The notes beneath the pieces were generated by a model. It was not told the DNA's origin. It made no database searches and saw nothing but the letters and a program-made list of their open reading frames with translations. Source: Prochlorococcus sp. AG-363-B04 (GTDB lineage: Bacteria > Cyanobacteriota > Cyanobacteriia > PCC-6307 > Cyanobiaceae). Taken from it: a stretch of 64,000 bases of DNA. Shown here in pieces: positions 1-64,000 of this stretch. A program made the position numbers and the translations under genes. The DNA lies in assembly GCA_003278465.1 (NCBI GenBank), contig QCFC01000006.1, positions 1 to 64,000 on the forward strand, given 5' to 3'. Each line of letters starts with the position of its first letter. Positions within the stretch are counted from its first letter, which is position 1.

Positions 1-46
1 AGAGCGGTATAGAAACTTCTATTTTTTAATGATATTTAGGTCACAC

Positions 47-170
47 GATGGCAAACCCTTTAACCAAGAACAGGCAATAGACCTGCTGGTGTCCTTGGTT
101 GCCACTGATGCGAACTCAGAAAAGAAGTGGAGAGGTTTCTATAACTCCTCCCTATCAAGCACTTAACTGC
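47..170 (+). pseudogene. degenerate copy of the 914-1035 segment
   Basis: This stretch aligns base by base with 914-1035, the 5' part of the small ORF at 899-1156. Both copies share a block reading FNQEQ(V/A)IDLLVSLVA. Small indels put the downstream part of the two copies in different frames, and this copy stops at a TAA inside the aligned block. It is therefore a decayed duplicate. No function is recognised for either copy. Confidence 0.6.
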
Positions 171-220
171 AGGATGAGTGAGATGACCACTGGAAAACTT
201 GAAGGGATTGCAAGGCACAA

Positions 221-243
221 AAAAACCTGCTCAAAGGCAGGTT
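221..243 (-). terminator. rho-independent terminator, minus strand
   Basis: A 7-bp perfect stem (AACCTGC at 224-230, GCAGGTT at 237-243) with a 6-nt loop is followed on the minus strand by a run of T residues. No intact minus-strand gene remains directly upstream of it, so it may be a leftover of a lost gene. Confidence 0.6.
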
Positions 244-407
244 CTCTTGGAGATCTAGAGCGCGTGTTTCCTTGTTTCCACTGCTCGGAGGATCTCAACT
301 CCTCACCTATATAGCTTACTTAGAAGATCAGGTTAGAGACAGAAGAACAGTGGAGTTAGTCAACTGGCACATGTGACAGTTGACTGCATTAGGGCATCAA
401 CCAACGC

Positions 408-437
408 AAAAAAAGGTGCCCTCATCGAGTAGCACCC
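408..437 (-). terminator. rho-independent terminator-like hairpin, minus strand
   Basis: A short stem (GGTGC at 415-419 with GCACC at 432-436) and a 12-nt loop is followed on the minus strand by seven Ts. The stem is weaker than that of the hairpin at 221-243. It also has no intact gene immediately upstream. Confidence 0.4.
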
Positions 438-627
438 ATATCGAGAAACTTGTGTGAGGAGTCTCGTAGTTCTGTTCTGCTCCAGCAGTGACCCCTGGTC
501 AACAAAGTGGCGAGTCAGAAAATAATTGTTCTAGAAAGCATTCGTTTAAAGATCACTTTCCAAGAGAAACAACGTTTCTTAAAATTAATAGAATTAATCT
601 ATTAATTGTTCTGTTAAGTCGTTCTGA

Positions 628-700
628 TTGCTAAATTAGAAGAACAGAAGAAACAACCTCTTTTTGGAACACCGATGGGAAAATTCCAAAAGCACAAATT
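628..700 (+). repeat. left arm of 73-bp perfect inverted repeat (truncated recombinase 5' end)
   Basis: Bases 628-700 are the exact reverse complement of 3544-3616. The right copy contains the leader and first nine codons of the serine recombinase gene. This copy carries the same leader and start codon, reading MGKFQKHK, then diverges at 701 and stops after 12 codons. The copies point toward each other and bracket the recombinase operon. They may be crossover sites of an invertible segment or the footprint of an old duplication. Confidence 0.9.
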
Positions 701-898
701 ATTCAGAGAATAATGGCAATTAATCTAGTAATCGATTCTTCGACAATTCCTTATAGTGCAAAAGCGACAGCACCAGCTCCAAGAGCAATAGCAGTGCTAC
801 GGAGTTTTATTCAGTTCGTTGAACTACCTAGGCAGTCTAGTTAGGACAGTCGATCTCATCAGAAAGCAGTAGGGTTTGAGAATGGGTACGAGAAGAAA

Positions 899-1156
899 TT
901 GATATTCCAATCAGATGACTGCAAATCCTTTAACCAAGAACAGGTAATCGATCTGCTGGTGTCCTTGGTTGCCATAGACACCAAGTCAGAAAAAAGTAGA
1001 GAGGTTTCTACAACTCCTTATCAAGCACTGAACTACATGGCATGGTGCTTTAACGGTAGTGAAATGATGTTCGATAGCGATGATGATTACATTGAATATA
1101 AATTTCCTGACTATTTGGAAGAAAGTGATTTAAATTATGAATTACATTACCTATAA
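899..1156 (+). CDS. hypothetical acidic small protein (TTG start)
   Basis: This is an 85-residue ORF with an acidic C-terminal half (runs of D and E) and no recognised domain. The only start in frame near its beginning is TTG. An overlapping +1 frame starts with ATG at 915 but ends after 10 codons. The first 40 codons are duplicated at 47-170 in decayed form. It may itself be a decayed or misframed gene, so coding status is uncertain. Confidence 0.35.
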   Translation: MIFQSDDCKSFNQEQVIDLLVSLVAIDTKSEKSREVSTTPYQALNYMAWCFNGSEMMFDSDDDYIEYKFPDYLEESDLNYELHYL

Positions 1157-1201
1157 ACATAAGGGAGTTGATTTAAGAAAATTTGACAAATAATAAGTAC
1201 A

Positions 1202-1351
1202 CTAACGAATAAACTCCAAGATTGCTTTGCCTACAAACAGAACAAATAAACCTTCTGTAAAAAGTATCCATCCAATCGTGGAGTTATTCATCCCCAACCT
1301 TCTATACCTATCAATCGTTGAGTCGTGTATTTGACGGATGGTGGCAAGCAT
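1202..1351 (-). CDS. small single-TM protein, last gene of recombinase operon
   Basis: This 49-residue ORF starts MLATIRQIHD and has one hydrophobic segment near its C-terminus (WILFTEGLFVLFVGKAILEF), so it is probably a small membrane protein. Its ATG directly abuts the TAA of the upstream gene ending at 1352, which supports translational coupling as the last member of the operon. No family is recognised. A similar STIGW/PTIGL motif before a hydrophobic stretch occurs in the 38-residue protein at 2374-2490, hinting at a shared origin. Confidence 0.55.
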   Translation of the reverse strand: MLATIRQIHDSTIDRYRRLGMNNSTIGWILFTEGLFVLFVGKAILEFIR

Positions 1352-1684
1352 TTAGTTTGCTCCCATTAATTTGATTTGATTTCCAGCATCACTTAATTTC
1401 ATCCACTTTTTTTCTTCCTCCTCACTAAAGGTCTCTACCCTTCTTGCATACACGGCATCTGCATTTAAGTCTTCGATCATTTCATAACCAAAAAATTCCA
1501 ATAACTCTTCCTGACTGTTAAAGCATCGATCACTCCACTCATAATTTTTATTCCCCTTTGCATTCTCATACTCATAACACTCATAGAAATAAGCAGTGTT
1601 ATACCTTCTAACTAGAGCAAATTCCTGTTGCTCTAGTTCTGGGAGTTTGTCGTACACGCTCCAACCAATTATCAAGACTGACAT
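1352..1684 (-). CDS. hypothetical protein, 110 aa, recombinase operon
   Basis: The protein starts MSVLIIGWSV and is rich in acidic and aromatic residues (YFYECYEYE) with an E-rich C-terminal helix (ETFSEEEEKKW). The frame stays open upstream to 1834, but that extension overlaps a better small gene in another frame. Its ATG at 1684 shares a TAATG overlap with that gene's stop, so 1684 is the likely start. A decayed copy of the N-terminal third lies at 8219-8335 on the plus strand. Function is not recognised. Confidence 0.6.
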   Translation of the reverse strand: MSVLIIGWSVYDKLPELEQQEFALVRRYNTAYFYECYEYENAKGNKNYEWSDRCFNSQEELLEFFGYEMIEDLNADAVYARRVETFSEEEEKKWMKLSDAGNQIKLMGAN

Positions 1685-1839
1685 TACTTGTTGAGTTGAG
1701 AGAGAAGGACTAACTGACGCTTGAGTTTTACGTTCTCGTCTTTTAATTCTTCCATCTCCTTCTGATACTTGTCGATCAAATCCAGAGTCCACTTCCAGTT
1801 CTTCTCTTTGCAGTGTGATCTTGCTGCATCCCAATCCAT
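1684..1839 (-). CDS. small coiled-coil-like protein, 51 aa
   Basis: The ORF begins MDWDAARSHC and runs to a K-rich, heptad-like helix (EMEELKDENVKLKRQLVLLS), suggesting a short coiled coil. It ends in a TAATG overlap with the next gene. It occupies a frame different from the longer open frame on the same strand. The decayed plus-strand copy at 8065-8219 preserves this frame's residues (KWTLDLIDK, LKRQLVL) apart from one frameshift, which supports this frame as the real one. Confidence 0.65.
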   Translation of the reverse strand: MDWDAARSHCKEKNWKWTLDLIDKYQKEMEELKDENVKLKRQLVLLSQLNK

Positions 1840-1855
1840 ATTGAAAACCTCATTA

Positions 1856-2167
1856 TCAATTGAGTCCTCTTGTCTTTTGTAGCAGAGTCTTATTCATGTC
1901 AACAGAACACTTCAAGATCATGAGTGGATAAATAGTTCCTTCTTTGTATTGCATATATGCCTCTTCACACATCGTTTGCCTAATTCCTACCCACTCTTCA
2001 AAAGTTTTGGATTTCAGTTCCTGCTTCAACTTTTTATCTAACTGAACAAGTTTGCTGAAAGCACATTCACGCATCGCGTAGGTATTTCCTTCGTTGCAAT
2101 ACCCCTCTTTCTCTTGTGCCAATGCAGGTAAAGGGATGAGTAATAGCAATAGAAGGAAGGATTTCAT
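1856..2167 (-). CDS. secreted LprI-like (DUF1311 type) protein
   Basis: This 103-residue protein has a clear Sec signal peptide (MKSFLLLLLLIPLPALAQ, cleavage near residue 18). The mature part has the cysteine pattern of LprI-like/DUF1311 proteins: a C in a MRECA-type motif, a W...R...C segment, a YKEGTIYPL stretch, and a late Cys. Some family members inhibit lysozyme; whether this one does is unknown. It is expected in the periplasm. Its ATG abuts the TAA of the upstream gene, so it belongs to the recombinase operon. A full-length pseudogene copy lies at 4678-4992. Confidence 0.6.
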   Translation of the reverse strand: MKSFLLLLLLIPLPALAQEKEGYCNEGNTYAMRECAFSKLVQLDKKLKQELKSKTFEEWVGIRQTMCEEAYMQYKEGTIYPLMILKCSVDMNKTLLQKTRGLN

Positions 2168-2377
2168 TTACTCCTGATCATTCATTAAATACAGCACCTC
2201 TAAATCTTGTCTTGAGTCGGCGACCTTCCTTCTTAAAAAGGTCAAGGCATCTCCATCCATTTGCGATTCAGCAATCATCGCTTCTGACTGGTCGATGGCA
2301 TGCTCCAAATTCTTGATTTTGAGTTGTCTAATTTCCTTATCTTTCTTGCACTGCTCAAGTGTGTAGGAATCAATCAT
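2168..2377 (-). CDS. hypothetical helical protein, 69 aa
   Basis: The protein starts MIDSYTLEQC and is charged and strongly helical, probably a short coiled coil (KEIRQLKIKNLEHAIDQSE). The start ATG overlaps the TGA of the preceding 38-residue gene by four bases (ATGA). Its stop abuts the start of the secreted protein gene. A decayed copy with the same gene order is at 10659-11010. No family is recognised. Confidence 0.6.
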   Translation of the reverse strand: MIDSYTLEQCKKDKEIRQLKIKNLEHAIDQSEAMIAESQMDGDALTFLRRKVADSRQDLEVLYLMNDQE

Positions 2378-2490
2378 CTTCTGTCTCGGTCCTTGGTGAA
2401 GACCCTTGTAATTACAATATTCATCACCACAAAGAAAATCACCAATCCAATCGTGGGAGCAAAGATAAACAGTGCATCGGAATAGTTCAT
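2374..2490 (-). CDS. tiny single-TM protein, 38 aa
   Basis: The ORF starts MNYSDALFIF, carries one hydrophobic helix (IGLVIFFVVMNIVI) and ends in a basic tail (KDRDRR), so the tail is predicted cytoplasmic. It overlaps both neighbours by a few bases (CGATGAAC at its start, ATGA at its end), which is strong evidence that it is translated. The remnant at 10659-11010 retains alignable sequence for this gene as well. Confidence 0.6.
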   Translation of the reverse strand: MNYSDALFIFAPTIGLVIFFVVMNIVITRVFTKDRDRR

Positions 2491-2693
2491 CGCTTTATAT
2501 CGGGCAGGTCTGGTGGTTGATTCCTCTTAAGTCGTTTGTATTCAGCATGAAGAGAACCTAGTCGCCATGCCTCCTTCATTGTTGTTGCTCCTTCGGCCAG
2601 CAGTTTGAGGTCATCAATAGAGACAGTGCCTTTAAGTTCCTTGAACTCTTCCCGCCACTCTGCTCCATCTGATTCTTTCCAATCAACAGTCAT
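2487..2693 (-). CDS. hypothetical protein, 68 aa
   Basis: The protein starts MTVDWKESDG, has Trp/Glu-rich N-terminal and Lys/Pro-rich C-terminal parts, and shows no domain I recognise. A strong GGAGG Shine-Dalgarno sequence sits just upstream, inside a 16-codon ORF that ends on its start codon. Position and overlaps place it in the middle of the recombinase operon. Confidence 0.55.
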   Translation of the reverse strand: MTVDWKESDGAEWREEFKELKGTVSIDDLKLLAEGATTMKEAWRLGSLHAEYKRLKRNQPPDLPDIKR

Positions 2694-2740
2694 TCTTCCG
2701 CCACCTCCTTAAGAAGGCAATAAACGCTATCTCTATGCAT
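2690..2740 (-). CDS. possible 16-aa leader-like ORF
   Basis: An ATG overlaps the TGA of the 65-residue gene (TGATG), and the ORF ends in an ATGA overlap with the 68-residue gene. It contains that gene's Shine-Dalgarno site. It could couple translation of the two genes, or simply be chance in a compact operon. Confidence 0.25.
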   Translation of the reverse strand: MHRDSVYCLLKEVAEE

Positions 2741-2937
2741 CACACCTGCCCTCGATATTTCTTGAACTCATCCAAGTCACTTATGACGATGCTCTGGTAA
2801 TCCTCCGGAAAACGCTGCTTCATGATTGCTGGAATTTCCAAGCAATCTGGATAGGGATTATGCAGATAAAAAATAACTTCTTTCTTCTCCTTCAAAACAA
2901 TGTAATCAGATAGTCCCCCTATATCTTTTTTAGTCAT
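2740..2937 (-). CDS. hypothetical protein, 65 aa, downstream of recombinase
   Basis: The protein starts MTKKDIGGLS and contains an alternating hydrophobic/charged pattern (EVIFYLHNPYPDCLEIPAI) compatible with a small alpha/beta fold. Its ATG overlaps the recombinase stop by four bases, so it is almost certainly co-translated with it. No family is recognised. Confidence 0.55.
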   Translation of the reverse strand: MTKKDIGGLSDYIVLKEKKEVIFYLHNPYPDCLEIPAIMKQRFPEDYQSIVISDLDEFKKYRGQV

Positions 2938-3569
2938 ACCGCTAACGCCTCCTGCTCCACGATGATTCTTCTAATGGTTGATAAAGCAATACCTGTTTGT
3001 TCTCTTATGGATCTATAAGAACAACCTTCTTTCCTTAGACGCAACACCAACCCTTCTTTGGCAGTACTGGTTTTAGGCCTGCCGCCTAAGTTCCCTCCTG
3101 TCTCCTTTCTGTGTTGGATGCTCTCAAGGGTTCTCTCTCTTGTGAGTGAGCGTTCCACTTCTGCAAGACCAGAAAGTAATCCAATTAGAACAGGTGCGAA
3201 CTTCCCAAGTCCTCTTGTATTGATGAGTCCATCGGTGGATCTGATGTGGACGCCTTTCTGTTGGAGGTCATGGATGAGATTAACGACCTCAACTTGAGTT
3301 CTGCCAAGACGATCCATCTTTGCCACCACTAACTCATCACCTTCATCGAGTGCTGCAAGTGCTGCCATCAGTTGAGGACGCTCTTTTTCTCTGACTTTGA
3401 TGCTGATCGTTTCTTGGAAAACAACACAGCATCCTTCTTTCTTCAGGGCAGCAACCTGACTCTCTGTGGTCTGCCCAGAGGTACTTACTTGCGCATAACC
3501 AATTGCTTTGTAGTTCGGTTTGCCCATGAAACTTGGCCTCTCAAATTTGTGCTTTTGGAATTTTCCCAT
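2934..3569 (-). CDS. serine recombinase of resolvase/invertase family, key Arg replaced
   Basis: The 211-residue protein has the full architecture of small serine recombinases: catalytic N-terminal domain with the nucleophile Ser29 in a GYAQVSTSGQ motif, the DRLGR motif (86-90), a dimer/E-helix region (about 120-150) and a C-terminal helix-turn-helix (about 170-205). The invariant Arg two residues before the Ser is Gln27 here (CAA, one transition from CGA), which should impair catalysis. A second start at 3527 (MGKPNYKAIG) has GAGAGG nine bases upstream, fits family N-termini better and may be the true start. It heads a tightly packed operon of small genes, and its 5' end lies in the right arm of a 73-bp inverted repeat. 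Confidence 0.85.
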   Translation of the reverse strand: MGKFQKHKFERPSFMGKPNYKAIGYAQVSTSGQTTESQVAALKKEGCCVVFQETISIKVREKERPQLMAALAALDEGDELVVAKMDRLGRTQVEVVNLIHDLQQKGVHIRSTDGLINTRGLGKFAPVLIGLLSGLAEVERSLTRERTLESIQHRKETGGNLGGRPKTSTAKEGLVLRLRKEGCSYRSIREQTGIALSTIRRIIVEQEALAV

Positions 3570-3616
3570 CGGTGTTCCAAAAAGAGGTTGTTTCTTCTGT
3601 TCTTCTAATTTAGCAA
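3544..3616 (-). repeat. right arm of 73-bp perfect inverted repeat
   Basis: This exact reverse complement of 628-700 covers the leader and first nine codons of the longer recombinase ORF. An exchange between the two arms would flip about 2.8 kb, keep this 5' end intact and place the recombinase operon behind whatever lies left of 628. Sequence outside the arms diverges immediately on both sides. Confidence 0.9.
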
Positions 3617-3796
3617 CTAATTACCCTTACTGGAACATATATTTCAAGTAAATACTATATTTTATGCATTTCTATTTGTAGAACTAAATGGTTGGTATCT
3701 ATTTGATTATTGGAACATTAATTCTACCGTTTTTGCTCTGACCACTTGATCAGACCACCTCTATGAGACTAGTACTTGCGTACCATTAACAGGGCT

Positions 3797-3883
3797 ATGG
3801 CGTGGGCAAAAAGTAATAGAGCAGTCGCACCAGCTCATATAAGCGATGAACCTGAAGAATGGGATTATTTCGACAAACTATAA
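3797..3883 (+). CDS. possible tiny protein, 28 aa
   Basis: The ORF starts MAWAKSNRAV and ends with an acidic, aromatic tail (DEPEEWDYFDKL). The residue make-up resembles the very short acidic proteins common in marine picocyanobacteria. Its stop overlaps the end of the convergent gene at 3878. Coding status rests on composition only. Confidence 0.35.
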   Translation: MAWAKSNRAVAPAHISDEPEEWDYFDKL

Positions 3884-4462
3884 TTTAGTCTCTATTAATG
3901 AAGGTAAATTCGCTATCTGACTATAGCTATTCTGCGGGTAAATAGAAATTGATTCTTCATTTAGATCCTTTTTAAAATTATGACCACTTACGAAACCAAT
4001 GCCACCAAATATTATCGCACTAGCAAGGATAATTATAGCTTTCTTGTTTTCTGAATCAGTTGTATCCTCATTGGATTTCTTCCCATACTCTTTGATATTC
4101 AAGCCAGTAATATTTTCGGCTAGCCATGTAGCACCAGCACCACCTCCCACCATTAATATCCATTCAGCAAAGAATGCTAATAATATAAGACCTCCTATAA
4201 TTATTACCCCAGCTCCAGAGCCAGAGCTAGGACTATAAGAGCTATTGAGAAATCCTCCGGCATTACCAGAAGTATGTCTAATGTTTACTTTTTGTTCTGC
4301 ATGATCTATATTTTTCATTTTTTCTGCCACAGGATTCATACCAATAATCTTGGCGGTTGGATTTCGTTGCTTCGCAGTTATTCTTGCTGATTCGCGATCA
4401 TTAACTTCATAGGTTTCTTTCCAAGTCTTCCCGCCCACGTAGAAGGTCACTTCCATTTTCAT
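3878..4462 (-). CDS. hypothetical membrane protein with glycine-rich TM segment
   Basis: This 194-residue protein has a soluble N-terminal beta-rich part (MKMEVTFYVGGKTW) with an AKQRNPTAKIIG motif, then a Ser/Gly linker. It has one long hydrophobic Gly-rich segment (about 85-120) and a second TM helix near 143-160 (AIIILASAIIFGGIGF). It is probably an inner- or thylakoid-membrane protein with a cytoplasmic N-terminal domain. No known family is recognised. It is a single gene, convergent with the tiny ORF at 3797. Confidence 0.65.
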   Translation of the reverse strand: MKMEVTFYVGGKTWKETYEVNDRESARITAKQRNPTAKIIGMNPVAEKMKNIDHAEQKVNIRHTSGNAGGFLNSSYSPSSGSGAGVIIIGGLILLAFFAEWILMVGGGAGATWLAENITGLNIKEYGKKSNEDTTDSENKKAIIILASAIIFGGIGFVSGHNFKKDLNEESISIYPQNSYSQIANLPSLIETKL

Positions 4463-4531
4463 TTGTTTTTCTCCTTGAGGAACGGGTTGGGAATCACAAA
4501 GTTATTGGCTACTACGCTATCTCTTTTTAGG

Positions 4532-4660
4532 TTAAATCCGATTCGCGGTCCTACTTGACATATCTGCTGTTATTTGATTTGCCTGAGGCGAAGACCACAG
4601 CACTAGCACGACGATTCCAAGCAGGACTTTTTTGATAAGTTTCTGCTTAAGACTTTTACC
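4532..4660 (-). pseudogene. fragment of a small signal-peptide protein without start
   Basis: The minus strand reads KQKLIKKVLLGIVVLVLW followed by SSPQANQITADM and a stop. This resembles a signal or anchor segment plus a short tail of the kind found in small picocyanobacterial proteins. No ATG, GTG or TTG precedes it after the upstream stop, so it looks like a start-less remnant. Confidence 0.35.
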
Positions 4661-4677
4661 TAGTTAATCTAGGTCAA

Positions 4678-4992
4678 CTACGTCCTACCATCTTTTTTCG
4701 TCAGGGTTTTGTTCATATCGATTCTGCACTTGATTTACTACTTGGGGTGGGGAAAGATGGTGCCTTTAGAGTATTGCTAATAGCCCTCATTACACTCCTG
4801 CTTTCTAATTCTAACTCAGTTCTCAAAGGTCTTGGGTCTCATTACCTTCTTCAATTCCTTGTGCGATCCCATCAATTCTTTAAAACTGAATTCCCATATT
4901 GTATAGGTAGTAGGTCCATCGCACTCATTCTGTTCGGTCGCTGATGCAGGTAATGGTATTAACAGGAGAAGAAATAGCAGGGAGTAAATCAT
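4678..4992 (-). pseudogene. decayed full-length paralog of the LprI-like gene at 1856-2167
   Basis: The frame from ATG 4992 encodes a signal peptide (MIYSLLFLLLLIPLPASA) and stays alignable to the secreted LprI-like protein over its full length. Its 105 codons compare with 104 in the intact gene. Matching blocks include PKTFE, QYSKGTI and DMNKTL. Four in-frame stops interrupt it: a Trp codon changed to TGA, a lone TAG, and a TAG-TAA pair. It is degraded by point mutation with the frame kept, which implies fairly recent loss. Confidence 0.8.
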
Positions 4993-5211
4993 TTCCCTTT
5001 AACTGACTATAAGATTCGTCTTTTTATTTTTATAGGATAACATCTTTGTAACGCTAAGTCTAACGTTGTTGTCAGATTTAAACACCTGTGAATGCGTAAT
5101 ACCACAGGAAAACAATGAATCAGTCTCCGATGTGAGATATACCCCTGCATGGTTTTCTTGAACGCAATGTATTTTTAAATGTAAGGCATGAATTTTTTAC
5201 TGGTGAGACAG

Positions 5212-7020
5212 TTAGTTTTTATCTTTTGAAACCAGTAGGGGCTCAATAATCATATTTTCTCTAAAAAATTCTCTTGGCAGCAGGGGTTCCATATCCTCAT
5301 TAGGTCTCCCAAACTTAACTTGGGGGTTAACTCTTGCCTCTTTTGAAATTCTTAAATTCAATAAGAAAGACTTCTTAGATTTAAAAAGTTTTTTAAATGC
5401 TTCAGTTAAATAATTAGCTTTATCAGTTTCTAGATATTCAATATTATATGCTCTTGCAAGATCTTTATAATTAGGGAAGGAAAGACCTCCTTGAGTCGAT
5501 GATGCTACGTATTTCGAGGATAGCCATTGATCCTGAGTTTGCTTAATCATTGAATATCCAGCGTTGTTTATTAATATAATCTTAAGTGGAATATTATATT
5601 GCTTTAAATTTGCTAGTTCTTGTACTGTCATCATTAAACTTCCATCTCCTATTATACAAATAGTATGCTTGTCTTTGCCAAGAAAATAACTTCCTATAGA
5701 CGCAGGTAAAGACCAACCCATTGCTGTATTATTAAAGTCATGGAAAACCCTCTGACTACTGGTAAGTTTCAAAGTTTGCATGGACCAAGCAATGGAACAA
5801 CCTGTGTCTATAAAAAGAGAGCAGTCTTGTGGTAAAAGCTTTGATAATACATCAAATGTATGATATGGATCTAGGAAATCTTGATTAGAGGCTCTATCTT
5901 TTTGTATATTAAATAATTTTTTCCATTCTTTAATCTTATTTTTCCACGAAGAAAACTGGAGCTCATCAAAGTCATTTAGATGCTCTTTGATATCTTTAAA
6001 GAAATCTCTGAGATCTTGTTGAATTAAGGCATCAAACTCTAGACCAAAATTACTAAATTTCTTCAATTCACAAGGGTCTATATCTATCATTATCTTTTTT
6101 GCTTCTCTAGCAAAGGTTGTTACTGGAGAACCTGTAGACTTTGTATCTAATCTAGAACCAAGAGATAAGATTAAATCACTATTTTGTACAGCAAAATTAG
6201 CATGACGCATTCCATGCGTGCCAAAGGTACCGACATATAGTTCATGATTATAAGGCAATAGGTCAGAAGCTCCCCAGGTAAGAGCTACTGGTATATCAAG
6301 TTTCTCAGCAAAGTCTAGGAATTGTTTTTCAGTATTGCTTAAATGAACCCCCCATCCAGCTATTAATATTGGTCGTTTAGAATTAATCAAAAGAGATTTA
6401 AATTGAGTGTAGATATCTTTAACTTTTGGGAAAATAGACCTTCTTTCTTGATTAGTTGGGTAACTATATCCAGCTAATGAACTAGGCTCAATAAATTCTC
6501 TTTGCAAATTATCAGGTATATCTATTAATACCGGTCCAGGTCTGTTTGTTAGTGATATATAAAGTGCTTTTTCCAACTCATATCTTATTCTCTGAGGATC
6601 TGAAATCTGAACACAATATTTTGTAATAGGCTCTACCATTGATGTAATAGGTGTTTCTTGGAAGCCTATTTGCCTAACACCTGTATTTCCTGTCATTCGA
6701 AATGTACTAACTTGACCAGTTAAAACAAGTAACGGAACAGAATCATAATAGCTACAACATATTCCAGTAATAAGGTTTGTAGCTCCAGGACCGCTTGTTG
6801 CAACTACAACACCAAAAAGTCTTGATCTCCTTGAATACCCATCTGCAGCCATTGCAGCACCTTGCTCATGATGAGTACATACATAATTAATATCATTCGT
6901 AATATCTATGGAATGAATCAGATGAAGAGAAGCACCTCCTGAAACAGTAAATACTGTAGTAATACCTTTTCTAGCCAGAAATTCTGCTACATAATCAGAA
7001 AGTTTTACTTTACTTACCAT
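5212..7020 (-). CDS. thiamine-diphosphate carboligase, acetolactate synthase-like
   Basis: This 602-residue member of the acetolactate synthase large-subunit superfamily has an N-terminal PYR domain with the catalytic Glu52 in HHEQGAAMAADGYSR, a central domain, and a C-terminal PP domain. The ThDP motif starts at GDGS (458) and ends at the NNAGYS stretch. It is about the size of AHAS, but no regulatory subunit is nearby and the setting is a surface-sugar region. A role like YerE, which adds a two-carbon branch to nucleotide sugars, is therefore as likely as branched-chain amino acid synthesis. A truncated relative with an SDR partner is at 11.6-12.9 kb. The family call is firm; the substrate is unknown. 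Confidence 0.8.
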   Translation of the reverse strand: MVSKVKLSDYVAEFLARKGITTVFTVSGGASLHLIHSIDITNDINYVCTHHEQGAAMAADGYSRRSRLFGVVVATSGPGATNLITGICCSYYDSVPLLVLTGQVSTFRMTGNTGVRQIGFQETPITSMVEPITKYCVQISDPQRIRYELEKALYISLTNRPGPVLIDIPDNLQREFIEPSSLAGYSYPTNQERRSIFPKVKDIYTQFKSLLINSKRPILIAGWGVHLSNTEKQFLDFAEKLDIPVALTWGASDLLPYNHELYVGTFGTHGMRHANFAVQNSDLILSLGSRLDTKSTGSPVTTFAREAKKIMIDIDPCELKKFSNFGLEFDALIQQDLRDFFKDIKEHLNDFDELQFSSWKNKIKEWKKLFNIQKDRASNQDFLDPYHTFDVLSKLLPQDCSLFIDTGCSIAWSMQTLKLTSSQRVFHDFNNTAMGWSLPASIGSYFLGKDKHTICIIGDGSLMMTVQELANLKQYNIPLKIILINNAGYSMIKQTQDQWLSSKYVASSTQGGLSFPNYKDLARAYNIEYLETDKANYLTEAFKKLFKSKKSFLLNLRISKEARVNPQVKFGRPNEDMEPLLPREFFRENMIIEPLLVSKDKN

Positions 7021-7068
7021 GACATGTTCATTGCAGTGGTGTAAAGGATTTTCAGCCTTGCCATAGAT

Positions 7069-7182
7069 TCACAGCTCCCAGTTGCAGTCAAAGCAGTTAT
7101 ATAAACCAAACCCTTTAAGTAATTCTATAGCTTGCTCTATATATTTGAGATCTTGATCTGGATCACAAGGATGATGAAGCAT
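7069..7182 (-). CDS. small conserved-looking protein with CxxC, 37 aa
   Basis: The ORF starts MLHHPCDPDQ, continues as an amphipathic helix (LKYIEQAIELLKGFGL) and ends in NCFDCNWEL with a CxxC. The orderly composition and CxxC motif suggest a real tiny protein, perhaps metal-binding. It lies 48 bp upstream of the carboligase gene in the same direction. No family is recognised. Confidence 0.45.
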   Translation of the reverse strand: MLHHPCDPDQDLKYIEQAIELLKGFGLYNCFDCNWEL

Positions 7183-7192
7183 TGGGAGGCAT

Positions 7193-7393
7193 TTGAACAA
7201 TTCAAACTCTCTTCCCTACGAAGTGCTTTATCCCAAGACTGTGACCTCACAGGAAGAGGTGGATGAGTTGACGGTTAAGAACTGGGATGATGGGTATCAA
7301 GGTTTAATGCTTAGGGCCCCAAATGGTTCATACAAGCTGTGTCGTTCAACGGTGAAGGGGAACACTCTTATAGATCCATCTTGGTTTTTCTGA
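7193..7393 (+). pseudogene. fragment of phage-type ATP-dependent DNA ligase
   Basis: The translation contains GYQGLMLRAPNG followed by YKLCRSTVKGN. This matches the signature GYEG(L/I)MLR-P-G-YK-GRST-KEG at motif IV/V of the nucleotidyltransferase domain in small ATP-dependent DNA ligases, especially those of phages. The preceding YEVLYPKTVTSQEEVDE also fits the region before that motif. The frame opens only at a TTG and ends in unrelated residues, with none of the remaining ligase domains around it. It looks like a relic of cyanophage or satellite DNA. Confidence 0.55.
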
Positions 7394-7536
7394 ACACTAT
7401 TATTATCCCATAATTGTTCTCCAAAGTGACTTTTTGGAACTGCAACCCAAGCATGCGATAAAGCATCTTATTTGAAGGGGTAAAAAATAATTAGAAGTCC
7501 AAAAAAACAAGACAAATACTTCTAATGGAGTTGATT

Positions 7537-7570
7537 TTTATTACAAGGAGAATGTTGTCCTTGTAATAAA
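7537..7570. repeat. 13-bp perfect hairpin
   Basis: The arms TTTATTACAAGGA (7537-7549) and its exact complement (7558-7570) surround an 8-nt loop. It sits 34 bp beyond the stop of the small gene at 7604-7783, where a terminator would be expected. However, it has no U-tract on that strand beyond the A/T-rich stem itself. Confidence 0.6.
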
Positions 7571-7603
7571 TCTTACTTAAGAAACTTCTGGACAACAATC
7601 AAC

Positions 7604-7783
7604 TTAACTGCCCTTCGACAACCACTTGAATGCCCAATACCCCAACAAAGCAACGATTACCCAAGGGATGAGTGCTCTGATGACCCACAGGGAAAGCAGA
7701 AGAACTAACGCAGAAAGGACAACCCGCTTGGTCATTGCCTTCGCGTCATCAGTCATGTATTCCCATCGAGGAATTAGAGACAT
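7604..7783 (-). CDS. small two-helix membrane protein, 59 aa
   Basis: The ORF starts MSLIPRWEYM, has a short charged N-terminal region (TDDAKAMTKR) and then two close hydrophobic helices (about 21-36 and 39-53), ending WLSKGS. This layout is typical of a small integral membrane protein. The plus-strand frame over the same bases has no protein-like features. A hairpin follows its stop. No family name can be given. Confidence 0.6.
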   Translation of the reverse strand: MSLIPRWEYMTDDAKAMTKRVVLSALVLLLSLWVIRALIPWVIVALLGYWAFKWLSKGS

Positions 7784-8064
7784 GGATTCGGAGTTTGTTG
7801 CCCTTCCTTTTTAATTGATTTCTTTGCTTTCAGTAAGGCATTAAGAAGGGCGGGGTATTTCGATCCCGCCCTTTGAGTCAAGCACTTATTTTTTAGACCG
7901 TTCGTGCTCTGACTCCTGATTCAATTCTAGATCGTTGAGAGCAAGATTCAATGGTGATAAACACCTGTTTTTAAGCAACTTCAGGACACCAACCAATCTC
8001 CAGCACTCGCTTCTTCTGCCAATGCCTATTCAGAATGCTTAGCAATGAATCGGGAGTTCTAACT
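7784..8064. other. intergenic, possible short minus-strand ORF
   Basis: Apart from a strong hairpin (7846-7873), the stretch contains a minus-strand frame 7886-7996 with a TTG start and a hydrophilic end (LNQESEHERSKK). It may be a remnant. I see no other support for a gene. Confidence 0.3.
7846..7873. terminator. 9-bp GC-rich hairpin, possible terminator
   Basis: AAGGGCGGG (7846-7854) pairs perfectly with CCCGCCCTT (7865-7873) around a 10-nt loop. It stands out strongly in AT-rich surroundings. U-tracts are weak on both strands, so termination is uncertain. No intact gene ends directly at it. Confidence 0.4.
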
Positions 8065-8335
8065 ATGGATCGGATGCAGCATGAAAATACTGCACAGAAA
8101 AGAACTGGAAGTGGACACTGGACTTGATCGACAAGTGCCAGAAGGAAATGGAAGGACTAAAAGATGAGAACTTAAAACTCAAAAGGCAATTAGTTCTCAG
8201 GTCTCAACTGAACAAGTAATACGAGTCCTCATCATTGGTTTGGAGTGTGTACGCAGCTTTCCTAGGGAAGAGCAAAAAAGGAGTTTGCTTAAGAGCTTAT
8301 AGGACTGATTATTTTTATGAATGCTATGAATTCTG
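8065..8335 (+). pseudogene. decayed copy of the 51-aa/110-aa gene pair, inverted orientation
   Basis: Bases 8065-8219 align with the coiled-coil gene at 1684-1839. One missing base near codon 6 shifts the frame, after which KWTLDLIDK and LKRQLVL are preserved up to a TAA in the same place. The adjacent start of the second gene has changed from ATG to ATA, and stops and frameshifts follow. The copy lies on the opposite strand from the intact pair. It is a second, rearranged and dead copy of part of the recombinase operon. Confidence 0.75.
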
Positions 8336-8420
8336 TTGTACCTATTACAACATCTTTGAAGGGCTTTTCTAAATAATTTATTTGTATTATGTTCCTCTAA
8401 TTTATTTCTTATTCTAATCA

Positions 8421-8800
8421 CAAAAAATAAGAGAGTGACTTTTAGAACTCTGATGCTTTCTAAATTTAAATTGATTAGATTTTGATTCTCCTGTATATGA
8501 ATAACGATAACTTAGTAGATTAAAGTCTTTTTTTAGTAAAGGATTTAATTCACATCAAGTTTGCGACCTTTTAGAACTAGCTACTTATAGCGAAAAGGGA
8601 TAAGAGATAGCAGACCCTGGGGAGGATTTAAATGGCTCAAACGTAGAACATCTGCAAAGTATGTCTTGGCTTTTACTTATCACATAAAAAGGATCTAAAA
8701 AATTAAATATAGTTTATTTAGGAGATCAAAATTTTTGTAATTTTGCAGAAATAGAAAATTTCAGTTATCTTCATTAGGAACATTAACCATTTGTTGACCT
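8421..8800. other. AT-rich intergenic, nothing recognised
   Basis: No ORF, RNA motif or repeat was recognised between the decayed gene pair and the TM2-domain gene. A GGGGAGG sequence near 8620 precedes an ATG that stops after four codons. Confidence 0.4.
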
Positions 8801-9118
8801 ATGCTTCGCAAACAAGAAAAAAATGCTGTCACAAGAGGACTCTTACTCGGTATTGGCTGGGGATGGGGTTTAGATAGGTTTTATGAGGGTGATAAAAAAG
8901 GAGGAATTCTTTCAATCATTGGATGGGGGATTATTTTTACAAGTTTTTTCTATTTAAAGTGCTCTGGCATTGAATACATTGATGGAGTAAAGAATTATTC
9001 GAACTATACTCCTAATCCATTAATCGTATTTCCATTAATTGCTGGTTTATATGGAGCGTATTTGATTATTAGAAAAGCCTTTAACTTGGCTAAACAATTT
9101 GAAAATGCCGAAGACTGA
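8801..9118 (+). CDS. TM2-domain-like membrane protein
   Basis: In this 105-residue protein the N-terminal half matches the TM2 domain pattern: a first helix with GLLLGIGWGWG, a GLDRFYEGDKKGG turn and a second helix (ILSIIGWGIIF). A third helix near 75-92 (PLIVFPLIAGLYGAYLII) follows. TM2 proteins are small membrane proteins of unclear role, often accessory to secretion or signalling. It is a single gene followed by a strong terminator. Confidence 0.6.
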   Translation: MLRKQEKNAVTRGLLLGIGWGWGLDRFYEGDKKGGILSIIGWGIIFTSFFYLKCSGIEYIDGVKNYSNYTPNPLIVFPLIAGLYGAYLIIRKAFNLAKQFENAED

Positions 9119-9205
9119 ATGTCATCGTTTAAAATAGATATCCATAAGCTTTGTCTGGACATCTTTTTTCTATTTCTTTTCCATTTGATCGGTAGCGGAC
9201 TAAAT

Positions 9206-9237
9206 AAAAAGCCCCCAGCAATTGCAGGGGGCTTTTT
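9206..9237 (+). terminator. strong bidirectional rho-independent terminator
   Basis: AAAAAGCCCCC pairs with GGGGGCTTTTT around a self-complementary core (GCAATTGC), giving a long stem flanked by A- and T-runs on each side. It lies about 90 bp past the TM2 gene stop. Confidence 0.85.
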
Positions 9238-9808
9238 ATAATTATGAAAAAGTTTATCCCTGGGATTTTTTTGCTAGAAACTTCAAAGGATAGGGATTCG
9301 TAAATTAACTATAAAAAATGAATTACGAGGATATTTTTTTTCAGTTAATTGAGATTCACCTAGGCTTGATCATCTTTTGGGAATCTGACATAAAAAATGG
9401 ATGGAAATTAATATCAGTACAAAGATAAACCATTACCTTTCCTTTATGTAAAGGTTATTATTATAAGTGCATGGATGAATTTCGTTTGATCTAAAATTGG
9501 TGCGAATTTATGCACTAAAGTATTGGAAGGATATTATAAAAATCTGTTCTATTTTCGCTTCTCGATTATGATTAGTATTAAAATAATAGAGAATTTTACT
9601 ATTTCGTGTAGATATGATCCAAACGAGATTTGTATCGGTGCAGCACTTGTAATAATCTGAGTTTGACCTGTCAAGATCAAATTCTTTTTTTATTCACTTT
9701 CCTGATTAAGGGAAGTCTAGATTTATTGGATTTGGTGCTTCCTTTTCTCATCCACTACTAGAATTGGTTTATCATCTTCTAATCAAGCATAGGCCTTGAT
9801 TTTAATTA
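9238..9808. other. AT-rich intergenic, no clear gene
   Basis: A 36-codon plus-strand ORF at 9318-9428 (starting MNYEDIFFQL) is the only open frame of note. It has no supporting context. Nothing else was recognised up to the oxygenase gene. Confidence 0.35.
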
Positions 9809-10456
9809 ATGGAAATTTCAAATAAAGCTTTTCCTAATAATAGTTTTCTAGAGATTAAGTTAGATAGACATATAGTAGATTATTTATGGGAAGTAATAAT
9901 CCAGGGAAAGAAGAAAAAAGAAGAATATAAATCAAGGTTAATCGGTAATATCAGCCATAGTTATGGACTTATAGATGCCAATGAATATTTTTATAAAAAT
10001 GTCTGTATTAAATTAGTAAAGCAATATCGAAAGAAAAATGGTGGTTTGGACCCTTTCCAGTCAAATATGATTGTGAACTCTAAGACTCCATTAATGTTGG
10101 AGGAGTTTTGGGTAAATTATCAGTATCAAGCAGAATTCAATCCATATCATTCTCATGGAGGCGTTTATTCATTTGTTATTTGGATGAGAATTCCTTATAG
10201 TGTTAAGGACCAGTTGGAATTGCCTCAATTTTATGGGACAAAAAGGGTAAATCTAAAAGCAGGTACTTTTGAGTTTGAATATATTGATTTACTTGGAAAT
10301 ATTAGGAATATAAAATATGTACTTTCACCGGAATATGAAGGGACGATGCTTTTCTTTCCAGCAGCATTAAGACATTGTGTATATCCATTTTATGGTACAG
10401 AGGAACCTCGTGTTTCGATATCAGGCAACCTTTGGTTTGTACCTGTAGATCAGTAA
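9809..10456 (+). CDS. 2OG-Fe(II) oxygenase-like protein
   Basis: This 215-residue protein resembles the 2OG-FeII_Oxy_5 family often found in cyanophages and marine bacteria. It has a NPYHSHGG motif (His114, His116) in the first iron-ligand position, a late FFPAALRHCVYP segment (His189), and the C-terminal RVSISGNLWF strand that carries the 2-oxoglutarate-binding Arg. Such enzymes hydroxylate small molecules or proteins. The substrate is unknown; the setting suggests sugar or surface modification. It is monocistronic, with gene debris on both sides. Confidence 0.6.
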   Translation: MEISNKAFPNNSFLEIKLDRHIVDYLWEVIIQGKKKKEEYKSRLIGNISHSYGLIDANEYFYKNVCIKLVKQYRKKNGGLDPFQSNMIVNSKTPLMLEEFWVNYQYQAEFNPYHSHGGVYSFVIWMRIPYSVKDQLELPQFYGTKRVNLKAGTFEFEYIDLLGNIRNIKYVLSPEYEGTMLFFPAALRHCVYPFYGTEEPRVSISGNLWFVPVDQ

Positions 10457-10658
10457 AATGTTGTAAAAATCTCCTAACAATGCAGTTCACAAAAACATAT
10501 TAAGCTTGAATCTTGAGAAGTCTGTGAATTATTATTTGATTAATTGCGAGAAAGAAGTAATTGTACCAAATAAGTTTCTTGAAACCTGGATTCCTTCATC
10601 TTATAGGTAATCATTTCATAATATTGCATCTTATTATTTGATTCTTATACAGCAGTTT

Positions 10659-11010
10659 GATGGGTACTAGCAATAGAAGCAGCGATCTCATTTACTCATG
10701 ATTATTCATTAAATAAAGCATTTCCAAATCTTGCTTTGAGTGGTTAACCTTTCTTCTCAAAAAGGTCAAAGCACCAGTATTCAATTGTTATCCAGCAATC
10801 ATTGCTTCGGACTGTTCGATGGCATGTTCTAAGTTTTTTATTTTGAGTTGTCTAATCTCCTTATCCTTCTTGAGCTGATCAATCGAGTAGTCATCAATCA
10901 TTTTTTGTTTCTATCCTTGATGAATACGCTTGCGGTTTAAATGTTAATTGCCACAAGATAAAATTAGAATTCAATTGTAGGGTATATATGAAGAGCACAT
11001 CATTCTTAAA
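10659..11010 (-). pseudogene. decayed copy of operon segment 2130-2490
   Basis: The sequence aligns over about 350 bases, in the same orientation, with the end of the 38-residue gene, the whole 69-residue gene and the first bases of the secreted-protein gene. Conserved stretches include those encoding IRQLKIKNLEHAI and the stop/start junction. Substitutions and in-frame stops make all parts non-functional. It shows that the operon, not single genes, was duplicated. Confidence 0.7.
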
Positions 11011-11539
11011 CTAGAGCACTTATGCATTAGGAAGAAAGTTTTGTTGCACCCAACTACGATGCTTTGTGGCGCTCAGCAAAAGACTCTATCCAAGTTGGTT
11101 TGTCAATATCACTGCGATCTCCTATGAATATGGATGAAAACCTCATTTCCCTTTTCGCCCAGGGTTGCAGAGGAATGTTCGGAATTTGTATTCCTCCGCA
11201 ATATTTGCTAGATGCTCTATTTAGGATAGTTGGCTTTTTGATGGTTCTAGGTGAAACGTTTTGATCAGTCTCGTTTCTTAGTAGCACTTGAGCTGAGAGG
11301 ACTTTTCTGCGTAATAATGATGTTGTTGAAGGGGCTTCAATTATATTTAGATTTATTGATATATTAATCATTTTTCAATTCTGAGATTATTTTCAGATGG
11401 TGAAAAATTCGACTCTAGATTTTTAATATAATGATAAGGCTTAAAGCATCGGATCTTCTTATTAAGATATTAGTAGATTTTGGTGTTACAGGAGGTTGAA
11501 TATTGGATTCATTTGAGTCAGCTCATAAATTGGAATGGA
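11011..11539. other. intergenic with ambiguous open frames
   Basis: Both strands have open frames of 66-105 codons between 11054 and 11371, but neither shows a recognisable domain, a convincing start context or protein-like composition. I regard the stretch as decayed coding DNA of unknown origin. Confidence 0.3.
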
Positions 11540-12040
11540 AGATGTTTATATGCACCATGAATAGGCGGCAAGTCTTCTGGTGATGCGGCTAATAGAGTAA
11601 CTGATACCCCTCAGGTGTGTTTTGTCACAATTGCACATCATCATCTAATTATAACTATATTTCTAATGAATAATTTTGGATATCAGGCAATTATGGATAC
11701 GCAAAAGACCTATTTTATTGGTAATAGATTTTTGGTTGAATCAGATTCAGGCTTGTCTTTACCTAACTTCTCAAAAATACTAGAGGCATTTAATTTAAAT
11801 TTTTGTAGATTTAGGGGTCCAGACCTCCTAGGAGAAAACAGAATAATAGAATGGATTAAAAAGAAGGGACCATTAGTATTAGATGTTCTTACCCCGATGA
11901 ATATTCCTATGACACCGTATACTGAGATTGATACTTCTTGTAATCAGACAGTAGCTATTTTATTGCCAACTACAGTTCCCAAGATACCCCATTTATCGAA
12001 TAAAATACTGGACGAAATCTTTCAAACAAGTAATTTGTAA
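11540..12040 (+). pseudogene. C-terminal stump of a second thiamine-diphosphate carboligase
   Basis: The readable frame gives a damaged ThDP motif (GDAANRVTD near 11580), then MNNFGYQAIMDTQKTYF and SGLSLPNFSKILEAF. These align to the NNAGYS...GLSFPNYKDLARAY part of the carboligase at 5212-7020. The N-terminal two thirds are missing, so the open frame from 11615 cannot form an enzyme. Its TAA overlaps the ATG of the following SDR gene (TAATG), so carboligase and SDR were once an operon. Confidence 0.7.
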
Positions 12041-12867
12041 TGTTAACAATAATAGTCTCCGTTACTTCTGATATTGGATTTGAACTATGCAAATCACGTA
12101 TTAATTTGTCAGAAAACGTAATCGGCACATATAGAAATAAAGGTAATTTCCCAATTGATAGTTTGTGTAAGGAATCTATTTATTTAGATTTAGACAATCC
12201 CTCAACTTTTGATAACTTAACAGAGGCTTTAATATCTAATTCTCTTCATTGGGATAAGTTAATCTTCTGTCCATGTCAGCCTTATCCTTATAAGAAATTT
12301 TTTAATTCGGAGTTTTCAGAATGGGAGCAAAGTTTTAACTTAAATAGCTTGTTACAACTTAATTTACTTCATAAATTATACCGATATAGATCAAATTTAT
12401 CAAGAGTTATTTTTTTTGCTGGTGGAGGAACAAATAGTGCTGTGGATAGTTTCTCTTCATATACAAGTGCTAAGATACACCTTATAAAAATGACTGAATT
12501 ATTGGATTTTGAAAATCCTGATATGGTTTTTACAATATTAGGTCCAGGATGGGTTAATACAAAGACTCATCTTCATGCATTAAAGTTTAATGATGTTAAT
12601 TCAGAAAAATATAGGGAAACTAAAGCTCATTTAGAAAATACAACTTCTATGACACCATTAAAGGATATATCTATGTGTGTTAACTGGTTACTTTCTCAAC
12701 CTAAGGATATAGTTGGAGGTAGAAACTTTTCGCTTGTGTATGATCCTTGGGGAGAAGAGCATCCTGATAATAAAGCTATGAAGGATTTGCTAAGGTTAGA
12801 TTCAAACACCTATAAGCTTAGAAGGTTGGGAAATAATCTTCTCTCAAAAAATAGATATTCAAAATAA
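12040..12867 (+). CDS. short-chain dehydrogenase/reductase
   Basis: This 275-residue protein has a classical SDR layout: an N-terminal Rossmann strand with a degenerate glycine motif (VSVTSDIGFEL), an NxxS-like segment, a Ser-containing strand (VIFFAGGGTNS) and the catalytic YTSAK (Tyr-x-x-x-Lys). After it comes a PGWV motif where PG is usual. The weak cofactor motif may alter NAD(P) preference or indicate decay. It was translationally coupled to the truncated carboligase upstream. In nucleotide-sugar branching pathways an SDR reduces the keto product of such a carboligase, so that role is plausible. Confidence 0.6.
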   Translation: MLTIIVSVTSDIGFELCKSRINLSENVIGTYRNKGNFPIDSLCKESIYLDLDNPSTFDNLTEALISNSLHWDKLIFCPCQPYPYKKFFNSEFSEWEQSFNLNSLLQLNLLHKLYRYRSNLSRVIFFAGGGTNSAVDSFSSYTSAKIHLIKMTELLDFENPDMVFTILGPGWVNTKTHLHALKFNDVNSEKYRETKAHLENTTSMTPLKDISMCVNWLLSQPKDIVGGRNFSLVYDPWGEEHPDNKAMKDLLRLDSNTYKLRRLGNNLLSKNRYSK

Positions 12868-13495
12868 TAACAGAATAATAAGTATAGATCTACGATTTAC
12901 TCTGTTCAAATGGAAAGCTTCAAGGAAAAAGGATATTTCAGATATTAGAGAGTAGTAACAAATTAGACGAAAAAGGATATGAGGAAGTACATCTAGAGAT
13001 ACTATATCCTGACTTCCCAACTACCGGAATCTAATTCGAGAGGTTACTAATGCAGTAGAAAATGAATTTGTCAGTTATAAGTTTATCATTAATTCATCTA
13101 AGGAAATATCTATAGGAATACTAGTCATTGAAGAAGAAATGTTTAGAATAAAACCAACTCTTATGATTCAGGCAATTACATTAATAACAAGAGCTATTAT
13201 AAGTAATTTTCCATATAATCCTACATGAAGTTTTTGAACAAAGGATCATATTGGATCTCTTTATGAAATAGCAGAAAATCATGTAATGTACTTGATTTCT
13301 ACCGATAAATCTTCTTATAACCTTGTTTCCTGAAGTTTTCTTGGCAGCAAGTCTAGATATTTATTCAGGAACGTATGGAGAAGGGTTTATTAGATTCTGC
13401 TCTGCTTGTTCTATGCAAAATTGCAGCATTCAGATAAGAGAAATAGTATATTTATAGCTTCTTTATCCTAATAACTTTTTCATTATGGCTTAAAT
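12868..13495. other. decayed coding DNA, possible aminotransferase remnant
   Basis: Several plus-strand blocks translate into ordinary protein sequence interrupted by stops, for example ISIGILVIEEEMFRIKP near 13100-13160 and GEGFIRFCSACSMQN near 13378-13425. The latter resembles the C-terminal GEGYIRFSYA motif of PLP aminotransferases. No intact ORF remains. The assignment is tentative. Confidence 0.35.
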
Positions 13496-14407
13496 CTATT
13501 GGTTCCATTTATGCCTTCTTGAAATGAATATTGACCCTTCTCTATGTGTTACTGGAATATCTTCTAATTTAGTAGCGACTTGCCAGCCTGTTTTCTGAGT
13601 ATATACAGGTAAATCCAATTTCTTAAAGAATGACCATAATAGATCTCTTGTTTCTAATGTTGAAATCTCAACTATGAAATCAGTAGAGTTAAATGTTATT
13701 GGATCTAGACTAGTTAATACATCCCCTTCAGAACCTTCAATATCCATTTTTATAAGGTCATATTGTTTTGGAAGATTCCTTGCACTAATCACGTCTACCT
13801 CATACCTTTCAATTGGACCATATCCATTTTTCAAGTCATTAAGGTAACTCCCAGTTGTGTTATTTATGACTCTATTAAAAATGGCCTTCCCGTCATAATT
13901 TGAAACTGCTTTCCGATAGATTCTATTATTTACATATTTTCCAACAAATTGAACCAACAATTTATGGTGTTTCTCGTCCGGCTCGAATGAATCAACCTTA
14001 TAACCCAATTCACATAAAATCTTACTATGTAGACCACAATTGGCACCTACATCAGCAACATTATAATACCTTGAACGGTTTCTTTTGTAGAAATCATAAA
14101 TTAACAGTTCATCTATTCCAAAGAAATGTCTAGATGAAATTGAACCAAATGTAAGAGAGGGAAAATCTATTTTTATTCCTAGAATTGAGTCAACATAATC
14201 ATTATTGTGGTAATGTACTGCATATTTTATAATTAAGAGTTTTTTAAATAATTGGTAAACGGGTGACTGTATAGATTGGAATTCCGGGTTGTTTGACAAG
14301 TATGTAATTAGCTCATTAGTATCAAAGTTTATATCGCTAATTTTTATCTCATCTAAGTCAGACTCACTTAGTTTATCAACAATACTTTCTAGTTCCTTTG
14401 GTTTCAT
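13496..14407 (-). CDS. FkbM-family methyltransferase
   Basis: This 303-residue protein has a C-terminal FkbM domain: SAM motif I in VADVGANCGLHSKI (near residue 120), an acidic post-I motif (DSFEPDE) and the family signature DLIKMDIEGSEGDVL (about 222-236). The N-terminal 90 residues are an unassigned helical extension. FkbM enzymes methylate hydroxyls on sugars or polyketides; in this island a glycan is the likely target. It is a single gene at the downstream end of the minus-strand block. Confidence 0.8.
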   Translation of the reverse strand: MKPKELESIVDKLSESDLDEIKISDINFDTNELITYLSNNPEFQSIQSPVYQLFKKLLIIKYAVHYHNNDYVDSILGIKIDFPSLTFGSISSRHFFGIDELLIYDFYKRNRSRYYNVADVGANCGLHSKILCELGYKVDSFEPDEKHHKLLVQFVGKYVNNRIYRKAVSNYDGKAIFNRVINNTTGSYLNDLKNGYGPIERYEVDVISARNLPKQYDLIKMDIEGSEGDVLTSLDPITFNSTDFIVEISTLETRDLLWSFFKKLDLPVYTQKTGWQVATKLEDIPVTHREGSIFISRRHKWNQ

Positions 14408-15307
14408 TAGCTTGTTTTGCTTATTAATTTATACCATCTCTGTTTGGATGAGCAACCTGATGTTCTTTTGTTGACTAGTAGTGTTACGTTTTTCGAAATC
14501 TAATGATTGAAATCGGTTTGCTGCAGAAATGATGGCCTCCAGTTTTTTCATTTTAAAACCTAAATATTAGGTGTTCTAAAAAATGCTTTTCCATTGTAAC
14601 ATCCTACCAACTAGAATGTGTTGTCGGAACATTAGCTCTTTGGATAAAATCTTTTTTGAATCATATTAATTTTCAGAAGTGACTGTAAATCTCAACTCTC
14701 TAGAATAATTAATTTTTTAATTGTGTCCTTTTGAGTATTAAGCCTCCTATTAGAGGAACCATATTCTTTATTACTCATTCAAGACCGGGATTGTTTAGAT
14801 GCTCAATAAGAGAGAGCGTTTTCATTGAGCTTTCAAAATAATACAAGCAGCCTAAAAATACCTAGTTTAATTCTTTGAATTCCTCTAGCAGAGGAGATAA
14901 TTAAGGACTAGATCTAGTTTCATAAAAATAGATTCGAAATACTTTTATGTGAACACAACTATTATTTTCTACAGTCTTCTCATCCCTTTGTTTTCAGCCC
15001 TGACTCTAATATCGAGCATTAGAACTTTTCTAATGCCTCTTTTGGTTATTAATAGTAATTATAATGAGAGCTGTAGATTTATTTGTGGAGTTTTTTTAAG
15101 GAATTTAGTTTTAGTACCTTACTCATAGCTATTACTCGTTCATCAATAGAAAACATAAGTCTTTGTAACATTATTTTCTTGAATCTACGCAAATGATGTC
15201 AAAATCATCTTGTCTATAATTGATTTTAACTTTGCATTGCATGGATTTCCATGAGCTCTGCCAATTGGACCACATATTTAGGGCAATATTATGATCTCAT
15301 ATGAGCA
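14408..15307. other. 900-bp gene-free stretch
   Basis: No ORF of believable composition, tRNA or clear terminator was found. Scattered short frames with stops suggest old gene remains, but none aligned by eye with other genes in the window. Confidence 0.4.
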
Positions 15308-16069
15308 TTAAATTGTATTTTGACTTTTCTCTATTGAATCAATGATGTAGAAAGCTTCAAGGTTCTCAAGGCTATTATCAAGAATAATATTTTGCCCTTT
15401 AAACGAGTTTAAATTAGTATTTACAATATATTCTATTGTTTGCAGGATATCAGAGTATGGTGTTATCCCAATATTCTTATTTAACTTCGATAATTTCTCT
15501 AAGATATATCTTTCTGATGAGACGTTTCTTGCCATTAATCCAGGGCTAATTGTATTACAACTAATTTTCTTACTTAATAATCTAACTGATAAGTATTTTA
15601 TTAATGAATGAGCTGCTGACTTACTTGCAGAATATATAGGTGATTCCATTAGTGATACTCTTTCTGAGAGAACAGAGCCAATATTTATTAAGTGATTTGA
15701 CTTATCCTTGTCTTTTCCTGTGAAATTAGAAATGCAATATTTTTCCATTGTATCAGATATTATCAGTAGTGAATTTATATGTAGTTCAATAAGATTATTT
15801 TCTGATTTTATATATTCCTTTAGCTGACATTCACCACGTATCCTACTGCTAGGTATCGCACAATATATTGAACAAATTGGCTCTTGAGTTTGCCTTATTA
15901 TTTGCTCCAGAAGATTGCTAAAGTTTTCGATATTCCTAAAGTCAATTACATAATCTGTTGTTTCTGAATCATTAAGATCTAGTCCTAAAGTATTTAATTG
16001 ATTAGAATTAAGACTATCAATTAGGAAGCTACCTAATGCTCCAGAAGAGCCAAATACGATGAATAACAT
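15308..16069 (-). CDS. short-chain dehydrogenase/reductase
   Basis: This 253-residue SDR has the cofactor motif GSSGALG (residues 7-13), an acidic residue at the end of the second strand (GLDLN, suggesting NAD), and a catalytic Ser in NIGSVLSERVS. It also carries YSASK with the Tyr/Lys pair and an NTISPG motif. It overlaps the upstream SDR gene by one base (TAATG), so the two are co-translated behind the radical SAM gene. It probably oxidises or reduces a sugar intermediate. Confidence 0.75.
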   Translation of the reverse strand: MLFIVFGSSGALGSFLIDSLNSNQLNTLGLDLNDSETTDYVIDFRNIENFSNLLEQIIRQTQEPICSIYCAIPSSRIRGECQLKEYIKSENNLIELHINSLLIISDTMEKYCISNFTGKDKDKSNHLINIGSVLSERVSLMESPIYSASKSAAHSLIKYLSVRLLSKKISCNTISPGLMARNVSSERYILEKLSKLNKNIGITPYSDILQTIEYIVNTNLNSFKGQNIILDNSLENLEAFYIIDSIEKSQNTI

Positions 16070-16728
16070 TAGGCTTTGATAGGTCTACTAGATATTAGGT
16101 CAGGGAAGGTATCAATTCTTGATGATTCAAGCATAGTTATAATCAGATCCATATCATATGAATTTATTGTGGATTCAATTTGTTGAGCACCAGAGAATTT
16201 TGTTTGACAGGTACCTAACCTTAGACAGCATGCCCTAACAGAAATTGGTTTCTCATTGTTTATATAATTAACTAATTGTTCAAGCGCCAACTTAGAAATG
16301 GAGTATGAAGATAGGTCTTTTGGTCTACTTATGCTGGCAGTACTTCCAAGATAAATAAACTTCGTATTATCAATATTTCTTCCAGCTTCAAAATAGCCTC
16401 TATAGGCATAATAGGCTCCAATTAAATTAACATTAATGTCATTTAGCCACTCTTCTGGATTTGAACTATTTAACTCGGAATTGTTAGCAGAACCGGCACA
16501 ATAATATATTGAATCTATCTTGTCTATCTCTTTAAAAATTAAATTATATGCAGCAATAATGTTATTATAATTAGTTAAATCAGTTTTTATAGAATGATCT
16601 GCCACTTTTAATCGACTTATCAGCTTGTATTGAATATCATGTTTTTCAAGGGATCTTGAAATCCAATTCCCTATCGTACTATTTCCTCCAAAAATTAATG
16701 AATGCTTTTTCAATGTCAATCTCTCCAT
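16069..16728 (-). CDS. short-chain dehydrogenase/reductase (short)
   Basis: At 219 residues this is shorter than most SDRs. It shows a glycine-rich motif GGNSTIG, a YYCAGSANN strand, the catalytic Ser in YLGSTASIS and YSISK. The C-terminal substrate loop region is short. The start overlaps the end of the radical SAM gene by 13 bases. It may work as a heterodimer with the SDR encoded immediately downstream, but that is inference. Confidence 0.7.
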   Translation of the reverse strand: MERLTLKKHSLIFGGNSTIGNWISRSLEKHDIQYKLISRLKVADHSIKTDLTNYNNIIAAYNLIFKEIDKIDSIYYCAGSANNSELNSSNPEEWLNDINVNLIGAYYAYRGYFEAGRNIDNTKFIYLGSTASISRPKDLSSYSISKLALEQLVNYINNEKPISVRACCLRLGTCQTKFSGAQQIESTINSYDMDLIITMLESSRIDTFPDLISSRPIKA

Positions 16729-18704
16729 CCATTTTTTTCTCTTCGGTCATGTATCTGATTTAAAATTTTCATGGTGTTATTTGGCACAAGTTTTTTAGGT
16801 GGGTCAATATTTAAAAGTCTCGCACTGCTATCTTTTGCTGTTATATCAGCTAAGGTTAGTAATTCGGGGAATGATCGAACTCTTTTTTGCCAATATAGAC
16901 TATCTAAAATGATTTTTTCAGTTTTATGTTTAAAATCTTCTGATAGATCTCTTCTCCCAATAAGTTTGTATGAATGTGATAGTGCTGCAGTCATTGATGC
17001 GTCATATGGATATGCAGCCTGAATTGCAAGCAACCAATTTATTAATTTTTTGGTAGCTTTTTCGGATTTGTAGCATGGATTATCGAGGAAATTTGCTACC
17101 AGGTTAAAAGTAAACCAAATTTCATTATGTTCAGTTGCGTCAAAAATTCTTTTATCTTCCATTTTAAAGATCCCCCAGCCAGCTTCTAATGACTTTATGG
17201 TTTGTTGTTGTTCTGTGTAGGCAAATTCACCTCTTGCGGCACTTCTCCCAGGATTAATAGTTTTTCTATAATTTTCTTCTTTTGCTCTTGGATCCATTAA
17301 ATGTTGAAAACTACTAAATAGATCAGTTCCCTTTAAAGGCTGGCATACATAAAAGCTTGCCCAATCACAAGAAAGTCTTCTTGCAAAAGAAAAGCTATCC
17401 ATCATTTGTGAAAATGTTTCACCAGGGAAACCAACAATAAAGTTCGCACTAAAGAATATATGAGGATACATTCTTATTAATTCTGCTTTGTCCAATAACT
17501 TCCAAAGAGTTGTTGGCTTCCTAATTTCTTTTATAATCTGTGAACTTCCTGACTCAACTCCAATCTTAAATGCAACTAATCCAGATTCTGACATCGATTT
17601 CATTAGTTTTTCAGTTATAGCAACTCCAATTAGACCATTACTTGCTGTCCATATAAGGTCAGGAAACTGTATGGCAATTTTTGTGAAAAGTTCAAGATTA
17701 AAAACTTCGTTATAAAGCAAATCGTCATCTAACCAATCTATATGCCTAACACCATTCGAATATAAATAATCTATTTCTTTAATTACTGAATCAACAGTTC
17801 TTAGCCTGAGTCCCTTTCCATTAAATGATCTAACAGTACAAAATGCACAATGAGCCCTACATCCTCTTTTTGTTAAGACTGCACTGTAGGGTAATTTCTT
17901 ACCAGCATGATTTTCTACTAATTTAGAAAATGGTCCTAAGCCTCCATATTTGTAATAGTCTTGAATCTGAATTTGCTTATAATATTTTGACAAGTCCCAT
18001 TCCAGGTCAATTGGCTGAGAATCTTCTCCAGAGTTGATTTCATTGCCTGCGTCCGAAACCAGGCAAATACCTCCGGGTATATTTCTAGTATCAATTATGT
18101 TTTTAGTACTAGATTGCTTTATCATGGAGTGGAGTAAGTTTGTTATATATTGAATTTGCAGCTCTCCTTCATGTAAGCAAACTATATCTGCTACACTTGT
18201 AGTTAGTATTTCCTTTTTGTCGAATGTTGCTTGTACACCGCCGGTAATGATTAATGAATCCTTGTATATACTCCTTATAAAATTAACAGTATTAATATAA
18301 CATTCTTTTGTGGTCCCGAACATATAACTTACTAAGAAGACTAGTATTGAGTCGCATTTATATAGATTTTTAAGTTTGTTTTTCCACATACAATATTTAA
18401 ATTCTTTAGATTCAATAGCATATTTTAATAGGTTATTATTTAAATCAATTACTTCAGTGGATACATTTTTTAGTTTTAATGAATCAATGCTTGCACATAA
18501 GTACATAGAGCCTGTAGGAGGAAAATTGTAATACCCACATCTCTTTGCTACTTCTATGTCGAATGGTTTTTCAGGGACTAATGGCGGACTAATTGCATAA
18601 AAACTTATTTTCTTCTTCCCCTTTATATTAATTCTACTATTGACAGCATTCACTAAATCTTCAGAGAAGGATGCAGGGTGTGGCTTACTAATTAAAGATG
18701 TCAT
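16716..18704 (-). CDS. B12-binding-type radical SAM enzyme
   Basis: This 662-residue protein has an N-terminal cobalamin-binding-like Rossmann domain (about 30-200, with LIITGGVQAT and a LHEGE motif). A radical SAM domain with the cluster ligands Cys282, Cys286 and Cys289 (GCRAHCAFC) follows, then a helical C-terminal part (about 480-662). Such enzymes methylate unactivated carbons or rearrange carbon skeletons. With two SDRs directly downstream in overlapping frames, it may form or branch an unusual sugar. The substrate cannot be read from sequence. Confidence 0.8.
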   Translation of the reverse strand: MTSLISKPHPASFSEDLVNAVNSRINIKGKKKISFYAISPPLVPEKPFDIEVAKRCGYYNFPPTGSMYLCASIDSLKLKNVSTEVIDLNNNLLKYAIESKEFKYCMWKNKLKNLYKCDSILVFLVSYMFGTTKECYINTVNFIRSIYKDSLIITGGVQATFDKKEILTTSVADIVCLHEGELQIQYITNLLHSMIKQSSTKNIIDTRNIPGGICLVSDAGNEINSGEDSQPIDLEWDLSKYYKQIQIQDYYKYGGLGPFSKLVENHAGKKLPYSAVLTKRGCRAHCAFCTVRSFNGKGLRLRTVDSVIKEIDYLYSNGVRHIDWLDDDLLYNEVFNLELFTKIAIQFPDLIWTASNGLIGVAITEKLMKSMSESGLVAFKIGVESGSSQIIKEIRKPTTLWKLLDKAELIRMYPHIFFSANFIVGFPGETFSQMMDSFSFARRLSCDWASFYVCQPLKGTDLFSSFQHLMDPRAKEENYRKTINPGRSAARGEFAYTEQQQTIKSLEAGWGIFKMEDKRIFDATEHNEIWFTFNLVANFLDNPCYKSEKATKKLINWLLAIQAAYPYDASMTAALSHSYKLIGRRDLSEDFKHKTEKIILDSLYWQKRVRSFPELLTLADITAKDSSARLLNIDPPKKLVPNNTMKILNQIHDRREKNGWRD

Positions 18705-19060
18705 CCTCCTTCAGGTTTTCATATGATTATACACCACTTAACTCTTTAACCTATCCTATTCATTACAACTACATAATTAAGCATAGATTATTTGATATTA
18801 GGGACCTCTTCTAGCCATTATTATTCAGCTTTTCTGACATTCATACTAAGAACTTTAGTATTTAATAGGGTACAAATCTCATTAGCTGAGAATATTTGTA
18901 CTGACTTCAGTATTTTTTGCGATTTACTAAATTACTATTAGATGTAAGTGCTTAACTATCTAATAATTCCCTGCCAACTAGTTATTTTTAGCAAGATATA
19001 TTAAGTACAAAAATCTTGAGTCTTTGTTGTAGTGCTATTATGTTTAGAATTAACTTTTAA
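18705..19060. other. AT-rich intergenic, nothing recognised
   Basis: This is the gap between the radical SAM operon and the end of the long heptose-type operon. It probably contains the promoter for the radical SAM gene, but no clear -35/-10 pair or hairpin could be picked out. Confidence 0.4.
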
Positions 19061-20020
19061 TTATACTTCGAACTTCTCCAAATACTTATTCAGAAATTTA
19101 TATGCTTGTGAGAAAGATGTTGTAACTTTCCAGTGTTGAAATTCAGTTGAGAAAGGAAATATTTTCTTATCTTGTATATTCACAGGAAAATATGGACCGG
19201 TATTTTGCATTATACAGTAATTATAACTTTGACTTAGCATAAATGGAATGGACATACCACCTCCTCCTATTTGATAATGGAATCTACTATCTCCAATGCA
19301 GTAAAGTTGTCCTATAAAATCTCCCGGACAATTAGCTAACGCTATAAAAGAGATATTTTTAATTTTATTTCTCATCCTTTCTGCACCTTCTCTGCTTGTG
19401 AACACTAATGTGTGTAAACCCAACTTAGAATATACTAACTCTGCCATTTTAATCAGAAAATCTTCATTTGTATTTTTGGCATCTCTATAGATAAGATCAT
19501 TATATCTATAGACTGAAGTAGCATAGGGGAAAGGATAGTTGTTAGAAGTTTTAGTATTGGAAAGTAGATTTTCACCTACTAAATAGCTATTGAATGAACC
19601 TTCTAGTCTCGCAACTGCTTCTATTAACGATGAAAGTAAGGCATGTTGTTTGGCAAGAACACATTTACGAGAAATATAATCATCAATATAAATAACCTCA
19701 CCTAAAGATGAATAATCTAGTTGAGAAGTCAACAATTTGTAAAACCTTGCATGTGGAATTACAAAAATATAGTTCGAACAGATAATACTTTTAGATAGGA
19801 GTTCATCACATTGTAATGAGCATTTTTTCATTACAGAATCACCACCAATATGTTTTAGTGTTGTTGCTAATCTTTTATTATCTTTACTAAAGTTAACCAC
19901 TAAATATATTGCTGTCTCATGACCGAGAGCTCTTAGTAATTCAGTAATTTGCAATAGAATCAGGAGTTCACCGTACTTCGCCTTACTTACGCTTAAGTCT
20001 AGAAAGAATGTATATTTCAC
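19061..20020 (-). CDS. protein of unknown family, tandem paralog B
   Basis: This 319-residue protein shares an N-terminal pattern with the gene just upstream: YTF-x-D, then a QITELLRALG helix and an IYL strand. It also shares a C-terminal FHYQ(I/F)G segment. Here that segment continues into a glycine-rich turn (GGGGMSIPF), as in donor-binding regions of GT-B glycosyltransferases. I do not recognise a named family. It lies 293 bp downstream of its paralog in the same direction, at the end of the nucleotide-sugar operon. A glycosyltransferase-like role is a guess from fold pattern and position. Confidence 0.55.
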   Translation of the reverse strand: MKYTFFLDLSVSKAKYGELLILLQITELLRALGHETAIYLVVNFSKDNKRLATTLKHIGGDSVMKKCSLQCDELLSKSIICSNYIFVIPHARFYKLLTSQLDYSSLGEVIYIDDYISRKCVLAKQHALLSSLIEAVARLEGSFNSYLVGENLLSNTKTSNNYPFPYATSVYRYNDLIYRDAKNTNEDFLIKMAELVYSKLGLHTLVFTSREGAERMRNKIKNISFIALANCPGDFIGQLYCIGDSRFHYQIGGGGMSIPFMLSQSYNYCIMQNTGPYFPVNIQDKKIFPFSTEFQHWKVTTSFSQAYKFLNKYLEKFEV

Positions 20021-20313
20021 TGGATTTAAATCTTAGATATAGTTGACATTTTCTTGTACCATTGAAGATAATAAATGCGTGAACTACAACTATTCAATAT
20101 ATTTCCCTGTATTATACAATAAAAACCTACGCTTTAGGTAAGACATAGCATCTGTGACCTTTTGTGCTTTCATTAAGGGTCATTGGTTTCATTGATTTTA
20201 GCGACTCATTATAATATTTAGATTTCTAAGGTTTTAACGATACTAGGCCCAGTTATATGAAGTATAGATTTACAAGGAGCTTTATCATGTGATGATTTTA
20301 GAACGAAGTGAAA

Positions 20314-21342
20314 TCATTTTTTCTTTTCAGGGTTTGGTGATTTAAGGGTTTGAAGGTAGAAATCTAGATAATCATAATAATAGCCGAAATTCTCTGTTGA
20401 AATATGGCGTTGTTTCTTATTACTAAAATTGAACATCTTTTCTGAAATGACAGTATGGATAGTGCCATTCCTTTTTAGAATATTATAACCCAGGTGATCC
20501 ACATTGCTTATCATTGTGTTCTGATTATTCTCCATTATATTAACAGCAAATAAGTCTTTATTTTGATCACTAATGCAATATTTACTAGAATTATTAAGTA
20601 ATATCGGATAAGGTATTGGTTCCAATCCAAATTGATAGTGAAATTGGTTTTTAAGATAATATTTGAGGCTAGAGTTCAATGGACCTGAGCAGTTAATAAT
20701 TTCTATATATTCTGGATAGTTTATAGCATCTTTGATGTGATCATATGTTATAGAGTCTGTTAATACTATAGTTTTAATGGCTATTCTTTTATGTACTAAT
20801 TTTGCTAAAGCTATTAATTCAGCTATGCTAGAATTTTCACTGTTGTTAGTCTTATCTTGCCTGAATTGTGTGGTAGCAAATGGCTGTAGATTAGGTTCAT
20901 TATTTTCTATATTCCTTATTAATTTATTCCCAACTAGAGCATTTTCAAGCTTAATATCTAAATTATAAGCCAACTCAATAAGTGACTTGATCAACGGAAA
21001 AAAATATTTGCTATCTATATTATCTGAAATGCAATAATGTTTATTTGTATGATTATCTGATTCTCCATATTCAATCATTCTTGATATTTCCTCTTGGGAG
21101 ATTAGATTTATACAATTTGAATTAGAGATTGTAGATTTGAGTATGTCTTCACTTTTGTCACAATTAATCTGATTGCCATCCATAGATAATTCTGTCGTTG
21201 GCTTTGGTAGATATTTATTTGGAATATAAATATCTATCTTGTTACCTAGTATTCGCAGTAATTCTACAACTTGACCTATACTTATGAGTGTACTATTATT
21301 ATTTAATGAATAGTAATAATCAATTATAAATGTGTAATTCAT
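20314..21342 (-). CDS. protein of unknown family, tandem paralog A
   Basis: This 342-residue protein starts MNYTFIIDYYYSL and is a diverged paralog of the product of 19061-20020. The two align through VVELLRILG, a VG(E/N)(N/K)L motif near the middle, and FHYQFG near the C-terminus. It lacks the glycine-rich turn seen in the paralog (LEPIPYPIL in its place), so the two may differ in substrate or one may be non-catalytic. It lies 40 bp behind the E1-beta gene and is probably in the same transcript. Confidence 0.55.
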   Translation of the reverse strand: MNYTFIIDYYYSLNNNSTLISIGQVVELLRILGNKIDIYIPNKYLPKPTTELSMDGNQINCDKSEDILKSTISNSNCINLISQEEISRMIEYGESDNHTNKHYCISDNIDSKYFFPLIKSLIELAYNLDIKLENALVGNKLIRNIENNEPNLQPFATTQFRQDKTNNSENSSIAELIALAKLVHKRIAIKTIVLTDSITYDHIKDAINYPEYIEIINCSGPLNSSLKYYLKNQFHYQFGLEPIPYPILLNNSSKYCISDQNKDLFAVNIMENNQNTMISNVDHLGYNILKRNGTIHTVISEKMFNFSNKKQRHISTENFGYYYDYLDFYLQTLKSPNPEKKK

Positions 21343-21382
21343 GATTCTTGTTGATTTTTATAGACCTCAGTTCCATCTGAGA

Positions 21383-22447
21383 TTAAAATGGACCTTTAAA
21401 GTAATCTCCAGGGGTATCGTGAGGAGCGGGTTTAGGTAGAAAATTATCAATCTCTTCAGATGGAACTTCTAATATACTAGTGATTTTCTTGGCAATGTCA
21501 CCAGCAGAAATATAATAATCTTTTGTTAAGGCGTAACTAGTTGGTTCTGGGAAGTCAGGACATGCCATTCTAGAAGGAGGACTCTTTAGCTTTTGATAGA
21601 GATCCATCGATACTCTTGCTATAACTTCTCCTGAAACTGACCCAGTAGTAAATCCACTATCTAATACTAATAATCTCCCTGTTCTTTCAACAGAATCATA
21701 AATACATTTCCAATCAATTGGTTTAATTGATCTCAGGTCAATTAAATCGCAGTGTATATTTTTTGTCTTCAAAAAATTTGTTGCTTTCTTTGCTTCTATA
21801 GTTAGATATGACATCGAAACAATCGTAATATCTTTCCCACTACTAATCTGAAGGGCTGAATGTAATGGAATTCTATAATCTCCTTTTGGGACCTCACCAA
21901 TACTACTGTGTAGCCATCGATGTTCAATAAATATAACTGGATTCAAATCAAATATAGACGATAACAATAAGCCTTTTGCATCATATGGGGTTGTAGGCAT
22001 TACAACTTTTAGGCCTGGGATATGCGAGAACCATGCTTGTAGGCTTTGAGAGTGAGTTGGTCCTTGTCCCCAACCTCTTCCAAGTATCAAACGAATAGTA
22101 ATTGGTACATTTAATTGTTTACCAAACATATAATGTAATTTCGATGCTCCATTAACTAATTGATCCATTGCTAATAGAAAAAAATCTAAGCGTTGATGTG
22201 TCATAACTGGTTTAATTCCATTTAATGATGCACCTATGGCTATTCCCGTCATTGCATTTTCAGATGCTGGCATATCAAAGACTCTCTTTTTGCCAAATTC
22301 CTTTTCTAAACCTAATGTGGTCCCAAAAATACCTTTCGGATCTGTTACGCCAAGACCAAAGCATATGACTCCATCATCTAAATCCATTGCATTTTGAATT
22401 GCTTGTTGTATCGCTTCTGCATAAGTTATTATTTGTGTCATTTTCAT
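21383..22447 (-). CDS. E1-beta-type transketolase-like subunit
   Basis: This 354-residue homolog of the beta subunit of pyruvate/2-oxoacid dehydrogenase E1 has an N-terminal PYR domain with a PASENAMTGIAIGAS region that includes the activating Glu. Its C-terminal transketolase-C domain includes the LVLDSGFTTGSVSGEV stretch. It follows the E1-alpha gene by 15 bp. No E2 or E3 gene is present in the window, so an ordinary dehydrogenase complex is unlikely to be the job here. A two-chain ThDP carboligase or decarboxylase acting on sugars is more plausible. Confidence 0.8.
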   Translation of the reverse strand: MKMTQIITYAEAIQQAIQNAMDLDDGVICFGLGVTDPKGIFGTTLGLEKEFGKKRVFDMPASENAMTGIAIGASLNGIKPVMTHQRLDFFLLAMDQLVNGASKLHYMFGKQLNVPITIRLILGRGWGQGPTHSQSLQAWFSHIPGLKVVMPTTPYDAKGLLLSSIFDLNPVIFIEHRWLHSSIGEVPKGDYRIPLHSALQISSGKDITIVSMSYLTIEAKKATNFLKTKNIHCDLIDLRSIKPIDWKCIYDSVERTGRLLVLDSGFTTGSVSGEVIARVSMDLYQKLKSPPSRMACPDFPEPTSYALTKDYYISAGDIAKKITSILEVPSEEIDNFLPKPAPHDTPGDYFKGPF

Positions 22448-22462
22448 CTCTCTTAATTAGTT

Positions 22463-23434
22463 TTATGAATCAGCATATAAACCGCTGAATGCCTCTTGAG
22501 GTTCTGGGAAGGGTGAATTCTGTGCAAATAAGAATGCATCAGAAATTTCTTCTTTAATTATTTGATCTATCTTATCAAGTTTCCTTATGAGAGACAAATC
22601 AGTTTCTAATAATTGTTTTTTACAAAGTTCTATTGGATCTCTTTTTTTCCAAGTTTCAAATTCAGCAACTGATCTATACCCTAGGTTATTATCATATTCG
22701 TGCCCACAGTGTTCCTTATACCTATAAGTAAAAAATTCTATGAAATAGGGACCTAATCCTGATCTAACCGAATTTACTGAATTTCTGAATATTCTATAGC
22801 AGTTAGTTACGTCATTTCCATCACCAGATAATGATGTTGCCCCTATACTTTCTACCATTTTGCTAATCTTTCTTCCTTTAGGTTGCCTTACTTCTAAGGG
22901 ACTATATACAGAATATAAGTTGTTTTCACAAATAAAAATAACTGGTAAATTTTTTAAAACAGCAAAATTAACTGATTCATAAAATACCCCTTCTTCAGTA
23001 GCACCATCCCCTAAAAATACACAACTAATTTGATCAGTAAAGTTTAAATGAGCCGAAAGTGCCAATCCAACACCTATAGGAATACTATTGCCCACAATTG
23101 CCGATGTACCCATAAACCCTACATCCTTATCTATTAGATGCATTGACCCACCTTTACCTCTCGAGCATCCAGTAGACTTGCCGTAAATCTCAGCAATCAT
23201 TGACTTGAGACTCCCACCTTTTGCTAAATAATGAGCATGACCTCTATGAGTACTAACTGCAAAATCATCTTTGCGAATACACATTGAGAGAGCTGCTGCG
23301 ACAGCTTCTTGTCCAATGGATAGGTGTGTAGGACATCTCATCTCCCATTTAGGATACTGAAGAGCAATTTCTTCCTCTACTAGACGTATCCGCTTCATGA
23401 TTCTGTATAAATTAAGTATTAAATCTTGCTTCAT
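22463..23434 (-). CDS. E1-alpha-type thiamine-diphosphate subunit
   Basis: This 323-residue E1 alpha homolog has the ThDP-binding motif GDGATEEGVFYESVN ending in NN, an STHRGHAHYLAKGG active-site loop, and GKGGSMHL. The order alpha then beta and the 13-bp spacing to the upstream epimerase gene place it inside the nucleotide-sugar operon. The E1-alpha/beta pair would form an alpha2beta2 enzyme. Presence next to epimerases rather than lipoyl proteins suggests a sugar or acyl-group role, which is inference. Confidence 0.8.
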   Translation of the reverse strand: MKQDLILNLYRIMKRIRLVEEEIALQYPKWEMRCPTHLSIGQEAVAAALSMCIRKDDFAVSTHRGHAHYLAKGGSLKSMIAEIYGKSTGCSRGKGGSMHLIDKDVGFMGTSAIVGNSIPIGVGLALSAHLNFTDQISCVFLGDGATEEGVFYESVNFAVLKNLPVIFICENNLYSVYSPLEVRQPKGRKISKMVESIGATSLSGDGNDVTNCYRIFRNSVNSVRSGLGPYFIEFFTYRYKEHCGHEYDNNLGYRSVAEFETWKKRDPIELCKKQLLETDLSLIRKLDKIDQIIKEEISDAFLFAQNSPFPEPQEAFSGLYADS

Positions 23435-23447
23435 CTTTATTAGTAGA

Positions 23448-24404
23448 CTAGGTACTAGACTGGGATTCTAGATTAAGTGATTTCATCCACTTTGAATTAT
23501 AGAATCTTGGATTATCTTCTAGATCACCAGAATGAAATGCTTTTGCAATTTGATTAATAGCTTCATCAATACCATATTGAGGGCTGAAGCCAGTCTTAAG
23601 TATTTTGCTAGAATCGATTCTGTATGAACGTGGATCATTGGACTCCTTTACTATAATATCAGCTTTGATTATTTTTTTTATTCTATTAGCTATATTTAAT
23701 ATAGAACAATTTTCAAAGCCTGCATTGTAACATCCACTAGGAAGATCAGAATTATTTAAGAAATGAAGATAGACATTAGCCATATCCTTAATGTGTATAT
23801 TTGGTCGTACCTGATCTCCTCCAAGAACATTCATTTTGCCAGTACTTAGTGCTTGAAATGTTAGTAAATTAACAGCAGTGTCTAGGCGCATTCTTGGTGA
23901 GATTCCACAAACAGTAGCTGGTCTAATACAATGAACATGCATTTTTTCTTTATAGGATAAGAAGACCCTCTCGGCTATCATTTTGGTTTCATTATAAGTT
24001 GATATTGGCAATAGTTGAAGTTCTTCAGTTACTTTTTCTTCATTTTTTATTCCGTATACACTCCCTGAGCTAGCATAAATAAATTGCTTAACTCCATTGC
24101 GATAAGCACGATCAATTAACCTGTAACCTGCGAGAACATTTACATCCCAACTGAGTAATGGATTTAATTCAACGGAAGGATCGTTAGCGATATTAGCCAA
24201 GTGAATAATCACTTCTATATCCTTTAAGGGAATATTCTGCGTATTTCTGATGTCAAATCTTATTGTATTTAGGTTGGGATGCTCTGGTAAAGAGTGACCA
24301 AACCACTCAGTATCTATTGAAGTGATTATATGGCCTTCCTTTAAGAGTAGAGGTATAAGTACAGACCCTTTATAACCTGATCCACCAGTTATTAGAATTC
24401 TCAT
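23448..24404 (-). CDS. NAD-dependent epimerase/dehydratase (extended SDR)
   Basis: This 318-residue protein has GGSGYKGSVLIPLL at the N-terminus, an acidic residue after strand 2 (ID), the catalytic Ser in ASSGSVYG and TYNETK with the Tyr-x-x-x-Lys pair. The GALE/RmlB-type C-terminal sugar-nucleotide pocket is present. The ATG overlaps the previous stop by four bases. It probably epimerises or dehydrates the nucleotide sugar made by the upstream enzymes. Confidence 0.8.
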   Translation of the reverse strand: MRILITGGSGYKGSVLIPLLLKEGHIITSIDTEWFGHSLPEHPNLNTIRFDIRNTQNIPLKDIEVIIHLANIANDPSVELNPLLSWDVNVLAGYRLIDRAYRNGVKQFIYASSGSVYGIKNEEKVTEELQLLPISTYNETKMIAERVFLSYKEKMHVHCIRPATVCGISPRMRLDTAVNLLTFQALSTGKMNVLGGDQVRPNIHIKDMANVYLHFLNNSDLPSGCYNAGFENCSILNIANRIKKIIKADIIVKESNDPRSYRIDSSKILKTGFSPQYGIDEAINQIAKAFHSGDLEDNPRFYNSKWMKSLNLESQSST

Positions 24405-25429
24405 GGTTTGTGATTATATTCCCAGGGAAGTTTGATTAATTTAGCGAGATTTTCATCTATCCATGTAAGAGTATCATTTAATCCATCGGTTAAGCTTATT
24501 TTATCTTCCCACTGAAACTGATTTCTTATAGCAGAACTGTCCAAGAGATAACTTTTATCTTTCCCTAAACGTTCTGCTGATTCTTCTATGATCGATGCGA
24601 AAGTAATATTTGTCATATTACAAATTCTTTGTACTAGGTCTTTAATACTAATAGAATTTTTTGTTGAAATATGCCAGGAAGAGCCAGGGTCAGCTTTAAG
24701 TAATAACTGTTTAGTTGCCTTTACAACATCTTTAATATGAATAAATGATCGTTCCGATACTCCTCCGCCATGCAGTTTTAGTGATCTACCAGTACGAGCA
24801 GACAGCATTGTCTTAGGAATTATTCTGAATAGTTGCTGTCCTGGACCATATACATTGGCTGCACGTGTAAAAACAACTGGAAATTGATATGCTTTATAGA
24901 AGCTATGTAAGTGAAGGTCACAAGCTGCACGACTAACTGCATAAGGTGTAGTAGGGGCAAAATTGTTGTTCTCTCTGGTCCAATGATCTCCAGTATTTCC
25001 ATAAACCTCAGGTGTTGAGAAATGGAGATATTTTTTTAGAAATACACGTTTCCTTAATTCGTCATGAAAGGCAACTTGGGAGAGAGTATTTGTTTGGTAC
25101 CAATGTGTTGGATTTTTCCAGCTTTCAGAAACCATCCCTAGCGCAGCAAAATTTACAACATATTGAGGTTGGAAATGATCTATTAATTCTAGTAATCCTG
25201 ATAAGTCTTTATTTATATCAATGGAATAATGAGTAAAGTTAGAATTATTAGCAAGCCCTTTTGGATGCTGTCTTCTGGGCCATTTATAGGGTAAAAAAAA
25301 TGATTTAGGTTCTTTAGACCTACTTACCCCACACACAATATTTTCTTCCTCGAGTAATTCGGTTATAAAATGAGCTCCACTAAAGCTATTACTACCTAAA
25401 ACCAAAAACTTAGGGGTATTCAATTCCAT
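24401..25429 (-). CDS. GDP-mannose/dTDP-glucose 4,6-dehydratase-like enzyme, Lys to Arg
   Basis: This 342-residue extended SDR is related to nucleotide-sugar 4,6-dehydratases. It has a GSNSFSG cofactor motif, STPEVYG with the catalytic Ser/Thr region, and PYAVSRAACDLH where the family has Tyr-x-x-x-Lys. The catalytic Lys is Arg here, which is uncommon and may alter activity. The RAANVYGPGQQ and SERSFIHIKDV segments match the sugar-nucleotide site. Its start lies inside the 3' end of the HldE-like gene (10-bp overlap). Confidence 0.75.
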   Translation of the reverse strand: MELNTPKFLVLGSNSFSGAHFITELLEEENIVCGVSRSKEPKSFFLPYKWPRRQHPKGLANNSNFTHYSIDINKDLSGLLELIDHFQPQYVVNFAALGMVSESWKNPTHWYQTNTLSQVAFHDELRKRVFLKKYLHFSTPEVYGNTGDHWTRENNNFAPTTPYAVSRAACDLHLHSFYKAYQFPVVFTRAANVYGPGQQLFRIIPKTMLSARTGRSLKLHGGGVSERSFIHIKDVVKATKQLLLKADPGSSWHISTKNSISIKDLVQRICNMTNITFASIIEESAERLGKDKSYLLDSSAIRNQFQWEDKISLTDGLNDTLTWIDENLAKLIKLPWEYNHKP

Positions 25430-26922
25430 AGAAGTTCAATTATCCTTTTCCTTAGGTCATTATATAGAACGGGAGAATTCCCAATTCTGTTTACTGCTAG
25501 TGAGGCAATACAACAACCTAATGCAGCGCTAACCATCATCTCTTCCTTGCTAGCTAATCCTATCGATAATATAGCAAGAAGAGAATCACCAGCTCCGGTT
25601 ACATCCATTGGATTTGCAGAAAGAGCGGGAAAGTGCTCCCTATACATTTTTCCAGAATTATCCTGCTCATATGCAATAAATCCTTCTCCGCCAAGTTTCA
25701 TGATGAGTCTTTTAGTAGATGTAAGCCGAATTAGGCTCCTACTTAATTGTTCCAAGCTTATATCATGTTCTTGAATTGCAACCCTTGCTTCTTTTTCGTT
25801 AGGACAAAGAAGTGAGAAATTTTTCAAGCGACTTATAAAGCCAACTTGACTACTACACTGTACATCACCAAATAAAAGAAGATTATATTTTGAAGATAAC
25901 TCATGTAAGGTTGAAAGAACATTATCTGTGATTACACCATATACAAAATCGGAAATTACGATTCCTTGGCATTTTGGTGCAAGCCTTTCCAAGGCTTTTA
26001 TTAATTTATTTTCAACATCAATATCTAGATTATGATCATCTAATCGACTTACTCTAAATAGCTTTTGGTTCTCAACAAGATACCTTTTCTTGAATGTAGT
26101 GGGCCTACTCGTGTCAACAATTAATTCATTTCCTATCCCACTTTCCTGAAGTTTTCTTTGAACAAAATCAGCATTCTTATCTTTTCCTACAACTGAGACT
26201 AGATCACATTCTGCACCAAGAGCTTTTATATGAGAAGCAACTATTGCTGCGCCTCCTAGAAAATTCTTTTTTTCTAGTTCTCTGACAACAACAACAGGTG
26301 CTTCAGCACTTAAGCCAACTGGTTCGCAAGCTGAATATTGATCAACTATAGTATCACCTAATACAATGAGTCTTGTTGACTTCCATGACTCCATTGATTT
26401 TAATAATATATCTAGAGTTAAATTCTGTCGTTTGCAGACTTTTAGGAAATCTAAACGTCGTTTCTCACTCAGTTCACTTTCAGAAAAGGATAGTAATTCA
26501 CTTCCTAAGTAGTTAACTTCTCCAGCATGGAATTTAACTAAGCCACCTTGTTTGTTTTGGAGTGAAATAGCTTTGATAATTATATCTTCTTGTGAAATCT
26601 TAAACTCATTGCCCAATAAAAGGATTCTTGGTCTTAATTTTTCTATAACCTTATCTAATTCATTTCCTTTCAATAGAATAATTGCACTAGCAACGCCTAG
26701 GAGGCTTAATGCTTCTGCTCTTTCTTCTTGCGAAAACGGAAACCTTAATTCTTCCCTAACAATGGAGTTGCCTTTGATAGCAATTACTAATGGTGCCCCC
26801 TGCTCATACCCATAACGCAAATATCGTATATGTCCAGGATGGATAGTATTAAAGTGACCGTAACCTAAAATGCAATCATTTAGATGGCAGGAATCTTCTA
26901 GTTTAAGTATTTTTGTCTTCAT
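25420..26922 (-). CDS. HldE-like bifunctional heptose kinase/nucleotidyltransferase with reversed domain order
   Basis: In this 500-residue protein, residues about 15-140 form a cytidylyltransferase-like nucleotidyltransferase domain (GHFNTIHPGH, 22-31). Residues about 180-500 form a PfkB/ribokinase-type kinase with GGAAIVASHIKALGA and the DVTGAGDS anion hole and catalytic Asp446. In E. coli HldE the kinase comes first; here the order is swapped. The expected chemistry is phosphorylation and then nucleotidylation of a heptose phosphate or related sugar. The GmhA-type gene three positions upstream supports a heptose route. Confidence 0.8.
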   Translation of the reverse strand: MKTKILKLEDSCHLNDCILGYGHFNTIHPGHIRYLRYGYEQGAPLVIAIKGNSIVREELRFPFSQEERAEALSLLGVASAIILLKGNELDKVIEKLRPRILLLGNEFKISQEDIIIKAISLQNKQGGLVKFHAGEVNYLGSELLSFSESELSEKRRLDFLKVCKRQNLTLDILLKSMESWKSTRLIVLGDTIVDQYSACEPVGLSAEAPVVVVRELEKKNFLGGAAIVASHIKALGAECDLVSVVGKDKNADFVQRKLQESGIGNELIVDTSRPTTFKKRYLVENQKLFRVSRLDDHNLDIDVENKLIKALERLAPKCQGIVISDFVYGVITDNVLSTLHELSSKYNLLLFGDVQCSSQVGFISRLKNFSLLCPNEKEARVAIQEHDISLEQLSRSLIRLTSTKRLIMKLGGEGFIAYEQDNSGKMYREHFPALSANPMDVTGAGDSLLAILSIGLASKEEMMVSAALGCCIASLAVNRIGNSPVLYNDLRKRIIELLWN

Positions 26923-27971
26923 AGTTTTATGATAACTCTGCCAGCACTTAGGCCCTTACGCATAGAAACAATAGCTTCATTGATTCTTTCTAAAGTATAT
27001 TCTTCACTTATTAATCTATCAAGTTTTAAAATTCCTTGATTTAATAACTTTAAAAATCTTGGGATATCCTGTACGGGTTTACATTTGCCGCCATGAGAAC
27101 CTATAATGATTTTGCCAAAATGTAGAGGTAGAGAGTGGATAGAGATATTTTCATCGTACTTTGGAACGCCAACTAAAACAAGTTTTCCTTCTGAATTAAT
27201 TAATTTATAACCTAATTCTATAACAGAAGGCAGACCTGTGTTATCAATGAAAGTATTTAATGGTGAATTACCTAGTATTTCATTAATAGCTTTTTCTGGA
27301 TCATTATTAGAAGCATTAATTACATGACTAGCCCCCAATTCTTGTGCGAGTCGTAAACGATTATCAAAAAGATCTATTGCAATAATCGGCCATGCTGATT
27401 TTAGGGCCGAAGCTTGAATGATACTTAAACCAATTCCTCCTGCTCCATAAATAACTACTGAATCACCTATACGAACATTAGCGTCATTTTCGACTACACC
27501 AAATCCAGTTGTAATTGCACAGCCAAATAGCGCTGCTTGATTAGGATTGATCTCAAAATTGACTTTTGTACATCTATTTTCACTTACAACAGCATGCTTA
27601 TTGAATGTAGTTACTAAGCCAGCATTAAGTTCCTCTCCCCTCCATCTATACATAGGTGGAGCGGACTCAATTCCATTCCCTTTTCTCCAATGCAAAATCA
27701 CCTTATCTCCAGCTCTTACTGTCTTAACTCCAGGCCCAACCTTTAAAACAGATGCAAAACCTTCATGTCCTAATAAATGTGGTAGAAATTTATCAGGACC
27801 TTTCCTGCCATCCATTTCACCCACTTGAGATCCACATATGCCACTGACATGAAGTTTAACCAAAACCTGACCAACTTCAAGTGAATTTGGCAATTCAATT
27901 GTATCGATAACTAGGTCTTTATGTTGTGCAACTAAGATGGCTGCTTGTGTAGTTTTAGGAAATTCAATCAT
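26919..27971 (-). CDS. medium-chain alcohol dehydrogenase family enzyme
   Basis: This 350-residue MDR has a GroES-like N-terminal domain with the catalytic zinc ligands (Cys in GICGSQ, His-Glu in LLGHEG) and a Rossmann domain with VIYGAGGIGLS. The four-cysteine structural-zinc lobe is absent and replaced by a Trp/Arg-rich stretch (HWRKGNG...MYRWRGEE). The frame is open to 28025, but the Met at 27971 (MIEFPKTTQ) clears the upstream gene and matches the family start. Its stop overlaps the HldE-like start. It probably oxidises a sugar alcohol or reduces a sugar. Confidence 0.75.
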   Translation of the reverse strand: MIEFPKTTQAAILVAQHKDLVIDTIELPNSLEVGQVLVKLHVSGICGSQVGEMDGRKGPDKFLPHLLGHEGFASVLKVGPGVKTVRAGDKVILHWRKGNGIESAPPMYRWRGEELNAGLVTTFNKHAVVSENRCTKVNFEINPNQAALFGCAITTGFGVVENDANVRIGDSVVIYGAGGIGLSIIQASALKSAWPIIAIDLFDNRLRLAQELGASHVINASNNDPEKAINEILGNSPLNTFIDNTGLPSVIELGYKLINSEGKLVLVGVPKYDENISIHSLPLHFGKIIIGSHGGKCKPVQDIPRFLKLLNQGILKLDRLISEEYTLERINEAIVSMRKGLSAGRVIIKL

Positions 27972-27975
27972 GATA

Positions 27976-28650
27976 TTATTCAAAATAAATAAATGAATAA
28001 TCACCACTATAACCAGATTTATCAAACCACCATTCCCACTCTTTGGGATTATTAAATGCTTCGCAAGTTACTTGCCAATATAATAGGTTGGCCTTTTCTA
28101 TCTCATTACGATAGCTTTCCACGCAAAGATATTTGTTTTTGATCCCAACCCGCTCTATTTCTCTAAGGGCTAAATCTAGTTCATAAGCATATAGGCAATG
28201 TAAGGTATTTATGGATATTACTAGATCAAAATAATTATCAGGCCAAGGTAATTTAGTTACATTACCTTTAGTTAATTGGCCTTTGATATCTTCTAAACTA
28301 TGTTTAATTGCGTATTCTGAAATATCTAATCCATGAACTTCTGCTTCGGGTAATATCTTTAAAAAATCATATAGCAAATAACCTTTTCCACAGCCTATAT
28401 CCAGTATTTTGGCCTTGGGTGGTAGTTTATAATAATTAGCCATGGAAATAGCAACTTTTTCCCAGCGTCCTTCAATATAATGATATCCTCCATAGCAAAT
28501 ACGTCTATCTCCATCCCAATAATCAAAATCAAATCTTTTAGCTAATTCTGCTGCTTTTGCTTTTGGATATTCCAAATCATTTACTCTTGCAAGATAATTA
28601 CGTTTTGTACTCTTGTGTAGAGTACCCATAAAGTCTATATATTTTTTCAT
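27976..28650 (-). CDS. class I SAM-dependent methyltransferase
   Basis: This 224-residue protein has SAM motif I ILDIGCGKGYLLYDF (near residue 80), motif II/post-I VHGLDISEYAI, and motif IV YFDLVISINTLHCL. It resembles small-molecule methyltransferases found in O-antigen loci. Its start overlaps the isomerase gene end by four bases, so it is co-translated. It may methylate the nucleotide sugar or glycan made by this operon. Confidence 0.75.
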   Translation of the reverse strand: MKKYIDFMGTLHKSTKRNYLARVNDLEYPKAKAAELAKRFDFDYWDGDRRICYGGYHYIEGRWEKVAISMANYYKLPPKAKILDIGCGKGYLLYDFLKILPEAEVHGLDISEYAIKHSLEDIKGQLTKGNVTKLPWPDNYFDLVISINTLHCLYAYELDLALREIERVGIKNKYLCVESYRNEIEKANLLYWQVTCEAFNNPKEWEWWFDKSGYSGDYSFIYFE

Positions 28651-29258
28651 TTTCCTTGGATATAGTGCTTATTCAAATTAAGCCATTGAATGCACATATT
28701 AGAAACTATCATTTGTGCATCTTCTGAAACTTGCATATCATTCACAGCAAAGTGAATAGGAGATTTGACAATGTCTTTACAACGTCCGCCCGAGAAGCCT
28801 AAGATTGCATAGGTTTTCATTCCAATATTATTTGCAGTTTCTATTGCTTTATAGATATTTTCTGAATTACCACTACCAGATAAAGCTATTAGAATATCTC
28901 CACACTTTCCCTTTAATTTTATTTGATAGGAAAAAATGCTATCATATCCAATATCGTTGGCTAAGCAAGTTATTACAGAACAATTTGCAGGCAATGCCTC
29001 TACAAGCAGGCCAGGAACATTTTCTTCTTCTAAGGAACATTTTCCAACGCCATACTCCAGGTCATTTGCAATATGTAATGCATTGGCAGCACTGCCCCCA
29101 TTCCCACAGATATAAATTCTTTTTCCTTGGATCCACGCCTCTAGAAGATCAACTGCTAGATTGTTAATTTGATGTAGTATTTCCTCATCAAAACAACCCA
29201 TTAAGCGGTTTAAATAAGCTGTTGAGAGTACAGAAAAATTAGGATCGATGTTTTTCAA
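28647..29258 (-). CDS. gmhA: GmhA-type sedoheptulose-7-phosphate isomerase (SIS domain)
   Basis: This 203-residue SIS-domain protein has the phosphosugar-binding segments ICGNGGSAANALHIANDL and ALSGSGNSENIY and a C-terminal helix with VSEDAQMIVSN, as in phosphoheptose isomerase. The normal product is D-glycero-D-manno-heptose 7-phosphate. The neighbours (nucleotidyltransferase upstream, HldE-like kinase downstream) fit a heptose pathway. No GmhB phosphatase is visible in the window. Confidence 0.75.
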   Translation of the reverse strand: MKNIDPNFSVLSTAYLNRLMGCFDEEILHQINNLAVDLLEAWIQGKRIYICGNGGSAANALHIANDLEYGVGKCSLEEENVPGLLVEALPANCSVITCLANDIGYDSIFSYQIKLKGKCGDILIALSGSGNSENIYKAIETANNIGMKTYAILGFSGGRCKDIVKSPIHFAVNDMQVSEDAQMIVSNMCIQWLNLNKHYIQGK

Positions 29259-29274
29259 TGTTTAATAATCCCCA

Positions 29275-29988
29275 TTATGAATCAAATAATGATCTTGCCT
29301 GTCTTAAGCTTTCTGGCGTGCCAATATCAAAATAAGGCTGTTGAGTTTGCCAAGCAAGTATTTGGCCAATCATTAGAGGAATAACTTGATTACTAAAGTC
29401 ATGGAATTTTTGGTTCTTTTTAATTAATTCATTTAGGAATTGATTTTCGAATGCGTAGACAGCAGCGTTGGCTATATTTCCCGGAGGATTAGCAACCTTT
29501 TCGTGAAATGAAGTGACAATTTTATTATGGTTAGTTTCTATAATACCACAACTACCTGGGGCCTCTGTCTTAAAGGAAAGCATAGTAAGCAAACAACTTG
29601 AGGGCCTTGCTTTATGTGCTACTAAAAAGCCAGATAAATCATCGGTTGTTAAATTATCAGCATGAATTAATAATCCAGTAGAGTCATTAAAAAATTCTTT
29701 ATTTGCTAAAAGAGTTCCAGCCGTACCTAATAATCGCTTTTCGTTAACAGTTGTTATTTTCATTTTCCCCGAACTACGACACTTTAAAAATTTTTCTACA
29801 TCTTCTGCCAGATAGCAAGTATTTATTAAGACACTTTCGCATCCAAGTATTTCAAGCTTGCGAAGCCAATGTTCTAGTAATGGCTCTCCGTTAATAGTCA
29901 CTAAGCATTTTGGAGTGTGATAGGTTAATGGTCTGAGACGTGTTCCCAACCCTGCTGCTAGCAGCAATGCTCTAAGCGGTTTCTTCAT
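29275..29988 (-). CDS. nucleotide-sugar pyrophosphorylase (HddC/RmlA-type nucleotidyltransferase)
   Basis: This 237-residue protein has the signature LLLAAGLGTRLRPLT and PKCLVTINGEPLLEH, an HADN metal-binding motif near residue 110, and the PYFDIGTPES motif near the C-terminus. The size matches small GTases such as HddC (GDP-heptose) rather than tetrameric RmlA. It is the first gene of the long minus-strand operon, so the promoter should lie between 29989 and about 30080. The nucleotide used cannot be determined by eye. Confidence 0.75.
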   Translation of the reverse strand: MKKPLRALLLAAGLGTRLRPLTYHTPKCLVTINGEPLLEHWLRKLEILGCESVLINTCYLAEDVEKFLKCRSSGKMKITTVNEKRLLGTAGTLLANKEFFNDSTGLLIHADNLTTDDLSGFLVAHKARPSSCLLTMLSFKTEAPGSCGIIETNHNKIVTSFHEKVANPPGNIANAAVYAFENQFLNELIKKNQKFHDFSNQVIPLMIGQILAWQTQQPYFDIGTPESLRQARSLFDS

Positions 29989-30078
29989 AAGAGGCTTACC
30001 CTTGTCATGATTATAATGTTTACATTCGATTTCTAAAAGGATGAAATGAACTATTTTTAACTTCTGGTAAATTAATTG

Positions 30079-30432
30079 TTATTTTTTATTTTTTAATGCT
30101 ATCCCTCCAAAGTTGCCTGTTTGCGAATAATCAATATGGGCAAAGTATAATTCCTTTTCTGTTTTACCTGAGAGTGCCGATTGAGAACAAATACAGTTAG
30201 TAATTGAGTTTCATGCTATGTTCGCGCAAAGAGTTTGAAACACTATATTTTTCGGCTCAAATGTAAATAATTTCCCTTTACTAACAATTCTTGAGAGTGC
30301 AACAGCGTGGCTACCAATGTTGGAATCAAACTCTATGACTGTATCATCAGGTATCAATAGTTGTTTGCATATATCTATTTCTTCTTGTGAGAATTCTCAG
30401 TAGTCCTTAATACTTTTACCAATATATATCAT
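30079..30432 (-). pseudogene. truncated FkbM-family methyltransferase
   Basis: The frame from ATG 30432 starts MIYIGKSIKDY, then has SQEEIDICKQLLIPDDTVIEF, a motif I (SNIGSHAVALSRIV) and FEPKNIVFQTLCANIA, and ends in DYSQTGNFGGIAL. This follows the N-terminal half of a known FkbM subgroup. Two in-frame stops (codon 12 and after CANIA) and loss of the C-terminal half make it dead. Confidence 0.75.
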
Positions 30433-30778
30433 TTTTATTGTAAATCATCCAGCCATCCTTCCTCTTTATGAGTTCATTGAAGCAACCAAGATAGATGGAC
30501 ACTAGTCCATGGCGATTCATAACAGACAGGTATTTGAGGAATTCTTATTCATCTATTTTATCTCACGATTCATCTCTAAAAGTAAAACAAGTAATTTTTT
30601 GTATTCTGGTAATCAATATAAGTTCATTTATGATTGTATTTTAAAAAATTCTTTAAAATTTTTTCAGTGCATAATTTAATAATACTCAGAACCAGTCAAT
30701 ATCTTTAAATCCTAATCTGATAAGTTTTCTTCTCAATATCCTCATCTTCATTAACTTTTCATATATTTTTAAAGGTCT
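30433..30778. other. AT-rich intergenic, nothing recognised
   Basis: There is no believable ORF or hairpin. It presumably includes the lost upstream part of the methyltransferase pseudogene. Confidence 0.4.
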
Positions 30779-31351
30779 TCATTTGCTTACTCTTAATATT
30801 GAAACTTGAGTTTTATTAACTCTCGTTAATAAATACTTATCTGCAAAAGCTCCAAGAAAGGTATGTAGTGCACGGTATACCCCATCTCCCCACCATGAGC
30901 CTATAGTATAATCATCAAGGATGATTAATGAATTCTTATTGGTCATCTTATGGCAATACATTAGATCAAGTAGTACCCCTTCATATGTGTGGTCTCCATC
31001 AACATAAAAAAGATCAACTATTAATTCCTTATTAAGTTCATAGAAACTTTCAATGCCACCTCTAAAAATAGAGACATTTGGAAATTTATAAAACCTTCTT
31101 TTAACCTCTATATATATTTCATCCATTATTTCCTGGTTAATACTTTGAATACCATACCAGGCATTGTGGTTTTTAAGGGAAACCTTCCATGGGTCAATAA
31201 GGTGCAACTTCGATTGTGGAAAGTGTTCTACAATTTGTGAAGAGAAATCCCCTTTCCATACCCCAATTTCGACTATTGATTTAGGAGTAATTGAGATTAA
31301 ATCTAATAAGTTTTTGATTCTGTAGTCCTTGTGGTCTAACTTTTGATTCAC
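30779..31351 (-). CDS. class I SAM methyltransferase (Methyltransf_24 type)
   Basis: This 190-residue protein has IVEIGVWKGDFSSQIV as SAM motif I, LHLIDPW as the acidic post-I motif, and YVDGDHTYEGVLLDL plus LIILDDYT. The last two are typical of Methyltransf_24 proteins linked to sugar and lipopeptide modification. It is a single gene between the FkbM pseudogene and the repeat-containing glycosyltransferase. The target is probably a glycan; not provable here. Confidence 0.75.
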   Translation of the reverse strand: MNQKLDHKDYRIKNLLDLISITPKSIVEIGVWKGDFSSQIVEHFPQSKLHLIDPWKVSLKNHNAWYGIQSINQEIMDEIYIEVKRRFYKFPNVSIFRGGIESFYELNKELIVDLFYVDGDHTYEGVLLDLMYCHKMTNKNSLIILDDYTIGSWWGDGVYRALHTFLGAFADKYLLTRVNKTQVSILRVSK

Positions 31352-31588
31352 TAGGTGGTGTTTGCTGAATTCTTTATTCTTTAAATTACAGCAGTAGCGT
31401 TATTTTAGCTTTTTGCTTAACAAAAAATAAATCTTTTTTCTGCCAACACTTTATTAAGTGTATTATCATTAGTTGAATACACACAGATAGTTTACTTGAC
31501 TTTAATTCACATAAATATTAGATTTTGTATATAAAAATTAATATTAGCCTCTATTCATCTTTGATATCTAAATTTTATTTAAGTCCAC

Positions 31589-33916
31589 CTATAGAGATAT
31601 GTTATTTATGAATTTAGCAATACTTTTAGATGTGAATTCTTTACTTAATTTCACATCTTTATATGCGCCCCATTTTTCCCCAGTGACTTCTAAGCATTTA
31701 ATACTTGTATATTCAGTCTTGAAAGTTTTGAATTGAAGCTCTAAATTTATTTGCATATCTTCTTCTTGATCTCTTATCTTTTTAGAAAGTATAATTAGTT
31801 TTAACCTTGGATTCTTGATTCCCATAAGCAAATGAAATCCACTACCTTCAGTCCCGGCTATAAACTCTGTATTTTCATATAATTTAATTTGTTTAGAAAA
31901 GGTTGTCTTTTCAGGGTAAATTATTGTCCAACCATATTCTATTAAATTTTTTTCGATCTCATTCTCTTCGCGAAACTTACGGTGCCTATTATTTAGCTTT
32001 GATCTTGACATGTATATTCTTCTTGGGTGATATTTCGGGATTGTTTGCCCTGTTTTATTAGTAAAATAATCATTGTCTGTAGATATCACCTTTATGTTTT
32101 GTATATTCTTTTTATAGAGACTAAGATATGAACTTACAACTCTAGCGTGCTCAGGCCTTATGTGATTACGCAAAACCATCGTGGGTTTTGGAATCATCAG
32201 TTCTCCTACTCTAATTGGCAAATCTCCCTCGCCTACATGTAATATATTTTTGGAACTAATATCTAGTAGTTTTGATAATTTATTTTTATACGCTCTAAAT
32301 CTGTCCGGAATAATTATGGTTATTTTATTTAGGCTAAAATTTCCTTCCGCCCAGAAAAGCAAAGGATATATACAAGCGCACATTTCAGTTAAAGCATGAC
32401 CAAAGTGTTTGAAATTTAAGTATCTTATCCAGATAGCAGTTCTATGTTCTTCTAACGAAGGGTAGATTGACAAGTCAAGCTTCTGTCTAACGCCAAGAGG
32501 AAAATCCTTAAAATCAGTACCTTTTCCTCTTTCTAATATACTTTCTTCGTAGGGAATCCCCTCACTATTGTGTACTCCAATTATATTAGTTATTATCCCT
32601 TCTTTTATTAGGTAATATTCAAGAGAACTAAAACTTTCCTTCGTTTTACTAATTAGTGAATTATAGTTGTCATTTGAAGTGAAACCTACTGTCTTTAGCT
32701 GCTCATAGTCCAAATCGCAAAAGTATTTTATAGTTCCATATATTCTGGAATCAAGCTTATTTATATTTGGATAATTATCTTCTACCATCTCTATATTATT
32801 ATGTTCATTATTTTCTTTGATTTCCGTAATCCTCGGAATGGAGTCCTTTCCTAGCCCCAGACCTTTAAGCATTTCCATTCCATCAGAAAGATATATATAG
32901 GTTTTTTTATCTTCTTTCAAAGCGAGGGAATTTCTTAGGGAATTTATTCCCTGTTTGATTCTCCCATGTTTTATCAGAGCGAATCCAAGTCCTTGGTATG
33001 TTTTCCAGTCTTCTACAATTAACAGTGATTTCCGAAAAGACTCAATTGCTGATTCATATTTATTGGTTTTGAGTTGAGCCCATCCTAGGTTAAGGTATGC
33101 ATTCCATTCTTCTATCATTCCAATAGACTTTTCAAAATTATCAATTGCTTCAATATATTGTTTATTTCTATATAGAGCACATCCTAGGCCCTTATATGAA
33201 GCCCAGTTTACTTTGATATCAAGTGAATTTTGGAAGGCTATTATTGCTTCTTCGGTTTTATTATTTTTATATAGAGCCGATCCAAGTTCTCGATAGGTAA
33301 TCCAGTCTTTTTTTATTTCAATTGACTTTCTAAGAGCCTTGATTGCGTCTTCAAATTGGTTATCTCTATTAAGAGCACATCCAAGACCTCTGTATGAGCC
33401 CCAGTTCTCTTTGGTCGATAGAGATATTTTATAAGCTTTAATAGCACCTTTAAAATTTCCTGTTTTATATAGGACTGAGCCAAGCTCACGATATGTTGCC
33501 CAATCTTTTTTTTGTTTTAAAGCTTCTTCGAATGCCTGAATTGAATTTTCGAATTGGTTAGTCTTATATAGTAACGTTCCCATTTGATGATATGACTGCC
33601 AATTTTTTTTAAGTGTTAATGATTTACTAATTGCCTCTATTGCTTCTGGATATCGATTTTTTTTGTTTAGGTTATATCCTAGCCCAAGGTAGGAATTCCA
33701 GTCTTCTTTCAATGCAATAGATTTTTGAAAGGCTTCAATCGCACTGGTGAATTTTTGTTGATAGGTTAGGGCCCAGCCAAGGCCAAGGTATGCATTCCAG
33801 TCTTCTTTTATAGCAAGAGCCTTATGGAATGCTTCGATTGCCCCTTGATAGTCCTTTCTCTGATATTTGCCTGAAGCAAATTTTAGTAACCCTTCCAGAG
33901 TAGTCGCCTGTGACAT
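31589..33916 (-). CDS. 33-residue-repeat protein fused to GT61-like glycosyltransferase
   Basis: In this 775-residue protein, residues about 37-366 hold ten TPR-like repeats of exactly 33 residues with a fixed (K/V)EDWxxYxxLG core. The C-terminal part (about 490-750) resembles the GT61/DUF563 glycosyltransferase domain: FKHFGHALTEM, LMIPKPTMVLR, RRIYMSRSKLNNR and EFIAGTEGSGFHLL. The repeats are one residue short of canonical TPRs and far more uniform than usual, so they arose by recent internal duplication. It probably glycosylates a protein or long glycan whose recognition depends on the superhelix. Confidence 0.75.
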   Translation of the reverse strand: MSQATTLEGLLKFASGKYQRKDYQGAIEAFHKALAIKEDWNAYLGLGWALTYQQKFTSAIEAFQKSIALKEDWNSYLGLGYNLNKKNRYPEAIEAISKSLTLKKNWQSYHQMGTLLYKTNQFENSIQAFEEALKQKKDWATYRELGSVLYKTGNFKGAIKAYKISLSTKENWGSYRGLGCALNRDNQFEDAIKALRKSIEIKKDWITYRELGSALYKNNKTEEAIIAFQNSLDIKVNWASYKGLGCALYRNKQYIEAIDNFEKSIGMIEEWNAYLNLGWAQLKTNKYESAIESFRKSLLIVEDWKTYQGLGFALIKHGRIKQGINSLRNSLALKEDKKTYIYLSDGMEMLKGLGLGKDSIPRITEIKENNEHNNIEMVEDNYPNINKLDSRIYGTIKYFCDLDYEQLKTVGFTSNDNYNSLISKTKESFSSLEYYLIKEGIITNIIGVHNSEGIPYEESILERGKGTDFKDFPLGVRQKLDLSIYPSLEEHRTAIWIRYLNFKHFGHALTEMCACIYPLLFWAEGNFSLNKITIIIPDRFRAYKNKLSKLLDISSKNILHVGEGDLPIRVGELMIPKPTMVLRNHIRPEHARVVSSYLSLYKKNIQNIKVISTDNDYFTNKTGQTIPKYHPRRIYMSRSKLNNRHRKFREENEIEKNLIEYGWTIIYPEKTTFSKQIKLYENTEFIAGTEGSGFHLLMGIKNPRLKLIILSKKIRDQEEDMQINLELQFKTFKTEYTSIKCLEVTGEKWGAYKDVKLSKEFTSKSIAKFINNISL
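32819..33808 (-). repeat. ten tandem 99-bp coding repeats
   Basis: This is the DNA counterpart of the ten 33-residue repeats. Each 99-bp unit encodes a Trp-Tyr-Leu-Gly core, and neighbouring units are similar enough at DNA level (for example around 33660-33810) to allow slippage or unequal crossing-over. No unit departs from 99 bp, so the frame is kept. Confidence 0.75.
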
Positions 33917-34100
33917 GTCAAGTCATTGCTTGCCATCAAATTGAGGCTGAGTGAAATACTGAGCAAAAGCCTACTCTGACTATATAAAAAAGCTAAGTAA
34001 GAGGCCACAATTACTGCAACAGCTTAATTACATTGAACCAGCGACGAATAGAGTAATTTTGCCTAGTGACTATTAGGTAGCTCCGTTTGTAGAACTAAGA
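33917..34100. other. divergent promoter region
   Basis: The gap lies between the repeat-protein gene (minus) and the small ORF at 34101 (plus) and should hold both promoters. No clear elements were identified. Confidence 0.35.
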
Positions 34101-34229
34101 ATGTCAGGCCACTACGCATATGATGAAAACGGCCCTGACATAAAGAGAGAGGCGCCCTATTGTCCCCATTATAAGGGTGCCTTTCTTAATCCCAAAATCA
34201 AGTCCTTTGATTATGGATTTTTGAACTAA
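34101..34229 (+). CDS. small protein, 42 aa
   Basis: The ORF starts MSGHYAYDENGPDI and continues REAPYCPHYKGAFLNP, then a short basic/aromatic end (DYGFLN). Composition is protein-like, with a Cys-Pro-His cluster. The open frame stays open through two potential hairpins. It lies upstream of the FkbM gene at 34317 and may share its transcript. No family is recognised, but the character matches tiny proteins typical of Prochlorococcus. Confidence 0.5.
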   Translation: MSGHYAYDENGPDIKREAPYCPHYKGAFLNPKIKSFDYGFLN

Positions 34230-34316
34230 ATTAATTAGGATCAGTTTAAAGTTGGAGTATGTATTTGCTTTTCCATTCCTAGCCAGTGACACTTACCAGT
34301 AACAATAAAAACAGTT

Positions 34317-35129
34317 ATGAATAAAAACAAAATACATTTAAACGAATTCTTGAAATCGATGAAGACCTTAGCAGCTCAATTGGGTTACAAATTAGTACGC
34401 ACGGATATTTACAATGAATTAATTAAAAATAATGATGACATGAATTTTGTTAAGTCTATAGATGAAAAATTTCAAAACAAAGCATTCCAGTTATTAAGGG
34501 ACTCTAAATCTCAATTTAGACAAGACCTTTTTACTTTGGCTCAATTAGGTTTTAAACGAAATGGTTATTTTGTAGAGTTTGGAGCTGCAGATGGTTTGGT
34601 TTCTTCTAATTCCTATTTATTAGAGAGAGAGTTTGGATGGGAAGGAATCTTAGCTGAACCAGCATTATTTTGGCATGATGGTTTAAAGAGGAATCGTTCA
34701 GCAAATATAGAAACTAAATGTGTATGGAGGTCAACAGGGGAACAACTATTATTTAACGAAACAAATACAATGAAGCAATTATCAACTTTGGATTCTTTCA
34801 ATGGTGCAGATGGCAATGGTAAATTCAGAACAAAAGGTCATAAGTATCTAGTAGAAACAATATCATTATTAGATTTACTTAGAAAATATGATGCTCCAGC
34901 TCAGATTGATTATTTATCAATAGATACTGAAGGAAGTGAATATGAAATACTCAAGGATTTTGATTTTAATAAATATAGTTTTAATGTTATCACTTGTGAA
35001 CATAATTACTCCCCTATTAGGAATGAAATATATACTCTGCTAATTAGTAAAGGATATAAAAGGACATTTACAGAATTTTCAAAAGTGGATGATTGGTATG
35101 TTTTAGAAACTAATACACTAAATATATGA
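34317..35129 (+). CDS. FkbM-family methyltransferase
   Basis: This 270-residue protein carries FRQDLFTLAQLGFKRNGYF leading into motif I VEFGAADGLVSSNSYLLE, a WEGILAEP segment, and the FkbM signature YLSIDTEGSEYEIL. This is the subgroup in which the motif-I region reads EFGAxDG, common in marine bacterial polysaccharide loci. It likely methylates a sugar hydroxyl. Confidence 0.8.
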   Translation: MNKNKIHLNEFLKSMKTLAAQLGYKLVRTDIYNELIKNNDDMNFVKSIDEKFQNKAFQLLRDSKSQFRQDLFTLAQLGFKRNGYFVEFGAADGLVSSNSYLLEREFGWEGILAEPALFWHDGLKRNRSANIETKCVWRSTGEQLLFNETNTMKQLSTLDSFNGADGNGKFRTKGHKYLVETISLLDLLRKYDAPAQIDYLSIDTEGSEYEILKDFDFNKYSFNVITCEHNYSPIRNEIYTLLISKGYKRTFTEFSKVDDWYVLETNTLNI

Positions 35130-35201
35130 AAAATAGAATGTATAGATAATCTTATTAATAACTTAATTAGATAAAATAATTATTTAGGAACTTGTTGCTT
35201 A

Positions 35202-35558
35202 TTACCACATATCAGTATTAGTTTCTTTCTCCTCATTTTTTCTATTTTCAAGGATTTTTAGGCGTTCTAAGAACTCTTCTTGTTCAGGATTGATAATTTC
35301 TTGATTTTTATTTGTATTAATTACATGTTGCAATTTTATTTCAAAATCATCTTTGAAATGATCTTTCATCTCTTTCCATACTTCACGCTCCTCATCACCA
35401 CCTACAGTTCCATTAACTTGAAGATCAAGTACTTCCTTGACGAAATTCTTTAGTTCTTCATGCGTCATTTTATTTATACGGCTTTCTATATAGATGCCTT
35501 TAAGTTGTTGTAATTGATATTTCGTTAGATTTTTGTAATTAATCTCATCATTCTTCAT
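35202..35558 (-). CDS. conserved picocyanobacterial hypothetical, 118 aa
   Basis: The protein starts MKNDEINYKN and is highly charged and helical (EEREVWKEMKDHFKDDFE), with no Cys and no membrane segment. The N-terminal LTKYQLQQLKGIY and HEELKNFVKEVLD pattern looks like a small protein family I associate with Prochlorococcus genomes. It has no assigned function and is convergent with the FkbM gene upstream. Confidence 0.55.
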   Translation of the reverse strand: MKNDEINYKNLTKYQLQQLKGIYIESRINKMTHEELKNFVKEVLDLQVNGTVGGDEEREVWKEMKDHFKDDFEIKLQHVINTNKNQEIINPEQEEFLERLKILENRKNEEKETNTDMW

Positions 35559-35906
35559 AATAAGAACGGATATATATACTAATTATCTACCATTCTAATA
35601 TCCGATATGCAAAGAGTATTACTTTATAATATTTTATTAAGGGATTAACAAATACGTTAATATTATGAATAATAATTATTTTTTTAGCTCTCTTACGATG
35701 ATGGCCAGGTAATTATCTAAATATATATTCAATCTTTTGGATCTTGAAGCTTGGTTTCATCAGGTCTCTTTCAGTCTTAACCTGATTGATTTTAAGTATA
35801 TATACGTATCTAAATTTCTGCAAAATTTCTAATTCCATAATTCCTCATTAATGTATAATATTTATTATTGAGGTAATTCTATTTCCATTAATTTAATGCG
35901 CACCAC
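35559..35906. other. intergenic, divergent promoters expected
   Basis: This AT-rich gap lies between divergent genes at 35558 (minus) and 35907 (plus). No operator, hairpin or extra ORF was recognised. Confidence 0.4.
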
Positions 35907-36935
35907 ATGAGAAAGCAAGCTCTTAGGGCTTCTGAGGCGTTAAGTGTTGGCGCTTCAATGGCCGATCTTGATGAACTAGAGATTACAACAGTTTTAGGAT
36001 GTCCTGTAGATTGTAACTATTGTCCCCAATCTCAATTGCGTCAGACAAAGGGTAATAGAAAAAATAGACTAGAGCTTGGTGATTTTAGGAAAGCATTGGG
36101 TAATTTGGATATTGATTGTCGAATTTCATGGACAGGTTATTCGGAGCCATGTCTATCGCAGGATCTTCCAGAAATGATGATCTCAGCTATGGATAATAGA
36201 AGAGACCAAGTTATATCAACAACTCTAAATGGCAATAAGGATAGTATTGACTGGATTATTAGGAACCCTATTTGTAAATTGTTTGTTTTACATCTACCTG
36301 ATGGTCAGAATAATATGAAAGGCTTGAAAATAGATTCTAGTTATATAAACAATCTAAAATTGGCGATAGAGTCATATTTAAAGTCAGGAAATATCGGCAG
36401 AATTAGAATTATGGTTTTTGGCAATAAATTGAGGGCAGAAGTTTCAGATATTGTTAAATACTACTATCAAAAGGGATTACTAACGCCACGTAATTTTAAA
36501 ATATCTACAGAACCCTCTTCAAGAGTAGATGGCGTTCAACATGTTCAAGGAATGAAATTAGTTAAGGATTCTTTAGGAAATTATAATAAAGTTTCTTCAA
36601 TGGGATACCTATGTACAAAAAGGAAGCTTAACCAACCAGTACTTCTCCCTGATGGATCTCTAAATATATGTAGTTTTGATTATGGATTTAGAGGAATTTA
36701 CGGGAACTTATTTAAAGATAAATATTCTAAGATCCGAAAGGAATGGATTCATCATATAAAAAGTACCTATTCCCTAGGTTCTTTAAATCCTTGTACTAAA
36801 TGTGAACACTATGTTCCATATGAGTATTTATCAAAATACACCAAATATCAAGAAAAGGATAGCCCCTATGTTGCTTGGTTTGATACTAAATTAACATTAG
36901 AGGAAAGTATATTGAGAGCAATCAATATTTCCTGA
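35907..36935 (+). CDS. radical SAM/SPASM-type enzyme
   Basis: In this 342-residue protein the radical SAM cluster ligands are Cys32, Cys36 and Cys39 (GCPVDCNYC), with an ISWTGYSEPCLS strand as the SAM-binding region. A C-terminal Cys-rich segment (LCTKRKL, ICSFDYG, CTKCEHY) fits a SPASM or twitch domain binding one or more extra Fe-S clusters. Relatives act in peptide modification or sugar dehydrogenation. The island setting favours a sugar or protein-glycan substrate. Confidence 0.75.
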   Translation: MRKQALRASEALSVGASMADLDELEITTVLGCPVDCNYCPQSQLRQTKGNRKNRLELGDFRKALGNLDIDCRISWTGYSEPCLSQDLPEMMISAMDNRRDQVISTTLNGNKDSIDWIIRNPICKLFVLHLPDGQNNMKGLKIDSSYINNLKLAIESYLKSGNIGRIRIMVFGNKLRAEVSDIVKYYYQKGLLTPRNFKISTEPSSRVDGVQHVQGMKLVKDSLGNYNKVSSMGYLCTKRKLNQPVLLPDGSLNICSFDYGFRGIYGNLFKDKYSKIRKEWIHHIKSTYSLGSLNPCTKCEHYVPYEYLSKYTKYQEKDSPYVAWFDTKLTLEESILRAINIS

Positions 36936-37106
36936 TAAGATTATAATTACTTTAATTAGTAGTTATCAATTTACTACGAAATTTTTAATAACAGGTTTCT
37001 ATGATTTCTATATAAAAGGTATTCTAAGTTGGTTAAACAATCCTTACGCTATTAAAAAACTCTATTATACATAAGGGTCAAATAGGGTTTACAGAGATTT
37101 ATGTGC

Positions 37107-39449
37107 TTAGCTAGTTATATTCCTTTTCTTTACCCAGAACTGGTACATTGCTTTGAATGTGTCAGGTTTGATTTCTTCAAAATTGATCCAGTTTAGTAAT
37201 TCTATTTGTTTTTGATCATTGCTATAGAACTCCTGATAGCTCTCTTTGATATCTTTCCCTATAACAAAACCTAAAAACTCAAGATTATTTGAAGTGATTA
37301 AGTTAATTAATTCAGAAATATGAAATTGATATTCCTGTACATGCAGGCAAAGATCCCTAAACATTGACATAGTGTAGAAGTCAGACCATTTAGTTATTTC
37401 ATAGAAGTCCTTGTAGTTACTTCTCATAATACGGTTTCTAAAACATCTTATACCATTATTACTAATTCCTTCTTCACTTTCACGGAATGATTGTCTAATA
37501 CTATTTACAATTGTTCTTGCATTCTTACTATATAAACCTAACTTTATAAATCCATCATCGTCTAATACATTAATTAGTTTTTTAAGACCATCATTAGGAG
37601 AACGCATATGGTGAAGCACACCTGAGCATTCTATTAAATCGAATTTTTGATTTAATTTATCTAGATTCAAAATATCCATTTGTATAAAGTCTATATTATT
37701 AACACCTATTTCTTGAGTTTTCCTTTTTGCATAGCACAAACTTGCTTTACTAAGATCAATAGCTGTTATAGATGCATTTTGATACCTTAATGCATCCATA
37801 ACTTGGAGACCTGTGCCGCATCCAGCTATAAGAACTTTGTAATTAGTCTTGTTCACATTACTTTCTATTTTATTTGGCGTGATTTCACTATTAATTGCTG
37901 CAAATATATTTATTTGATTACTTGTAAATGAAGAGGTATATCTCCATCTAGGATAAGGGTTGTCTTCATATTGGATTTTAACTGCTTTAGAAATAGTATC
38001 ATTGATCATATCTACGGATCGTATTGTTTTTTCTATCATACTTTCATGTATTGGCTCTTTAAATTGAATGTCTAATAGTTCATTTATATTCAGATTCTTG
38101 GAAACAAATGAATCGACTAGATTATATACTTTATTCAATTCTATTAATGGGATGTAGCATGCCAATATTGCAATTTTTGCATCATTTATATTATTAATTG
38201 ATAGGTTGATTTTTAAATCTGCGAGCATATTTATTTCATCATCGGTTAATTCGAATACATACTCATTAAGATAGCAGTTTTGAGCAAGTGCACTAATAAA
38301 ATTAGTTATTTTCTTGCTTAAAATAAAATTGTGTTCTATCGAATAAACAAGTAGTTCTTTACGTAATTGTGTTAGTATCCTTTCCCATCTGATATCCGCA
38401 AATGGCAATAGCTTCAATGCCTTTGAAATTATATTATCATTAATTAGCCTTTCAAGTACTTCATTTTGAATGAGCATACCTTTAAGTTTCTCGATGTTAT
38501 TTAGATGCTCTTTCAGGACAAACTCGCTAATAATTTTAAAAAGACCTACGTGCTCAATATCCTTCCTATCGAGTAATAAGCATATTAGCTCTATTACAAG
38601 TTCCCTTCTAACTATAGAGATGTCAGATTCACATAGAATAGAATAGATAAGTATATACGCGGAACTATTATCAGGAGATATCTCAGTCTCCTTTCTAGCA
38701 TGAAATATTGCTTCTTTAATATTTCCCTTTTCTTTTAAAATCACTGCCAAATTTCTATTCGCATCTGCAATATCACTGTCTAGAGATAAGGCTTTTCTTG
38801 TGGCAGCTTCTGCATCTTCTATTAATCCTTCTTCTTTTAGTATTGTCCCTAGATTCAGAAATATATCTGCTCTGTTACTATTAAGTTTAATTGCTTCAGT
38901 TAATTCTTTCTTTGCCCTCTTATTATTCCCAATATCTCTTAGGATAATAGCAAGATTAATCTTAGCATCTATAAAATTTTTATCTAGTTCTATAGCTTTT
39001 TGCATATTAGATATAGCTTCTTTAATTTCTCCTTTCTCTTTGCATATTAATCCTAGATTATTATAGGCATTAATAAGTTTGGGATTTCTATCAATTACCT
39101 TATTTATGAGTTCTTCAGCTTTGTCAAGGTTGCCATTGGTTAAATATATGTAACTTAAGTTGCAGGCAGAAATTGAATGATTAGGGAATCGCCTAATACA
39201 TTGCTCGTATAAATGCTTTGCTTTTGTAAGCCTTTTAGTCTGTTCACATATTAGTGCATAATTTGAAATTATGTCTGGATCATCAATACCTATATCTAGT
39301 AAATGTAAATAATACTTCTCTGCTTTTGCAAGTTTACCTAATGCATGAAAATTTATTGCCAATTCTTTTATTTTATTAGCTGACAGTCCATTTAATTTTT
39401 TGGAATTCGTATTTCTCGATTTCTTCTGTTTTTGTCCAAATCCGTTCAC
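37107..39449 (-). CDS. TPR protein fused to SAM methyltransferase
   Basis: In this 780-residue protein, residues about 20-260 are canonical 34-residue TPRs, followed by a helical linker. The C-terminal methyltransferase domain (about 470-690) has an introducing QYEDNPYPRWR motif, SAM motif I KVLIAGCGTGLQV, ITAIDLS as the post-I acid, and FDLIECSGVLHHM as motif IV. TPR-linked methyltransferases of this kind are common in marine cyanobacteria and are thought to modify proteins or glycans bound by the TPR superhelix. It is one of four TPR genes in this island. Confidence 0.75.
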   Translation of the reverse strand: MNGFGQKQKKSRNTNSKKLNGLSANKIKELAINFHALGKLAKAEKYYLHLLDIGIDDPDIISNYALICEQTKRLTKAKHLYEQCIRRFPNHSISACNLSYIYLTNGNLDKAEELINKVIDRNPKLINAYNNLGLICKEKGEIKEAISNMQKAIELDKNFIDAKINLAIILRDIGNNKRAKKELTEAIKLNSNRADIFLNLGTILKEEGLIEDAEAATRKALSLDSDIADANRNLAVILKEKGNIKEAIFHARKETEISPDNSSAYILIYSILCESDISIVRRELVIELICLLLDRKDIEHVGLFKIISEFVLKEHLNNIEKLKGMLIQNEVLERLINDNIISKALKLLPFADIRWERILTQLRKELLVYSIEHNFILSKKITNFISALAQNCYLNEYVFELTDDEINMLADLKINLSINNINDAKIAILACYIPLIELNKVYNLVDSFVSKNLNINELLDIQFKEPIHESMIEKTIRSVDMINDTISKAVKIQYEDNPYPRWRYTSSFTSNQINIFAAINSEITPNKIESNVNKTNYKVLIAGCGTGLQVMDALRYQNASITAIDLSKASLCYAKRKTQEIGVNNIDFIQMDILNLDKLNQKFDLIECSGVLHHMRSPNDGLKKLINVLDDDGFIKLGLYSKNARTIVNSIRQSFRESEEGISNNGIRCFRNRIMRSNYKDFYEITKWSDFYTMSMFRDLCLHVQEYQFHISELINLITSNNLEFLGFVIGKDIKESYQEFYSNDQKQIELLNWINFEEIKPDTFKAMYQFWVKKRNITS

Positions 39450-39557
39450 GAATCTATAAAATACTCAATCTATTCTAATAGAAGATATCATTTATTATGT
39501 GTATTCACTTATTAATTTAAATTTTGAATTGTTTTATTCTCTCAGTTGATTTACGTG

Positions 39558-40046
39558 TTAGTTTATTACTAGCTTGATTTGATGTATTATTGCCCCACTA
39601 TATTCGTAAATATGCTTTTTATTTCTTTTGATCGACAAGTTATACGGATTGGTAAATATATTAAATAGGACTTTCAAAAATATATGTATATTAATACTCT
39701 TCTTCCTTTTTGGAATGTCTCCGTTTTTCAGCATTTCAAGTGTACTAGCATTTACCAAATCATGATATTTGAGGAATTCTAATACTTTAAGCCTTTCGGC
39801 TTCATTGATGCAGCTGAGAAGAATTAGTAAACTTCTTATCTGTGAAATCTCACCATTCATAATCTCAAGCAAGCATGTTTGATAAATTGTTTCCCATTTA
39901 TATGGTTCATGTAAGAATAAAATTGATGCTTTACTGTGTTCGTTAGCGATAGAGAGCCTTTTCGCCTCATCAAAATCTGTTTGTTGTGAAAGCCAATACC
40001 ATCTTATTGGAGAGCTGTTATGGATATTATTACTAATGTCTTTCAT
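39558..40046 (-). CDS. hypothetical protein, 162 aa
   Basis: This helical protein with several Trp near the N-terminus (PIRWYWLSQQTDF) has a basic C-terminal third (NLSIKRNKKHIYEY). No motif was recognised. It is convergent or isolated relative to its neighbours. It could be a truncated helical domain of a larger transferase, but nothing in sequence proves that. Confidence 0.45.
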   Translation of the reverse strand: MKDISNNIHNSSPIRWYWLSQQTDFDEAKRLSIANEHSKASILFLHEPYKWETIYQTCLLEIMNGEISQIRSLLILLSCINEAERLKVLEFLKYHDLVNASTLEMLKNGDIPKRKKSINIHIFLKVLFNIFTNPYNLSIKRNKKHIYEYSGAIIHQIKLVIN

Positions 40047-40149
40047 TAACTTATATTTTCATAAATAGAATTCAGAATTTCAAATTTAAGTTGGTTCTTC
40101 ATCTAAGATAAGTTTATAAAAATAGCTGTTACCCATTTTATATCCCGAT

Positions 40150-41283
40150 ATGAAGAGTAGGCCCACCTGTTTCTTTTTTAATACTATTTTTAGCAGTGAA
40201 AAGCCTTGTTCATTAGGTTTTCTTAATAATGATCAATTAATATATAATCAGATGGCTTCGTTCCGAATTCAATTTTTACCTGCATTAAGAGCTGCTGTAG
40301 AGCTTAACTTCTTGACCTATGCTTTTAACCTTAGGGTTGCTAGCCCACTATTGCTAAGCAACTATAGCTTACCATCTTTTTGTGTGGTCGGGAAACTAAA
40401 TACTTTTACGCACGATCAAATTAATGTATGTTTTTCTAATCTTCAAGCTCTCGTAAACCTTAAAAAGTTAGGTATTCCAATAATAGTTTTGTATAGTGAT
40501 AATTGGTGTGAGTATGATCCGGTATTTGATTTAGATAGCTATAGCGAGCAGAGGATTATGAATATTTTTAGAGCCGAATTTTATAAAGAACTTCTTTCCT
40601 ACTCTGATTTGCTAGTTTGTCCTTGTAGAGCGCAACAAGAACAAGCAGTAAAATGGATTAATGCTGATTCATCTTCAATTGTCATTGAGGACCAACTTCA
40701 GCTACCTTGCCAGGAATTTCCTGAATTAGATCCAAGGTTAGTATGCCGAATAGTATGGTTTGGTCATTATTCAAATATTGTTTTCTTATTAGACAAACTT
40801 ACTTCTATTATTACTAATTGCCAATCCTCTAAAAACTTTGAGCTAATGATTCTTAGTGATAATAGAGCTAAACACCATATAATTAAACTTTTCGAGAACT
40901 TAAAACCTCAGACTAAATGGACCCTCAAATTTTATGAATGGAATCTTATAAATTTCAGTAGGATAATGACTAGTGCTCATATCTGCTTGCTACCATCGGA
41001 TACTAATTGTCCTAGAAAATCTGTATCAAGTCATAATAGAGCAGCTGATTCCATTCATGCAGGTTGTATTGTTATAGCGACACCTTTACCTAGCTATAAG
41101 GAGTTATCAAATTCCATGCTTCTTGGTGATAATTTCCCATTCTTAATCGATCATGCAGTATTAAATTATTATAAGCTAGTTGCTAAATTCAAAACCAATA
41201 GAGAGGAGATTTTGTATAGATTCATGCCCGACGCAGTATCTAGCAAATGGAAGATTACCTTTAATAACCTTCTTCTACGCTAA
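40150..41283 (+). CDS. GT-B-like glycosyltransferase
   Basis: This 377-residue protein has the overall layout of a GT4-like enzyme: an N-terminal half with Rossmann-like strands (IPIIVLYSDNWCEY), a middle strand RIVWFGHYSNIVFL, and a C-terminal half with ICLLPSD then HNRAADSIHAGCIVIATPLPSYKEL. The last region corresponds to the donor-binding Ex7E region, although the first Glu is not clear. It leads a plus-strand run of five genes ending at 45280. Confidence 0.6.
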   Translation: MKSRPTCFFFNTIFSSEKPCSLGFLNNDQLIYNQMASFRIQFLPALRAAVELNFLTYAFNLRVASPLLLSNYSLPSFCVVGKLNTFTHDQINVCFSNLQALVNLKKLGIPIIVLYSDNWCEYDPVFDLDSYSEQRIMNIFRAEFYKELLSYSDLLVCPCRAQQEQAVKWINADSSSIVIEDQLQLPCQEFPELDPRLVCRIVWFGHYSNIVFLLDKLTSIITNCQSSKNFELMILSDNRAKHHIIKLFENLKPQTKWTLKFYEWNLINFSRIMTSAHICLLPSDTNCPRKSVSSHNRAADSIHAGCIVIATPLPSYKELSNSMLLGDNFPFLIDHAVLNYYKLVAKFKTNREEILYRFMPDAVSSKWKITFNNLLLR

Positions 41284-41336
41284 ATAAATTATAATATCAG
41301 ATTTTCTTAGTATAATAATATAAAATATTAACCCAA

Positions 41337-43031
41337 GTGATCATAGAAAATTCTATTCATAACAAATTTACCGAAAAGGAACAATCTGCCATAGAGCTTC
41401 ATTCAAGTGGAGAAATATCTAAGGCCTCTATACAGTATGAATTATTAATAAATGAGGGTAGCGAGAATTATATTATTTACTACAATTATGCAGAGATAAA
41501 AATGAAAAGTAATGATATTTCACGAGCCATAAGTCTTTTGCAAAGTAGCAGATCTTTATCCTTAAACAGCATAGAGCCCAAAATAGCACTGGGAAAAGCG
41601 TTTCAAATGGCTCATATGTATAGCGATGCTAAACAAGTATGTAGAGAAGCTTTGGATATTGACCCAAATTCCTATTTCGCTCATTTATATTTAGGAAGCA
41701 TTTATTATAAACAAGGAAAATTAAATAAGTCTATCAAAGCTTTTCAGAAAGCGGTTAAGATTAAACCAACTAAAATTACCTTATATATCACCATCTCACA
41801 GATATATATTAGAATCAGAAAAATTAATAAAGCTTTGAAATATCTAAAACTTGCCTATAAGATACAACCTAAATCCCATGTAGTTTTACTCAATTTGTCT
41901 AATATATATACTCGGTTAAATCTAAAAGCTAAAGCAATAGATTATTTGGACAAGGCAATTTTATTAAAACCTCATTTTGCCAAAGCTCACTTTAATAAAG
42001 CCAACCTACTTCATCAAATAGGGCTTATACCTTCTGCTATAGATTCCTATAAAAGTGCTATCAAATATAACTTTGACTTTAATTCTGCTAATCGTAATCT
42101 TGCTCTATCTTATTTAACTATAGGAGAATATCAAAATGGTCTACCCTTATATGAATTCAGATCATCTGGAAGTAATCCTCAAAATCCACACTATCATCCA
42201 AAATTACCAAAATGGCATGGCAAGGAGCCCTTAAAAGATACATCTTTATTACTTGTTACTGAGCAGGGACTTGGAGATACTATTCAATTCGTTCGATATG
42301 TTAAAGTTTTATTATCACTTGAAGTAAAGACGAGTCTATGTCTACAGCCTCAATTACTCCGATTGATTTCGAATTCTGGCCTAATAGATCAAATAAGTAC
42401 AATTGACAAACCATTATATTTTAAAAGTAAATTTTGGTTACCATTGTTATCCTTACCTCTATATTTAGGCATTACACCAGCGAATCCTCTTATTACAGAA
42501 CCCTATATTTTCACCAACCCACAATCAGATCAACAATGGAGGAGTATTTTCTCATCCACAAAAAGACCATTAATAGCTTTACATTGGCAAGGAAATCCAA
42601 TTGTAGAGACTAATTCTTTAGCTGGAAGATCATTCCCTCTAGAAATACTTTCTAAATTTGTTAATTCTTTTGATTGTTCTTTGATTTCTCTACAAAAGGG
42701 ATTTGGTTTAGAACAACTTAGCAGTTGTTCTTTTAAGAACAAGTTTGTTCCCTTTCAGCATCAGATTGATGCCATTATGGACTTCAGTGAAATAGCTTCT
42801 ATCATAAAATCTTGTGATTTGGTAATAACTAGTGATTCAGCAGTTGCTCACCTTTCTGGTGCTTTAGGTCACCCTACTTGGATATTATTACATAAAATTC
42901 CAGATTGGAGATGGGGAATAGATAATTCAGATAGTATTTGGTATCCAAAAACTAGACTATTTCGTCAAACACAGGAGGATAATTGGGATGATGTAATTGA
43001 TCAGCTTATCCATGCCCATACCTTAACATAA
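41337..43031 (+). CDS. TPR protein fused to GT9-like glycosyltransferase (GTG start)
   Basis: In this 564-residue protein, residues about 10-260 hold seven TPRs. The C-terminal 300 residues resemble GT9/heptosyltransferase-type domains: LLVTEQGLGDTIQFVRYV, ALHWQGNP, LISLQKGFG, and TSDSAVAHLSGALGHPTWILL. The start is GTG at 41337; no ATG lies in frame nearby. Such fusions are widespread in marine cyanobacteria. If the heptose route upstream is real, this is a candidate acceptor-side transferase. Confidence 0.75.
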   Translation: MIIENSIHNKFTEKEQSAIELHSSGEISKASIQYELLINEGSENYIIYYNYAEIKMKSNDISRAISLLQSSRSLSLNSIEPKIALGKAFQMAHMYSDAKQVCREALDIDPNSYFAHLYLGSIYYKQGKLNKSIKAFQKAVKIKPTKITLYITISQIYIRIRKINKALKYLKLAYKIQPKSHVVLLNLSNIYTRLNLKAKAIDYLDKAILLKPHFAKAHFNKANLLHQIGLIPSAIDSYKSAIKYNFDFNSANRNLALSYLTIGEYQNGLPLYEFRSSGSNPQNPHYHPKLPKWHGKEPLKDTSLLLVTEQGLGDTIQFVRYVKVLLSLEVKTSLCLQPQLLRLISNSGLIDQISTIDKPLYFKSKFWLPLLSLPLYLGITPANPLITEPYIFTNPQSDQQWRSIFSSTKRPLIALHWQGNPIVETNSLAGRSFPLEILSKFVNSFDCSLISLQKGFGLEQLSSCSFKNKFVPFQHQIDAIMDFSEIASIIKSCDLVITSDSAVAHLSGALGHPTWILLHKIPDWRWGIDNSDSIWYPKTRLFRQTQEDNWDDVIDQLIHAHTLT

Positions 43032-43054
43032 TTAGTAAAAACGCACGGACAAAA

Positions 43055-43438
43055 ATGACTAAAATCTATGCTGAAATTTCTATAGGAGAGCTTATAGATA
43101 AAATAACAATATTAGAAATTAAGCAATCTTTTGTCCAAGGAAAAGCAAAGATAAATGTAATAAGAGAATTGAAAACCTTACAAAAACAACTAGACCACTT
43201 AGGATTCACTATTGATCCAAATCTTTTTAGCTCTCTAGCTGAGATAAATAAAAAGTTATGGTATATAGAAGATAAAATAAGAAAGAAGGAGGATGGTAAA
43301 GAGTTCGATTCGGCTTTTATAGAATTGGCTAGATCAGTCTATATGAATAATGACGAAAGAGCCCGAATAAAAAAACATATAAATCAACTATATAATTCTA
43401 GTATTGTTGAAGAAAAATCCTATAGGAGTAAACAATGA
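43055..43438 (+). CDS. DUF6165-like protein
   Basis: This 127-residue protein has a clear N-terminal EISIGELIDKITILEIK motif, a central LWYIEDKIRKKE and a late FIELARSVYMNNDERARIKK. This pattern I associate with the DUF6165 family, often found next to TPR-linked glycosyltransferases. It is small, soluble and helical. The 24-bp gap from the TPR-GT gene points to co-expression. Function unknown; perhaps an accessory of the neighbouring transferase. Confidence 0.6.
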   Translation: MTKIYAEISIGELIDKITILEIKQSFVQGKAKINVIRELKTLQKQLDHLGFTIDPNLFSSLAEINKKLWYIEDKIRKKEDGKEFDSAFIELARSVYMNNDERARIKKHINQLYNSSIVEEKSYRSKQ

Positions 43439-43512
43439 GACATTTTAAATATTTATCAATTGAATCAATGAGTGACATTAACTCAAATATTTACTAAATA
43501 ATTTATTTATAT

Positions 43513-44424
43513 ATGGACTCTGATATATCAGCTGGACTTAACCAAGCAACTGAAAATTATTTCCTTGACGAGCTGGCAATTACAAAGAATCAACTACTTC
43601 AATTGCATACTCTAGATCCATTCAATCACACAATTAATTACTATTTATGCTTTACTTTATATCACCTCAACAATAAGGCTGAATCAATTAAATACTTATT
43701 CTTATCCTATGATTTAAATTCAAGTCAAATGTTTCGCAGCAGATTTTTAGCTGATTATTTATTTCTTACAGGACGCACTAAAGATGCCCTCCTTATTTAT
43801 CAAACAATTATACAGTATTTTCACTCTTCTCCCCATGTGAACCAGAATATGGCCTTATGCTTGATTTTAGAAAGTCGTATCTCAGAAGCTAAGCTGACTT
43901 TGCAACATGTTATACAATTAAGACAAGATTTTCTAAGGACCTACGATCTTTTGGCAGGTTTATACTCTCATCACGACATCCAGTCTTCTATATCTATTTA
44001 TAAACAAGGTATAGCTAACAATCCTTCTACTTTTCAAATATATTTTAAATTTGGCCTTTTTCTATCTCGCAATAATCTTAAGGATCAATCAATTTATTAT
44101 TTTAATAAAGTATTAGAATTGAGACCGAATCATTTATTTGCTCAGGAGCAGTTGGCTTTCGTTTTACAACGTTTGGGCAGAATAAATGATGTTATCACCA
44201 TTTATAAGAATCTAATAACAAGCCATCCAAAAAGAGAAGAAAACTTTTTAAAATTAGCTAAAACTCTAATAAAGCTCAATAAATTCACTGAAACTATTAA
44301 CTGTCTGGAGAAGGCTATTGAAATGCACCCAAATTCTATTGATGCACATTTATTATTAGCTGAAATTTATGTTAGATTTGGCAACTACAATAAAGCATCA
44401 CTCATTATTGACAGGATATCATAG
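43513..44424 (+). CDS. TPR-repeat protein
   Basis: This 303-residue protein consists almost entirely of TPR helices (about eight repeats, e.g. SIYYFNKVLELRPNHLFAQ and CLEKAIEMHPNSIDAHL). It has no fused catalytic domain and no signal peptide. It may be a scaffold or acceptor-binding partner for the adjacent methyltransferase, or the separated N-terminal half of a former fusion. Confidence 0.7.
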   Translation: MDSDISAGLNQATENYFLDELAITKNQLLQLHTLDPFNHTINYYLCFTLYHLNNKAESIKYLFLSYDLNSSQMFRSRFLADYLFLTGRTKDALLIYQTIIQYFHSSPHVNQNMALCLILESRISEAKLTLQHVIQLRQDFLRTYDLLAGLYSHHDIQSSISIYKQGIANNPSTFQIYFKFGLFLSRNNLKDQSIYYFNKVLELRPNHLFAQEQLAFVLQRLGRINDVITIYKNLITSHPKREENFLKLAKTLIKLNKFTETINCLEKAIEMHPNSIDAHLLLAEIYVRFGNYNKASLIIDRIS

Positions 44425-44470
44425 TGATTAAGATATGATTTAACTACGTATTTTCCCTTAATCAGAGTTT

Positions 44471-45280
44471 ATGGTAGACGAACTCAGTGATGCGGCTATT
44501 AAGGATTTCAATCATATGAAGTCCTATTATAGATATGCTTGCTTTGATGTAATCTCTACACTGGAAAAAAGATTCGACTTTACGTTAGATAAAACGAGAG
44601 GCAAAATTAAAGAAAAAAATCCAACATTACGTATACATTCAAATAACTCTAATTCAGTTTGTGATATAAGTCCTGAAAGTTTAAAATTCCTAGCTAAACC
44701 TGATTACTGGACACAAAATCTTGATATATTCTTCTCTTTCCTGGTCAGTGAATCCATTAGAATTAGGAATAGATTTAGTAAGAGCCAAAATTCTCTTTAT
44801 GAGATAGGTGCAGGTACAGGTTATCTTATGTATAGATTAAAACATCTACCTAATGTTATTTTTAAGGGCTGTGATGTATTGAACACTGATTACACACGAG
44901 TAGGATTTAGGATGTTCTATGGAGTAACAAGATCTAATCTCCCCTATCAACTAGTAACCCAAAAACTTCTAGTCTCATCACTTATTGAAGACGCAGGTAT
45001 CTTTAACACTCAGTTACCTGATTCTGCTTTTGACTATGAAATAGTTTATTCAGCGAGGCCAACGTTTGATATGCGTTGGGATGTCGATAATTGGGTTAAG
45101 CTTATCAATAACGCTTTTTATGATTCTCATTCAAATATTAAAACCATCATCATTCTCTTGAACTCACATAGCATTAAATCAAAGATACTTGTAGATAAAC
45201 TATCCTCTATATGTGAAGCCAAACTTATTAAGAATATCCTTTTATGCAGATCTCTAAGGAAATACTATCAATATTCATGA
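44471..45280 (+). CDS. putative SAM-dependent sugar methyltransferase
   Basis: In this 269-residue protein, SAM motif I is LYEIGAGTGYLMYRL (about residue 113). A GCDVLNTDY segment fits the acidic post-I position, and DYEIVYSARPTFDM fits motif IV. It lacks FkbM and Methyltransf_11 hallmarks and resembles the putative sugar O-methyltransferase group. Gene order (TPR gene, then methyltransferase) mirrors the fused TPR-methyltransferase at 37107-39449. Confidence 0.6.
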   Translation: MVDELSDAAIKDFNHMKSYYRYACFDVISTLEKRFDFTLDKTRGKIKEKNPTLRIHSNNSNSVCDISPESLKFLAKPDYWTQNLDIFFSFLVSESIRIRNRFSKSQNSLYEIGAGTGYLMYRLKHLPNVIFKGCDVLNTDYTRVGFRMFYGVTRSNLPYQLVTQKLLVSSLIEDAGIFNTQLPDSAFDYEIVYSARPTFDMRWDVDNWVKLINNAFYDSHSNIKTIIILLNSHSIKSKILVDKLSSICEAKLIKNILLCRSLRKYYQYS

Positions 45281-45295
45281 TATTTAATGTTTGAT

Positions 45296-45904
45296 TTAGT
45301 ATATACGTTTGAATATCTCTTTAGCAATCTCAATGAGTTTATCTTCTTTTAGTTTAATTGATGATGCGATTACCCAAAGGTCAAACTTGTCATTTCTAGT
45401 CTTACTAATAACGTTATCAAATCCACATTTTTTTAATGTACCTACCAGTAGGTTTTCAGTAAATCCACATTTATGAGCCATGTAATTATTGCCTTTGTAA
45501 AGCGAATTTCTATGCCCATATAGAACGTCAAGTGGTGTTATAGGACCTAGTGGAGTTTCTCCTATGACATCGACTATCTTGTCTTCTGCAATTAAGCTAC
45601 AAATCGATTTTAGGTCTGGGCATGTCAATATTAAAAAACCTTCCTCCTTTAATACCCTTTTAAACTCTTTAAACGCTATAGGAACTTCATGAGCATATAT
45701 ATGTTCGATATTGTGAGATGAGTAAATAGCATCAAATTGGTTATCCTTTATTTTCGACATATCAGTTATTGATCCGACAACGTCAGGACTAGATGTCGGA
45801 TCAATATCTAGTCTTACTTCCTCCCATTCCAAACCAGTGAAGGGAGTTTGACTTTTCTTCTTGTTTCCGCAACCAACATGTAGAAATTTCCATTTGTTGG
45901 CCAT
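45296..45904 (-). CDS. class I SAM methyltransferase
   Basis: This 202-residue protein has FLHVGCGNKKKSQTPF at motif I, VRLDIDP as the post-I acidic motif, FDAIYSSHNIEHI as motif IV and LKEEGFLILTCPDL after it. The frame is open to a GTG at 45910, but the ATG at 45904 (MANKWK) is the more likely start. It is convergent with the plus-strand gene set, separated by 15 bp. Confidence 0.75.
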   Translation of the reverse strand: MANKWKFLHVGCGNKKKSQTPFTGLEWEEVRLDIDPTSSPDVVGSITDMSKIKDNQFDAIYSSHNIEHIYAHEVPIAFKEFKRVLKEEGFLILTCPDLKSICSLIAEDKIVDVIGETPLGPITPLDVLYGHRNSLYKGNNYMAHKCGFTENLLVGTLKKCGFDNVISKTRNDKFDLWVIASSIKLKEDKLIEIAKEIFKRIY

Positions 45905-46190
45905 TACCACAGATTTTTCTAAGATATTGATAATTCTACCTTTTTGAGAAATTTTCTATGACAATCTCCCTTATCGTTTGGATATGCTGATTTTCTTTAG
46001 TATTTTCAATGTCTAATGATGATGTCTTATTTGGTATATCTATTTCTATCTAATATTCTAGTTGCCTTTCTCATGCTTTTTTTTGCTATTAGTATTTTTA
46101 GTTTTATAAATTAGCTTTACTGACTTAGGTTTTAGGATAGTATGAATTCTATCTTTCAAATTAATCCTGATCAAAAATGGAATCCTTCAT
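45905..46190. other. intergenic at island edge
   Basis: This AT-rich gap should hold the promoter for the glycosyltransferase at 46191. No specific element was identified. From here rightward the genes are core-like. Confidence 0.35.
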
Positions 46191-47405
46191 ATGAATAATC
46201 TCCCAGATAAAATCGCTCTTGTTCATGACTGGTTTTCCAGAACCTCCACTGGTGGAGCCGAGAAGGTAGTTCAAACGATTGATCAATATCTTTCGGCTAT
46301 CGGATTGAATGCAGACTTGTTTGCACTTGTTGATAATGAAAGTATTAATCCTAAGAGTTGGCTTTTTGAGAGAAATATTAATACGAGTTTTATACAACAA
46401 TTACCTTTTGGAGTAAGCCATGTTCAGAAATATCTTCCTTTATTACCTTTAGCCATTGAGCAGATGGATGTTTCAAAATATCAACTTGTTTTAAGTAGCA
46501 GTCATTTGGTAGCCAAAGGAATTCTTACTTCGCCAGATCAATGTCATCTTTGTTATGTACATACACCCGCAAGATATGCTTGGGACCAAATGCATGTATA
46601 TTTAAGGAGATCGGCTTTAGCTAAAAGTCCGTTAGGAGCCGTAATTAGATTGCAGTTACACCTTTTAAGACAATGGGATCAATTGAGTAGTCTTCGTGTT
46701 AATCATCTACTTGCAAATTCTCGTTTTACAGCAAGAAGAATATCATGTTACTGGGGACGAAAAGCTGATGTTTTGCATCCTCCTGTGAATGTGGATAAAT
46801 TCCGATACAACTTTAAAAGGGAAGACTTTTATCTTTGTGCCTGCCGCTTAGTTCCTTATAAAAGAGTTGATTTGTTGCTAGAGGCTTTTAATCAATTAAA
46901 ACTTCCATTAATTATTGTTGGTGATGGAATTGAGAAAAATAAATTAAGAAGAATTGCTGGGCCAAATGTCAAATTTCTTGGTGGAGTCAGTGATCAGAAA
47001 CTAGTTTCCCTTATGGGAAGCTGTAGGGCTTTCGTATATCCAGGACTAGAAGACTTTGGGATTGCTCCTGTGGAGGCTATGGCAGCAGGGGCTCCTGTGA
47101 TTGGATTGGGTCAAGGAGGTTTGTTGGATACCGTTCGCTGCGTTACTTCTGGTGTTGAGTGTCCAACTGGTCTTCTTTTCCCAGAGCAAACAGTTTCTTC
47201 TTTAAAGTCTGCTGTGGGTTGGTTCGAGGATCAAATGCTCTGGAAAAAATACTCCCCTGAATCTTTGAGGATTTGGTCAGAAAAATTTTCTCCCATTGCT
47301 TTTAAGTCACGCTTTGATATTAAATTAAGAGAAATATGGTCAGCTCATAAAAGAGCATGTAATACACCATCTGACTACCCTGCATCATCTTTAGGTTTAG
47401 ATTAG
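46191..47405 (+). CDS. family 4 glycosyltransferase
   Basis: This 404-residue GT-B enzyme has an N-terminal acceptor domain starting IALVHDWFSRTSTGGAEKVV and a middle strand DFYLCACRLVPYKRVDLL. The donor-site EDFGIAPVEAMAAGAPVIG (Ex7E motif) is intact. It pairs with the sugar-phosphate transferase 40 bp downstream. It likely adds the second or later sugar to lipid-linked glycan on the cytoplasmic face. It forms a plausible stable boundary of the variable island. Confidence 0.85.
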   Translation: MNNLPDKIALVHDWFSRTSTGGAEKVVQTIDQYLSAIGLNADLFALVDNESINPKSWLFERNINTSFIQQLPFGVSHVQKYLPLLPLAIEQMDVSKYQLVLSSSHLVAKGILTSPDQCHLCYVHTPARYAWDQMHVYLRRSALAKSPLGAVIRLQLHLLRQWDQLSSLRVNHLLANSRFTARRISCYWGRKADVLHPPVNVDKFRYNFKREDFYLCACRLVPYKRVDLLLEAFNQLKLPLIIVGDGIEKNKLRRIAGPNVKFLGGVSDQKLVSLMGSCRAFVYPGLEDFGIAPVEAMAAGAPVIGLGQGGLLDTVRCVTSGVECPTGLLFPEQTVSSLKSAVGWFEDQMLWKKYSPESLRIWSEKFSPIAFKSRFDIKLREIWSAHKRACNTPSDYPASSLGLD

Positions 47406-47445
47406 CTGCCTAAGCGGCCTTTATCATTCTCTTGCGAGCTATTTT

Positions 47446-48147
47446 GTGGATTCACCTGATCAAATCAGTTTAACTTCAGTGGTTACCACTTCTGATAAGA
47501 CTGAAGAATTAATAGAAAATCAGAGTCGGTTAGGGAGATCAATAAAGAGGCTAGGAGATTTGTCTTTTTCCTTATTTGTTATTACTTTTGGAGCACCAAT
47601 CTTTCTTTTAATTACCATTCTTGTAAAGTTAAGCTCTCCGGGTCCTATTTTTTATGTTCAATACAGAGTTGGTAGAAATTATAAAGAATTTGGCTGCATA
47701 AAATTTCGTACAATGCGTCGTGATGCTGAGTCTATACTTTCTAAAGTACTTGAGAATTCACCTTCTCTAAGAATGGAATTTGAACGTGATTTCAAGCTTC
47801 GACATGACCCTCGAATTACTCCTATTGGTCGATTTTTAAGAAGAACAAGTTTAGATGAATTGCCCCAATTTATCAATATTATAAGAGGAGAAATGAGTGT
47901 GGTAGGGCCAAGGCCAATAGTTTCTAAAGAGTTGGAACGCTATGGTAAATGTATGGAAAATGTGGCATCGGTACGACCAGGGCTCACTGGACTCTGGCAA
48001 GTAAGTGGTAGAAATAATCTGAGTTATAAGAAAAGAGTTCTTTTGGATTTGGCTTATGTTAAAGGACGTTCTTTTTGGCTCGATTTAGCTATTATAATAC
48101 GTACCTTTGGGGTTTTACTACTCCCTATGGATCGGGGTGCTTATTAG
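47446..48147 (+). CDS. polyprenyl-phosphate sugar-1-phosphate transferase (WcaJ/WbaP C-terminal type)
   Basis: This 233-residue protein of the bacterial sugar transferase family has one membrane segment (about 38-63), then SPGPIFYVQYRVG, FGCIKFRTM, RRTSLDELPQFINII and VVGPRP, and a late VRPGLTGLWQVSGR. It transfers a sugar phosphate to undecaprenyl phosphate, starting glycan assembly at the inner membrane. The start is GTG at 47446. This enzyme would prime the pathway fed by the island. Confidence 0.85.
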   Translation: MDSPDQISLTSVVTTSDKTEELIENQSRLGRSIKRLGDLSFSLFVITFGAPIFLLITILVKLSSPGPIFYVQYRVGRNYKEFGCIKFRTMRRDAESILSKVLENSPSLRMEFERDFKLRHDPRITPIGRFLRRTSLDELPQFINIIRGEMSVVGPRPIVSKELERYGKCMENVASVRPGLTGLWQVSGRNNLSYKKRVLLDLAYVKGRSFWLDLAIIIRTFGVLLLPMDRGAY

Positions 48148-48160
48148 ATCATTATTAGCT

Positions 48161-50163
<2,003 letters not shown>

Positions 50164-50326
50164 TCAATTTCTGCAGGTCAGCCTTAAAGCTTACGTAATA
50201 GTGCTAAAAAGTAGCGATTTATTTGTTTTTATATCTCACATTCCTGGAGGCTACGATTGGATTCTTTGAATTGATTTGGGAAAAGTCTTAACAATTGCTT
50301 TGGTTGAAACTTGCTCATATGTTTGA

Positions 50327-50929
50327 TTAGGCTTCATTTGGATGAGAGATAACTCGGTCTATAAGTCCATATTCTTTAGCTTCTGCAGCGCTTAGAAAGT
50401 AATCACGATCAGTGTCTTTCTCGATTTTTTCGAAAGTTTGCCCTGTCAAGTTCGCCATTGAATGATTAAGCATTTCTTTTATTCTCAGGATTTCACGTGC
50501 TTCTATTTCTATGTCGCTTGCTTGCCTTTGATTTGTGCCTCCAAGTGGTTGATGGATCATTATCCTGCTGTGAGGAAGTGCAAGACGTTTCCCTTTAGTT
50601 CCTGCGGCGAGAAGGAATGCACCCATTGATGCTGCAAGACCTACGCAGATTGTGACCACATCACTTTTGACATATTGCATAGTGTCAAATATTGCGAGTC
50701 CAGCTGTTACGGAACCTCCAGGCGAGTTGATGTATACATAAATAGGCTTGCTGCTGTCTTCGGAATCTAAATACAGCATTTGAGCTACCAAGCTATTCGC
50801 AACACCATCATTGACTTCTTGGCCAAGAAAGAGAATTCTTTCCGCTCCTAGCCTTGTATAGATGTCAACCCATCGTTCAAGTTGACTGCCTGGAAGACGA
50901 TAGGGAACACTTGGAGTACCAATTGGCAT
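50327..50929 (-). CDS. clpP3: ATP-dependent Clp protease proteolytic subunit ClpP3
   Basis: This 200-residue ClpP has the full catalytic triad: Ser in [11 protein letters not shown], His in IMIHQPLGG and Asp in DTDRDYFLS. It lies downstream of the inactive paralog clpR in the same direction, the order found in cyanobacteria, where ClpP3 and ClpR form a mixed core. The stop is followed by 170 bp without gene before ilvC. Confidence 0.9.
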
Positions 50930-51005
50930 TTGAAAAAAAGAGAAGGGCTTAACGGTTTTTTAGTCAGTTTTACTAAATGCTTTTAGAAATTGAGGGATTT
51001 ATGGC

Positions 51006-51677
51006 TCAGCTAATTGGAGCCAAATTAGGAAGATCCTTTCGGCTACTTAAAACTCGATCTATAAGACCGTATTCGACGGCCTCTTGAGGAGTGAGATAGC
51101 CCATTCGATCAGAGTCTTTAGCTAGTTGTTCAATGCTCCGACCTGTGTTTTTGGAGAGAATCTCTAACATTGACTTTTTGTTGTGAATAACTTCTTCTGC
51201 TCGAATTTGAATATCTGTAGCTTGTCCTCTTGCGCCGCTTCGAGGTTGGTGCAGAACAATTGATGCATGGGGCAAGGCAGCTCGTTGTCCTTTTGTTCCA
51301 GCAGAGAGAATTACTGCTGCTGTTCCCATTGCTTGGCCGATACAAATTGTGTGAACTGGTGGTTTGACATAGCTAAGAGTGTCACAAATAGCGAAAGCTT
51401 CAGTCTCGAAACCGATTGCATCTCCTGTATACCAACTTGTACCAGTGGAGTTGATATAGAAATAGATAGGCTTTTCCGTGTTGTCGAATTCAAGATAGAG
51501 AAGTTGGGCAATTATTAGTTCAGTTACGTCCATGCCAAGTTGTCTTTTGGCATCGTCATCGGAAAATAAAGGAAGTCCTAGATAGACAATTCTTTCTTTA
51601 AGTAGAAGTGATGGCAGATCAGGAGGTGGAGTGCGCATCACGGTTGAGTCTCCGTAGTAAGGAGCAGAAACCGTCAT
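51006..51677 (-). CDS. clpR: ClpR, non-catalytic Clp core subunit
   Basis: This 223-residue ClpP paralog has Gly in place of the catalytic Ser (GQAMGTAAVIL), while the His segment (VLHQPRSG) is kept. It carries the extra insertion typical of ClpR near residues 75-85 (STGTSWYTGDAIGFE). It forms a ring with ClpP3 that works with ClpC. The 76-bp gap to clpP3 fits a two-gene operon. Confidence 0.9.
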   Translation of the reverse strand: MTVSAPYYGDSTVMRTPPPDLPSLLLKERIVYLGLPLFSDDDAKRQLGMDVTELIIAQLLYLEFDNTEKPIYFYINSTGTSWYTGDAIGFETEAFAICDTLSYVKPPVHTICIGQAMGTAAVILSAGTKGQRAALPHASIVLHQPRSGARGQATDIQIRAEEVIHNKKSMLEILSKNTGRSIEQLAKDSDRMGYLTPQEAVEYGLIDRVLSSRKDLPNLAPIS

Positions 51678-51731
51678 TTGATTAAATCAATCAATTAGAT
51701 TTGGAGCCTAGCTGGCTTAAGCATCAAGTCG

Positions 51732-52829
51732 CTAGTTGCTTTTGTTGGATTTTTTGGAAGCATGATCTTTTACTGGCCTTGCAAAGATCATTCGACCAGT
51801 AGATGTTTGTAACGCACCAGTTACAGCTACTTCAATGCGATCACCAATAGAGTCTCGAGCACTTTCTATCACGACCATTGTTCCGTCATCCAAATACCCC
51901 ACTCCCTGACTTTCTTCTTTGCCTTCACGAACCACTTTGATCTTTAGGCTCTCACCGGGTTGTACATCAGCCCTAAGGGCCATTACTAATTCACTCAGGT
52001 TTAAAACTTTTAAATCTTTAACTTCAGCAACTTTTGCTAGATTGTAATCTGCTGTTATTAATGTACCGCCTGTATCTTCAGTTAATTTAAGTAGTTTTTC
52101 ATCAGTACCATTTCCATCGTATTTTGTGCTATTTAATACTAATCTTCTTCCATATGTCTCCCTAAGGCTAGTTAATAATTTTAGTCCTCTCCTCCCTTTA
52201 GCCCTTTTTTCGTTATTGCTCGAGTCTGATAATTTCTGCAGCTCATCTATAACAGTTTGAGCAACAATTACTTGACCTTCTAATAATCCACAAGATAGGA
52301 GACCATGAATGCGTCCATCTATAATTACACTTGTATCCAGAATCTTTGCGCTTGCAGGAGTTAGAATACCTTCAGCAACAAGAAGTGCTTCAGTGCTATT
52401 TGGATTAAAAAGACGAAATAATGTTCTACCATGTGTTTCGGCTAGATTGTAACCAATCACGCCGAAAAATATATTGCTAAGTACTGCAGCTAATGGCTTA
52501 ACTAAAACTATTTGTTTTGGAAGAGGTAAGAGCAATATAGGGGCAAGAAGTAAATTTGCTACAAGGAGCCCTAAAATAAGTCCTACTGCTCTACTTACCA
52601 ATAAATCTGTGGGGACATTTCGGATTTGCTTGATAAAGTTTAGGCGTAATGTTTGGAAAAAAAATCCACCTATTAACCCAAAAAAAGCTCCGAACCCTCC
52701 AGAAACTAATCTTAAGCCTTCAAAGTTTTCAGCTTGTTCAATAAGCTTTACAGGCAGGAGTTCAACACCTAGCCAGCCTGTGGCTGCTCCAGATATAAGA
52801 AATAAAAGTAGTATGAGCGGATTTGCCAT
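51732..52829 (-). CDS. PIN/TRAM-domain membrane protein
   Basis: This 365-residue protein has three to four N-terminal TM helices (about 1-130), a PIN nuclease-like domain with ILDTSVIIDGRIHGLL and acidic active-site residues (TADYNLAK region), and a C-terminal TRAM domain (about 285-350). The architecture is that of the YacL family, found across cyanobacteria and Firmicutes. The role is possibly RNA processing at the membrane. Confidence 0.85.
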   Translation of the reverse strand: MANPLILLLFLISGAATGWLGVELLPVKLIEQAENFEGLRLVSGGFGAFFGLIGGFFFQTLRLNFIKQIRNVPTDLLVSRAVGLILGLLVANLLLAPILLLPLPKQIVLVKPLAAVLSNIFFGVIGYNLAETHGRTLFRLFNPNSTEALLVAEGILTPASAKILDTSVIIDGRIHGLLSCGLLEGQVIVAQTVIDELQKLSDSSNNEKRAKGRRGLKLLTSLRETYGRRLVLNSTKYDGNGTDEKLLKLTEDTGGTLITADYNLAKVAEVKDLKVLNLSELVMALRADVQPGESLKIKVVREGKEESQGVGYLDDGTMVVIESARDSIGDRIEVAVTGALQTSTGRMIFARPVKDHASKKSNKSN

Positions 52830-52925
52830 TGATCAGTTTTTGGACTCTCGCTCAGAGTTCATGAAGCATGCTCCATATTTACTGCCTTGGCGCGGGCTGA
52901 TGACCGCACCTTTTTTGATTGAAAG

Positions 52926-54203
52926 ATGAGGATCTCTAATGATTCTGCGCTTCCTAGAAGCGTATATATACATATTCCTTTTTGTCATCGACGTTGTTTT
53001 TACTGTGATTTTGCAGTGATACCTCTTGGGGATAAAGCTAGAGGAAGCGATGGACCAGGGAGTGAATTTATTAATACATACTTAAAGCTACTGCATAAAG
53101 AGATCAAGCTTTCACCAAAAGGTCCTCCATTATCAACTGTATATATCGGAGGCGGAACTCCATCTTTATTAACTCCATGCCAAATTAGTTCTTTGTTGAA
53201 AAATTTGAAGATTCAATTTGGCTTTCAATGTGGAGCTGAAGTAACTTTGGAGATGGATCCTGCGACATTCAATAGCAAGGACCTAGAACTTTTTCTTGAA
53301 GTAGGTATTAATCGAATAAGTCTTGGAGGCCAAAGTTTTGATGATAAAGTTCTTCAGCAGCTTGGTCGAAGTCATTGCAGGAAAGACTTGATTGAAGCAT
53401 GTAATTGGCTTAAGAAAGCATATAAAAAAGGTGATTTAAAAACTTGGTCCTTAGATCTTATTCAGAACTTGCCTAGTCAGAGTTTAGAAGATTGGCAAGA
53501 AGAACTATCACAAGCTAAAAATATTTCTCCTCCACATCTTTCGATTTATGAACTTGCAATTGAATCAGGAACTGTTTTTGAGTGGAGACAACGTCGTGGA
53601 GATTTGTTTTTACCTGAAGAAGATTTAGCTGCAAAGATGTTGGCTTTTACTAGCTCTTTTTTAGCAGAGATAGGATATTCACGATATGAGATATCTAACT
53701 ATTCATTACCTGGGCATCAATCTCGACATAATCGTGTTTATTGGAGTGGAGCAGGTTGGTGGGCATTTGGTCAGGGGTCTACTAGTTGTCCTTGGGGGAT
53801 TCGTTTTACGAGGCCCAGAAAATCAAAAGGATATAGGGACTGGGTAGAGAATCAGCAGATTAATGGACCAGATTCTTCACTTGTTTCATTAAATAGGATT
53901 TCAATTCCTTTAGATGAAAAAATTCTTGTTGGCTTACGCTGCCGAGAAGGAATTGATTTAGAAGAATTAGCTATTAGTTCAGGCTGGACTAAAGACTTAT
54001 GTGAAAAGTATTTCCCTGCATTATTGATACGTTGGAATAGTTCTATTAAGAAAGGTTGGCTAAAGAAATCGGGCAATCGATTGCAACTTACTGATCCAAC
54101 TGGAATGATATTTAGCAATCAGGTTTTGGTTGATTTATTCCTTTGGTGGGAAACTCTTCCTTCTTATGTTGCTGACTTACCCAATCCTTTAGAGCATTTA
54201 TGA
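52926..54203 (+). CDS. hemW: HemW-like radical SAM protein (CPO-III-like family)
   Basis: This 425-residue protein has an N-terminal [13 protein letters not shown] cluster motif, [10 protein letters not shown] as the SAM-binding GGTP motif, [13 protein letters not shown], and a HemN C-terminal domain with RYEISNYS. HemW is thought to act in heme delivery rather than coproporphyrinogen oxidation; the single HRRCFYC motif without the HemN-specific extension favours HemW. Its 3' end overlaps the convergent panB gene by 92 bp. Confidence 0.8.
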
Positions 54204-54930
54204 AGAGATCACGGCCTGCGATTAAAGCTGGACTAAAAGGAGGCTGTTTTGGTGTAAGGCCAAGGAGATCGGCTGTGACTCTTACTTGCCCATCGCAATC
54301 ATTACCAGCACCAATGCCAATTAATGGAATTTTAAGTTGAGGCCTCAGCCGTTTTGTTAGTCCTGCTGGTACATGTTCGATTACAACTGCAAAACATCCT
54401 GAATCTTCTAGTTGTTTTGCTTGTTTGATTAGTTGTTCTTGGCTAAGAGTATCTTCTGCTTGGCGGCGATATCCCATTCGATGAACAGACTGAGGAGTAA
54501 GACCTAAGTGACCCATTACAGGGATGCCCATCCTTACTAGACGATTAATTACGGCAATAACTTCGGGTTCTGCTCCCTCTAGTTTTACTCCAGCTGCGCA
54601 AGATTTTTTTAGAAGACTTCCAGCTGCAGCAACAGCTTTATCTTCTCCACATTGATAGCTCAAGAAAGGAAGGTCACAAATAACCAAGGGTTGATCAGCA
54701 AGACTTCGTTGAAGGCCTCTACCTACAGCTTGAGTGTGATGAAGCATTTGATCCAAGGTCACTGGGAGGGTGGTTGCATGGCCTAAAGCAACCATTGCTA
54801 GTGAGTCGCCAATTAGAACAATGTCTGCTCCTGCCGCTTCAACAATTGAGGCAGTAAGTCCATCCCAGGCAGTTAAAACAGTGATGGGATGACCAGTTTC
54901 TTTTAATTTAATTAAGTCTGTTGGCCGCAT
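54112..54930 (-). CDS. panB: 3-methyl-2-oxobutanoate hydroxymethyltransferase
   Basis: This 272-residue PanB is the first step of pantothenate synthesis. It has [15 protein letters not shown] with the metal-binding Asp, [35 protein letters not shown] and [13 protein letters not shown]. Its last 92 bp overlap the end of the hemW-like gene on the other strand, an unusually long convergent overlap. The C-terminal tail after the core domain is variable. Confidence 0.9.
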
Positions 54931-54972
54931 ATGACTTTCAAGGTGCTAATTAGCCGATTGGTAGAATTTAAG

Positions 54973-55071
54973 AGACTCGGACCCATGCGGCCAAGACGCC
55001 TAAATCTGGTCAGGACCGGAAGGTAGCAGCCAAAAGGGATGCTCTTAGCAGGCGTGGATTCCGGGTCACCA
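54973..55071 (+). ncRNA. ffs: signal recognition particle RNA (4.5S type)
   Basis: The strand carries the invariant SRP RNA apical core GGTCAGGACCGGAAGGTAGCAGCC (given here by its features: GGTCAGG, GGAAGG tetraloop region, AGCAGCC), flanked by complementary arms (ACCCATGCGG...GACGCC with GGCGT...CCGGGT). The total is near 100 nt, as for bacterial small SRP RNA. It lies between panB and ftsZ. Confidence 0.9.
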
Positions 55072-55093
55072 AATCATTTGTTAAATGATGGTG

Positions 55094-56206
55094 TTAACCA
55101 TCTTTGCGAATTTGGCGAAGACGCAAAAACTCAGGAATACTTGCACCTGGTTCTCTAGGCTCATTGCGGGTTGCTGAGGGAGCCATTTTGTTACGAGTAC
55201 GATCCCCTCGATAAGGTTGATTGCTCTCAAACCCAGTAGCTATAACTGTGACTTGAATCTCACCTTCAAGTTTCTTATCTACAACTGCACCCACAATGAT
55301 ATTTGCTTCGGGATCCACAACGTCATAAATCACTTCTGAAGCGGAGGTCATGTCTTCGAGGGTCATGTCTATTCCTCCGCTGATGTTTATTACACAACCT
55401 TTTGCCCCATCTATGCGGGCTGCTTCTAATAAAGGGCTATTAATTGCAGCTTGAGCAGCTTCTAAGGCTCTTGAGCGTCCAGACCCTAATCCAATTCCAA
55501 GAAGGGCAGTGCCGGCTTCCGTCATCACTGAACGAACATCTGCAAAATCAACATTTACAAGGCCTGGACAGGTGATGATGTCACTGATTCCTTTTACTCC
55601 CATACGTAGTACATCATCTGCACTGCGAAAAGCTTCTTGAAGTGGGGCTCCCGCAATGACATCTTTTAGTCGATCATTTGGGATCACAATTAATGTGTCA
55701 ACATTTTCAGCAAGACGACTAATTCCTTCATCTGCTTGCCTCATTCGACGACGTCCTTCAAAGCCAAAGGGCTTTGTGACAATGCCTACAGTTAGAGCTC
55801 CTGTCTCTTTAGCCACCTCTGCAACTACTGGTGCAGCACCTGTTCCAGTTCCGCCACCCATACCAGCGGCAATGAAAACCAAGTCTGCACCCTGAATGGC
55901 TTGTTGGAGATCTGCTCGAGATTCTTCAGCAGCTTTTTGGCCAATGTTGGGATTGCCACCTGCTCCTAGGCCTCTGGTAAGTGTTTGCCCTAGTTGAACT
56001 CGATTCTGGGCATCTGATTGAAGAAGCGCTTGGGCATCTGTATTGAGTACTCGATAGGCAACGCCTTCTAACTTGCTTTGGATCATTCTGTTGACGGCAT
56101 TACTTCCGCCGCCTCCTACACCAATGACCTCAATCCGGGCAGATTGGCTGGGTTGAATCCCATCCAGCTTCATTAATCCGGCTTTGTTCCCGATTCCAAT
56201 CTCCAT
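55094..56206 (-). CDS. ftsZ: cell division protein FtsZ
   Basis: This 370-residue tubulin homolog has the GTP-binding [14 protein letters not shown], the tubulin signature [13 protein letters not shown], a NDRL motif and the T7 synergy region [11 protein letters not shown]. The short C-terminal tail ends with [12 protein letters not shown], the peptide that binds FtsA/ZipN-type partners. It forms the Z ring at mid-cell. Confidence 0.95.
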
Positions 56207-56379
56207 CTTCCTTTGGGTTTAAAGAATTGAGGTTTGGTGCATTATGTCTGCAACAGAGGCTTATGTTGAGATTTTCAATAAATTTGCTTTTCTCTTTGAA
56301 CACTTTCAAGGCATTTACAATCGCCCCATGCAGATCTGTCTTTTCCCTAAAACCACTGCTAGCAAAGGAGTTTTGATAG

Positions 56380-56805
56380 TTAAAAGGCGTTCAAAACCAA
56401 TAGACAAAATATTGAGATAAGAAGCACGACAAATTTCTCTAAAGAGCTGAAACCTTTGTTTTTTCCTTTTGAGATGCTCTGTACTTCATTATCGACAGGA
56501 TCTAAATGCTTACAGTCATATGAATCAAATATCTCAATGGCTGGTCTTCCAGCAGTTTCCCATTCGAATCGACTTTTAGGATCACTAAGAACTTTGTAAG
56601 CTTCGTTTATCCATTTGAAACGTTCTTCAGCATTCTTATCATTTTTATTTAAATCTGGATGCCATCTCATGGCTTCCCTTTTAAATGCTTGCTTGAGTTG
56701 ATTCGCATCGCTTCCCGGTTGTAGCCCAAGTAATGACCAATAAGTAAATAATCTGCCAGCTGATGAAGTCATCGACTCTGTGTTTTGGGATTGAAACCAA
56801 TCCAT
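56380..56805 (-). CDS. J-domain protein with C-terminal membrane anchor
   Basis: In this 141-residue protein the J domain (about 25-90) has the HPD motif (MRWHPDLNKN) and YKVLSDPKSRFEWE. A C-terminal hydrophobic helix (VVLLISIFCLLVLNAF) anchors it in a membrane. It stimulates a DnaK-type chaperone at the membrane surface. It sits between ftsQ and ftsZ, but no direct division role can be inferred. Confidence 0.8.
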   Translation of the reverse strand: MDWFQSQNTESMTSSAGRLFTYWSLLGLQPGSDANQLKQAFKREAMRWHPDLNKNDKNAEERFKWINEAYKVLSDPKSRFEWETAGRPAIEIFDSYDCKHLDPVDNEVQSISKGKNKGFSSLEKFVVLLISIFCLLVLNAF

Positions 56806-56994
56806 AGATATCTATAAAGATCAGTTTTAGCTAGTGATCAATAGCTAAGTCTTGATGTTTTTTTACTAATTCCTTGCTGTTTCTTTTCAGATTTAAGAAA
56901 CTAGCAATTTATTTCCCTATATTTTTGCCTCATTATTCACTTCAATCTAGAATATAAGCCTTGTCAGCTAAGAAAACTAGATGATTTATTGATT

Positions 56995-57795
56995 TTATAA
57001 TTGTAATTCTGGTTTTGAAGGATCACTGATGTCAAGAGTTTTTAATTCTTTTCCTTCTAATTTTGATGGAAGAGCTTTAACAAGATGGATCAGTATTTGT
57101 ATCTTCTTATTGATTTCACCTTGATTTTGTCCCAATAGAATTAAAGGTAAATCTTCTGTTTGAAGGTTCATTTCTCCGTCAGGAGTTAAAGTGATTTTCT
57201 TTAAAGAGCTTCCTAACTTTTTTCGATGTTTTAGTACCTCTGCAATTCTTGCTCGGTGTTGTAATCTCCATCCTTCTATGGTTATCGATGTTTTTGGCAA
57301 AGATCCTTTACTTGCTATCTTCATGGGTATCCAGTTGGCATTCTGATCAACAACACCCATTTCTTGCTTTAGGTTTTTTATTCTATTTGCATAGGCAATT
57401 ACTTCTTTCTCCATGATTTGAATTTCTAATCCTGAAGGAATTAGATGACGCTGAATTACAACTGAACTAACAGGAAGATCATTTATTAATTTCCTTTTTA
57501 ACTCCTTAGGATTGATCTTTAATAATGGTTTTGGCTGAGTTAAACCGGCTGCTATGACAATATTCATATTTGAAATGTTCCTATTCCCTGATACCTTTAT
57601 ATGTTGCTTTGTGATTGGTATCCATCCATTGAGAATTAAGAGATATCCCAATACTCCAGAAGTAGAGGAATAGACAAATATTCTCCATAAATATATAAGA
57701 TTTTCTTTTTGATACTCCTGAAGAAGTTTTTTTCTTCTTTCTTTCCTTTTGTTTTTTGAGTTATTTGATGTTGTATAAGGCTGTTTATGGATCAC
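56995..57795 (-). CDS. ftsQ: FtsQ-like cell division protein (POTRA)
   Basis: This 266-residue protein has a basic cytoplasmic N-terminus (NKRKERRKKLLQEY), one TM helix (about 38-57) and an extracytoplasmic POTRA domain (HIKVSGNRNISNMNIVIAAG). A beta domain with ERVIAY-like EKEVIAYANRI follows. The position between ddl and ftsZ is the classic dcw arrangement. Its start overlaps the stop of the upstream gene by four bases. Confidence 0.8.
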   Translation of the reverse strand: MIHKQPYTTSNNSKNKRKERRKKLLQEYQKENLIYLWRIFVYSSTSGVLGYLLILNGWIPITKQHIKVSGNRNISNMNIVIAAGLTQPKPLLKINPKELKRKLINDLPVSSVVIQRHLIPSGLEIQIMEKEVIAYANRIKNLKQEMGVVDQNANWIPMKIASKGSLPKTSITIEGWRLQHRARIAEVLKHRKKLGSSLKKITLTPDGEMNLQTEDLPLILLGQNQGEINKKIQILIHLVKALPSKLEGKELKTLDISDPSKPELQL

Positions 57796-58202
57796 AGGTC
57801 ACACCTGGCCTTTGCCATTAATTGATCCATCCATAGTCTGGCGCGTTCAGCGTCAGCAAATGGAACATCCATTTCTTTTCCATTTCCTATTAACCTAAGT
57901 CTGCAACGACCTTGAGATTCCTGTGTTAAAGGAGCTTCACCTGATGTTAGAGCCATTAGCTCTACAAGCTCTACCTTTGTAATTTGAAAAGTACCTTGAT
58001 TTTTGAATTCTCCTGCTTCAAAAGTTGCCCAACAGAGCTTCCCTTCTTTAAGACAAGCGGCACCACTGCCATCGAGCTTTGCTAATTCAGATCCTTCTGC
58101 CCATATTCGGAAAAGATTTTGCCTCCGACGCTCCAGCCATCCAAGAGATGTTAGGAGTATGAATGCAAAAAGGAGTGGGAGCCAGAGTAATCCGTGAATC
58201 AT
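57792..58202 (-). CDS. conserved cyanobacterial membrane-anchored protein
   Basis: In this 136-residue protein the N-terminal helix (about 4-22, LLWLPLLFAFILLTSLGWL) anchors it. The rest is a small beta-rich domain ending ERARLWMDQLMAKARCDL. It sits between ddl and ftsQ with a 4-bp overlap to ftsQ, as in related picocyanobacteria. No function is known. Confidence 0.65.
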   Translation of the reverse strand: MIHGLLWLPLLFAFILLTSLGWLERRRQNLFRIWAEGSELAKLDGSGAACLKEGKLCWATFEAGEFKNQGTFQITKVELVELMALTSGEAPLTQESQGRCRLRLIGNGKEMDVPFADAERARLWMDQLMAKARCDL

Positions 58203-58249
58203 TAGCGGTTTCTAAGACAGCAATCTTAAAAGCAATGAAATTTCTATGG

Positions 58250-59311
58250 TTATTCTCCTGCTGATTCAACCAACTTGCTTACAAGCTGTTCGAGTGTGAC
58301 ACCTGATGCCTCCCAGAGCATTGGATACATGCTTTGCGATGTAAAGCCGGGGAGCGTGTTTATTTCATTGATCCATATTTCTTGAGAATCATCGTTATAG
58401 AAGAAATCTACTCTTGCTATCCCAAAAGCCTCTATCGCTTTGCAGGCTTGAATAGCTTGAAGTTGAATTTGGTTGGAAATTTCTATTGGCAGATCAGCTG
58501 GAATGATTGTTTTACTAAGTCCAGCGTTGTATTTGGTTTCGTAGTCATACCATTCGGCATTGAATCGGATTTCACCGATTACTGAACATTTGAGAACATC
58601 TCTACCAAGCACAGCGCATTCAAGCTCCCTAGCTATTACTCCTTTCTCTACTAAGATTCTTTTATCTAGTAATGCGGCTTTATTTAATCCTTCAATAAGT
58701 TCTGCATTGTTTTTAACCTTGCTAATTCCTACAGAAGACCCAAGATTTGCTGGCTTTGTGAAGGAGGGATATCCTATCTTGGATTCAATTTTATCTATTA
58801 TTTTTTGACGCATACTATTATTTTCCAAATCTTCTTTGTTTACTTTTAGATAAGGAGTTTGATGTAAACCTACAGCAGCAAATGCTGCCTTCATTGCTAA
58901 CTTGTCCATGCCAATTGCAGAGCCAAGAACTCCTGAACCAACAAAAGGTTTTTGCATGAGCTTGAACAATCCTTGAACTGTGCCATCTTCACCATTTGGC
59001 CCATGAAGAACAGGAAACCAAATTTGAATATTTTCAGACCCTTCTGGAAGTCTTGTTAGACCCTTTGGGAGAAGAGAATTTGTAATTGTATTTTTTGCGC
59101 TAGGTTTTTCTTCTTTTAAGATTTCTTCAGCCACTTCTGTTGACCACCATCGGCCTTCTTTATCTATGTAATAGGGATTGACTTTGTATTTCCTAATATT
59201 ATGACCACTTCTTAAGGAATTGATGACTGTTTTAGCAGAGAGGATAGATATCTCATGCTCTTCTGAAGCCCCTCCGAATACCACCCCTATAAGGATTTTA
59301 GTTGAAGGCAT
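58250..59311 (-). CDS. ddl: D-alanine--D-alanine ligase
   Basis: This 353-residue ATP-grasp enzyme of peptidoglycan precursor synthesis has [28 protein letters not shown], a [11 protein letters not shown] loop and a C-terminal [17 protein letters not shown] with the Mg-binding Asn/Glu. Length fits the family. It is the first gene of the short ddl-hypothetical-ftsQ run. Confidence 0.95.
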
Positions 59312-59369
59312 TAGTTTGCAGCAGCAATTGAACTTTGAATTCCCAGTTATTTAGAGAGACTTGGTTGGT

Positions 59370-60770
59370 TTATTTTAATGGGGTACCACTAAGTGAAAAG
59401 GATCGTACTTCGTCTATTTTAACTTGGACTAAATCGCCTACATTGTATGTAATATCAGATGGCCCATTTTTTGAAAAGAAAGTTAGTCTATTTGTTCTTG
59501 TTCTACCCATGATTTGATTTGAATCCCGAGGATTATCTGCCTCAACAAGTATCTGTTCGACTTTATTCAAATATCTATTATTTAGATTTCTTGCCACGGA
59601 TTCAACCAAATTATTAAGTTGCCGGAGCCTTTTGATTTTTACTTCTTCTGGAATTTGATTAGACCATGATGCCGCTGGTGTGTTTGGCCTAGGTGAATAT
59701 GCTGCAGTATTTACTTGGTCAAATTTTATATCTTTTATAATTCTGAGTGTCTGATTAAAATCTTCTTCTCTTTCTCCAGGAAAGGCCACAATTACATCAG
59801 AACTTATGGAAGCATAAGGCATTTTTTCTCTAATACTTTCTATGATCCTTTGGTATTTTTCAATCGTATATCCTCTAGCCATATGTTTGAGCATTTCATT
59901 ACTTCCGCTTTGAAAGGGGATATGGAAATGTTCACAAACCTTTGGTAACTCTGAACAGGCTTTAATTAATCTCTCGGTAAAATATCTAGGGTGACTTGTC
60001 GCAAAACGTATCCTCTCTATACCCTCTATGTCATGAATAAAATATAATAAATCAGTAAGTGTATTCTTTCTCCTGCCTTCGGCAGTTATCCCAGGAAGAT
60101 CTCTTCCATATGCATCAATGTTTTGCCCAAGAAGAGTTATTTCTTTATATCCACGAGATGCCAAGTCTTCTATTTCTTGTTTAATGGCATTAGCAGTTCT
60201 AGATTGCTCCTTACCTCTTACTGAGGGAACTACGCAGTAAGTGCATCGTTCATTGCATCCATAAATAACATTTACCCATGCACAAATTGAGCTGTCACGT
60301 CTCGCTGTGGTTAGGTCTTCAAGAATTTGATTATTGTCAGTTGCAACTACTTGTTGGCCATTTTCTACTTGACCGAGAAGTGTCTCTAGACGATTTGCAT
60401 GCTGGGGACCCATTATGAGATCAATTTCTGGTACACGCCTTAGTAATTTTTCTCCTTCCTGTTGTGCCACGCACCCTGCAACAACAAGTTTGAGTTTCGG
60501 ATCCAATCTTTTGCGAATAGCTTGCCGACCTAGATAGCTGTATACCTTTTGCTCAGCATTGTCACGGATAGTGCATGTGTTGTAGAGAACAAGATCTGCA
60601 TTTAGCTCTTGATCTGCCTGGTAGTACCCCATTGCTTCAAGAATTCCAGCCATTCTCTCTGAGTCAGCCTTGTTCATTTGACAGCCAAAAGTTGTAATCC
60701 AGTAGCTGCCTAGGGCTTGTTCAGTTGAAACACGCCTTGGGAGTTTTGTAGTAGAAGGAGAAGCTTGCAA
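59370..60770 (-). CDS. miaB: tRNA-2-methylthio-N6-dimethylallyladenosine synthase MiaB
   Basis: This 466-residue protein has an N-terminal UPF0004 domain ([14 protein letters not shown]) with the three auxiliary-cluster Cys, radical [14 protein letters not shown], and a C-terminal TRAM domain (about 400-460). It adds a methylthio group to A37 of tRNAs reading U-starting codons. Confidence 0.95.
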
Positions 60771-61011
60771 GATCTGAGGTTGTCTAGTGGATCTTATAAA
60801 AACTCACATTCAGCTCCAATTTTGGTTAGTAAAGTCTTAAGTGTGAAGTAAGACTTTCAAACTATTCCTGGATGGGAGTGATCTTATGAGAGTTGATTTT
60901 ATTTTGAATGATAGTAGTCAAGTTGTTTGTTATTCACTCAAATTAAAACTGAAAGATTCTTTGGACCTGCCACATCCTTCATCAGGTCTTTGTTCTCTTT
61001 GGGGTCTAGAG

Positions 61012-61085
61012 GGCGAGCGAGGGGATTCGAACCCCCGAATAGCGGCGCCACAAGCCGCTGCCTTAACCACTTGGCGACGCCCGCC
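61012..61085 (-). tRNA. tRNA-His (GTG anticodon)
   Basis: The 74-nt minus-strand sequence folds as a cloverleaf: acceptor arms GGCGGGC/GCTCGCC, D arm with CCAAGTGGTTAAGGC, anticodon stem/loop GCGGCTTGTGGCGCCGC with GTG (61049-61051), and T arm GGGGGTTCGAATCCCC. CCA is not encoded. No integrase or duplicated 3' end was seen next to it. Confidence 0.93.
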
Positions 61086-61543
61086 GCGTCTCTTAATAAT
61101 TTACCAATTTAACATTAATAAAGCTAAAAAAAAAGTTGCTAAAGCTTGAGTATTTATAGAAATCTTATGGTTAATTTTCTTGGTAGCTTTGATTCCGCAG
61201 GGCTTGTATGGAGTTGCCACTAAAAAAACGAGGCTTTGTTTAGATCTTTCATCATTAAGTGAGCTTTCCCTGATAAATCATTAAAAGTTAGGTCTTTTAC
61301 TGGGTTGAGACCATTAACAAAGAATTTCCAGAATTTAATAAAATATTACCTTTTTGCTTTTACTTGATCTTTCTTCCAAATTGGTTTTGATTTAGTCTTA
61401 TGTTTGCAATTTTGCTGTTAATGGCTTAGTTGGTAATGAGTTTAATGTCAGGAAACTCATTATTGCTAATAGCTGTTATAAGTTTATTAATGGCCTTTGT
61501 CTAATTTCTCTTGCTGTACTTATTTAATGTTTGTTTTTAGGAT
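61086..61543. other. intergenic, possible 22-aa hydrophobic ORF
   Basis: The gap before the amidohydrolase holds one short plus-strand ORF at 61436-61504 encoding a hydrophobic peptide (MSLMSGNSLLLIAVISLLMA). It could be a tiny membrane subunit, but I cannot match it to a known photosystem or cytochrome peptide. No other feature was recognised. Confidence 0.3.
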
Positions 61544-62791
61544 ATGGAAGTCATTAAAGCACTTGTGCCAAGAGGATTAGTTGTATTAGAAGGGAAGTCT
61601 TTAGAAGTTCCTGTAACTCCAGAGGGGCTTTGTTCATTACGTATTGAGATCAAAGATGGAAAAGTAGTTTCCTTACAAGCAGTTTCTCCTAAAGAAAAAA
61701 TACCTGATCAAATTGTTTTACCAAGGTTAATAGAGCCTCATGCTCATTTGGACAAGGCTTTCACATGGACTAATTTCCCAAATCTTTTTGGAACTTATAA
61801 TGATGCATATCAAGTGAATTTGGAAGAACATCAAGCTCGTACTTTCTTAAATGTAAAGAATCGTGCTGAACGTTCTTTGAGCTTGGCTTTGCAAAATGGG
61901 ATTAGAGCAGTTCGGAGCCATCTTGATAGTTTTGGGGAGCATGCCATCTCTACTTGGGAGGCAATGCTTGATGTGCAGCTTCATTGGAAGGACAAGTTAG
62001 AGCTGCAGTTTGTAGCTTTAACACCGCTTGAATATTGGAAAACAAAAGAAGGACATGATTTTGCGAATCGAGTTGCACAAAGTGGTGGGGTCATTGGCGG
62101 TGTTGTTGCTCCTCCTTTTAAGCCAAGAGAGTTGAAGGAGAATTTTCTAGAGACACTTAAACTTGCAGATCAATTGGGGTGTGGGATCGATTTGCATATT
62201 GATGAGTCTCAAATACAGCCAGCTGCATGCTTGAAGGAATTACTAAAAGTTTTAGATCAAATGAATATTGAAATACCAGTTACTTGTAGTCATGTAAGTA
62301 GCATGGGCTTGCTATCTTCGAAGAAATTAAGTCTTTTAGCTGATCGATTGGCAAAAAATAAAATCAATATTGTTGCATTACCAATGACCAATGCTTGGTT
62401 GCTTGGCAGATTACCTAGGTGTACCCCATCAGTGCGACCATTTGCTCCTATTAAGCAGCTTCAGAATGCCGGGGTTTCGGTCGCAGTAGGAGGGGACAAT
62501 GTTCAAGATCCTTGGTTCCCATGTGGAAATTTTGACCCATTAGCTTTGATGGCGTTTACATTGCCTTTTGCTCAGTTGGCACCATGGAATCGATTAGGTC
62601 TTGCACCTTTTACAACTTCATCAGCAAATCTTTTAAATCTTTCTTGGGATGGAATTCTTCAAAAAGGATGTCCTGCTGAGATTGTTCTTTTGGAAGCTAA
62701 AAGTTGGGTTGAGGCTCTTGCCTCTTCTCCACGAAGGAAGGTAATGGTGGGTGGACGATGGATAGACACCCAATTACGCAAAATCATTTAA
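61544..62791 (+). CDS. cytosine deaminase-like amidohydrolase
   Basis: This 415-residue protein of the amidohydrolase superfamily has the metal site PHAHLDK (His66, His68), a third His in DLHIDES, the SHVSS motif in the barrel, and the catalytic Asp region VAVGGDNVQDPW. It resembles the CodA group, which deaminates cytosine or related ring compounds. The true substrate is not clear. The FAD oxidase gene 13 bp downstream may be co-transcribed. Confidence 0.75.
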   Translation: MEVIKALVPRGLVVLEGKSLEVPVTPEGLCSLRIEIKDGKVVSLQAVSPKEKIPDQIVLPRLIEPHAHLDKAFTWTNFPNLFGTYNDAYQVNLEEHQARTFLNVKNRAERSLSLALQNGIRAVRSHLDSFGEHAISTWEAMLDVQLHWKDKLELQFVALTPLEYWKTKEGHDFANRVAQSGGVIGGVVAPPFKPRELKENFLETLKLADQLGCGIDLHIDESQIQPAACLKELLKVLDQMNIEIPVTCSHVSSMGLLSSKKLSLLADRLAKNKINIVALPMTNAWLLGRLPRCTPSVRPFAPIKQLQNAGVSVAVGGDNVQDPWFPCGNFDPLALMAFTLPFAQLAPWNRLGLAPFTTSSANLLNLSWDGILQKGCPAEIVLLEAKSWVEALASSPRRKVMVGGRWIDTQLRKII

Positions 62792-62804
62792 ACCACCAGA
62801 AGTC

Positions 62805-64000
62805 ATGACTAGATCTTTAAGATTGATGGAGTTGTATTCGGACTTGAAAAAAATCTCCGGTCTTGATTTATTCGAGTCAGAAAATGATTTAGATCGGTTT
62901 TCTAAAGATTGCTATAATTATTCACCTTTATTAAAAGAACAGCTTGAAGGATGTCGTGCAGAAATTGTTGTTAGACCTAATTCTTTAGAGGCAATTTTAG
63001 AAGTAGCTGCTTTGTGTAAAAGATATTGTATTTATTTGACTTTAAGAGGTTCTGGAACAGGGAATTATGGCCAATGCGTACCACTACTTGGAGGAGTTGT
63101 AATGTTGATGAATGGCTTAAGAAAGATTAGACATTTTGATTCTCAAACTGGTGTCGTAACTGTAGAAGCAGGTTGCTTATTGCGAGATCTTGATAGGTAC
63201 CTGTTAAATTATGGCCGTCAATTGCGTTTATCCCCGAGCACTTGGAGAAGTGCATCTGTTGGAGGCTTTTTAGCAGGTGGATCTGGAGGAATTGGCTCTG
63301 TACGCTGGGGATTCTTACGCGATCCAGGTCATCTTGAAGGTCTTGAGATAGTCACTCTTAATGATGTCCCGAGAATCCTCCAACTTAATTCTTCTTCTGC
63401 TGAATCTCTTAATCATGCATATGGGACTAATGGAATAATTACTGCTCTAAGCTTGACAACAACTACTTCTATTGCTTGGCAAGAAGTTATAATTAATTGC
63501 AAGGATTGGTTGATAGCAGTTAATCTTTTACGTCGTTGTTCTGCCTCTGCAATAGACCTAAATCTTTGCACTCTTCTTGAGCAAAGTATTGTTGAGAAGC
63601 TACCTAAATGGTTTTGTGAGAAAAATGATGAACATCGTCTTCTTTTTCTTGTTGCGCCTGATGGTGTTAGTACGCTTAATCGGTTAACGAAAGAAGTTGG
63701 TGCAAGCTTCTTTTTACTAGGACCTGAAGATGATAAGAGTGGAAAATCCTTAAGGGAATTGAGTTGGAATCATACGACTCTTCATATGCGTTCTGTAGAT
63801 CCAACTTGGACCTATTTACAGATGCTTCTACCTGATCCCGAAATAGATGCAATGACCTCACTTAAGCAGCGTTGGGGGGAGGATTGGTTATGGCATTTAG
63901 AAGTGGTTAGGCAACAAGGTCAGCAGCGTCTGGCTGCATTACCTGTAGTGAGATGGAGAAGTTCAGGACAGCTAGAAGAGATGATTAGTGATTGCAAGCA
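62805..64000 (+). CDS. FAD-binding oxidase (GlcD/VAO-like), partial
   Basis: The ORF starts MTRSLRLMEL and runs off the right edge after about 398 codons. The N-terminal FAD-binding domain is clear: RGSGTGNYGQCVPLLGGVV and SASVGGFLAGGSGGIGS, with YGTNGIITALSL. The family oxidises 2-hydroxy acids and similar compounds (for example glycolate oxidase GlcD). The partial C-terminal part prevents a finer call. It lies 13 bp after the amidohydrolase gene, suggesting an operon. Confidence 0.75.
   Translation, partial: MTRSLRLMELYSDLKKISGLDLFESENDLDRFSKDCYNYSPLLKEQLEGCRAEIVVRPNSLEAILEVAALCKRYCIYLTLRGSGTGNYGQCVPLLGGVVMLMNGLRKIRHFDSQTGVVTVEAGCLLRDLDRYLLNYGRQLRLSPSTWRSASVGGFLAGGSGGIGSVRWGFLRDPGHLEGLEIVTLNDVPRILQLNSSSAESLNHAYGTNGIITALSLTTTTSIAWQEVIINCKDWLIAVNLLRRCSASAIDLNLCTLLEQSIVEKLPKWFCEKNDEHRLLFLVAPDGVSTLNRLTKEVGASFFLLGPEDDKSGKSLRELSWNHTTLHMRSVDPTWTYLQMLLPDPEIDAMTSLKQRWGEDWLWHLEVVRQQGQQRLAALPVVRWRSSGQLEEMISDCK

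Follow-up and report, generated by a model that had tools for sequence, protein, structure and literature searches.

The closest described systems to the locus reported here are the DNA invertase switches (Hin, Gin and Mpi), in which a small serine recombinase acts beside inverted repeats, and the Tn3 and gamma-delta resolvases. The recombination sites of the known invertases are short. Tycheposons are known for tyrosine recombinases. In Prochlorococcus, non-coding RNAs concentrate in genomic islands (PMC2518516).

We analyzed a locus near the start of a 64-kb stretch of DNA, hereafter the window, that shares features with several of these systems. As in the Hin, Gin and Mpi switches, a small serine recombinase lies beside inverted repeats, and an invertase is the best structure match of the protein; the NCBIfam Mpi invertase model matched it at 2.9e-13, but with a score of 50 against a cut-off of 272. 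Unlike in these switches, the repeat in the window is not conserved in relatives, a catalytic arginine is replaced, and the arms lie inside the recombinase start. The solved structures that best matched the protein also included Tn3 and gamma-delta resolvases, with which it aligns over residues 22-209, and a divergent neighbor with an intervening leader recalls, by analogy only, the Tn3 res region. Unlike in Tn3 and gamma-delta, no transposase was found adjoining the window recombinase, and the R8 position is Gln. Like the Prochlorococcus islands that carry non-coding RNAs, the locus differs from genome to genome and contains variable small genes as well as a Cyano-1 RNA, and this variability of its genes suggests that it resides in a genomic island.

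The inverted repeat and its surroundings

The window starts at base 1 of contig C6 of a 1.50-Mb genome assembly (41 contigs, 78% complete). A repeat search of the window found that bases 628-700 and 3544-3616 are complementary at 73/73 nt, with 2843 nt between the arms. At a minimum length of 30 nt, the 64 kb contain no other perfect inverted repeat and no perfect direct repeat, and a chance origin of the pair is therefore negligible. The features of the region are as follows.

30..171, plus strand: partial copy of dispersed repeat R, 82% identical to 900-1037
246..312, minus strand: Cyano-1 small RNA in flank X (Rfam RF01701, 49.2 bits)
401..627, plus strand: X-type recombinase leader whose gene is now absent, recognized by identity to the leaders of relatives
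628..700, plus strand: left arm of the 73-bp inverted repeat (repeat search and genome search)
675..713, plus strand: truncated recombinase start, MGKFQKHKLFRE-stop (translation at the left arm)
701..767, no strand: sequence behind the left arm that has no known relatives, with junction 700/701; matches to the region that follows begin at ~757-768
768..1040, plus strand: full copy of dispersed repeat R (family genome search)
1202..2693, minus strand: small-gene operon downstream of the recombinase, with ORFs at 1202-1351, 1352-1684, 1684-1839, 1856-2167, 2168-2377, 2374-2490 and 2487-2693 that recur in relatives
2740..2937, minus strand: 65-aa ORF, a recurrent recombinase partner, overlapping the recombinase stop by ATGA
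2934..3569, minus strand: small serine recombinase, 211 aa, Gln at the Arg8 position (Pfam Resolvase, 2.4e-29)
3544..3616, minus strand: right arm, the leader end plus recombinase codons 1-9 (repeat search, ORF position)
3617..3775, minus strand: U-type leader, now preceding the recombinase (leader identity and alignments to L011 and L014)
3797..3877, plus strand: N-terminal piece (residues 1-27) of a divergent 94-aa neighbor gene (comparison with relatives)
7974..8081, minus strand: C-terminal piece of that 94-aa family (residues 59-94), with clear DNA identity to relatives for 7972-8028

The right arm combines 47 bp of leader with codons 1-9 of the recombinase gene on the minus strand. Outside the arms identity drops sharply: compared over 290 bp, the leaders share 52% identity even with part of the arm included. 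An earlier, sequence-only reading of this DNA had described a perfect 73-bp inverted repeat with abrupt divergence beyond it, and had taken the right copy for the leader and start of the recombinase gene; our results bear out both descriptions. The gene start in the left arm codes for MGKFQKHKLFRE-stop alone. A search of the whole genome returned exactly 2 copies of the 73-bp block, and thus not the many unlinked copies that the same reading had named as the finding that would count against it. The bases flanking the arms (GTTCTGA at 621-627, CTAATTA at 3617-3623) do not form a target-site duplication. We rejected an inverted-repeat-bounded insertion sequence, given arms that occur only twice in the genome and no target-site duplication outside them.

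The recombinase and its small-gene partners

The Resolvase catalytic domain of the recombinase corresponds to PF00239. At its C-terminus, Pfam HTH_7 matched with E 0.014, too weakly to reach the cut-off, and structure matches reach residues 200-209. Equivalents of S10, R45, D67, R68, R71, E124 and R125 are all present, while R8 is replaced by Gln, so that the motif reads YAQVST. The arginine is kept in close homologues (at least 79% protein identity), and besides the window it is missing only in the divergent loci L035 and L036. In resolvase, R8 belongs to the arginines in contact with the scissile phosphate (PMC4499144); judged from the alignment, the window enzyme has lost the equivalent catalytic arginine. 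Comparison with locus L006 gave a dN/dS of ~0.1 (0.06/0.61), indicating that the recombinase is not a long-dead gene.

Catalytic residues are also lost in relatives with open genes, namely L008 (R45L, R71S), L012 (R45L), L014 (R45C, R68L, R71S) and L035 (R8L, S10G, D67S, R68Y). The family members with such losses are otherwise conserved, and closer pairs have a dN/dS of ~0.1. A non-catalytic role, for example in DNA binding, is possible for the residue-deficient proteins.

The 65-aa ORF follows all 3 serine recombinases of the genome (also at C1:87915-88109 and C3:31460-31648), and its copies are 85-97% identical. The other 2 recombinases are only 31% identical to that of the window, yet have the same 65-aa partner. 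By hand comparison, ~22 of the 55 genomes with the ORF have such a recombinase no more than ~300 bp away from it. Small genes of the operon type vary in combination and order behind the recombinases of loci L006-L020, in the manner of cassettes, and some of them are joined through ATGA overlaps. This wider family, a recombinase plus recurring small genes in which several members have lost catalytic residues, may be worth examining as a module with a mobile or regulatory role.

Several other identities were considered for the locus and rejected. The IS607 transposase model of NCBIfam scored 20.1 bits against the recombinase (cut-off, 110), which argues against an IS607-type element. For a defence island, PADLOC gave no match to the recombinase, and a marginal JetD match (E 0.0015) to a 69-aa ORF was unconvincing. 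For a phage origin, the DNA was unmatched in phage records, and viral contigs held no relative.

Leaders, the gene tree and the origin of the repeat

The relatives identified by protein search were Prochlorococcus drafts with names typical of single-cell genomes, and the window, too, very probably comes from a single Prochlorococcus cell. X-type sequence stands directly upstream of the recombinase in 6 of them (L006, L007, L008, L009, L010 and L016), and U-type sequence does so in L011 and L014. The upstream region of L006 is collinear with bases 50-700 of the window at 87% identity. Within it, the X leader (401-627) is 83% identical to the recombinase leader of L006 and 70-78% identical to those of L007-L010 and L016, and the Cyano-1 RNA, whose score exceeds the gathering score of 41 for RF01701, is found at the corresponding position ahead of the recombinase in L006 and L016; most of the 6 X-type flanks include this RNA. 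Over 290 bp, the left leader is 71-82% identical to the 6 X-type leaders, while the right leader is 62-63% identical to those of L011 and L014 compared to 47-50% for the X-type leaders. In a tree of recombinase DNA, the window gene fell on the X side, split from L011 and L014 with support of 94/93; the tree fixes the side, not the exact place within it. Among relatives, leader type tracks recombinase clade. The window thus has an X-clade recombinase under a U leader and an X leader without its gene, indicating that the leaders are swapped relative to the gene. Reversing an inversion of 701-3543 restores the order X leader, arm and recombinase that is found in the 6 relatives. The flipped arrangement that the earlier reading had proposed to look for in close relatives therefore exists as far as the join of X leader, arm and recombinase is concerned, with the window's left flank upstream of the recombinase in all 6.

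No relative has a second arm: in a leader search of 400 genomes, copies were single besides short weak matches. The 700/701 junction was absent from all 197 relatives included in a junction search, and G070, a single contig that is 99% complete, has one copy of the leader. Orphaned or truncated 5' regions do occur elsewhere. In L058 the recombinase is cut at codon 8, L061 has only decayed first codons behind its leader, and the 5' part of the gene is lost in L017 and L020.

We consider it fairly probable (roughly 0.58) that the inverted repeat is the recent, lineage-specific product of recombination in a plastic Prochlorococcus island. Two recombinase 5' regions, the X leader with Cyano-1 and the U leader, would have lain in the island in opposite orientations. 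Recombination between them, most likely homologous, would have placed the X-clade recombinase under the U leader, so that the X leader retained no more of a gene than its first codons, while 73 bp were made identical. The second copy would already have lost its recombinase body, or would have lost it later, and the assembled result would be an inversion of 701-3543 compared to relatives. The composition of the arm is consistent with this view. Its coding part matches the 6 X-type loci at 22-25 of 26 bases and L011/L014 at 15/26, its outer 23 bases match U-type L011 at 20 positions and X-type loci at 18 or fewer, and the LFRE residues just behind the left arm are similar to LFSE in the U-type protein. 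These few bases hint at a recombination between X-type and U-type copies inside the arm, followed by conversion. A conversion step would be needed, since a purely reciprocal crossover would leave the arms non-identical. With 0 differences in 73 bp, arm divergence is at most ~4% (a rough 95% limit by our own arithmetic), while the synonymous distance to the nearest relative, L006, is 0.61; the event would therefore be recent. That a crossover and a conversion took place in the cell, and at about that time, is what we infer from these observations. Recombination between the arms could still proceed at a low rate. Such an origin would mean that a Prochlorococcus island can swap the region upstream of a recombinase operon by recombination within the gene's own start.

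The sequence-only reading had raised a phase switch for the small-gene operon as one possibility. In such a switch, inversion of the 2.8 kb between the arms, by the recombinase itself or by a related enzyme, would make X and U leaders alternate before the recombinase and its operon. The perfect inverted arms enclose a resolvase/invertase-type serine recombinase and are candidate recombination sites, inversion would leave the recombinase start intact, and relatives of the gene have either an X or a U leader upstream. Against this, such paired sites are not conserved with the gene, relatives in the 400- and 197-genome searches (G070 included) having one leader copy each and none having a second arm or the junction. 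Moreover, gene clade and leader type go together, the R8 arginine is missing from the window enzyme, and 73-bp arms within a gene start are unlike the short recombination sites of the known invertases. On this evidence, a programmed switch of this kind is very unlikely. We give just as little credence to a self-encoded leader switch, in which the inversion site would be the recombinase's own start, with the Cyano-1-bearing and the second leader alternating in front of an unbroken gene. Nothing points to regulated switching, and a private inverted repeat such as this one should not be read as a phase switch.

A simple partial duplication is another account of the truncated start: a second recombinase copy would have lost everything beyond codon 9, its start being homogenized by gene conversion, with no inversion. 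The orphan leaders of L058 and L061, with their deleted recombinase bodies, provide precedent, the same genome has further recombinase modules (on contigs C1 and C3), and one-way copying fits the identical mosaic in both arms. However, the gene that survives belongs to the X clade and has a U leader, and for that reason a join of X and U sequence is required in any case. Of the earlier suggestion that the second gene copy was truncated after a duplication, the second gene start with its MGKFQKHKLFRE-stop ending stands, which makes the suggestion partly right; we regard duplication without inversion as rather improbable. Doubtful, too, is an artefact, be it chimeric joins from the amplification of single-cell DNA or flanks misjoined by the assembler across the 73-bp repeat. 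The assembly looks single-cell in its contig number and completeness, its relatives are similar drafts, base 1 of the window is a contig end, and no relative shares the 700/701 junction. Chimeras formed during amplification are mostly inverted (PMC1855051). However, the outer flanks are both genuine leader homologues in register with the gene start, and because the arms carry different leaders outside, 2 separate jumps would be needed; a wrong orientation chosen by the assembler is possible and would still leave the repeat real. Recombination between X and U copies remains the reading that we prefer.

A split neighbor gene and further elements

A second REARRANGEMENT was apparent beyond the U leader, where 2 pieces of the 94-aa gene (3797-3877 and 7974-8081) lie in opposite orientation and 4 kb apart. 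The usual neighbor of this gene (7604-7783) is also turned relative to the leader, compared to L058 and L018. The split of the neighbor gene into oppositely oriented pieces indicates that the region was rearranged at least once more. A single inversion of ~3878-8081 would plausibly rejoin the gene; we do not claim it, since the 2 pieces resemble different relatives.

Of the 12 genomes with the leader motif TGTTCCANTAAGNCGTTCTNGTTG, 11 contain it once, and recombination sites elsewhere in the genomes were discarded as a candidate because the motif is single-copy in all but one of these. A scan for promoters and terminators found sites to be no more numerous than in shuffled sequence. Within flank X, bases 409-483 form a short hairpin element with a T-run on the minus strand that recurs in L008, L010, L016 and L017. 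The element was found in both orientations, with inverted copies flanking the recombinase in L008 and L016, and is perhaps another small RNA or a terminator. Bases 701-1160 were matched in 58/400 family genomes, nearly all inside repeat R (768-1040), a dispersed repeat of ~270 bp with definite ends that is often present twice in these genomes.
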